From positions 1-36,317 of the forward strand of contig QHZD01000049.1 in NCBI GenBank assembly GCA_003225315.1: a stretch of DNA of 36,317 nt, given 5' to 3'. Below are positions 1-36,317 of the stretch, in pieces. This stretch comes from Acidobacteriota bacterium (GTDB lineage Bacteria > Acidobacteriota > Terriglobia > Acidiferrales > UBA7541). How positions within the stretch are numbered: position 1 is the first letter of the stretch; each line of letters starts with the position of its first letter. The notes under the pieces were generated by a model. That model did not search any database and was not told where the DNA came from. It saw nothing but the letters and a program-made list of their open reading frames with translations. Both the position numbers and the translations under genes were made by a program.

Positions 1-2
1 GG

Positions 3-275
3 CGGGAATTTAAGAAAGCGCAGGCGATCAGTTATTGGGAAGCGGGACGGGACATGTCGCTTTCGCACGATTTGTACTGGTCTTTTATCCGCTATCAGAC
101 GATGATCAAGCGCGAATTCGAAGTCATGGCCAAGAAACACAACTTCCTCGAACTCGACGGCGAGGCCAGCGTCTCCACTGTCAACAAGCAGTTGCGCCAG
201 CGCATCGCCGAACAATTGGGGATTCGCGCGACGAAATATACTCCTTCCGCCGCCCTGGCCCATCTTTGGCGGTAA
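3..275 (+). CDS. C-terminal part of a thymidylate-kinase-like P-loop protein (5' truncated by window edge)
   Basis: The reading frame is open from the first bases of the window to a TAA at 273-275, giving 90 residues of C-terminus; an internal ATG at 54 is unlikely to be the start because the coding frame continues upstream. The pattern Y-W-E-A-G-R-D-M, followed by a helix-rich stretch with SFIRYQ and a final LRQRIAEQLGIR, resembles the end of dTMP-kinase-like proteins, where an ESGMDL-type motif precedes a long helix and a short strand naming an Asp (here LELDGEAS). The P-loop itself would lie outside the window, so neither activity nor substrate can be confirmed. It ends only 8 bases before the ppx-like gene, which suggests co-transcription with phosphate and polyphosphate genes. 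It could be another nucleotide or polyphosphate kinase of the same fold. Confidence 0.5.
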   Translation, partial: REFKKAQAISYWEAGRDMSLSHDLYWSFIRYQTMIKREFEVMAKKHNFLELDGEASVSTVNKQLRQRIAEQLGIRATKYTPSAALAHLWR

Positions 276-283
276 GACCGGGA

Positions 284-1825
284 ATGTCCGAGCCGGTTCA
301 CATCGCCGCCATCGACGCCGGTTCCAACGCAGTGCGCCTATCCGTAGCGCGGGCTTACTCCGCACTGGACATCGAACCACTGCACAGTGAACGGTATTCG
401 CTGCGATTGGGGGAAGGCGTTTTTTTGCGGCCGCAATTCAGCGAAGAGGTCTTCAAAAAGGGGGTAAAGGCGTTCCGGCATTTTCACGAAGTGATGGATG
501 AATTCGGAGTAACACGCTACCGCGCGGTGGCGACCAGCGCCACGCGGGAAGCGAGAAACCGCGAAGCGTTTGTCCGTCATATCAGGCTGAAAACAGGAAT
601 CCTACTGGAAGTCATCAGTGCCGCAGAGGAATCGCGGCTGGGCAGGGAGGCGGTACAGGCGGCTCTGGGACCGGAGACGCCGCCACGGTGCATCGCGGAC
701 CTGGGCGGGGGGAGCCTGGAGGTCACCATTCTGAAAGATCACACCGTGGAACAAACCGCGCAATTGCCCGTGGGCAGCGTGCGGCTGATGAGCACACTGA
801 ACCTCCCCGGAGTGATTCGTCCAGCGCAAGAGGAACAAGTAAGGCGATACGTCCGAGCATTGCTGGAATCGAAATTGACGCCGCGACCGGTATTGGGCGA
901 GTGTATCGCCGCGGTGCTGGGCGGTAACGCAGAAACGCTGGCGATCGTGGCGCCCGGTCCCCGCGAACACGGTTTGCCGACGCTGGAGCTTTCGCTTTTG
1001 CGTGAGCGGTTGCCCGACATCCTGGAGCGGGACGTGCGCGAGCGCATGAAGACTTATGCGGTGAGGCGAGACCGCGCGGACGTGATGGGAATTGCCGCGC
1101 TCACGCTGATCACACTGGGGCGCTACTTGAACCTGCGATCGTTTAGCATTCCCGGAGTGGGCGTGCGCGAGGGATTGCTGGATGACATCGCTCGTGACGC
1201 GTTCTCGCGCAAGGAACCGCATCATTACAACGCTACGGCGCGGCAATTGCTGGTAGGGACTCGCAGTTTTGCGAGGCGACTTGGATACGAGCAGCAGCAC
1301 GCGGAACACGTTCGGGAACTGAGCATCCAACTGTTCGATCAACTTCAGCCGGTTCATCACATGCCGGCGCAGTCACGAGTGCTGCTGGAGGCGAGCTCGC
1401 TTTTGCATGACATCGGACACATGATCAGCCACCGCGGGCATCACAAACACGGAGAGTACCTGACACTAAACGGCGACATTCCCGGGCTGGAAGGGCGAGA
1501 TCGAGCCGTAGTGGCGGCCCTGGTGCGCTATCACAATCGGAAGTCGGAGCCGGCGGGGCACCACACGGCGTATTCTTCGCTGAACAATGCGGACAAACGC
1601 ATCACACGGCGGCTGGCTGCAATGCTGCGAATCGCCGAGGCGCTCGATCATTCACACCGGCAGAAGGCGGCGAAGATCCGCGCTTCCTTTCAGCGCGGCG
1701 CCGTCAGTTTGCAAGTACACGCGCGGGGCGATGCCGTTGAAGATTTGCGGGACGCGAATCGCAGCGCGGAACTGTTCGAAATGGAATTTCACGTGAGGCT
1801 GTATTTCCGGCAAGCGCCGGCATAG
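284..1825 (+). CDS. ppx: Ppx/GppA-type exopolyphosphatase with C-terminal HD domain
   Basis: This 513-residue protein has the full Ppx/GppA plan, the usual length for the family. The N-terminal actin-like half opens with AAIDAGSNAVRL (phosphate-binding loop 1), has the AVATSATREARN segment carrying the catalytic Glu region, and DLGGGSLEV as the second phosphate loop. The C-terminal half is an HD domain with LLHDIGH near residue 375 and a second RYHNRKSEP helix. Family members release phosphate from polyphosphate or hydrolyse pppGpp in the cytoplasm; which substrate is used cannot be read from sequence. I placed the start at ATG 284 rather than further upstream because the upstream extension reads through the previous gene in another frame and does not look like protein. 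The gene sits between a kinase-like gene and sixA, and a CHAD gene follows convergently. Confidence 0.9.
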   Translation: MSEPVHIAAIDAGSNAVRLSVARAYSALDIEPLHSERYSLRLGEGVFLRPQFSEEVFKKGVKAFRHFHEVMDEFGVTRYRAVATSATREARNREAFVRHIRLKTGILLEVISAAEESRLGREAVQAALGPETPPRCIADLGGGSLEVTILKDHTVEQTAQLPVGSVRLMSTLNLPGVIRPAQEEQVRRYVRALLESKLTPRPVLGECIAAVLGGNAETLAIVAPGPREHGLPTLELSLLRERLPDILERDVRERMKTYAVRRDRADVMGIAALTLITLGRYLNLRSFSIPGVGVREGLLDDIARDAFSRKEPHHYNATARQLLVGTRSFARRLGYEQQHAEHVRELSIQLFDQLQPVHHMPAQSRVLLEASSLLHDIGHMISHRGHHKHGEYLTLNGDIPGLEGRDRAVVAALVRYHNRKSEPAGHHTAYSSLNNADKRITRRLAAMLRIAEALDHSHRQKAAKIRASFQRGAVSLQVHARGDAVEDLRDANRSAELFEMEFHVRLYFRQAPA

Positions 1826-1878
1826 TGGATAGCGATGCGCCAGGCTCGCCTGCAATCGATCGACTGAAGGAGAAGAGG

Positions 1879-2379
1879 ATGCAACTCTACTTGGTTCGGC
1901 ACGGGATCGCCATTGACCGCGAAGATCCGAAATGCCCTCCGGACCCAGAGAGGTATTTGACGGAGGAAGGCGTCGAGAAGACCAAGCAGGTGGCGAAAGG
2001 CGTGGCGGCGCTCGGAGTGACGGGCGATTTGTTCCTGACAAGCCCGTACGTGCGCGCTGTACAGACTGCGGAGATTTTTGCGAGTGAGCTTGGCTATGCC
2101 AAGCAGAAAATCCGACGGACGGATTTGCTGCTGCCGGGAGGGGAGCCTTCGCAGCTTTTTCGGGAGCTTGTGAAACAGAAGCAAGCGTCCACCGTGTTTC
2201 TGTTTGGGCATGCACCACAACTCGACGACGTCATTGCCACTGCGCTGGGGTCGAAGAAACATCTGACGGCGTTGAAAAAAGCGGGAGCGGCTTACTTGGA
2301 GCTGAAACGGCTCTCACCGCCGATTGGGGAACTGGTGTGGCTGGCGACACCGAAGTTGCTGAGGCAAGCGGGGAAGTAA
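1879..2379 (+). CDS. sixA: SixA-type phosphohistidine phosphatase (histidine phosphatase superfamily)
   Basis: The 166-residue product begins MQLYLVRHGIAI, with the RHG phosphate-binding motif at residues 7-9 where His8 is the expected phosphorylated nucleophile. The second conserved Arg is in TSPYVRAVQTAE and the second His in FGHAPQ, completing the active site of the branch-1 histidine phosphatases. Its small size and lack of insertion domains fit SixA, which in E. coli dephosphorylates phosphohistidine proteins. An in-frame GTG at 1825 could extend it by 18 residues, but ATG 1879 is preceded by AGGAGAAGAGG and puts RHG at the normal distance from the N-terminus. It starts 53 bases after ppx on the same strand, so joint expression is likely. 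Acidobacterial relatives may act on small phosphate esters instead. Confidence 0.88.
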   Translation: MQLYLVRHGIAIDREDPKCPPDPERYLTEEGVEKTKQVAKGVAALGVTGDLFLTSPYVRAVQTAEIFASELGYAKQKIRRTDLLLPGGEPSQLFRELVKQKQASTVFLFGHAPQLDDVIATALGSKKHLTALKKAGAAYLELKRLSPPIGELVWLATPKLLRQAGK

Positions 2380-2392
2380 AGCGGCCAGCGGT

Positions 2393-3913
2393 TCAGTCGG
2401 AAGCGAGAACCGAGAATTCGGGAACTTGCTGAGGCGTCAGTGTAACGATCTTCTCCGGCTTCGCGGCGACCTTCACGATCAATGGCACACGCAGGTACTC
2501 TTCCAAGAGATGCTTTCCAGCGGCGAGGCGCGCGGCGGTTCCGACATCATCGGGGAGGGCGGGAACGCGAAGGACGATAGCGTCCGCGGATTTCTCGGCG
2601 CGAAACCCTGAGCCGCTAAGGACGCCGCACTTGCGAAACGCGCGCGCCAAACGCAAAACGCCAGCTAGAGCCCGCACATTGTTTCGCTGCTCCGCGGAAA
2701 GCTTGGAGAACGGACCCTTCTTCGAGCGAGGCTCGGTCCCACGATGGTAACGAACTGCAAGTGCGAGCAGCTCCCAATCTTCGTTGCTCCATCCGGGAGG
2801 AACGGCCACACCAAGAAGAAATTTGCGGGCGGCTTTTTGGGGAGACTTGCGAGTATCCGCGTCGCCGATGCCGTGCAGGCGAGCCGCCGCCAGCAAAATG
2901 CGGCGAAGAGCGGCGTTGCTGAACGCAGGAGCGGCTTCCGCAAGCTTGAAGGCATCAAAGACGGCCATGGCGACGCGGGAAACCTGGGAAGTGCGGCGCA
3001 CATGGGGATCAACGGCGCGGGCGGTGGCGCGCAAGCGAGCCAGAGCGGCGGTCTCAACACGGCCATTTGTGGGGAGGCCGGATCGCCAAGTGTTCCAGAG
3101 GCTGGTCTTTCCAAGAGTGAGCTGGCGATATGTCTCGATGCGCTCTTTGCGCTCGCGTTCGATGAATTCCTGCCAGAGCCTGAGGGAGTCTTCGGTTTCG
3201 TGAAGTTCGGACTTTTTGACGATAGCGGCCAGGACGTCAAGATCATGGATTTCGCCAAGCATGTCCTGAACGCGCTTGAGATTGTCGCTCCAAGCAACGT
3301 AATGCTCGGGAAGCAGGCTTTCCACGGTGTAGCGAAAACGTTTTAGCCCAATGCGCAAGGCGTGCCAGGGCTTGGGTTTCTCGGTGCGCAAGGCTTTGGC
3401 GTGAAGCTGCCTGGCAACTTCGAATCGTTCGAGGGCGAGACACTCGGCTGCGAGGCTCCCAACGGGCACGAGGCGGGAGCGCTGGCGCAACGTGCGCTCC
3501 AGACGCTTCCAGGTTTTCTGGTCGAACTTGCCTGCCAGGCGTATGGCGTTCTCTTTCAGCTTTGCTTCGTTCGTTTCGAATGCGGTTTGCAGGTGCGTTC
3601 GCACGGGGTCCGATTCGGGAGCGAGCTTTCTCACCCACTCATCCATGACTTGCGCGTCGCGAAGCGCGCCCAGCTCGCGGAAGAGCTTGCGCGGGACTTT
3701 GCGCATGGCCGGCCAAGCTGGGTCAGGGTCTACCTCTTCCATCACGGCTGCCACCGAGCGGCAGCGGCGGATAGCTACACGAAGATCGTGAACGGCGTCC
3801 GGGTCAGGAGATGAACGGACGTTTTCCAGTTCCTTGATGACGCGATCCATCCAAAAAGACAGGCCGCGGTGCTCCGGGTGACAACCGGAGGGAAGCGGCG
3901 TAACTGTAGCCAT
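2393..3913 (-). CDS. CHAD-domain protein fused to a degenerate Ppx-type HD region
   Basis: The first roughly 270 of 506 residues form a CHAD domain: helical, rich in Arg, Lys and His, with the hallmark HDLRVAIRRCRS near residue 42 and the second-half repeat ALRIGLKRFRYTVESL. CHAD domains bind polyphosphate and locate to polyphosphate granules in other bacteria. Residues 340-506 align by eye with the C-terminal half of the neighbouring Ppx protein: LHGIGD (346-351) against LHDIGH, LALAVRYHRGTEP against AALVRYHNRKSEP, and RALAGVLRLARAF against RRLAAMLRIAEAL. The HD pair itself is lost (HG in place of HD, and D in place of the following H), so this half is probably not a phosphohydrolase. The gene is convergent with sixA (13 bases between stops). 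A role in polyphosphate binding is inferred from the domain and the neighbours. Confidence 0.85.
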   Translation of the reverse strand: MATVTPLPSGCHPEHRGLSFWMDRVIKELENVRSSPDPDAVHDLRVAIRRCRSVAAVMEEVDPDPAWPAMRKVPRKLFRELGALRDAQVMDEWVRKLAPESDPVRTHLQTAFETNEAKLKENAIRLAGKFDQKTWKRLERTLRQRSRLVPVGSLAAECLALERFEVARQLHAKALRTEKPKPWHALRIGLKRFRYTVESLLPEHYVAWSDNLKRVQDMLGEIHDLDVLAAIVKKSELHETEDSLRLWQEFIERERKERIETYRQLTLGKTSLWNTWRSGLPTNGRVETAALARLRATARAVDPHVRRTSQVSRVAMAVFDAFKLAEAAPAFSNAALRRILLAAARLHGIGDADTRKSPQKAARKFLLGVAVPPGWSNEDWELLALAVRYHRGTEPRSKKGPFSKLSAEQRNNVRALAGVLRLARAFRKCGVLSGSGFRAEKSADAIVLRVPALPDDVGTAARLAAGKHLLEEYLRVPLIVKVAAKPEKIVTLTPQQVPEFSVLASD

Positions 3914-4255
3914 GCACGGCCTCGGAATCCGCTCGGATGTCTTCGTTGCGAGAAGACCCCTGCCGAACGGGGCTCTATAGGGTAGCGCCTGGGTGAAAGG
4001 CAGTCCAGACGAGGGCTGTGGAAAAAATGTGGAGGACGGGGGAGTGTTGGATTGCCGCCGGAAGGGCCTACTTGCAGAGAATCGGGACGTTAGGCGATGC
4101 CTAGTGCTTTCCTACTATTGCTGCCCCTTTTCTATGTCGTTAGAGTTTCGCGCAACCGGGGCTGCGCATTTATCACGCGAAGGCTTAACCGTTCGTTTCT
4201 TGTGCCCGGAAGCGCGCGCATTTTGAGCTTGTATTTCTTTGGAGGGGCAAACCGC
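3914..4255. other. Intergenic region between divergent CHAD and TonB-receptor genes
   Basis: This 342-base stretch separates two divergent genes and should contain promoters for both, but I see no confident -35/-10 pair. Open frames across it (for example 3993-4226 on the plus strand) have no ribosome-binding site or recognisable composition, and I do not call them genes. GGAGGGGC at 4241-4248 is the likely Shine-Dalgarno sequence for the receptor gene. A short GGGTAGCG sequence occurs around 3980-3987, but no NusG-type regulator is adjacent. Confidence 0.5.
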
Positions 4256-7200
4256 ATGAGGCGATCTTGCATACTTCTACTTCTTCTGGGACTTGCGATG
4301 CCCGGGTTTGGCCAGAGCAACTACGCCCTTCTCACGGGGACCATTACCGATTCGCAGCATCTCCCCGTGGCCGGGGCTGCGATTGAGCTTACGGCCGCGA
4401 GCACGGGAGCAATCCGCCGCGTGGTCACGAACCAGCAAGGACTCTTCGAGGCCCCGGCACTCTTGCCGGATGACTACCAACTGAAAGTCGAGGCATCGGG
4501 CCTTGCTACGGCAAGACAGATGTTGCGCCTCGAGGTGGGCCAGAAACTGGCGTTGGAGATCACACTTACGGTTGGGTCGGTCGCGGAGGGAGTGAGGGTC
4601 ACGGCAGGGAGCGAAGTCTTGCAAACGACCGACGCCAGCGTCGGTGAAGTCGTCGAGCCCACGTCCATTCGCGAGCTGCCATTGAATGGGCGCATGTTGA
4701 TTGACCTCGTGCTCACCGTACCCGGATCGCATGTCGGGTTTGGGGCGCAGACGGGATCCACAAATCCTCTCTATTGGCGGCCAGGGCAAAGGTCCGCTGT
4801 GGTGATAGGTGGCGCGCGCCCCAATGCGAATTTTTTCCTGCTTGACGGCGCCACGAACACCGATCCGACATTCAATACGCAGAACTTGAGTCCTTCTCCC
4901 GACGCCGTCAAGGAATTTCAGGTCGAGACGAGCAGCTACACCGCCGACATGGGGGGCGCGGGGGGCGGCCAGATCAATATCGTGACGCATTCCGGCTCGA
5001 GCCAATACCACGGGACGGTATACGAATTCTTGCGTAATGGCGCAATGGATGCAAGCGCGTTCGCATCCATGGGCAATAATCACCTGGTGCAAAATAATTT
5101 TGGCGCGTCGTTCGGAGGGCCGCTCATCGGGAAGAAAACATTTTTCTTTGTCAATTACGAGGGTCTGCACCTGGCACAGGCAGACGCGCAGATTTTGACC
5201 GTTCCGACACCGGCTGAAATCATGGGGGATTTCAGCATGAGCAACGTCAAAATTTATGACCCGACCACTGCGGTGCAGAACCCGAATTACAATCCGAGTC
5301 TGCCGACCGGGCCCTCGAATTTCCCCTATACGCGTTCGCAGTTTTCCAACAACAAAATCCCGTCGGGCAGGGTCAATCCTCTTCTTGAAAGTTTTTTGGT
5401 CCAATATCTGCCGATGCCGAACATAATGATGGTGGCGGGGGCAGCGGATTCAAATAATTATCTTGATGTGCGCAACGAAACGCACTTTCAGGACCAGGGC
5501 ACGTTTCGCGTGGACCACAATTTTTCGAACGGCGATACGCTGCTGGCTCGATACTCTGCCGGCGGGGAAAATGGCTTCTCGCCGAGCAGCGGGATGACCA
5601 CGACGACGGAAAACTTGCCTGGATTTGGCGTGAACTTCAACAACCTTTCGCAGCAGGCGGTGGGGTCGTGGAACCACGTTTTTGCGAGCAACAGAATTAA
5701 CACTGTGTCGTTGGCGCTTTCGCGCTTATCCATGGACCGGACCTCGCAGAATGATGGAGTCAACGATATTGTCACGGCGTTAGGCGTTCAGGGAATCGGA
5801 TTTGGAGGCAAGAACGCGTGGGGCGCGCCGTGGTTCGCGGTTCAAGGATATACGGGAATCGGCGACACTTTTGCGGCAACGCCCATGCATGCGTGGGACA
5901 CGACCGTTGAAGTGCGAGACAGCTATGCGTGGCAGCGCGGCCGTCACGGCATGAAGTTTGGCGGCGAATTCCATCGTTATATCTGGCCGATGTGGGGATT
6001 CTTTCAAAACCGGGGCTTTTACCAGTACACGACGGGGTACACCACCGAATTTGGTTTCAACGATGGAAGCGGGTCCGGACTGGCCAGCCTGTTGCTTAGC
6101 CTACCGGCGGTGAAGCAGCGCCAGGCTGGCGTGCCACAAATGGATTTGCGCGCGTGGGGCACGGCGGGCTTTGCCGAAGATAGCTGGCAAGTGACGCCGA
6201 CGACGACTCTTAACCTTGGCCTTCGCTACGAGTACGCCAGCCCTCTCTACGACAAGCAGAGCACCAACACGAACCTGATTTTTAAGAATAGCGTTCCTTC
6301 CGTTTTCATTGGGGGACAGTTGGGCAACCCCAAAGGCTTGATGTACGCGAATAAGCACAACTTCGCGCCGCGTTTTGGAATTGCGAAGAATCTTCCAAAT
6401 AAAGGCTTGGTCTTCCATGGCGCTTATGGAATCTTTTTCACGCCGGTGGACCTGAACACGTGGTGCAACCAGCGGCACAATGTCCCGTACGTTTTCCCAG
6501 AGACGCAGCAAGCCGACAACTTCACGCCTCCAGCCGCGCTTTTCAATACTGGAATGAATTTCGGCACACCGGTGCTGGGCGCAGGTGCGCTGACGCCCAC
6601 TACCGTAAGCTTTACTGCGTTTGATTCCCATGCGCCCGCGCAGTACGTCCAGCAATGGAACGCGTCGGTGCAAAAGAGCTTCGGACAAAACACTTCATTG
6701 GAGATCGGCTACATCGGCTCGCGCGGTTTCCACCTGCAAAGGGCGCACCTGATCAACAACACACTCCCCGGAACGGGCCCCCTCGGGCCGCGCCGCCCGT
6801 TCAAGACGCTTACGTTTGTGCCGGGGACGGTATTGACGCCGAGCAGCACCAATGCCGTGGTGCAAAGCGAAACTTTCCCGGTCAGCACGATCAATTTGCT
6901 GGAGAACACGGCGCAGAGCTGGTATGACGCGGGCTATGTGAATGTGCGGCGCCGCTATTCTCATGGGCTGAGTTTCCTGGCCAATTACACTCTCGCCAAG
7001 AATCTAACGAATGCGCCGGACTTTCGTTCCCCGATGGACGAGTCGACTATTCCGCAGGACAACAGGAACCTAAATCTGGAGAAGGGCCCGGGCTGCGATG
7101 TACGGCATCGCTTCGCGCTGAGCAGTGTTTACGATGTCCCTGCATTGAGGAAGCAGGAATGGATGCGCCTCGTCACGCAGGACTGGCATTTGTCGACGAT

Positions 7201-7633
7201 CTACCAGGTGCAATCGGGAATGCCGTTCACCATCTCTGTGTTTGGAGACACCGCGAACTCTGGGACAGTGCTCGGTGAGAATCCGATACGCGCCAACGTT
7301 ACCGGACAGCCGGTGTTTGGTCTGGGAACTCACACGGCCGCAGAGTGGTTTAACCCCGCCGCGTTTGCAGCGCCACCGGCGTTTACTTACGGCAATGCGG
7401 GCCGGAATTCCGTGTATGGCCCTCGGATGCAGACGTTAGACTTCGCGCTGGCGAGAGCTTTCCGGATCAGCGAGAGAACCAGTTTCCAATTCCGGGCAGA
7501 AGCATTCAACGCGCTAAACAAGGTAAACCTTGGCACGCCGAACCGCTTTGTAAACACGCCGCAGTTTGGAACGATCACCATGGCGATGACGCCAGGGCGC
7601 GAAATCCAGTTGAGCGCCAGAGTTTCGTTCTAA
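4256..7633 (+). CDS. TonB-dependent receptor with carboxypeptidase-regulatory-like domain (Oar-like outer-membrane protein)
   Basis: The product is 1125 residues when started at ATG 4256, which follows GGAGGGGC and opens directly into a signal peptide (MRRSCILLLLLGLAMPGFGQ, cleavage near residue 20). The longer frame from 4097 adds 53 residues of unlikely sequence. Residues about 22-105 form a carboxypeptidase-regulatory beta-sandwich (TGTITDSQHLPVAGAAIEL). A plug domain follows, with ELPLNGRMLIDLV and a stretch NANFFLLDGATNTDP, and then a very long Asn/Gly/aromatic-rich beta barrel ending in the outer-membrane sorting signal IQLSARVSF with a terminal Phe. This architecture is abundant in Acidobacteriota, where such receptors are thought to import polymers or siderophores; the ligand is unknown. 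No ExbB, ExbD or TonB genes and no SusD partner are nearby, so it appears monocistronic. Confidence 0.92.
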   Translation: MRRSCILLLLLGLAMPGFGQSNYALLTGTITDSQHLPVAGAAIELTAASTGAIRRVVTNQQGLFEAPALLPDDYQLKVEASGLATARQMLRLEVGQKLALEITLTVGSVAEGVRVTAGSEVLQTTDASVGEVVEPTSIRELPLNGRMLIDLVLTVPGSHVGFGAQTGSTNPLYWRPGQRSAVVIGGARPNANFFLLDGATNTDPTFNTQNLSPSPDAVKEFQVETSSYTADMGGAGGGQINIVTHSGSSQYHGTVYEFLRNGAMDASAFASMGNNHLVQNNFGASFGGPLIGKKTFFFVNYEGLHLAQADAQILTVPTPAEIMGDFSMSNVKIYDPTTAVQNPNYNPSLPTGPSNFPYTRSQFSNNKIPSGRVNPLLESFLVQYLPMPNIMMVAGAADSNNYLDVRNETHFQDQGTFRVDHNFSNGDTLLARYSAGGENGFSPSSGMTTTTENLPGFGVNFNNLSQQAVGSWNHVFASNRINTVSLALSRLSMDRTSQNDGVNDIVTALGVQGIGFGGKNAWGAPWFAVQGYTGIGDTFAATPMHAWDTTVEVRDSYAWQRGRHGMKFGGEFHRYIWPMWGFFQNRGFYQYTTGYTTEFGFNDGSGSGLASLLLSLPAVKQRQAGVPQMDLRAWGTAGFAEDSWQVTPTTTLNLGLRYEYASPLYDKQSTNTNLIFKNSVPSVFIGGQLGNPKGLMYANKHNFAPRFGIAKNLPNKGLVFHGAYGIFFTPVDLNTWCNQRHNVPYVFPETQQADNFTPPAALFNTGMNFGTPVLGAGALTPTTVSFTAFDSHAPAQYVQQWNASVQKSFGQNTSLEIGYIGSRGFHLQRAHLINNTLPGTGPLGPRRPFKTLTFVPGTVLTPSSTNAVVQSETFPVSTINLLENTAQSWYDAGYVNVRRRYSHGLSFLANYTLAKNLTNAPDFRSPMDESTIPQDNRNLNLEKGPGCDVRHRFALSSVYDVPALRKQEWMRLVTQDWHLSTIYQVQSGMPFTISVFGDTANSGTVLGENPIRANVTGQPVFGLGTHTAAEWFNPAAFAAPPAFTYGNAGRNSVYGPRMQTLDFALARAFRISERTSFQFRAEAFNALNKVNLGTPNRFVNTPQFGTITMAMTPGREIQLSARVSF

Positions 7634-7723
7634 AGCACAAAAAAAACGCTGCTGCGAGGCGATGCTGTGCCTTGAGTTCAGTTTACTGCTATTCTATATA
7701 AACAACTGGTAAGAATTGGATTT

Positions 7724-7810
7724 TGGTGCCCGAGAATGGGGTCGAACCATCACGGCCTTGCGGCCACCGGATTTTGAGTCCGGCGCGTCTGCCAGTTCCG
7801 CCACTCGGGC
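7724..7810 (-). tRNA. tRNA-Leu (anticodon CAA)
   Basis: Read on the minus strand, the gene starts GCCCGAG at 7810 and ends CTCGGGC-A-CCA at 7724, forming a perfect 7-bp acceptor stem with the CCA encoded. The anticodon arm is CCGGA-CTCAAAA-TCCGG, with loop positions 34-36 reading CAA, which decodes UUG leucine. A long variable arm (GGCCGCAAGGCC region) marks it as a class II tRNA, as expected for Leu. The TψC arm carries GGTTCGACCCC. The body is 84 nt without CCA. No obvious repeat of its 3' end was seen elsewhere in the window that would indicate an integrated element. Confidence 0.97.
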
Positions 7811-7853
7811 ACGGCGACAGAATACCATAGGGTTGGAGTCTTAGCTCATGGCC

Positions 7854-7889
7854 GGATCGTGTCTTGCGGACTTCCCAGTGACACGATCC
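7854..7889. repeat. Perfect 10-bp inverted repeat (stem-loop)
   Basis: GGATCGTGTC at 7854-7863 is exactly complementary to GACACGATCC at 7880-7889, with a 16-base loop. It lies between the 5' side of tRNA-Leu and the 3' end of the minus-strand SGNH gene, about 50 bases after that gene's stop. A T-run does not follow on either strand, so it is not a textbook intrinsic terminator, but it may still end or stabilise the acyltransferase transcript. Confidence 0.7.
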
Positions 7890-7940
7890 TCGGTAGTGGT
7901 CAGTGCAACCGGACCATCCGACGGCTAGAGCTCGCGTCCG

Positions 7941-8897
7941 CTAATTGGGAGAGGCTGCCTGTTCATGGTCCACAGAGCGAGGAAGAAAAGTTGCTAAAGC
8001 CGTGGTGAAAAGTTTGGCGCCCTCGGGATTGAGATGAAGTTCATCAGACTGGTAATACTTGACCGAGAGAGCGGCTGGATCAATGGGTACCAAGGTGTCC
8101 ACGCGGGCTCTTCGTGCAGCCATCGTCATCTGACGGACCGCATCGACGGACGAGGGAGTCGGTGGAACAAGAATGACCAGCTTGGCTCCATGGGACTCAC
8201 ATAACTCACGAAGGCGCTCAAGACGACTATTCGCAATTGTTTGAAATTGTTCTGGCGGCGGAATGGAGGGCTGCGGCTTCAGGAGCAAGATGAGTTCCCT
8301 GTAATGCGGAATTGCATGCCTGAAAATCTGCGTTCGAAGGACGGTGCGCGTGTCCCAGAAGACGCTGGAATGAGCCAGCAGGAGGTTACTGGTGGCTGTC
8401 CGATCCATCTTGAGAGCAGAAGCCACCCCAAGGGAATCCCGCATATCAAATAGCATTAATGGAACATAGTCCTCGCGTACGCTATTCGCGAGGAAGCTAT
8501 TTACTCCAACACCGAGGACCACGAGCTGGGGTCTGGCACCTTCCCGAAAGAGGCGCTGCAACGCATAGAACCAGTCATAGTAGCCAGTGGCCTCAAGGAA
8601 GATGGGGCAGATATGCATCTGTCCGGAGGTCAATTCCTTCAAACGGTTTACGTCGACGCCTTCCAGCAGCAGAGAGTTTCCTACCATAAGAACCGAGGTC
8701 GGCTGGCCGGGCGTTGCTGGCCGCATCTTGACGGCTTCGGCATACTGGTGGGAAACGCGGTCGTAAGTTTCGGAGTGGTGTTTAAGCAGATAGCCGCTTA
8801 AGAATTCAAATAAGACGATGAGCAGGGCAGAGATCCCGACCAGAAGTTTGGAATAGAAGATGGCGCGGGGTTCAGAACTGGAAGTAGACGAAGGCAT
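7941..8897 (-). CDS. Membrane-anchored SGNH-type hydrolase/acetyltransferase partner of the MBOAT protein
   Basis: The 318-residue product has one N-terminal membrane segment (residues about 14-36) and a soluble domain of SGNH fold: VLMVGNSLLLEG with Ser75 in the GxS nucleophile position (block I), LGVGVNSF for the later glycine/asparagine blocks, and SDELHLNPEG supplying Asp285 and His288 of the catalytic set. Proteins of this kind accompany MBOAT enzymes and complete acetyl transfer onto extracellular polysaccharide (AlgX/AlgJ-like logic). I chose ATG 8895-8897 since the upstream extension lies inside the MBOAT gene in another frame and is not protein-like. The start overlaps the end of that gene by 26 bases, pointing to translational coupling. 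Its exact acceptor is unknown, though the divergent EPS operon offers an obvious candidate glycan. Confidence 0.8.
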   Translation of the reverse strand: MPSSTSSSEPRAIFYSKLLVGISALLIVLFEFLSGYLLKHHSETYDRVSHQYAEAVKMRPATPGQPTSVLMVGNSLLLEGVDVNRLKELTSGQMHICPIFLEATGYYDWFYALQRLFREGARPQLVVLGVGVNSFLANSVREDYVPLMLFDMRDSLGVASALKMDRTATSNLLLAHSSVFWDTRTVLRTQIFRHAIPHYRELILLLKPQPSIPPPEQFQTIANSRLERLRELCESHGAKLVILVPPTPSSVDAVRQMTMAARRARVDTLVPIDPAALSVKYYQSDELHLNPEGAKLFTTALATFLPRSVDHEQAASPN

Positions 8898-10305
8898 TGA
8901 GATTGCTCCCTGAGAAAAGTGCCAGCACGAGAAGCGCAGCGGCTGCGAGGGCCGTTCGAACGGCATACGGTGAAGTTGCGAAGGGATATTCGTGGTTGCT
9001 GGCCTCCAACAACAGGTCCACCACGAAGAGTGGAATGGAGAAGAGGCAAAGCATGAAGAACGCCGAGGCGTATTCACTCCGCCAGGCGAAATTTGAGAGT
9101 CCTGCCAATAGTTGCACAGCAGCGCGGAGAGAAGTGGCGCGGAAAAAGGCCAGGCTCAAGGCAAGTATATTAAATGTGAGAATTCTCTGGCCCCAGAGTG
9201 TTAAGAAGCCAGGGGAGCGTGGAGGAACATCCGGCTGCGCTGATTTGGAGCGGGCAGGAAAGAAGTAGCGCTCTACAGCCAGCACGACTCCGTGAATGGC
9301 GCCAAAGATGACGAATGTCCAATTTGCGCCGTGCCAAAGGCCGGCGAGAACCATGGTAATGAAGAGATTCCGGGCGGTCTTCCATTGTCCATGAGCACTT
9401 CCGCCGAGAGGAATGTACAAGTAATCGCGGAGCCAGGTGCTCAGGCTGATATGCCAACGGCGCCAGAATTCCTGGAGACGATTCGAGAGGAAAGGCTGCC
9501 GGAAATTGACCATAAAATGGAAGCCCAGCAATTGTGCGCTGCCGCGCGCGATGTCGCTGTAACCGCTGAAGTCCCCGTAAACCTGCCAAGTAAACGCGTA
9601 GGTTCCAAGCAATACGAGCCAGAAGTTTGACGGCCCGAATTGCCCGCCAAAAACCGCGTTTGCCAGAACGGCGCAATTGTCTGCGACGACGCATTTGCGA
9701 ATGAGGCCGGAAAAAATCAGCATCAGACCGTCGAAGAACCGGTCCGCATCGAAAGTGCGGGGCTTCTGGACTTGCGGCAGCAGGTGTCCTGGTCTCTGGA
9801 TGGGACCGGCGATCAAGTGCGGGAACAGACTGATAAAAAGACCATAGTCGAAAAAGGACCTGGAGGCTTCAATTCTTCCTTTATAAACGTCCACGATATA
9901 GGCCACTTCCTGGAAGGTGTAAAACGAAATGCCGGGCGGCAGGATAATGCGAATCAAGGGCAGAGGAAGGTTGTGAATGCCAAGCCTGTCGAGGGCTCCC
10001 AGGAAGGAACCCGCGAAGAAATCAAAATATTTGAAAATCCCCAGAATCGTGAAATTGAGAACGATAGAGAAGATGAACCATTGCCTCCGGTGTGGATCCG
10101 CACGCGACGGAGCAATCTTCTGAGCGATCAGGTAATCCACGGTGGTGCTGCCTATCATCAGAGCGAGAAAGCGCCAATCCCACCATCCGTAGAAAAAGTA
10201 GCTTGCCAGGAGGAGAAAAATATTTTGGGCACGCCGGTTGAGACGCCAGTACGAAAGCACGACGGGTATCAGGAAGAGAAAATAAGCAGGGGAGTCGAAT
10301 AGCAT
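8872..10305 (-). CDS. MBOAT-family O-acyltransferase (AlgI-like)
   Basis: This 477-residue polytopic protein starts MLFDSPAYFLFLIPVVLSYW, the typical AlgI opening, and shows the family signatures in order: SYFFYGWWDWRFL, LPPGISFYTFQ, FPHLIAGPIQRP, FWRRWHISLSTWLRDYLYIP (His285) and AGLWHGANWTFV (His325), the latter being the catalytic histidine of MBOAT enzymes. AlgI-type proteins move acetyl groups from a cytoplasmic donor across the inner membrane for O-acetylation of exopolysaccharide. The SGNH gene downstream overlaps its end and should be the partner. It diverges from the EPS operon across a 438-base intergenic region, so both could be controlled from one place. The length is normal and no key residue is missing. 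Confidence 0.93.
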   Translation of the reverse strand: MLFDSPAYFLFLIPVVLSYWRLNRRAQNIFLLLASYFFYGWWDWRFLALMIGSTTVDYLIAQKIAPSRADPHRRQWFIFSIVLNFTILGIFKYFDFFAGSFLGALDRLGIHNLPLPLIRIILPPGISFYTFQEVAYIVDVYKGRIEASRSFFDYGLFISLFPHLIAGPIQRPGHLLPQVQKPRTFDADRFFDGLMLIFSGLIRKCVVADNCAVLANAVFGGQFGPSNFWLVLLGTYAFTWQVYGDFSGYSDIARGSAQLLGFHFMVNFRQPFLSNRLQEFWRRWHISLSTWLRDYLYIPLGGSAHGQWKTARNLFITMVLAGLWHGANWTFVIFGAIHGVVLAVERYFFPARSKSAQPDVPPRSPGFLTLWGQRILTFNILALSLAFFRATSLRAAVQLLAGLSNFAWRSEYASAFFMLCLFSIPLFVVDLLLEASNHEYPFATSPYAVRTALAAAALLVLALFSGSNLNAFVYFQF

Positions 10306-10424
10306 GTCTTCGGGTCAGATGAGTATTCCCACATTCTCTCCACTGGGCGGGACGAGGAATGATCCCTAGTTAGGATATGGAGAGGTGTGCGAGGGGGACA
10401 ATCAGTTGAATCAAGGATTTGGAT

Positions 10425-10440
10425 TCAGGTTAATACCTGA
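10425..10440. repeat. Short inverted repeat, possible operator
   Basis: TCAGGT and ACCTGA flank the four bases TAAT, forming a 6-bp perfect inverted repeat. Its first arm overlaps the end of a second inverted repeat (TGAATC...GATTCA, 10407-10427). The pair lies in the divergent MBOAT/EPS region at a plausible operator position. Six-bp arms occur by chance, so this is only a candidate. Confidence 0.3.
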
Positions 10441-10711
10441 GTCCAGGAGCAAAGGGGATCCTGCGTGAATTGCTCACATCCAACCGCCCTAAAGTACTGC
10501 AAGAGCGCTGAAATAACGATTCCTTCTGTGTCTGGGGAATTGTCCCTTGCGCAATTTGAGGTTAAGACCGGATTGTGAAGGGGTTTGGCATGGGCTACTT
10601 TTTCGTGAGAGCCAAGCTACCCCCTCGAAAGTGAATGTTGTGTGAGTTGAGACGGTGTGTCCGAGGGGAGCTAGGTATTTGCCGAAACCGGGTCCTGGGA
10701 TTTCTGGGGCC

Positions 10712-10728
10712 CCAAGGGCGGTAGCCTC
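10712..10728 (+). promoter_or_regulatory. ops/JUMPstart-like antitermination element
   Basis: The sequence CCAAGGGCGGTAGCCTC at 10712-10728 closely matches the 3' part of the JUMPstart element of enterobacterial polysaccharide operons; the core GGCGGTAGC (10717-10725) is identical to the ops core, and 10 of the 12 bases of GGCGGTAGCGTG match. In E. coli, ops in the non-template strand pauses RNA polymerase and recruits RfaH, a NusG paralogue. Here the element sits 16 bases ahead of the start codon of a NusG paralogue that opens a polysaccharide operon. It is flanked by two perfect palindromes, TGGGGCCCCA (10705-10714) and CTCTATAGAG (10726-10735). The functional reading is inferred; only the sequence match and position are seen directly. 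Confidence 0.55.
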
Positions 10729-10743
10729 TATAGAGGAGTTGTC

Positions 10744-11370
10744 ATGGGAATGCGTAATCAGCAGTGGCCGTGGTTCGCGATCCTGGCCAGGACCGGCAGA
10801 GAAAGGAATGCGACCCTGTTGCTGGAGAACGCGGGTTACGAGTGCTATTTGCCCGTCAGTAAGTTCATTCGCCGATGGTCCGATCGGGTAAAAGAGGTCG
10901 ATCTGCCCCTCTTCCCCGGGTATCTCTTCTGCCGGATGAACCCGCATAACCGATTACCTGTGTTGATGACACCGGGCGTGATCCAGATTGTCGGAGTAGG
11001 CAAAACCCCCATTCCCGTGGAAGAGCCGGAAATTGCTGCGATCCAGCGCGTGGGCAAGAGCGGTCTCCCGACTATGCCCTGGCCGTATTTGGAGGTCGGG
11101 CACGTGGTTCGGATTGGGGAGGGGCCGCTGCAGGGTTTATCTGGAATGGTCCTCAAGATCAAGTCCGGACTAAAACTGGTGCTATCCGTCAGCCTGTTGC
11201 AGCGCTCGGTGGCGGTGGAAATTGACCGCAGATGGATCAGCAGCGTACATGCCGGGGCAAGGGCTTCACTCATTGATGCACCGTCCGGTCCGGCAAAATC
11301 TATCTCCATACACCAAATGCCGCTTGATAGCACGCGCGGCCTGGCGGGCGAGTCGTTCGAGGGGCGATGA
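10744..11370 (+). CDS. NusG-paralogue transcription antiterminator (UpxY/RfaH type)
   Basis: The 208-residue protein has an NGN domain (WFAILARTGRERNATLLLE, then LPLFPGYLFCRM, the NusG signature) over residues about 9-105 and a KOW-type domain around 110-160 (GHVVRIGEGPLQGLSGMVLK). About 40 residues of low-similarity tail follow. The YECYLPVSKF segment and the position at the head of a polysaccharide operon mark it as a specialised NusG paralogue, not the housekeeping NusG. Such proteins travel with RNA polymerase and suppress termination over long surface-glycan operons. ATG 10744 has GAGGAG at 10733-10738, five bases upstream, partly inside the CTCTATAGAG palindrome. It probably serves the genes that follow and may recognise the ops-like element in its own leader. 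Confidence 0.88.
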   Translation: MGMRNQQWPWFAILARTGRERNATLLLENAGYECYLPVSKFIRRWSDRVKEVDLPLFPGYLFCRMNPHNRLPVLMTPGVIQIVGVGKTPIPVEEPEIAAIQRVGKSGLPTMPWPYLEVGHVVRIGEGPLQGLSGMVLKIKSGLKLVLSVSLLQRSVAVEIDRRWISSVHAGARASLIDAPSGPAKSISIHQMPLDSTRGLAGESFEGR

Positions 11371-11412
11371 AGCCGCCCGAATGCAGGATTTGGTTAGGCA
11401 AATGAGGTATCG

Positions 11413-12153
11413 ATGCTTCGAAAATATGTACTTCCTATCAGTTTGCTAGCTTGCGCAATGGCGGGCGCGGCGTCTGTGGCGGAGCCGCAAGACGGCAAAG
11501 CGCCGGCGTCTTCCCCTTCGCAACAAGGGACTCACGCCAGCGCAGATGGAACCGGAGAGCGCGGGCAATCTCCGCAGCTGCAGCATCGCAATCGACGATA
11601 TCAATTGCACTCGGCGGATGTGCTGGAATTGAATTTTCCTTTCACACCGGAGTTCAATCAGACCGTCACAGTGCAACCCGACGGTTACATAACGCTTCGT
11701 GGCGTGGACAGCATCCGCGTGGAGGGCCAGACGCTGCCCGAATTGAACGATTCGCTGCGAGCCGTTTATGGAAAGATTTTGCACGATCCGGTAATCAACG
11801 TTGAGTTGAAGGATTTTGAGAAACCGTTCTTCATTGTGGGCGGGGAAGTGGGTCATCCCGGGAAATTTGATTTGCGCGGAGAGACGACCGCGACTGAGGC
11901 AGTTGCCATTGCCGGAGGCCTTAGAGATTCAGCAAAACATTCGCAGGTGGTGTTATTTCACCGCGTGCCGGATGGCTGGGTTCAGGTCAAGAAACTAAAC
12001 ATGAAGAAGATGCTGAAAGACGCGAACCTGAACGAGGACGCCTACTTGCAACCTGGCGATTTTCTTTACGTCCCGAAGAACACAATGTCAAAGATCGGGA
12101 GATTCATCCCAACCTCATCGCTCGGTCTGTATGCAAATCCGGGCGTTCTGTAG
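11413..12153 (+). CDS. Polysaccharide export protein (Wza-like, Poly_export plus SLBB)
   Basis: The 246-residue protein starts with a signal sequence; LLAC at residues 11-14 could be a lipobox, which would make it an outer-membrane lipoprotein like Wza, although signal peptidase I cleavage further on is also possible. A low-complexity Ser/Gln/Gly linker precedes a Poly_export domain (YQLHSADVLELNF ... TVTVQPDGYITL) and one SLBB domain (FFIVGGEVGHPGKFDLRG). It ends with LQPGDFLYVP. It lacks the further SLBB repeats and amphipathic C-terminal helix of E. coli Wza, so whether it forms the outer-membrane pore itself is open. It is followed 29 bases later by the chain-length regulator gene, the usual periplasmic partner. 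Confidence 0.88.
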   Translation: MLRKYVLPISLLACAMAGAASVAEPQDGKAPASSPSQQGTHASADGTGERGQSPQLQHRNRRYQLHSADVLELNFPFTPEFNQTVTVQPDGYITLRGVDSIRVEGQTLPELNDSLRAVYGKILHDPVINVELKDFEKPFFIVGGEVGHPGKFDLRGETTATEAVAIAGGLRDSAKHSQVVLFHRVPDGWVQVKKLNMKKMLKDANLNEDAYLQPGDFLYVPKNTMSKIGRFIPTSSLGLYANPGVL

Positions 12154-12182
12154 CCGTTTCTCACAGGAGTGAGGTCAAAGCA

Positions 12183-13673
12183 ATGATCGAAGGAACACTG
12201 AACACTCACGCGGACGAGGAAAAGCAGAGTTTCACAATGAGGGATTTCCTGGCGATCGGTTTTCGCCAGCGCCGGTTGATCATTAATACCTTTCTGGGGA
12301 TCGTGGCGGTTTCCGCCGTAATTGCGTTTCTGCTGCCCAAGAAATACGAAGCCCAGATGAAAATTCTGGTAAGGCATGAACGGGCCGAGCAAGTGGTGTC
12401 GCCAGAACGGGAAACTCCCGTGCAATGGCGGACGGAAGTAAGCGAGGAAGAATTGCAGTCGGAAGCGGAATTGATCAGGTCCAAGGATTTGCTCGGCAAG
12501 GTGGTGGTTGCGTGTAATCTTCAGTCCCTGAACTCAATTCCTTTCTGGAGCAAAGCGGAGGAGAACGACGAGCAGAAAATTGCGCGCGCGGTGATCAAAC
12601 TGGAAAAAGCGCTGACAGTCCAGCCGATTAAATTGACGAATCTAATTAGCGTCTCTTACAAAGCGAGAGATCCGCAGATGGCGGCCAAGGTGCTGAATTC
12701 GCTGGCCAGTCTGTATCTGGAAAAGCACCTGGCCATGCATCGGGCTCCAGGACAATATGAATTCTTCTACCAGCAGGCCGAGGAATATCGAAAGGCCTTA
12801 AAAGGCGCCGAAGAAAAATTGACCAGTTTCAGCCGCGACCAGGGGGTCGTCAATCCGACGCTTGAGAAGGAAATGAGCGTGCGCAAGCTCGCGGAGTTCG
12901 AAGCCGAGAAGAAGGCAGCGCGGGCGACTATAGCGGAGAGTCGGCAGCGCATTGCCGCGCTCGAGGCTCAATTGACCTCTCTTCCCAACCGTCAGACAAC
13001 GCAGGTGCGTACGTCAGACAATCCTCAGCTGATGCAGAACATGAAGTCCAAGTTGCTGGACTTGGAGTTGAAACGCACCGACCTTCTGACAAAATTCGAG
13101 CCGACATACAGGCCCGTCCAGGAGGTCGAGCAGGAAATTACCGCGACGCGTGCGGCCATCACTGCGGCAGAAAAAGCGCCCCTGAGAGACGAAACAACGG
13201 ACCGCGATCCCACTTATGATGCGATGCGATCTGAACTGGCGAAGGCCAAAACGGAGCTCGCAGCAACAGAGGCGCGCGCGGGAGCTATGTCTTCGCTGAT
13301 TCGGACGTACCGGGCTGAGAATGAGCAACTGGACCGCAAGGAACTCCTGCAGCAGGACATGCTCCGTACGGCTAAGTCAAACGAAGAGAATTACATGCTG
13401 TACCTCCGCAAAGCAGAGGAGGCGCGAATTTCAGACGCACTGGACCGACAGCGCTTTTCCAACGTGGTGGTAGCGGAACCCGCCACGGTACCGTTCACCT
13501 CCCAGTCGCGATGGCTGCTGGTCATGGCTCTTGGCGTGGTGCTTGGGAGCCTGGCGAGCGTAATTCTGGCTGTTGTCGCGGACCGCTGGGATCCGTCGTT
13601 GCGGACGCCGGAAGAGGTCGAATCCTTCCTGGGCAGCCCCGTGGTTGCCGCGTTTCCGAAGAATGGCGATTAG
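12183..13673 (+). CDS. Polysaccharide chain-length regulator (Wzz/GNVR family)
   Basis: The 496-residue protein has the two-membrane-helix architecture of the family: a cytoplasmic N-terminus, a first helix at about 33-51, a large periplasmic region dominated by coiled coil (KALKGAEEKLTSF to ATEARAGAMSSL), and a second helix at about 444-466 followed by a short cytoplasmic tail with TPEEVESFLGSPVVAAFP. That tail resembles the linker that in fused proteins leads to a BY-kinase domain, but the protein stops there; the kinase-like gene is separate, two genes downstream. It should set EPS chain length and connect the inner-membrane machinery with the export protein encoded just upstream. The next gene begins 5 bases after its stop. 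Confidence 0.88.
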   Translation: MIEGTLNTHADEEKQSFTMRDFLAIGFRQRRLIINTFLGIVAVSAVIAFLLPKKYEAQMKILVRHERAEQVVSPERETPVQWRTEVSEEELQSEAELIRSKDLLGKVVVACNLQSLNSIPFWSKAEENDEQKIARAVIKLEKALTVQPIKLTNLISVSYKARDPQMAAKVLNSLASLYLEKHLAMHRAPGQYEFFYQQAEEYRKALKGAEEKLTSFSRDQGVVNPTLEKEMSVRKLAEFEAEKKAARATIAESRQRIAALEAQLTSLPNRQTTQVRTSDNPQLMQNMKSKLLDLELKRTDLLTKFEPTYRPVQEVEQEITATRAAITAAEKAPLRDETTDRDPTYDAMRSELAKAKTELAATEARAGAMSSLIRTYRAENEQLDRKELLQQDMLRTAKSNEENYMLYLRKAEEARISDALDRQRFSNVVVAEPATVPFTSQSRWLLVMALGVVLGSLASVILAVVADRWDPSLRTPEEVESFLGSPVVAAFPKNGD

Positions 13674-13678
13674 AAACC

Positions 13679-15010
13679 ATGTTCCTCGATTTTTATAAAC
13701 TGCGCGACCAACCGTTTGGCGTGACGCCGGATCCGCGCTACCTCTATTTCAGTCCCGGGCATAGAGAAGCGCTGGCATCCATGTTTTACGGTATTGAAAC
13801 GGGACGCGGTTTTCTATCCCTCGTTGCGGAGCCTGGGATGGGCAAGACCACGCTGCTGTTCCAGCTCTTGCAGCGATGGAAGGGCTACGTCCACAGCGCG
13901 TTCCTGTTTCAGACGCAGTGTGACTCCCGAGAGTTGATTCGCTACTTGCTGGATGACCTGGGCATCGAGAACAAGGGCGAGGACATTGTACGGATGCACT
14001 CGGAACTGAACGAATTCCTGTTTCGCGAGACGAAAGCAGGAAGGCGAGTAGTAGTTTTTATTGACGAGGCGCAAAATCTCTCCGACACGGTGCTTGAGAC
14101 GGTGCGGCTGCTCTCGGATTTTGAAGCGCCGGACAAGAAACTGCTTCAGATCATTCTGGCCGGTCAACCGGCGCTGGCACAGCGGCTGGCGCGACCGAGC
14201 CTGGTCCAGCTCCGCCAACGCATTGCAGTTCAGGCGCAGCTGGATCCGCTTCCTCTCGGCGAGACGGTCCGCTACGTTCAGCATCGTCTGAAGGTCGCGG
14301 GGTATCAAGGTCCTGAGTTGTTTACTCGTGATGCGATGGAGCTGATCGCTGAACGCAGCCGGGGAATACCACGACTCATCAACAACCTTTGCTTCAATGC
14401 GTTGTCGCTGGGTTGTGCGATGCGACTGAGGCAAATTGAGGCCGGTGTGGCGAAGGAAGCCGCCGAGGACCTATCAACCGGTTTGCAAGGCGCGAGACCC
14501 GCAGTTTCGCAACAAGGGGCAGCTCCACAGGTTGCTCGGGGCGCGCGCTCATCGCCAAAGTCCCTTTATTCCCGCGTTCGCGAAAATTTCCGGCGGCACC
14601 ATCTTTTTCAGACAACAATCTTTTTGGTTGCGATCGGCAGCTTGGGGATTTTCCTGGGCACGCGGATACGACCGGCAACTGCGCAGCCTTCTGCTGTCCT
14701 ACCGGTCGACAGTGCAAGTTCTGTTCCGGCTCGGGGTTTGGAACCCAGGTCTGAACAACAAGCGCGCAGTCTTTCCTCCGGCGTGCTTTCCGCGAAGGCG
14801 CCTCAAACAAGGGCAGGGGAGAGTTCAATTCGGACATTTACGTATGTGATTCAACCGACAGACACCTTGCAAGATCTCTGCATGTCTATGGTAGGGCGAT
14901 ATGACAGCAAGGTTTTGTCCGAAATCCGCAGGCTTAATCCAAATCTAAAAGACCTTGACCATCTTCACGTAGGACAAGAAATCCAGCTCCCGATGTCGTT
15001 GGCAAAGTGA
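13679..15010 (+). CDS. GspA/ExeA-like AAA ATPase with membrane helix and periplasmic LysM domain
   Basis: The product has 443 residues starting at ATG 13679. The first part is an ATPase of the type found in exosortase-linked EPS loci: MFLDFYKLRDQPFGVTPDPR opening, Walker A EPGMGKTT at 51-58, Walker B VVVFIDE at 124-130, and SRGIPRLINNLC at 227-238 in the sensor-2 position. A membrane helix (about 310-329) is followed by a flexible Ser/Ala-rich linker and a C-terminal LysM domain (388-437, YVIQPTDTLQDLCMSM ... HVGQEIQLP). GspA of type II secretion has the same layout with another peptidoglycan-binding domain. It could therefore couple ATP hydrolysis to anchoring or opening of peptidoglycan for the export apparatus. 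The longer frame from 13511 runs inside the preceding gene and is not used. Confidence 0.85.
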   Translation: MFLDFYKLRDQPFGVTPDPRYLYFSPGHREALASMFYGIETGRGFLSLVAEPGMGKTTLLFQLLQRWKGYVHSAFLFQTQCDSRELIRYLLDDLGIENKGEDIVRMHSELNEFLFRETKAGRRVVVFIDEAQNLSDTVLETVRLLSDFEAPDKKLLQIILAGQPALAQRLARPSLVQLRQRIAVQAQLDPLPLGETVRYVQHRLKVAGYQGPELFTRDAMELIAERSRGIPRLINNLCFNALSLGCAMRLRQIEAGVAKEAAEDLSTGLQGARPAVSQQGAAPQVARGARSSPKSLYSRVRENFRRHHLFQTTIFLVAIGSLGIFLGTRIRPATAQPSAVLPVDSASSVPARGLEPRSEQQARSLSSGVLSAKAPQTRAGESSIRTFTYVIQPTDTLQDLCMSMVGRYDSKVLSEIRRLNPNLKDLDHLHVGQEIQLPMSLAK

Positions 15011-15070
15011 GAAACATACTTCCGAGCGGGTACAGATGTTGAAATCGCAGCGCGGAGCAACCGAACACTT

Positions 15071-16294
15071 ATGAGCAAGAACTTTGAGCTTCTCCAACGA
15101 GTAGGTAACGTTCAGACCCTGTTCGAAACAGCGATCCAGGGGGAGGATACTGTTCCGGCGGCGAGGGATGAAGCAAGTCTTGCCCTGGATAAAGAGACCT
15201 TCGAGAGAATCATGCTGAATGCATCTTTGCCCGACGTCTTCGAGACGGTTACTGAACCTCTTCCCGGGACTTTCGAAGAGTGGTCCGACCCTCGGCCCGA
15301 TGCGCTGGGAGAGGGTAAAGCAAACGTCTCGCAAGTTGATGATTATGCGACCGTATTTCGACCTTCGGAAAACGCAACCAGCTGGTTTGATGATTTTGAG
15401 AACTTTGTTGAGAAGAATTCCGCGCAAAACGCAGCGGAGAGCCCTTCCTTACCGAAAGCAGCGCCTGAGGAACAGGAACTTCGCGTGCCGACTAGCCCGA
15501 CGGGCATGGGATCCACTACTCTAGTTAGGGAGGAGGCGCGGCGGAGCTTCCGTCCAAAGTTCTCTCCGTCATTCCAATGGATTGAAGGAATTAAGCGCGC
15601 CGCCAATAAATGGGAACGGAAGCTGCCGGCGCGCGGTAGCCAGAAAGATAACCGTATCGATGCGATCGCGCGCGAAGAAGAATTCAAGTTAGTTCAGCGT
15701 GTTTTCCCCGGAACAAATCAGGGTTCGCCGCGGGTAGCGCTGTTTGCTGGTCTTGAAAGCGAGTCGGGTTGTGGTTCGATCTGCGCCCGCGCGGGGAAGA
15801 TACTTGCGTCTCGTGCCGAAGGGCCAGTGTGTGTTGTGGATGCAAATTTCCAGGCGCCCTCGCTGCACGAATACTTTGGTGTGGAAAATTGCAAAGGATT
15901 GGCCGAAGCCACCGTTGAATCGGGTCCCATACAGAATTTCGCCCAGCAAATCCCGGACCATGACCTGTGGTTGCTGCCAAGCGGGAAGTCAGCTACTGAA
16001 TTACGTTTTCCCACAATGGCAGAAGGATTGCGAGAAAGAATAAAAGAACTGCGCGACACCTTCCGGTATGTCGTCATCCATTCGGGACCGCTCCGACTGC
16101 AAACCAGCGCGATGCAGCTTAGTCGTTGGACCGATGGTGTCGTGCTGGTGGTGGAGGCAAATAACACGCGGAAGGAAGCGGCGCGGCGCGTGAAGGATAA
16201 TCTAGCGGTTGCCAACGTGAGCGTACTTGGAGTTGTGTTGAACAATCGCGCATTTCCAATTCCCGACGCGATCTACCGGAGGCTCAAAGGATAG
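15071..16294 (+). CDS. BY-kinase/CpsD-like P-loop protein with degenerate nucleotide-binding motifs (pseudokinase)
   Basis: Residues 218-407 of this 407-residue protein have the CpsD/MinD-like fold order, but the catalytic motifs are altered. The Walker A position reads ESGCGSIC (231-238), where the lysine and Ser/Thr of GKS/T are replaced by Ser236 and Ile237. Walker A' reads VVDANFQAP with Asp257 kept but the second Asp changed to Asn259. Walker B reads FRYVVIHSGP, with His337 instead of the expected Asp. There is no C-terminal tyrosine cluster. The first 200 residues are acidic and low in similarity to anything I recognise. It follows the chain-length regulator and the AAA ATPase, the position normally held by the tyrosine autokinase. 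It may be a structural or regulatory remnant; loss of kinase activity is an inference. Confidence 0.75.
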   Translation: MSKNFELLQRVGNVQTLFETAIQGEDTVPAARDEASLALDKETFERIMLNASLPDVFETVTEPLPGTFEEWSDPRPDALGEGKANVSQVDDYATVFRPSENATSWFDDFENFVEKNSAQNAAESPSLPKAAPEEQELRVPTSPTGMGSTTLVREEARRSFRPKFSPSFQWIEGIKRAANKWERKLPARGSQKDNRIDAIAREEEFKLVQRVFPGTNQGSPRVALFAGLESESGCGSICARAGKILASRAEGPVCVVDANFQAPSLHEYFGVENCKGLAEATVESGPIQNFAQQIPDHDLWLLPSGKSATELRFPTMAEGLRERIKELRDTFRYVVIHSGPLRLQTSAMQLSRWTDGVVLVVEANNTRKEAARRVKDNLAVANVSVLGVVLNNRAFPIPDAIYRRLKG

Positions 16295-16457
16295 ATTCTA
16301 CTTCTCGTGAGGTTAAACGCGATTACAAACCCGGGCTGTTTCGAATGTGATGAGCTTCGTCCCCTCAAAAGCAGGCGCCCCCTAATAACCCCAGTCCCTA
16401 AGAAAATCCTGCCCACGCGACTCACCGCCCTAATTTCAGAAAGAATGGTTAGACAAA

Positions 16458-17186
16458 ATGGCTGAACAACAAACTTGGCAATGGCCAAGCCGGATAGCCC
16501 TGCTGGCCGACCGATCAGAAAGGAATTTCTATTTCACCTGCAAGCGTTGCCTGGACTTGATCTTTGCAGGTGTCCTGTTTGTCTTTCTCTTCCCGCTATT
16601 CTTGCTGATCTCTGTCCTGATCAGGCTGGATTCACCGGGCCCAGTGCTGTTCACCCAGGAACGCGTTGGAGCAAAACGGCAATCGGCGGGGGGACGTGCA
16701 TTCTGGCTCGTTCAGAATTTCACGATGTACAAGTTCCGGTCCATGGTCGCGAACGCTGATTCTTCAATTCACGAGGCGTACATTCGAGACTTTGTCGAAG
16801 GTCGTGCCCAACCCTCGCCGGAAAATGGCGGGACATTCAAGCTCACCAATGATCCCCGAGTGACGCGACTCGGCCGATTTCTGCGGAAGTTCAGTTTGGA
16901 TGAGCTGCCGCAACTCTTGAACGTATTGAAAGGAGACATGAGCCTTGTGGGGCCTCGTCCGGTGCCTCCTTACGAAGTCGCCTGCTATGGAAACGGGCAT
17001 CACAAGAGACTGGCTGCGCTGCCCGGGATCACTGGCCTTTGGCAAGTGAAGGGGCGCGGCAAGGTTTCCTTCGAGGAGATGATCCGTATGGACCTCGAGT
17101 ACATTCAGAACACGTCCCTTTGGCAGGATCTCAAAATTCTTTGTCTTACCGTCCCAGCGGTAGTATCCAGGAGAGGTGCAGAATGA
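16458..17186 (+). CDS. Initiating sugar-phosphate transferase (bacterial sugar transferase family)
   Basis: At 242 residues this is a short, PglC-like form: one N-terminal membrane segment (31-55) ending in [14 protein letters not shown], then [44 protein letters not shown] (Asp148-Glu149 are the expected catalytic pair) and [12 protein letters not shown]. The family transfers a sugar phosphate from a UDP-sugar to undecaprenyl phosphate on the inner membrane, the first step of repeat-unit assembly. The sugar specificity cannot be read. A gap of 163 bases without a gene separates it from the pseudokinase, so an internal promoter is possible. Its stop overlaps the start of the next gene as ATGA (17183-17186), indicating translational coupling to the dehydrogenase. 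Confidence 0.93.
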
Positions 17187-18310
17187 ACACCACATTGCTT
17201 CCACTCGGAGGCAAGAAACATCTGGAAAGCGCGAAACCGTTGGGAGTCGCCATTATTGGGTGCGGCTACTGGGGTATGAATTATGTCCGGATTTTCAACG
17301 AACTGACGGATGCGCGCGTACTGGCAGTCTGCGACCAGAGTGCAGAACGTCTGAATGAGGTTGCGCGACGGTTTCCGGGAGTGTACCTGACGACGCAGAT
17401 TGAGGACGCGGCGTCGCAGCCAGACGTAGATGCGGTTGTCGTTTGCACTGAAGCTTCGACGCACTTTAACGTGGCGCGCCGCCTGTTAATGGCTGGGAAA
17501 CACGTCCTCGTGGAAAAACCACTGACCATCATTGCTGCCGACTCTGAGAAGCTGATTGACTTGGCTGAATCCAACTCCGCCATCTTGATGGTCGGGCACA
17601 CCTTCATCTTCAACGCTGGTGTCCGGAAGGTGAAGGAGTACGTGCAAGACGACCGTGGCCGAGTTTATTATTTATACGCTCGCAGGACAAACCTGGGCCC
17701 CATCCGACGCGACGTTAATGCCCTTTGGGACCTCGCCCCCCACGACATCGCGATCTTCAACTACCTCCTCGGCAGCACGCCCCAATGGGTGAGTGCGGTC
17801 GGAGGCAAGGTACTAGGCAACTGCCGTGACGATGTTGGGTTCATCTCACTCGGCTATCCTGACAATGTTCTTGCTCACGTTCATGTTAGCTGGGCCGATC
17901 CAGACAAAGCTCGAGAGGTCGTGGTCGTCAAAAGTGATAAGAGGATCGTCTTCAATGACCTGAACGGAGTTGAGCAGGTACGCGTGTTTGAGAAGGGCGT
18001 CAGTCCTGTTGAACACGAACCACTGAACTATGGCGAATTTCGATTCGAGATCCGGGATGGCGACATCATCAGTCCCCGCATCGAGCCGGTTGAGCCGCTG
18101 AAGCATCAGTGCCGGCATTTTCTGGATTGTGTGCGAACCGGGAAGCGGCCCATCAGCAGTGGGGTTGAAGGCCGAGACGTTGTGCGAGTGCTTGAAGCCG
18201 TAAATCGTTCGATTGAATGCAAGGGACTCCAAGTGGAGGTAGAAAACAAAGGTGATTATGTCCACCCAAATGTTAATGCACTCGAAACAGCCACAAGTGC
18301 CGTTCGTTGA
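17183..18310 (+). CDS. Gfo/Idh/MocA-family oxidoreductase, probable sugar-nucleotide dehydrogenase
   Basis: The 375-residue product has a Rossmann fold with [15 protein letters not shown] (nucleotide loop, 22-36), ACXX-type spacing of the following strands, [16 protein letters not shown], and the family's EKP motif at 111-113 (HVLVEKPL). The C-terminal alpha/beta domain carries [16 protein letters not shown], where the DxxxHDI pattern supplies catalytic Asp/His. Related enzymes such as WlbA oxidise C3 of UDP-N-acetylglucosaminuronic acid. The following aminotransferase overlaps this gene, so the two would oxidise and then aminate the same sugar nucleotide. The start at 17183 is fixed by the ATGA overlap with the sugar transferase. 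The exact substrate remains uncertain. Confidence 0.88.
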
Positions 18311-19451
18311 TCTTGCTGCTCAGTACCGCACCATCGAACGAGAAATCAATGAGGCGACGTCCAGAGTAATACAGCAAACTGATTTTATCCTGGGCCGTGA
18401 AGTAAGCCTCTTCGAGGAAGAGTTTGCCGCGTTTTGCGAGGCGAAGTACACAGTTGGCGTAGACTCGGGGACGTCGGCGCTAGAGCTGGCCCTGCGGGCG
18501 TTCGACATCGGACCAGGCGACGAAGTAATCACCGCAGCGAACAGCTTCATCGCTTCCGCACTGGCAATTTCCCACGTTGGAGCGACACCGATCCTCGTAG
18601 ATGTAGACCCAAACACCTACACAGTGGACGTGTCTGCTATCGAGAGAGCCATTACTCTTCGAACCAGAGCGGTTCTTCCGGTGCACCTCTACGGCCGTCC
18701 CGCTGACATGGACCCAATTCGTCAACTCGCGAACAAGCATGGGCTGGTGATTATTGAAGATGCTTGCCAGGCGCACGGCGCGCGGTACAAGGGGAAGCGG
18801 GCGGGCTCATTGGGGCATGCAGCGGCTTTCAGCTTCTATCCAGGCAAAAACTTGGGAGCTTACGGCGACGCCGGCGCGGTGGTCACAAATGACCTTGGGG
18901 TCGCAAGACGTTTGGAAATGCTGCGCAATTACGGGCAGAAAGAAAAATATCATCACCAGTTCCGCGGCTACAATCGACGGCTCGACACTTTGCAGGCCGC
19001 CGTTCTGCGCGTGAAGCTGAAATACCTGGAAAAGTGGAATGCCGCACGCTGCCGGAACGCGACTCTCTATCACCAATTCTTGGATGGTTGCAACGTCGTA
19101 CTTCCGCGCGAGGTGGCAGGCGCCGAATCGGTCTGGCATCTCTATGTGATTCGCACCGAGCAACGGGACGCACTGAAAGAACACCTCCTTACGCGGGGCA
19201 TTAGCGCAGGCATTCACTATCCCATTCCAATCCATCTACAGCCGGCGTATCGAGATTTGGGGCACAAGCGAGGAGATTTCCCGGTCACGGAATTGTACGC
19301 ACGGCAAGTCCTGTCATTGCCGATGTACGCAGAACTTACGCAGGATCAAATCGAATGCGTCGCTAAGGCGATACGCGATTTCATGTCCACCGGGCAGGAT
19401 GCCCAATCGGTGTCAGAGTCTCTTGACCAGGGCCCGGCCGCGAGTGCATGA
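18258..19451 (+). CDS. DegT/DnrJ/EryC1-family sugar aminotransferase
   Basis: The 397-residue product is a PLP enzyme of the sugar-aminotransferase class: [17 protein letters not shown] opening, [28 protein letters not shown] (Asp168 binds PLP nitrogen) and [16 protein letters not shown] with Lys197 as the Schiff-base lysine. The end has the [13 protein letters not shown] signature. It should transaminate a keto-sugar nucleotide made by the upstream dehydrogenase. ATG 18258 follows AAAGG with five-base spacing and overlaps the dehydrogenase gene by 53 bases; ATG codons at 18270 and 18276 and a GTG at 18252 are alternatives. No dedicated N-acyltransferase of the WlbB/QdtC hexapeptide type is present, leaving the final amino sugar undefined. 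Confidence 0.9.
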
Positions 19452-19500
19452 GTCCGGCGAGATTGCGAGCACCCGGAGCCATTAGCGAAAGGAGGCAGAC

Positions 19501-20946
19501 CTGGGAAAGGAGTTGCAGGCACGAGCGGTAAACACAATTTCGAACCCGAGCCAGACGGCGGGAACGGCGACCTACCCACGTCTCCGCTCAGTCAGCGCGG
19601 ACTCCCTAGTAGTCGCCATTTTGAGTCCTTTTCTTGCCCTGACCTCCAGGAGTCTTCAAAGGTTCCTCTTGGCGATTGTCATCCTGGATATCCCCATTCA
19701 ATTCGGCACGTATCTCTTCTACCGGCCTCTCGATGCAGCGCGAGGGGCATTAAAAGGCCTGAGCATCTCGGCGACAACGCTCGCCCTAGCGGCCCTATAC
19801 ACGTCTTGGGTCGTCCAGGCACTTGCAAGAAGAACGCCCAGCGAGCGTTCCTCGCCTCACTTCAATTTGCCCCTCTTGGTGTATCTCGCCTTCACAGCAC
19901 TCTCAGTGCTCGTCGCCGGAGATCAGACCCTCTCGCTCTTCGAAGTGTACCTCTTGCTGGAAGCCTGCCTGATCTATTTCTATGTCGCCAACAATGTGCG
20001 AACCCGGCAGGATGTCCTGTTCGTTGTGTCGTTGCTACTGGGCGGATGCTTGTTTGAGAGCCTGGTCATCACCGTAATGAAATTCACGGTGACAGCCTCG
20101 ACGACATGGGATTTTCCAATTCACATCATTGCCGAGGGTCTTGGCGACACCGGACGTATGCGGATCGGTGGCACGATCGGAGTGCCCAACGTAGCGGGCG
20201 CTTACCTCAGTGTCATGCTTGCGTTTGCAGCCGGCATACTATTTGGGGATCTGGGCAAGGCGTACAAATGGCTGGCGTCGGCGGTGCTTGGGCTAGGCGG
20301 CGTCGCGCTAATTTTCACGTTCTCGCGTGGAGCGTGGATTGCCCTGGTCTTGGCGATGGTGGTGCTGTGCTTCGTACAGTGGCGCCAGCGTGGTATTTCT
20401 TTGAAACGGCCCATCGCGATCTTCGTAGTCATTGCATTACTGTACCTGCCCCTCCACGGCGTCATTTCGGAGCGTCTTTTCGGCAACGACCAAGGATCGG
20501 CGCAGTCTCGCATTCCTTTGAACAAACTGGCGTTTCGAATGATTGCGGACAATCCGGTGTTGGGAGTGGGTGCAAACAATTTCACTTCAGCAATGGACCA
20601 ATACGCGACTTCCGAGTTTCGTCATGAATGGCTATGGGCGGTTCATAACAAGTACCTATTGATTTTGGCGGAAACCGGCATTGGTGGCCTGCTGGCCTAC
20701 GTTGCATTTCTGCTGAGCATTTTGCGGAAAGGTTGGCAGTGCTGGAAGCTCGGCGATTCTGTTCTCTCACCTCTTGCACTCGGCCTCGTTGCCGCTATCG
20801 CCGGTCATATGGTCCACCAGGGTGTTGACTTATTCCGAGATCGTCCCCTTCAACAATTGCTTTTGTTGGTTGCGGGCCTGCTAGCCGCGATGTACAAGAT
20901 TTGCGCCGCTGATCAGCGGCGGATTCCGCTCTCCAGCAAGGTCTGA
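19501..20946 (+). CDS. O-antigen ligase/polymerase-family membrane protein (Wzy_C)
   Basis: The protein has about 480 residues and at least ten hydrophobic segments. It contains the Wzy_C/O-antigen-ligase pattern: a periplasmic loop region after VLGLGGVALIFTFSRGAWIALVLA, and later NPVLGVGANNF with the HNKYLLILAETGIGGLLAY motif typical of the family. In this operon it most likely polymerises repeat units. The start is unusual: there is no ATG in the N-terminal region. AAAGGAGG at 19488-19495 is a near-perfect Shine-Dalgarno sequence spaced five bases from CTG 19501, whereas TTG 19513 has GAAAGGAG directly abutting it. I use 19501; starting at 19513 shortens it by four residues. An in-frame TAG at 19483 rules out an earlier start. 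Confidence 0.85.
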   Translation: MGKELQARAVNTISNPSQTAGTATYPRLRSVSADSLVVAILSPFLALTSRSLQRFLLAIVILDIPIQFGTYLFYRPLDAARGALKGLSISATTLALAALYTSWVVQALARRTPSERSSPHFNLPLLVYLAFTALSVLVAGDQTLSLFEVYLLLEACLIYFYVANNVRTRQDVLFVVSLLLGGCLFESLVITVMKFTVTASTTWDFPIHIIAEGLGDTGRMRIGGTIGVPNVAGAYLSVMLAFAAGILFGDLGKAYKWLASAVLGLGGVALIFTFSRGAWIALVLAMVVLCFVQWRQRGISLKRPIAIFVVIALLYLPLHGVISERLFGNDQGSAQSRIPLNKLAFRMIADNPVLGVGANNFTSAMDQYATSEFRHEWLWAVHNKYLLILAETGIGGLLAYVAFLLSILRKGWQCWKLGDSVLSPLALGLVAAIAGHMVHQGVDLFRDRPLQQLLLLVAGLLAAMYKICAADQRRIPLSSKV

Positions 20947-21067
20947 AGTCTGTCCCTTACCCAGTGCGCGGTGGTCGTTGCACCAACTCATGTGCCGTCC
21001 CGCTTCCTGAAATTGTAAGCCAAGTTGACGGGGAGCAGCTTAGAGAGTCGGTTGCTCAGAAATTCCT

Positions 21068-23047
21068 ATGTGCGGAATAGCAGGCATCATTGACCCAGCA
21101 ATGTCGAGCGCGGAAATACGGCGCACGCTCCAGCGTATGGCAGACGCGATTTGGCATCGCGGTCCCGATGAGGACGGATACTTCGTACGCGACGGTGTCG
21201 GGCTGGCCATCAGACGTCTCAGCATTATTGATGTGACTGGCGGCCATCAACCTGTGGGAAGCGAAGATGGCCAGGTCCAGGTTGTTCTGAACGGAGAGAT
21301 CTACAACTATCTCGACCTGCGGTCGGAGCTGAGCCGACGCGGGCACATCTTCCGCACCTCCTCGGATACGGAAGTAATCGCGCACTTGTATGAGGAAAGG
21401 GGCGCTGACTGCCTGACCGCGCTGCGGGGCATGTTTGGTGTAGCGGTGTGGGCGCAACGAACCCAGCGTTTGCTCCTAGGGCGCGATCGCCTTGGCAAAA
21501 AACCGCTCTTCTATGCTCAACAGGGCAGTCGGCTGGTATTTGGCTCGGAGATCAAGGCCATTCTCGCAGCGGTTCCGGAGTTGGCTGAGCCTGATCCGGA
21601 AGCTGTCATCCCTTACTTTCGGCATGGTTTCGTTTCTGAACCAAGAACCATGTTCCGGGGCATTCGAAAACTACCAGCGGCGCACTGGCTAACTTACCAA
21701 AATGGCGCAGTCACTACTGGCAAGTACTGGCATCTGAAGTTTCAGGAAAATGACCAAGCATCTCGGCCAGTAGGCGAAGTTGTGGAAGAGTTGGACGCGC
21801 TCCTGGCGGAGAGTGTGCGCATTCGCCTGATGAGCGAAGTGCCACTCGGCGTGTTTCTAAGTGGAGGTCTGGATTCCAGCGCTGTCGTTGCGTACGCCCA
21901 CAAAGCGGGATTGCGGCCGCTCAAGACGTTCACGATCGGTTTTGATCGGCCCGAATGGGACGAAACCCGCGACGCGCAAATCGTTGCCGACCATTTTAAG
22001 ACGGATCATCATGTCCTACGGTTGAACGAAGCGGACTTGAAGGCGCATCTGCCAGAAACCGTAGTCAGTCTGGTACGCCATTTTGATGAACCTTTCGGCG
22101 ACTCTTCATCGCTACCTACGTATTACGTGTCCATGCTGGCGCGACAGCATGTGACTGTGATTCTTAGCGGGGACGGCGGTGATGAACTCTTTCTGGGCTA
22201 TACCAGCCACCAGGGCGTCCGATTTGCCGGCTATTATCAGCGCCTGCCGTCATGGCTAAACCGAAGAATTCTGCCTGGCCTTGCGCGAGCGGGGACAGCC
22301 TGCTTGCCTGCTGGCAGAAAGTACGGCGCCTTGCGTGCGGCAAAAGTACTTGAGGATAGTCTGCTTCCGTTCGAACAGATGTATGTCAGCAAGGGCGCTC
22401 TCTGTAGCGAGGACATGCTGAAACAACTCTTCACTAAGGAGTTCTTGGCGCAAACCTCGCTGTTCTCAGCTCCAGAATACTCGGAGGATGTCATTGCGGC
22501 CATGCACTCGGATCTTCCCGCGCTTAACAAGGCGAGTTACATCGATCTGCGCCACCGGCTGCTGGAAGACATGCTCGTAAAGGTGGACAGAATGAGCATG
22601 GCCCATTCCCTGGAGGTTCGCTCACCACTGCTCGATCACCGATTGGTGGAGTTTGCCGCGAGCCTGCCCGCCTCGCTGAAGCTGCGCGGCTGGCAAACGA
22701 AAGCCATATTTCGCGATACCGTCCGCCCCTATCTTCCTGCAGCCACACTGCAAAAACGCAAACACGGATTCAGCGTGCCCTTACGTGAATGGCTGCGCGG
22801 GGGCTTGCATGAAATGATTTGCGATTCCCTGAGTGCGGCAAACGGTTACCTGGCGCCTGGTGTCTTCGACCATGTGACCATCGGCCGGTTAATCGCCGAG
22901 CATCGCAAAGGTGAGCGGGATCACTCCTCGGTTCTCTGGCTGCTGCTGAATTACGCCACGTGGAGCAAACTCTACAAGCATTCGAGAACACCGCAAGTGT
23001 GGCGACAGCCTGCTGGCGAGACGCGAGTCGCCGCGTCATTTAACTGA
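21068..23047 (+). CDS. Asparagine-synthase-type glutamine amidotransferase (first copy)
   Basis: The 659-residue protein begins MCGIAGI, so Cys2 is the glutaminase nucleophile after Met removal, which fixes the start. The class II glutaminase domain occupies about 1-200 (HRGPDEDG, GEIYNY, SSDTEVIAHLYEE). The synthetase domain has the PP-loop SGGLDSS at 265-271 and SGDGGDELFLGY. Members in EPS loci, including those of exosortase-associated clusters, are thought to amidate a carboxyl group on the glycan or a precursor, not to make free asparagine. It follows the polymerase after a 121-base gap and precedes a GT4 gene; a second copy follows that. The linker between domains and the catalytic residues look intact. 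Confidence 0.92.
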   Translation: MCGIAGIIDPAMSSAEIRRTLQRMADAIWHRGPDEDGYFVRDGVGLAIRRLSIIDVTGGHQPVGSEDGQVQVVLNGEIYNYLDLRSELSRRGHIFRTSSDTEVIAHLYEERGADCLTALRGMFGVAVWAQRTQRLLLGRDRLGKKPLFYAQQGSRLVFGSEIKAILAAVPELAEPDPEAVIPYFRHGFVSEPRTMFRGIRKLPAAHWLTYQNGAVTTGKYWHLKFQENDQASRPVGEVVEELDALLAESVRIRLMSEVPLGVFLSGGLDSSAVVAYAHKAGLRPLKTFTIGFDRPEWDETRDAQIVADHFKTDHHVLRLNEADLKAHLPETVVSLVRHFDEPFGDSSSLPTYYVSMLARQHVTVILSGDGGDELFLGYTSHQGVRFAGYYQRLPSWLNRRILPGLARAGTACLPAGRKYGALRAAKVLEDSLLPFEQMYVSKGALCSEDMLKQLFTKEFLAQTSLFSAPEYSEDVIAAMHSDLPALNKASYIDLRHRLLEDMLVKVDRMSMAHSLEVRSPLLDHRLVEFAASLPASLKLRGWQTKAIFRDTVRPYLPAATLQKRKHGFSVPLREWLRGGLHEMICDSLSAANGYLAPGVFDHVTIGRLIAEHRKGERDHSSVLWLLLNYATWSKLYKHSRTPQVWRQPAGETRVAASFN

Positions 23048-23107
23048 AATTCCACTGTCCAAAACATTTGTGTTGAAGGCTGAGGCCCGCTAGCCACAAG
23101 ACGCTAT

Positions 23108-24145
23108 ATGAGAGTTCTGGTCGCCACATCGATTTATCCCACGAGCGAGGATCCCTCCAGAGGGACGTTCGTTCGCACGCAAGTTGAATATTTGAAGCGC
23201 GCTGGAGTGGAAGTTGAACTTTTCCACCTGAAGGGGCCCTCGCGAAAGTTAATGTATCCCAAAGCGGTGCTGGAATTGCGCCAGCGGCTGAGGGCCAGCC
23301 CGATTGACCTGATACACGCGCATTACAGCTATGTGGGTATTGTCGCCCGGACGCAGTGGAGAGTGCCCGTGGTCGTGAGTTATTGCGGCGACGACCTTCT
23401 GGGGACAATGAACGTGCGAGGGAAGCCGACCCTGTTCAGCAGGCTGGCAGTCTTTGCGGGACGCCTCCTGAGCCATCAGGTGGATGGCGTCATTGTCAAG
23501 AGCCGAGAGATGGCCGACAGGCTCAAAAGAAAAAAAGACGTTTACGTCATCCCGCATGAAGTAGATTTCGAACTCTTTCGGCCCATGGACCGCGAACAAG
23601 CTCGAATCGCGCTGGGCTTGGATCTCCAAAAAAAATACCTGCTGTTTGCGGCCAGCCCAGACATACCGGTCAAGCGCTTTCCTTTGGCAAAGGAGGTCGC
23701 GGACCGCCTGCGAAGACAAAATCCTGAGATCGAATTGTTGGTCGTCCATAAGGAGCCGCAGGACCGCTTGCCTTTCTTCATGAATGCGTGCGACGCCCTC
23801 GTATTTACTTCCTATCAGGAAGGCTCGCCCAATGTTGTGAAGCAGGCCATGGCCTGCAATTTACCGATCGTCTCCACCGATGTCGGGGATGTCCGCGAAA
23901 TCATCGGCCGCGCGGACGCGTGTTACGTCTGTGAACCCGACGCGCGAGAGTTCACAGAGCGTCTCGCTGATATCTTGCGCCACCGGCAGAGGACGCGAGG
24001 GCGCGAGCGGGTACAGCATCTGTCCGGACCAGCTGTGGCACAGCGAATCATTCAGGTTTACGAGCAAGTCTTGCGAAATCACGGCGGTCGGACCGCGCAT
24101 CAAGCACGGACCGGTTTCCTTATGCCCGCAGGCAAACCCAACTGA
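23108..24145 (+). CDS. GT4-family glycosyltransferase
   Basis: The 345-residue product has a GT-B fold. The N-terminal half has the acceptor-side pattern MRVLVATSIYPTSEDPSRGTFVRTQ and IHAHYSYVG; the C-terminal half binds the nucleotide sugar and carries the EX7E-type region SYQEGSPNVVKQAM starting at residue 235, with Glu238. There is no signal or membrane segment, so it works on the cytoplasmic face, adding a sugar to the lipid-linked repeat unit. Donor and linkage are not predictable. It is sandwiched between the two amidotransferase genes, 60 bases after the first and 18 before the second. The last 25 residues after QVLRNHGG look like an unconserved tail. Confidence 0.9.
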   Translation: MRVLVATSIYPTSEDPSRGTFVRTQVEYLKRAGVEVELFHLKGPSRKLMYPKAVLELRQRLRASPIDLIHAHYSYVGIVARTQWRVPVVVSYCGDDLLGTMNVRGKPTLFSRLAVFAGRLLSHQVDGVIVKSREMADRLKRKKDVYVIPHEVDFELFRPMDREQARIALGLDLQKKYLLFAASPDIPVKRFPLAKEVADRLRRQNPEIELLVVHKEPQDRLPFFMNACDALVFTSYQEGSPNVVKQAMACNLPIVSTDVGDVREIIGRADACYVCEPDAREFTERLADILRHRQRTRGRERVQHLSGPAVAQRIIQVYEQVLRNHGGRTAHQARTGFLMPAGKPN

Positions 24146-24163
24146 TAAGCCCGGAACCAAGCC

Positions 24164-26092
24164 ATGTGCGGAATTTGCGGTATTTACGAATACAAAACCC
24201 AGCGGTCTGTGGACCAACAGATTCTGGACGACATGCTCCAGGTCTTGCACCACCGGGGCCCGGACGATGCCGGCTCGTTTCTGGACCGAGACCTTTCGAT
24301 GGGAATGCGGCGGCTTAGCATCATCGATCTGAATGGAGGGAAGCAGCCAATCAGCAACGAAGACGGGACCGTCGTGACTGTCTTCAACGGCGAAATTTAT
24401 AATTACCAGCTGCTGAGAGGACAGCTGGAAGCCCGGGGACATATTCTGGCAACTGCGAGCGATACCGAAGTAATCGTCCATCTTTATGAGGAATTCGGTG
24501 AGCAGTGCGTTCAGCACCTGCGCGGGATGTTTGGATTCGCCGTGTGGGATAAGCGCAAGCGGCGGCTCCTGCTGGCGCGTGACCGCCTCGGAATTAAACC
24601 TTTGTATTACACGCAAGCCGGCGGCAGGTTGATTTTTGGGTCCGAGATTAAGGCGATTCTCCAGCATCCCTCCGTTAAAGCAGCCCTAAACACCGAAGGG
24701 CTGAACAATCTCTTATCGCTGAAATATGTTCCAGCGCCACAAACGATGTTTGAGGACATCTATGCGCTCCCGCCTGGAAGCATCCTCAAGTGCGACGCGA
24801 ATGGCGTGGAAGTACGCCGATATTGGGACTTGTCTTTTGCCAATCATCATGATGGCAATATTCGGGAAGAAGAATACGCCGAACGACTGGAAGCCTTGAT
24901 GCGCGAGTGCGTGAAGATGCACCTCATCAGTGACGTTCCCTTCGGAGCGTTCCTGAGCGGAGGGCTCGATTCCAGCACTATCGTTGCGTTAATGAGTCAG
25001 TTCCTGAATGAGCCGGTGAAGACTTACTCGGTAGGATTTGAAGGCCAGGGGCAAGCGTTCAGCGAACTTCCTTATGCCCGTGTGGTCGCAAACAGATTTC
25101 GGACCGACCATCACGAGGTTTTCATCCGCCCCGCACACCTCGTAGACCTCGCCCAAAAAGTTGTCTGGCATTTGGATCAGCCGCTCGCGGAACACGCGAC
25201 ACTGGCCAACTACATGGTCGCAGAGCTAGCCGCGCGCGACGTAAAGATGGTCCTTACGGGAGAGGGCGGTGACGAGCTCTTCGCGGGATACGCGCGATAC
25301 AGCGGTGAACGGCTCTCACCCTTCTTCCAAAAGATTCCCAAGGCCGCAAAATCATTCGCGCTGGCCGCAGGTTCGCGACTTCCTGGATTGCGCCGCCAAA
25401 AGCTGGCTCTTTACGCGCTAAGCCAGTCTGAGGAAGTCACTCGATTCGTAAATTGGTTCCCACTCTTCAATTCAGAGATGAAACAGGGGTTGCTCTCAAA
25501 GGACCTGAAGGCATCTTTGAGTGGCTACGATGCGGACTACGTGTTCGCGCAACACCTCGCGTCCACGAACGCCACCGCGTCCGTCAACCGCATGCTTTAC
25601 GTGGACACAAAACTCTGGCTGCCCGATCTCTTGTTAGCAAGGGGAGACAAGATGAGCATGGCCGTATCCCTTGAAGCTCGCGTACCATTGCTGGATCACA
25701 AGCTCGTGGAGTTTGCCGCTTCTCTGCCACAGAACCTGAAGTTGAAGGGCCTAGTTCGGAAGTACTTGTTAAAGAAGGTGAGCCAGCGTTGGCTTCCTCG
25801 AGAGATCATTCATCGAAAGAAGCAGGGCTTTCCGATGCCCTCCTCCCTATGGCTTCGCAATGAGGCGCGATCTTTTGTAAGGGACCTTCTCTCTCCTTCT
25901 GTGTTGAGGAGGCGAGGACTCTTCAATCCGGCCTTCGTTGAGAATCTGATTCAGCAACACGAGAACGGTTTCGCCGATCACGGTTCGCTTCTATGGGGAC
26001 TAATGAACGTGGAACTGTGGCAACGCGTCTTCATGGATTCCCGAGTGCAACCGCAGCGAAGGGCTGGAGCGTTGGCCGCTCAGGCGGTATGA
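24164..26092 (+). CDS. Asparagine-synthase-type glutamine amidotransferase (second copy)
   Basis: The 642-residue protein starts MCGICGIYEY with Cys2 as nucleophile. It keeps HHRGPDDAG, FNGEIYNYQ and ASDTEVIVHLYEEFG in the glutaminase domain, SGGLDSS at residues 265-271, and TGEGGDELFAGYARY in the synthetase domain. It has the same architecture as the copy at 21068-23047, but the two are diverged paralogues, so they probably serve different acceptors or are not simple backups. The stop overlaps the next gene's start as ATGA. The pairing with a GT4 gene between the copies suggests both act on the same glycan. Free asparagine synthesis is the less likely alternative in this context. Confidence 0.92.
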   Translation: MCGICGIYEYKTQRSVDQQILDDMLQVLHHRGPDDAGSFLDRDLSMGMRRLSIIDLNGGKQPISNEDGTVVTVFNGEIYNYQLLRGQLEARGHILATASDTEVIVHLYEEFGEQCVQHLRGMFGFAVWDKRKRRLLLARDRLGIKPLYYTQAGGRLIFGSEIKAILQHPSVKAALNTEGLNNLLSLKYVPAPQTMFEDIYALPPGSILKCDANGVEVRRYWDLSFANHHDGNIREEEYAERLEALMRECVKMHLISDVPFGAFLSGGLDSSTIVALMSQFLNEPVKTYSVGFEGQGQAFSELPYARVVANRFRTDHHEVFIRPAHLVDLAQKVVWHLDQPLAEHATLANYMVAELAARDVKMVLTGEGGDELFAGYARYSGERLSPFFQKIPKAAKSFALAAGSRLPGLRRQKLALYALSQSEEVTRFVNWFPLFNSEMKQGLLSKDLKASLSGYDADYVFAQHLASTNATASVNRMLYVDTKLWLPDLLLARGDKMSMAVSLEARVPLLDHKLVEFAASLPQNLKLKGLVRKYLLKKVSQRWLPREIIHRKKQGFPMPSSLWLRNEARSFVRDLLSPSVLRRRGLFNPAFVENLIQQHENGFADHGSLLWGLMNVELWQRVFMDSRVQPQRRAGALAAQAV

Positions 26093-27438
26093 GGTTAGCC
26101 GCATCACCAAAAGTTGCGATGGAGCATCGCATGAACAGGCCCCCGAATAATCGAATTCTCATGTTGCTGGAAAATATGACCTTCCCTCAGGACCTGCGAG
26201 TCCGCCGGGAGGCAAATGCATTGTATGCGGCAGGCTATCGAGTGACGGTTATCTGCCCCGCCGGCAATGACCAGCCATATCGCGAAACAGTGAACGGAGT
26301 TAGCGTATATCGCTATCCGGCGCCACGGGCTGCCATCGGTTTTCTGGGATACCTTTGGGAGTACGGCTGGTCCATGGCAGCCAGTTTTTTTCTAACGGCA
26401 CTGGTTTTCCTAACTGAAGGCTTTGATGCTATCCATGCGCATAATCCGCCGGATACCTTTGTCTTTATCGCTATGCTTTACAAGTTGTTCGGCAAACGTT
26501 TTGTCTATGACCATCACGACCTGTCTGCGGAAATGTATCAAGCCAGGGTATCCGGCCGCGGGAATCCCGTTGTCTATCGCGTGCTCATATGGCTGGAGAA
26601 TCTGACCTGCTTTTTTGCCGATCACGTTATCGTCACGAATGAATCGTACAAAAGGTTCGCCGTGGAACGCGGACGTGTGCCGGAAACCCGTATAACCATC
26701 GTTCGCAATGGAATCGAGCTGAGCAGTCTCAATGGCAGCGAGCCTGACCGTGGTTTACGAGGGATGGGAAAGACGATCATCGGCTTTGTGGGCGTCATGG
26801 GCTTTCAGGACGGTGTCGACTGTCTGCTGCGGGTTCTTCAACACCTTGTCCATGATCTGCGCCGAACTGATTTTCATTGCGTACTCATCGGCGGCGGAGA
26901 TGCCTGGGCAAGCCTGAAGGCGCAGGCACATCAGCTTGGCCTTGACGAACACGTGCAGTTCATGGGGTTCATCTTCGGCGAGGAACTTCGCCGCTATCTC
27001 TCCGCCGCGGATATCTGTGTGGATGCCTCGCCGTCTAATCCGTACACCAATCATTCCACTATGTTCAAGATTATGGAGTACATGTCGCTGGGAAAACCGA
27101 TTGTTGCCTTTGATTTGACGGAGCATCGGTTCACCGCACAGGATGCGGCAGTCTACGTACCTGCAAATGACGAAAGCGCTTTTGCTAGAGCGATCGCACA
27201 GCTTATGGACGATCCGCAACGCCGGGCGGCTCTCGGAGAGGTTGGCCCTCGCAGGATAAAGACGCAATTGGCATGGGAATATTCGATTCCCAATCTTCTG
27301 CGCGCTTACCGGCTGGTTCTTCCTCGAGCAGCCCAAATAGAGGGGCAGGTTTCCCAACAGCCCATTAGCACGGTTCAGCCGCAACATTCGTCACTTGCAC
27401 AAGCGCCGAGCTATAAATCAGGGAACTGGGCGGACTGA
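26089..27438 (+). CDS. GT4-family glycosyltransferase
   Basis: The 449-residue product is a GT-B enzyme: RILMLLENMTFPQDLRVRRE at the N-terminus, DAIHAHNPPDTFV, YDHHDLSAEMYQ, then the donor domain with VRNGIEL and GFVGVMGFQDGVD, and the C-terminal EX7E region around 314-342 (SPSNPYTNHSTMFKIMEYM). A hydrophobic stretch near residues 88-104 may lie against the membrane. I use ATG 26089 because it forms an ATGA overlap with the preceding stop; ATG 26131 has a better GGAG ribosome-binding site six bases upstream and would give 435 residues, starting MNRPPNNRILML. It should add a residue to the lipid-linked unit in the cytoplasm. Confidence 0.88.
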   Translation: MRLAASPKVAMEHRMNRPPNNRILMLLENMTFPQDLRVRREANALYAAGYRVTVICPAGNDQPYRETVNGVSVYRYPAPRAAIGFLGYLWEYGWSMAASFFLTALVFLTEGFDAIHAHNPPDTFVFIAMLYKLFGKRFVYDHHDLSAEMYQARVSGRGNPVVYRVLIWLENLTCFFADHVIVTNESYKRFAVERGRVPETRITIVRNGIELSSLNGSEPDRGLRGMGKTIIGFVGVMGFQDGVDCLLRVLQHLVHDLRRTDFHCVLIGGGDAWASLKAQAHQLGLDEHVQFMGFIFGEELRRYLSAADICVDASPSNPYTNHSTMFKIMEYMSLGKPIVAFDLTEHRFTAQDAAVYVPANDESAFARAIAQLMDDPQRRAALGEVGPRRIKTQLAWEYSIPNLLRAYRLVLPRAAQIEGQVSQQPISTVQPQHSSLAQAPSYKSGNWAD

Positions 27439-27522
27439 GGCGAACGTTCCCGAAGCCTGCTTCTGTTCCTCGTCGACACTCTCTTTGCGATGTGGATCTA
27501 AAAATTTCCGGAGGTAAGTTAC

Positions 27523-28566
27523 TTGAAGGTTTTCTGCGTCGATCCTCGGACTGACCCATTGTGGTGCAGGCTGGTCACGCACGCCCCAAGCAGCGTTTTT
27601 CACTCGCCGAGCTGGATGCGCGTGCTCTCGAACACCTATGGATGGGAACCGAGCGCTTATCTTATGCTCAATGACCGGGGAGAACCTCAGGCTGGCTTAC
27701 CTTTTTGCAAGATTTCAGACATGTTAGGAGAACGAATCGTTGCGCTTCCATTTTCGGATTACTGCGACCCGCTAGTAAGTGACGAGCAATCCTGGCGCCT
27801 CCTTATCGATCGTTTGCTGCCCGATTGCTGCCCCATCAACCTGCGTTGCTTGCACAACAGCCTGCCGCTTGGCGACGAACGGTTCACCCTCGCAAAGCAA
27901 GCCAAGTGGCACCGCCTAGACCTGCGCCCGGAACTCGAAACATTGTGGACTGCGATGCACGATTCCACACACCGCGCCATTCGTAAGTCGGAGCGGGCGG
28001 GGCTCACTGTTCGTGTCGCCGAGTCAGTGCAGGAACTGCGTTTCTTTTTTGAGATGCACTTGAAAGTGAGGAAGTATAAATACGGTCTTCTCGCGCAACC
28101 TTATAGTTTCTTTCAGAATATCTGGCGGCAATTCGTGGATGCGAATCACGGATTTCTGCTTCTGGCGATTCACGAGGATAAGATTGTGGCCGGTGATTTC
28201 TTCCTGGATTGGAAAGACACGCTCTACTACAAGTTCAATGCGTCCCTCCATGACGACCTTTCTTCTCGGCCGAACGATTTGCTGATCTGGGAAGGGATTC
28301 AACGCGGAAAGGAGCGGGGTTTTTCGTATTTGGATTTTGGCTTGAGCGACATCGACCAGGAAGGATTGGTGCGTTACAAGCGTAAGTTCGGAACGGAGGA
28401 AAAGACCATTTCCTTTCTTCGGCACGCGCCCAACGGTCCGGCGACCCCGGCCGAGATGGAATTGAGACAACTCCTGGGCACGCTGACGAATCGATTCACC
28501 GACCATATGGTCCCCGATCGCGTCACCGAGAAGGCTGGTGAAGACCTCTATCGGTTATTTACTTAA
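27523..28566 (+). CDS. FemAB/GNAT-like acyltransferase of the EPS locus
   Basis: The 347-residue protein resembles FemAB-like proteins found in exosortase-type EPS loci: an N-terminal GNAT-like half (SPSWMRVLSNTYGWEPSAYLML, ALPFSDYCDPLVS), a central basic helix MHDSTHRAIRKSERAGLTVR, and a second half with LLAIHEDKIVAGDFFLDWKDTL (shortened here to motif scale), RPNDLLIWEGIQRGKERG and YLDFGLSD. FemAB proteins move aminoacyl groups onto peptidoglycan precursors; the EPS versions may acylate amino sugars, which would fit the upstream aminotransferase. The start is TTG 27523, preceded by GGAGGT at 27510-27515 with seven-base spacing; no ATG lies near. The stop overlaps that of the convergent beta-helix gene in the bases TTAA. 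Confidence 0.82.
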   Translation: MKVFCVDPRTDPLWCRLVTHAPSSVFHSPSWMRVLSNTYGWEPSAYLMLNDRGEPQAGLPFCKISDMLGERIVALPFSDYCDPLVSDEQSWRLLIDRLLPDCCPINLRCLHNSLPLGDERFTLAKQAKWHRLDLRPELETLWTAMHDSTHRAIRKSERAGLTVRVAESVQELRFFFEMHLKVRKYKYGLLAQPYSFFQNIWRQFVDANHGFLLLAIHEDKIVAGDFFLDWKDTLYYKFNASLHDDLSSRPNDLLIWEGIQRGKERGFSYLDFGLSDIDQEGLVRYKRKFGTEEKTISFLRHAPNGPATPAEMELRQLLGTLTNRFTDHMVPDRVTEKAGEDLYRLFT

Positions 28567-30020
28567 AGCTGTCGGCGGGACTGGTAAGCCCCTAGGTCAA
28601 AAGGTCCTCCACGGGGACGCTTATTGCCATCGATGTCCGTATAGACGTATTTCCTTAAGTCCGTGATGATGTTTTTCGGCAATTTGGGCAGAGCCGTGGG
28701 GTCGATGCCCCTGCCAATCGCACGGCTGGACGGCGACAAAGCCAAGCCGTTTCCTATCCGAGAGGGGTGCGGGACACTCGCATACTGGCCGGGAAGCTTA
28801 AGATCAAGTACAGGTGCATGGACAAAGAGGAGATCTGCTTCAATGAGTTGCGAAGGGTCTGAATAAACGAAATTGTTGGGGGCTCCGAAGTATGAGTCCG
28901 AGTAATAAAGGATGTCGCTGTTGGGATTCTTCTGCTCGTAGGGTGGCTGATCGCTCTTCCAGGCTACGGCGATGTTGTTGATAAATCTCCCGTTCTTGGA
29001 ATTGTTTGTCGTAAGAGAGCCGGCGTTTTTCACTTCGGGGTCGAGATTGTTCTTGTAACAGGTGTTGTTCACGATCCAGAAGTTTGTAACAACATACGCG
29101 ACGATACATCTTCCCCCGTTCCCGTAAACCACATTGTTGATGACTAGCGCGGGGGGTGTATCAGCAGAGTCGTAATCGTACGAACCGTTGCTGAGGTCCA
29201 AGATGATCCCGTTTCCATCAGTGTGATGGCTGGACCCGTCGTATTCTCCAGCGACGATGTTGTTGGAGATTATGTTGTGAAACCCGGAATAGGAGTCGAA
29301 CCACCGCGTACTATTGAAGGAGATCCCGCTGGTCCAGCCATAATCGCCGGGTACCGCCGTAGTCAAAGGCATGTATCCGTTGTGATGAACGACGTTGTGA
29401 TCGGCGGTGAGGTAGTCGCAGTTGATGGAGGCGATGCCGGAACCACCGGTATTGGAGATGGAGTTCGAGATGAAACGAAGGTGATGGGAACCGCGGCAGA
29501 AAAAGCCGTCGGCGGCGTTGCCTCTGCCATCTAGGTTGAACCCACGGAATTCGAGATAAGCAGGGTTGGAAGGGAAACTGCCGCCGCCGATATAGAACAT
29601 AGCGGAAGCGTCGGCTGGGCCATTCCAGACAATGTTGACGGGACCATCTCCATAATTCCTGTAGGCGATCCAAGAAGAGGCCGTGCCGCTAGAGCGTGGC
29701 TTGAAGGACGAGTTCAGAGAGTAATCGCCGCCGAGAAGACAGACGATCGATCCGGGCCTTGCGACGGCAGCGGCGCCGGAGAGTGACTTTGGTGAAGTGG
29801 TGCTTGTGCCGGAATTGACGTCCTTTCCTGCTGGCGAAACAAAGAGCGTGCAGTTGGCAGAGGATGATCCAGGGTTCGCAACGATGCCCCCGGGGACATG
29901 CCTCAGGACATATGTCAGCAACAGTAGGAAGGCGACGATGCCAAGCGAGGTCAAAAGAAGAATCCCTCGACCTGGGCGTTCTTGAAACGCGCGGTTGCCC
30001 CTTGGAGGATTCCTATCCAT
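28563..30020 (-). CDS. Membrane-anchored right-handed parallel beta-helix protein (polysaccharide lyase-like)
   Basis: The 485-residue protein has a short basic N-terminus, a membrane segment or uncleaved signal (about 20-41), and then an extracytoplasmic beta-helix. The opening CTLFVSPAGKDVNSGTSTTS followed by GSIVCLLGGDYSLNSS is typical of pectate-lyase-like beta-helix proteins, and the body has Asn-ladder repeats such as FISNSISNTGGSGI, ADHNVVHHNG, NIISNNIVAG and WIVNNTCYKN. The C-terminus ends in DIDGNKRPRGGPFDLGAYQ. It may cleave or bind the locus polysaccharide; catalytic residues cannot be assigned by eye. It is transcribed against the EPS operon, within the locus. A close paralogue begins to appear at the right window edge. 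Confidence 0.85.
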   Translation of the reverse strand: MDRNPPRGNRAFQERPGRGILLLTSLGIVAFLLLLTYVLRHVPGGIVANPGSSSANCTLFVSPAGKDVNSGTSTTSPKSLSGAAAVARPGSIVCLLGGDYSLNSSFKPRSSGTASSWIAYRNYGDGPVNIVWNGPADASAMFYIGGGSFPSNPAYLEFRGFNLDGRGNAADGFFCRGSHHLRFISNSISNTGGSGIASINCDYLTADHNVVHHNGYMPLTTAVPGDYGWTSGISFNSTRWFDSYSGFHNIISNNIVAGEYDGSSHHTDGNGIILDLSNGSYDYDSADTPPALVINNVVYGNGGRCIVAYVVTNFWIVNNTCYKNNLDPEVKNAGSLTTNNSKNGRFINNIAVAWKSDQPPYEQKNPNSDILYYSDSYFGAPNNFVYSDPSQLIEADLLFVHAPVLDLKLPGQYASVPHPSRIGNGLALSPSSRAIGRGIDPTALPKLPKNIITDLRKYVYTDIDGNKRPRGGPFDLGAYQSRRQL

Positions 30021-30212
30021 GGCCGGACGCGCCTTTTCTATGATTTCGTAGCTTCATCCGGTGCGGGTTCCGTCAATCAAACGCCCACGAACCACGCAGC
30101 GATGCATTGCAGGGGGAGATCACAACCTATGCTGCGATCAATCGGTAAGACTTCGCCATCCGGTAAATTCCGGAATTCACGGCTAGAAAAACTCCTCACC
30201 TAGAGCCCTTTG

Positions 30213-31646
30213 ATGTCTCTGAACTTCCGCAAAACGGGCGGCAACGCCCTTTCGATCCTCACAAGCGATGCGATGAACCGGGCGACAAGCTTTGTCTTGT
30301 ACGCTCTGGTGGCTCGACACCTTGGCGCGCACGAGTTCGGCCAGCTTTCGTTGGCACTCACTCTGTTCTACATCTTCCAGGTACTTGCCGTAGCCGGTCT
30401 CAAGACACTCATCATCCGTCAGGTCACAATCGATCGGAGCCAGACAAGCCGGTATTACACCACGGGCTGCGCTATTGTGACGCTCTCTTCTTTTTCTTCC
30501 TTGGCATTGTTGTTTGGTTTCGTTCGTTTAATGCATTATCCGGCAGACACAACCCTTGTCATCTTGCTTACCTGCATTGGGCTGCTTCCTTACGCAATTT
30601 CAGCGATCTGCGAAGGAATTTTTCAAGCCTGGGAGCGAATGTATCTCATTCCTTACGTGAATGTGCCTGTGAATGTCGCCAAGGTCAGCTGCGCATTTCT
30701 GCTTCTAACGAGGAAAAACGGATTATATGCGGTCGTCCTGATTCTACTGTCGTCCCTCGTTGTCGCGGCCCTGACGGAAGTCTGGATGCTCTTCCGAAAA
30801 TTCCCCGTGCATATGGAGCTGGTTGACTATTACTTTTGTCTGGCCACTTTTCGGTCAGCGGTCACGTTCCTTGGTATTGACGGCACAATCGCGGTAATGA
30901 GCAGCTTGAATGTTCTGCTTCTTTCGAAATTGGCGACAGAAACGGAAGTTGGCCTTTACAGCGCGGCGACGCAGTTGATGGTACCGCTGCTGCTCGTTTA
31001 CCAGAGCATTGGGCAAAGCGTGTTTCCACTCATGTGCCGAAAGGTAGAGCCAGGTTTCCAGAGCCTGAAACGCATCTCAGCGCAAGTCATTGAAGTGCTG
31101 CTGATCCTGGCGCTTCCCGCGCTGGCTGGTCTGTTTTTCCTGGGCGATTGGGCTCTGTCAATCCTCTACAAGAATCCTGTGTTTCAGCAGGCGTTCCCTG
31201 CATTGCGAATTGTAGCTTGGGTTCTGATCTCGCAAGTGTTCACGAGTGTTCTAGGTCAGGCGCTTGTGGCCAGCCATCGTGAGAAAATTACATTGAGAAT
31301 CGTCGCTGTAGATACGCTTGTCAATCTGCTGGTCGGCTGGCCCCTGATCCGCGTCCTCGGCTTGCGTGGCGCGGCGATCGCGTTGCTGGCGACGAGATTG
31401 GTAGATTGTTGCCAGCACTACGTTCCAGTCTCGCGGCTTTTCGGTGGGATCCCGCTCGCGCAGATCATTTGGAAGCCGATTATTGCGGGCGTATGCATGA
31501 CGGCATATCTTCTTCTCTCCTCGACTCAGGCAGGAGTTCTGAGAAGTGTTTCCGCGACGGCGATATACAGCGCTGCGTTGATTGTCTTGGCCATCTGGGC
31601 TTCTGGAGGTGTTCGCCATTTAAAGACAAGTACCTTCTTCTCTTGA
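30213..31646 (+). CDS. Wzx-type flippase (polysaccharide biosynthesis/MATE-like membrane protein)
   Basis: The 477-residue product has about 12-14 hydrophobic segments. It opens with GGNALSILTSDAMNRATSFVLYALVARHLGAHEFGQLSLA, the standard beginning of Wzx/RfbX flippases, and has the family's LGLRGAAIALLATRLVDC region in the second half. Such proteins move lipid-linked repeat units across the inner membrane for polymerisation. ATG 30213 is preferred to TTG 30210. The gene diverges from the beta-helix gene over a 192-base region containing the palindrome AATTCCGGAATT (30166-30177). It is therefore outside the 10744-28566 run and needs its own promoter. It is the only flippase in the window, matching the single polymerase. 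Confidence 0.9.
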   Translation: MSLNFRKTGGNALSILTSDAMNRATSFVLYALVARHLGAHEFGQLSLALTLFYIFQVLAVAGLKTLIIRQVTIDRSQTSRYYTTGCAIVTLSSFSSLALLFGFVRLMHYPADTTLVILLTCIGLLPYAISAICEGIFQAWERMYLIPYVNVPVNVAKVSCAFLLLTRKNGLYAVVLILLSSLVVAALTEVWMLFRKFPVHMELVDYYFCLATFRSAVTFLGIDGTIAVMSSLNVLLLSKLATETEVGLYSAATQLMVPLLLVYQSIGQSVFPLMCRKVEPGFQSLKRISAQVIEVLLILALPALAGLFFLGDWALSILYKNPVFQQAFPALRIVAWVLISQVFTSVLGQALVASHREKITLRIVAVDTLVNLLVGWPLIRVLGLRGAAIALLATRLVDCCQHYVPVSRLFGGIPLAQIIWKPIIAGVCMTAYLLLSSTQAGVLRSVSATAIYSAALIVLAIWASGGVRHLKTSTFFS

Positions 31647-31798
31647 CGGAATAGCACCAGGAAGAAACTAGCCGAGAGGACCGCTGCTTGGAGTACAAGT
31701 CAAGCGGAACAAGACTCTCCCACGTCCTGTTCATTTTCTTGTTCTTTGACCTCAACCGTGCCCGACCACCACTCCAGATCTGAAGACGAGTTAGGGCC

Positions 31799-34213
31799 AT
31801 GTGTCATGCTCAGAACCTTGCACTGCTGATCCGCCTTGTACAAGAAGCAAAACGCTGCCAGCAGAGGGCATTCGGCGAAATCGGTTTCTTATTCAGAATT
31901 GTTTTGCTGTTCATATTAATGAACGCATGTGGAGCTGCCTCAGCCTTTGCCACATGCGATGCTCCTGCAAATCCGATCGAGGCGGAGAATTGTCTGCCGG
32001 GCAATCCTCCTGGTCAGTGGTATGTCGCGGGAGCAGGCTCGAGCAACATACAGGGATTTACCACGGATATTAGCGTGAACGTTGGCCAAACGGTGTTCTT
32101 TAAAATCACCACCAGCGCCGCAGCGTACAGCATTAATATCTACAGAATAGGCTATTACCAGGGGAATGGAGCGCGCTCCGTGGCGCTCCCGCAAAGCCAG
32201 CCTCCTTGCCTGTGGGATGGCTCTACCGGACTAACCGACTGCGGCAACTGGGCCGTATCCGCCTCTTGGGCTGTGCCCAGCACGGCTACGTCGGGAGTCT
32301 ATTTTGCTCAGCTCACGCGCCAGGATACCGGTGAGGCGAGTCCCATGCTTTTTGTTGTGCGCAACGATGCCAGTCATTCCGACATCTTGGCGCAAACGTC
32401 GGACACTAGCTGGCACGCTTACAACGACTATGGGGGATACAGTTTTTATTCCGGCGAGCTCGGTCGCTCGTACAAAGTCAGCTACAACCGGCCGTTTAAC
32501 GTGCCAAATATGTATGCTTGGTTTTTCAGCGCGGAATATCCCATGATTCGCTGGTTGGAAGCGAACGGCTACGACGTCAGCTATTTTACGGGCGCGGATA
32601 CGGACCGTAACGGCGCGCTGATCACTCAGCACAAAGTTTTCATGTCAATCGGTCATGACGAATATTGGTCGGGCGGACAACGCGCCAATGTGGAAGCTGC
32701 CCGGGCGGCCGGTGTGAATCTGGCATTCTTTAGTGGCAACGGAATCTTTTGGAAGACTCTCTGGGAATCAAGCATTGACGGCACAAATAGGTCATACCGC
32801 ACGCTGGTTTGCTATAAGGAGACGCTAGCGAACAGAATCATCGATCCCGCGGATCCGCCCATTTGGACCGGCATGTGGCGAGACTCGCGCTTCAGTCCGC
32901 CAGCCGACGGGGGCCGTCCCGAAAACGCATTGAGCGGCACAAGCTTCCTGGTAAACGAGGTTCGCAGAGATTCCATCACCGTGCCCCAGGCAGACGGTAG
33001 AATGCGCTTCTGGAGGAATACCAGCATTGCGTCGCTGGCGCCCGGGCAAGTTGCTACGCTGCCGGCGGGCGTGCTTGGCTACGAGTGGGATGTGGATGCC
33101 GATAACGGATTCCGTCCGGCAGGTCTTGTGCCCCTCTCGACCACGACATTAACCGTGCCGACTTGCCTCATCGGCTACAACAGCAGTGGCACTTGTTCGG
33201 CAACCCACCATCTGACCTTCTACCGCGCCGCGAGTGGAGCCCTTGTCTTCGGGGCGGGTACTGTCCAGTGGTCTTGGGGGCTGGATAACAATCATGCGAT
33301 AGACAATATCACTCCAACTGACCCTAATATGCAGCAGGCCACCGTAAACATTCTTGCTGACATGGGAGTTCAGCAGGCGGCGTTACAGAGAGGCCTTTTT
33401 CCTGCGACACCTTCTGCTGACACCACACCGCCCCAATCAACGATAACCTCGCCCGCCTCGGGCAGTGCGGCGGGCCCGGGCTCTACAGTGACCATCTCCG
33501 GAACGGCTGTCGACTTTGGGGGTGGCGTGGTGGGCGCAGTTGAGGTGTCTGTGGATGGGGGAAACACATGGCACCCTGCTGTGGGTCGCGAGAATTGGAG
33601 TTATACCTTCAGTGTTGGCAATTCCTCAACTCTAAACGTCCAGAGTCGAGCGGTTGATGACAGCGGGAATCTGGAGGTTCCCAACGGCGGTATCACGCTC
33701 GCCGTGGGCCCAACCAACTGTCCCTGCACGATCTGGCCGAGCACCGCTGTTCCGTCGCTTGTTGATGTTGGTCCTGATGACCCAGTCGAGTTAGGAGTTT
33801 CCTTCAAATCCGATTTCAACGATTACATTAAGGGCATCCGCTTTTATAAGAGCGCCGCCAATACGGGAACGCATGTGGGAAGTCTTTGGGACAGCGCTGG
33901 TAATTTGCTGGCTACTGCGACTTTCACCGGGGAAACCGATTCGGGTTGGCAGGAGGTGGATTTTCCAAATCCTGTGCCAGTCAATGCCAACGCCTTGTAC
34001 GTGGCCTCCTACCATGCCCCATCAGGGCACTACAGCGTGGACGGGTATTACTTCACGAGTTCTGGCGTGGACAATGCACCGTTGCACGCTCCACTGAATG
34101 GCAGCGGCACTCCCAACGGGCCTTATGGGTACAGCAGCACCAGCGTCTTCCCAACCAGCACTTACAACTCCGCCACCTATTGGGTGGACATGGTCTTCAA
34201 CTACCAACCATGA
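31799..34213 (+). CDS. Secreted protein: N,N-dimethylformamidase-beta-like domain, Ig-like domain and DUF4082
   Basis: The 804-residue protein starts with a long signal region (hydrophobic 30-41, cleavage near AFA 49-51). Residues about 70-190 form a beta-sandwich with YSINIYRIGYYQGNGAR. The following domain has HAYNDYGGYSFY, the RPFNVPNMYAWFF segment, YDVSYFTGADTDR and MSIGHDEYWSGGQR (285-290 GHDEYW), the signature of N,N-dimethylformamidase beta-subunit-like proteins; in the true enzyme a mononuclear iron is held by two Tyr and one Glu. An Ig-like domain follows (DTTPPQSTITSPASGSAAG onward), and DUF4082 ends the protein (about 655-804, IKGIRFYKSAANTGTHVGSL). DUF4082 resembles carbohydrate-binding modules. 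Substrate unknown; a glycan amide is a tempting guess given the amidotransferases. Stop and next start overlap as ATGA. Confidence 0.82.
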   Translation: MCHAQNLALLIRLVQEAKRCQQRAFGEIGFLFRIVLLFILMNACGAASAFATCDAPANPIEAENCLPGNPPGQWYVAGAGSSNIQGFTTDISVNVGQTVFFKITTSAAAYSINIYRIGYYQGNGARSVALPQSQPPCLWDGSTGLTDCGNWAVSASWAVPSTATSGVYFAQLTRQDTGEASPMLFVVRNDASHSDILAQTSDTSWHAYNDYGGYSFYSGELGRSYKVSYNRPFNVPNMYAWFFSAEYPMIRWLEANGYDVSYFTGADTDRNGALITQHKVFMSIGHDEYWSGGQRANVEAARAAGVNLAFFSGNGIFWKTLWESSIDGTNRSYRTLVCYKETLANRIIDPADPPIWTGMWRDSRFSPPADGGRPENALSGTSFLVNEVRRDSITVPQADGRMRFWRNTSIASLAPGQVATLPAGVLGYEWDVDADNGFRPAGLVPLSTTTLTVPTCLIGYNSSGTCSATHHLTFYRAASGALVFGAGTVQWSWGLDNNHAIDNITPTDPNMQQATVNILADMGVQQAALQRGLFPATPSADTTPPQSTITSPASGSAAGPGSTVTISGTAVDFGGGVVGAVEVSVDGGNTWHPAVGRENWSYTFSVGNSSTLNVQSRAVDDSGNLEVPNGGITLAVGPTNCPCTIWPSTAVPSLVDVGPDDPVELGVSFKSDFNDYIKGIRFYKSAANTGTHVGSLWDSAGNLLATATFTGETDSGWQEVDFPNPVPVNANALYVASYHAPSGHYSVDGYYFTSSGVDNAPLHAPLNGSGTPNGPYGYSSTSVFPTSTYNSATYWVDMVFNYQP

Positions 34214-35307
34214 TTGAATTGTCGATCGTATTGATCACCAAGAATCAGGCTTGGAACATCCCGTGCCTGATCGAGTCCGTCCTCCAGGCAACGTCCTTGT
34301 TTCCTTCCAGGGAGATCGTTCTGGTGGATTCGAACTCTACGGACGAAACTGTTAAGTTCGCCGGCCGCTATCCGATCAACGTTGTGCGTCTCCGGCCAGG
34401 GCAGCGTCTTTCTCCTGCTGCTGGGCGGTACATTGGTTACAAGCGCACGCGAGGAGAGTTCGTGCTCTTTCTGGACGGCGACATGGAACTGCTCCAGGGT
34501 TGGCTCGGGCAAGCCGTTCAAGTCATGAGAGCAATACCCAAGGCTGGCGTGATGCTCTCCAGCAAGGTCATCGAACTACCGCCGTCTGGTGCATCAGTGC
34601 CCCCTTCTCCAGCTCCGATCACCCACGGGGCCATTCCGAAAGAGGTCTCCCGCGTGTCCTTCGTCGTTGGTGGCGCGGGTTTGTATCGGCGGTCCGTGCT
34701 TGAGCATGTCGGGACGTTTAATCCTTACCTCTTTTCAGATGAAGAGCCAGAACTTTATATCCGAATCCGTCATGCAGGGTATCAAGTCCTGCAACTCGAT
34801 GCCCCCATTGTCCGCCACTACTCGCAGCCGCAAGAAACGCCATCAGCGTTGCTGGGCAGGCGCAAGCGCAATTTTCTTCTCGGTGTGGGTCAATGCATCC
34901 GCTACCACATGGGAACCAAGTTGCTCTGGCCGTATCTCAAGGAACGTGGCCTGTGGAGTCTTACGGCGGCGCTGTGGCTAGCTGCCGGTCTCGGCTCTCT
35001 CCTGTGGACTTTGATTACTCAAGACTTCATTCCGTTGGGCTTATGGGTGCTTTTCTGCTGCTTGCTGCTTGGTATTGCCGCCGTCCGAAAGCGCAGCTTG
35101 AGACGTGGCCTCTACACTTTGTTCCACCGCGTGCTCATGACCGAAGGATTATTAAGAGGATTTCTGATGAAGCCGCTTCCGCCGGAAAGCTATCCCGAAG
35201 ATGCCGAAATACTCCAGGAATGTGGGTTCGAAGAAAGCTTTCATCGAGTGTCAACTAAGAGCGGCGTGGCCCAATCCAATGTCACTATCCGCGCCCGCAT
35301 GGTTTGA
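34210..35307 (+). CDS. GT2-family glycosyltransferase with C-terminal membrane helices
   Basis: The 365-residue product begins MIELSIVLITKNQAWNIPCL and has a GT-A fold with VDSNSTDET (nucleotide site) and LFLDGDME, the DGD at 89-91 being the metal-binding DxD motif. FSDEEPELYIRIRHAGY holds the likely catalytic acidic residues. Two membrane segments (about 250-268 and 274-292) sit after the catalytic domain, so it is anchored with the active site in the cytoplasm. ATG 34210 overlaps the stop of the DMFase-like gene (ATGA); the longer frame from 33946 is an artefact running inside that gene. The coupling means each ribosome that finishes the secreted protein can start this enzyme, a strong hint that they work in one pathway. 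Confidence 0.88.
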   Translation: MIELSIVLITKNQAWNIPCLIESVLQATSLFPSREIVLVDSNSTDETVKFAGRYPINVVRLRPGQRLSPAAGRYIGYKRTRGEFVLFLDGDMELLQGWLGQAVQVMRAIPKAGVMLSSKVIELPPSGASVPPSPAPITHGAIPKEVSRVSFVVGGAGLYRRSVLEHVGTFNPYLFSDEEPELYIRIRHAGYQVLQLDAPIVRHYSQPQETPSALLGRRKRNFLLGVGQCIRYHMGTKLLWPYLKERGLWSLTAALWLAAGLGSLLWTLITQDFIPLGLWVLFCCLLLGIAAVRKRSLRRGLYTLFHRVLMTEGLLRGFLMKPLPPESYPEDAEILQECGFEESFHRVSTKSGVAQSNVTIRARMV

Positions 35308-35342
35308 GATCAGTTCCTCACGCCCCAAGGCCAAAATCCCTA

Positions 35343-35738
35343 TCAGTTCGTTCGGAAATACTGTTGTACAGAAGCGTCTTGCGGATCAAATATGTATTCT
35401 TCGATTGCGCGATGCCCCTTGCAGTTGGGTTTTCCGCATCTCCACAAGCGAAGATTCTTCTTCTGGGGGTGAACCTCAGCGAGATACATAGGTAGTCCAT
35501 CTTGAGGACAAGTCACCCGCAGCACTCCTGTTTGCTTGCTTTGTTGCTCGTCGCCCTCAACCGAAAAGTATCCGGTATTGTCTGAAAAAAAGATGAAGCA
35601 GCCAGAAAGTGGGCATGCGTAAGCGAGGGAGTGGGTCGTGAATGTATGAGTGCCGTTTTCAAGTTGAACCGGCTTCATCGCGACGTAATGTTCGTAGCAA
35701 AGAGGGCGAAGGTCCTTTCCCATTTTCGCCATAGTCAT
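35343..35738 (-). CDS. Small protein with two tandem zinc-ribbon-like modules, function unknown
   Basis: I start this 131-residue protein at ATG 35738-35736, which follows the strong ribosome-binding site AAGGAGGTGG; a longer frame from 35768 adds ten residues but lacks such a site. Six cysteines are arranged in two similar blocks: Cys14-x2-His17-x3-Met21 with Cys42-x4-Cys47, and Cys77-x2-Asp80-x3-Met84 with Cys101-x4-Cys106. The spacing (28 and 24 residues between first and second cysteine of each block) suggests an internal duplication of a zinc-ribbon-like module; the second block has three cysteines and would need His or Asp as the fourth ligand. No signal peptide or membrane segment. It is convergent with the GT2 gene (35 bases between stops). 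I do not recognise a named family. Confidence 0.7.
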   Translation of the reverse strand: MTMAKMGKDLRPLCYEHYVAMKPVQLENGTHTFTTHSLAYACPLSGCFIFFSDNTGYFSVEGDEQQSKQTGVLRVTCPQDGLPMYLAEVHPQKKNLRLWRCGKPNCKGHRAIEEYIFDPQDASVQQYFRTN

Positions 35739-35920
35739 TCCACCTCCTTGGATAAATTGCCTTGCCACCGCTCCGCACTCGGCTCCGTTACCCTCAGGGG
35801 GTAGGCTTGTGACACGTCCAGGCTTATCGTTTTAGACTCAATGCAATAGCCCCTCCCTTCGTCCTTAGGCGGGAGCGGCTTTAGAAGAATGCCTCCTCCA
35901 GTTGTCTTGCTTTTATTCAT
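35735..35920 (-). CDS. Probable small gene coupled to the zinc-ribbon gene (61 residues, unknown function)
   Basis: The frame from ATG 35920 encodes 61 residues, beginning MNKSKTTGGGILLKPLPP and ending NLSKEVE. An AAGG sequence lies eight bases before the ATG, and the stop overlaps the following start as ATGA (35738-35735), placing the next gene's ribosome-binding site inside this gene. An upstream TTG at 35941 could add seven residues. It is hydrophilic with one cysteine and no recognisable motif. The coupling argues that it is real, but its shortness and lack of family mean it could be a leader region or chance frame. Confidence 0.45.
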   Translation of the reverse strand: MNKSKTTGGGILLKPLPPKDEGRGYCIESKTISLDVSQAYPLRVTEPSAERWQGNLSKEVE

Positions 35921-36124
35921 CGACTTTACCTTCCCTTTCAAGAGCAGGTCTGGTGCCGCTGGGGAGCCATTGGCTGTTTGTCTTCTATCGCCCTACGGTT
36001 GCCTCCTGGAAGACTTTAGGGGCATTGCTAGGCGCCCAAACCGCGGGGCCTGGTGCTTTTGGGGACGGGCGGTGCCGGTCTTCACTTTGACCAGCTCCGC
36101 CCGCTTGGATTGAGGGATATACCG

Positions 36125-36140
36125 AACGCCCAGAGGCGTT
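36125..36140 (-). terminator. Stem-loop downstream of the second beta-helix gene
   Basis: AACGCC and GGCGTT form a perfect 6-bp stem around the four bases CAGA. It sits 11 bases after the stop of the minus-strand beta-helix gene, a normal terminator position. No T-run follows on the minus strand, so termination would be inefficient or assisted by other factors. Confidence 0.35.
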
Positions 36141-36150
36141 TGGCCGGAGC

Positions 36151-36317
36151 CTAGTGTTGATAGGCTCCGAGGTCGACGCCGCCGCCTTGGGGGCGAGCTT
36201 TGCCGGTGATGTCGGTGTAGATGTACTTTTTGAGGTCGCTGACGATGTTGGCCGGCAACCCGGATAGGGTGCTGGGATCGATGCCGCGGTTGTAAGCCGG
36301 GCTGAGCGGGAGCAGGG
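36151..36317 (-). CDS. 3' end of a second beta-helix protein (5' part beyond the window)
   Basis: On the minus strand the frame is open from the window edge to TAG at 36153-36151, giving the last 54 residues or so. They include NRGIDPSTLSGLPANIVSDL, KKYIYTDITGKARPQGG and VDLGAYQH. Over the 44 residues starting RGIDP I count 29 identities with the C-terminus of the beta-helix protein at 28563-30020, so it is a clear paralogue. It presumably also encodes a membrane-anchored or secreted beta-helix protein acting on the locus polysaccharide. Both copies lie on the minus strand and bracket the flippase/DMFase-like/GT2 block. Confidence 0.8.
   Translation of the reverse strand, partial: LLPLSPAYNRGIDPSTLSGLPANIVSDLKKYIYTDITGKARPQGGGVDLGAYQH

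Follow-up and report, generated by a model that had tools for sequence, protein, structure and literature searches.

The open reading frame at 15071-16294 (+) encodes a 407-aa, stand-alone relative of BY-kinases and lies in a window, i.e., the whole stretch of 36,317 nucleotides analysed, that corresponds to contig C44 of a draft genome with a size of 4.98 Mb. Its product is probably a BY pseudokinase, which forms the kinase half of a two-protein co-polymerase and serves as a scaffold for a kinase-less Wzz/PCP chain-length protein (PCP) without tyrosine phosphorylation. This reading is based on the loss of catalytic motifs, descent within a single lineage, purifying selection, conserved gene order, and a conserved cytoplasmic tail of the PCP. 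Catalysis would have disappeared in an ancestor shared by the whole family, whose members are mainly from one class of Acidobacteriota. Most likely, the pseudokinase attaches to the kinase-less PCP encoded upstream, through the short tail that the PCP has in the cytoplasm, and binding and release may scaffold or gate the oligomeric state of the PCP during polymerisation and export by a Wzx/Wzy pathway; an adjacent AAA ATPase is a candidate for the energy source or the control of this process.

The frame is open over its entire annotated length, and the protein consists of an N-terminal motif (MSKNFELL), an acidic linker (residues about 1-190), a dead kinase-like core (residues about 196-393), and a C-terminal motif (FPIPDAIYRRL). 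By alignment and codon count from the start of the frame, residues 190-407, covering the kinase-like core, are encoded at 15638..16291 (+). The acidic N-terminal region described in the initial annotation was found as a mildly acidic stretch of 190 residues with 32 Asp and Glu, 22 Lys and Arg, and a computed pI of 4.7. A long N-terminus is seen mainly in near relatives of the window protein (longer than 340 aa in 10 of 40 aligned sequences) and also, elsewhere on the tree, in L143 (387 aa) and L134 (329 aa), while many other family members have only about 40-60 residues N-terminal to the core. An MS[KR]NFELL-like start was detected in 70 of 84 stop-to-stop frames with a loose pattern not anchored to any position in the frame. 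The window pseudokinase gives no Pfam match. Its best NCBIfam match is TIGR03018, the XrtA-associated tyrosine autokinase, with which it shares a slot beside a PCP and a TIGR03015-like ATPase; unlike that autokinase, it has no catalytic residues and reaches only 56.1 bits (residues 245-391) against a cut-off of 230.65. TIGR01007 is matched with 53.4 bits (cut-off 108.05) at residues 252-392. When the family profile was compared with known structures, the CapA1/CapB chimera 2ved (2e-24), VpsO (7e-24), Etk (8e-19), and Wzc (1e-18) were hit, with MinD (3e-9) behind these BY-kinases, in line with a predicted BY-kinase-like fold. Because the AlphaFold2 models, one each for the full length (mean pLDDT 33.4) and the core (34.3) from alignments of the window protein and two relatives only, were without confidence, the evidence for the predicted fold and the putative docking groove comes from sequence profiles and precedent.

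Two Acidobacteria MAGs contain the nearest named relatives of the window protein, which are 91% and 76-77% identical to it. With a family profile built from 33 relatives, 95 genomes of the order were screened; the hits were 37 places at 278-362 bits and three rows at 175-199 bits (the divergent L076 and L077 and the truncated L094), and true BY-kinases followed as the next tier at 131 bits or less. Family members are carried by at least 30 of the 95 order genomes, as 35 have a match at E<=1e-35 and five of these (G040, G043, G053, G093, and G094) match solely in the kinase tier. At E<=1e-45, at least 65 of 399 genomes match in the class sample and at least 5 of 396 in the phylum sample, one of the five being outside the class. 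These carrier counts are lower bounds because a limited number of candidates was scored per genome (up to 21, 5, and 5 in the order, class, and phylum searches, respectively), the class and the phylum were sampled, and only E<=1e-45 was considered there. The protein belongs to a discrete family, mostly of one class of Acidobacteriota. When non-acidobacterial members were sought among plasmids by tblastn with L153:6727-7443:-, 377 records were obtained, all of them below 60% identity; the best 20 of the 377 were 27-33% identical, and 14 of them were labelled polysaccharide biosynthesis tyrosine autokinase.

For comparison, 84 loci, L014 and L015 included, were fetched with their surroundings; with the window added and the truncated L094 removed, 84 rows were used for counting. 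They were set against 38 kinase rows from the same class, which represent 37 distinct kinases (L183 and L195 are the same gene); four of the kinases are encoded in the window's genome. Two rows were kept out of the tree and of the 84/38 counts, namely L094, in which the truncation precedes Walker A, and the partial kinase L187, and L140 was represented in the tree by the C-terminal 250 residues of its stop-to-stop frame; the automatic choice of start was wrong or unsure for L139, L140, L164, L171, L176, and some others. In a quick tree search, in which long end branches are present, the family forms one side of a branch with an SH-aLRT value of 100.

The pseudokinase gene is located in a polysaccharide cluster. 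A gene for a NusG/UpxY/RfaH-like antiterminator (10744..11370, +) stands ahead of that for an outer-membrane polysaccharide export protein (Poly_export, SLBB; 11413..12153, +), and then come the PCP gene (12183..13673, +), encoding 496 aa with no kinase-domain match, and a gene for an AAA ATPase (13679..15010, +) related to the XrtA/PEP-CTERM-associated TIGR03015 (249.6 bits, cut-off 324.5). The ATPase start at 13679 is inferred, the listed frame beginning at 13511. This ATPase has a Walker A sequence GMGKT, a DEA box, and a weak C-terminal LysM match. The PCP ends with a 31-residue cytoplasmic tail, ADRWDPSLRTPEEVESFLGSPVVAAFPKNGD, which is the proposed docking peptide. Only 5 bases lie between the PCP and the inferred ATPase start, and 60 bases between the ATPase and the pseudokinase. 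Downstream, an initiating sugar-phosphate transferase (Bac_transf; 16458..17186, +) is followed by an oxidoreductase, an aminotransferase, a Wzy-like polymerase/ligase (Wzy_C; 19513..20946, +), and genes of the amidotransferase and glycosyltransferase types, and a flippase-like gene (30210-31646) lies farther along the window; the amidotransferase, like the ATPase, falls below its XrtA cut-off. Since the cluster contains the Wzy_C gene and the flippase-like gene, a Wzx/Wzy-type pathway is suggested. A Pfam scan of 27 window ORFs gave no match to a low-molecular-weight or PHP-type tyrosine phosphatase, and the matches to a histidine-phosphatase and to Ppx/GppA, located at the start of the window, come from other genes. 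Nothing clear emerged from promoter-like sites (2 found, 2.8 expected) or terminator-like sites (12 found, 7.6 expected, sd 3.1).

Partners at the other loci were identified by phmmer searches with the corresponding window proteins (E<=1e-8) and counted over the 72 of the 84 loci with at least 2.5 kb of upstream DNA, a frame being regarded as directly upstream if its end and the start of the pseudokinase frame are no more than 700 bases apart. All 72 loci have a kinase-less PCP and/or an AAA ATPase directly upstream of the pseudokinase. The PCP takes this place in 22 loci. At a distance of up to 6 kb, upstream or downstream, 71 of the 72 have a PCP and 67 an export gene. No second BY-kinase frame (E<=1e-10) is present in the 84 loci, which extend over 3-16 kb. 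The order of genes varies in L072, L073, and L157, and in L067, L068, and L083, with an ATPase or a PCP still directly upstream; the ATPase precedes the export gene in some loci, the PCP lies downstream of the pseudokinase in others, and NusG-like genes recur near many related loci, often downstream of the pseudokinase. The PCP tail is of the type DPSFRTPEEVxxxLxxPVLAAxPK, and a loose form of this pattern was detected in 74 of the 77 loci with a PCP frame; the three misses are L059, where Leu is changed to Phe and the tail is visible by eye, and L147 and L171, where the PCP frames are truncated. An upstream PCP with a conserved cytoplasmic tail and no kinase-domain match is further evidence for a docking role of the pseudokinase. 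In the sole kinase-linked PCP tail compared, that of L179, the overall layout is the same but RTPEEV is missing, and conservation of the tail may have reasons common to active kinases.

A search for an intact BY-kinase elsewhere in the genome, as had been advised initially, yielded four above the cut-off, all of which retain GKS or GKT. One of them is a stand-alone kinase encoded at the C39 locus (L179), where the genes are arranged as export protein, PCP, ATPase, kinase, sugar transferase, oxidoreductase, and aminotransferase. Since this order matches that in the window, two operons of the same genome have a similar slot, which is filled by an active kinase at C39 and by the dead one in the window.

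The frequent company of the ATPase raises an alternative in which the pseudokinase is chiefly an adaptor for this neighbour: the ATPase would provide the energy that comes from phosphorylation cycles in other systems, and the pseudokinase would couple the ATPase to the PCP. Consistent with this, the ATPase is directly upstream in 52 of the 72 loci (L135 and L165, with doubtful fused frames, included), G.GK[ST] occurs in every listed ATPase frame except that of L133, which is cut by a contig end, the gaps on both sides of the window ATPase are short, as given above, and its dN/dS against L015 is 0.144. However, the position directly upstream is occupied by the PCP and not by the ATPase in 20 of the 72 loci, and the ATPase is not special to the pseudokinase because it also adjoins true kinases in the same genome (L179 and L181). 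The apparent ATPase-pseudokinase fusions of L135 and L165 were considered as evidence of contact and rejected; these frames are doubtful because they seem to cross untranslated sequence before an internal MS[KR]NFELL start, and a frameshift with read-through is likelier in draft contigs. The adaptor reading is therefore rather unlikely.

In an ungapped P-loop alignment with true kinases, the column of the Walker A Lys is occupied by Cys234 (15770-15772, +) in the window protein. The initial annotation was right in that the Lys is missing, but had placed the substitution at Ser236, which is two residues off. This Lys is found in none of the 84 family rows and in all 38 kinase rows. Since the kinases were picked for the tree by an active-kinase model and score, the Lys in their rows is partly the result of selection, and the score gap in the order-level search is a more independent control than this count. 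The second Asp of Walker A' (DxD) is Asn259 (15845-15847, +) in the window protein and is lost in 75 of the 84 family rows, remaining in 9. Walker B Asp is replaced by His337 (16079-16081, +) and is lost in 27 rows, the window included, with Asp in the other 57. The alignment thus bears out both replacements as initially proposed. As to whether the substitutions are fixed among orthologues, the loss of the Lys is (84/84), whereas the second A' Asp and the Walker B Asp vary. On the tree, a single change is needed for the Lys and eight each for the second A' Asp and Walker B; in the simplest reading, the Lys was lost once, on the stem of the family, and the Walker B loss in the window is a later, recurrent step. 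The C-terminal tyrosine cluster is indeed absent from the window protein, but one C-terminal tyrosine, Tyr402 (16274-16276, +), remains. The last 25 residues contain 0, 1, or 2 Tyr in 85 family rows, against 3-10 Tyr in 10 kinases, for which a longer terminal stretch of 40 residues was counted.

Since the first A' Asp (Asp257 in the window protein; 79 of 84 rows) is still present in many family members, as is the Walker B Asp, weak nucleotide binding is possible in the family. In a second alternative, the protein would be a cryptic switch, in which ATP or ADP is bound without the Lys and without phosphate transfer, and occupancy of the site gates the PCP. Also in its favour, Gly233, which precedes the lost Lys, is present in 74 of 85 rows, and a Ser or Thr follows the Lys position in 67 of 84. 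Nevertheless, no family row has the Lys, the window protein itself carries Gly235 for the Ser/Thr besides His337 for the Walker B Asp, and the state of Walker B needs at least eight changes on the tree, as is expected if it is of little importance now. A nucleotide switch is, on these grounds, quite unlikely.

The family has conserved features of its own in place of the lost parts. At the same register, the oligomer motif EX2RX2R, described as an interface motif of BY-kinases (PMC3795738), is present in 35 of the 38 kinase rows but in none of the 84 family rows. At this place the family helix reads EExxKLVQRxF, and when shifted by one residue, E, K/R, and Q/R/H occur at the EX2RX2R spacing in 68 of the 84 rows. 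Ring formation like that of Wzc and CapB cannot be assumed for the family because the ring motif is gone. Phe212 and Cys254 (15830-15832, +) are invariant in the 84 family rows, in contrast to 1 of 38 kinase rows with Phe and none with Cys at the respective positions. At the C-terminus, the family ends with FPIPxxLYxRL, and Arg393, Pro398, and Tyr402 are each present in 82 of the 84 rows; the Tyr402 column also has Tyr in 23 of the 38 kinase rows, within their tails, where the alignment is loose.

Taken together, cysteines at the Lys site and in the strand and helix next to it, a new helix for the oligomer motif, and the FPIPxxLYxRL tail might represent a rebuilt module, a thiol- or metal-gated switch for the PCP that is possibly driven by the ATPase and replaces phosphorylation; this bolder picture is judged very doubtful. 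The narrower proposal that the catalytic pocket was rebuilt with cysteines, whose redox state or bound metal gates docking, draws on the invariance of Cys254 and its absence from kinases, on Cys238 in 73 of the 84 family rows, on Cys234 at the Lys position in 54, and on the presence of all three in 49. But the proximity of these cysteines is putative, and their place in a strand and a helix may reflect no more than packing; 30 of the 84 rows lack Cys234, and a Cys at position 238 is also found in at least 2 of the 38 kinase rows. Such a thiol/metal switch is highly improbable.

Selection on the pseudokinase and its partners was estimated as dN/dS by the Nei-Gojobori method against L014, L015, and L058. 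The pseudokinase core gives 0.188, 0.095, and 0.159, respectively, the first value resting on 11 changes only, and is under purifying selection. For the whole gene the values are 0.48, 0.188, and 0.256; that of 0.48 against L014, the closest relative, is due to a fast N-terminus (0.53), and against L015 the N-terminus likewise evolves faster than the core (0.34 vs 0.095). The ATPase gives 0.298, 0.144, and 0.163, and the PCP 0.064, 0.061, and 0.079. A decaying gene or a sequencing artefact, as might be suspected from changes in all three motifs of one protein and from a few truncated or odd frames (L094, and the PCP frames of L147 and L171), is almost certainly not the explanation, as recent decay and sequencing error are ruled out by the absence of the Lys from all 84 rows and by the core dN/dS of 0.095-0.188. 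Sequencing error is also unlikely because the two named MAGs (91% and 77% identical) carry the same three changed motifs. The motif changes first noticed in the window are therefore neither errors nor recent decay. Orthologues with intact motifs, which would have spoken against a non-catalytic protein, were looked for, and the Lys was found in 0 of 84. With these data and the core dN/dS of 0.095 against L015, the non-catalytic role suggested at the outset, with putative docking on the chain-length regulator, is the best-supported reading.

Phosphorylation cycles of the Wzc type are held to meter many secreted polysaccharides, and exceptions have been described (PMC12004946). EcpK (MXAN_7447) of M. 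xanthus lacks all Walker motifs and interacts with the kinase-less PCP EpsV, as shown by proteomics and two-hybrid assays; the 25-residue C-terminus of EpsV was modelled into a groove of EcpK, and EcpK was proposed to be a scaffold that guides PCP assembly without phosphorylation, with HfsB/HfsA as the second case (PMC12004946). Compared on the basis of this description, the window protein resembles EcpK in that it is stand-alone and has lost Walker A, A', and B and the tyrosine tail, that its partner PCP has a short cytoplasmic tail and no kinase domain, and that true kinases are encoded elsewhere in the genome and the exopolysaccharide pathway is of the Wzx/Wzy type. Differences, as far as that source describes the system, are that no BY-kinase gene lies beside epsV, whereas the window pseudokinase and PCP genes are close, that an AAA ATPase adjoins the window pseudokinase, and that EcpK has a basic C-terminal helix without Tyr instead of a conserved FPIPxxLYxRL ending. 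HfsB/HfsA, acting in the holdfast of Caulobacter crescentus, are likewise described as a stand-alone BY pseudokinase and a kinase-less PCP of a Wzx/Wzy pathway, and the C-terminal helix of HfsB was modelled against the base of the first membrane helix of the PCP (PMC12004946). The anatomy of the window fits the EcpK/EpsV scheme, except that the ring motif is absent, and docking would follow by analogy.

Among active systems, CapB, Wzc, and VpsO (PDB 2ved, 3la6, and 6u1q) share with the window protein the kinase-like core, as judged by profile, and a cytoplasmic PCP tail beside the kinase, but not the losses of the three catalytic motifs, EX2RX2R, and the tyrosine cluster. S. aureus CapA1/CapB1 is similar in that CapB1 is a BY-kinase-like protein that had no detectable kinase or ATPase activity in the reported assays; unlike the pseudokinase family, CapB1 is described as keeping the BY-kinase signature (PMC3795738). 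Pseudokinase/PCP pairs and the scaffold idea were therefore known already from EcpK/EpsV and HfsB/HfsA (PMC12004946). New are the extent of the family, the apparently single loss of the Lys, the replacement helix, the C-terminal motif with one Tyr, and the invariant Cys next to the dead site. No open-licence paper joining BY-kinases and Acidobacteria was found, nor, among the matches listed, a title or abstract on such an acidobacterial family.

In this class of soil bacteria, the single apparent loss of the Lys, together with the gene order and PCP tail that were kept, suggests that the phosphorylation-independent version of this machinery is an old and successful lineage and not an oddity of Myxococcus and Caulobacter. 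The active and the dead kinase in similar operon slots of one genome provide a natural control, and with Cys254 and the C-terminal motif there are defined residues that can be tested.

Two large proteins encoded in the window were also observed. Within the cluster, at 31799-34213, lies a gene for a protein with DMFA2_C (N,N-dimethylformamidase beta-like), DUF4082, and Ig-like domains, and upstream of the cluster, at 4097-7633, one for a 1178-aa outer-membrane beta-barrel with a carboxypeptidase-regulatory-like domain.
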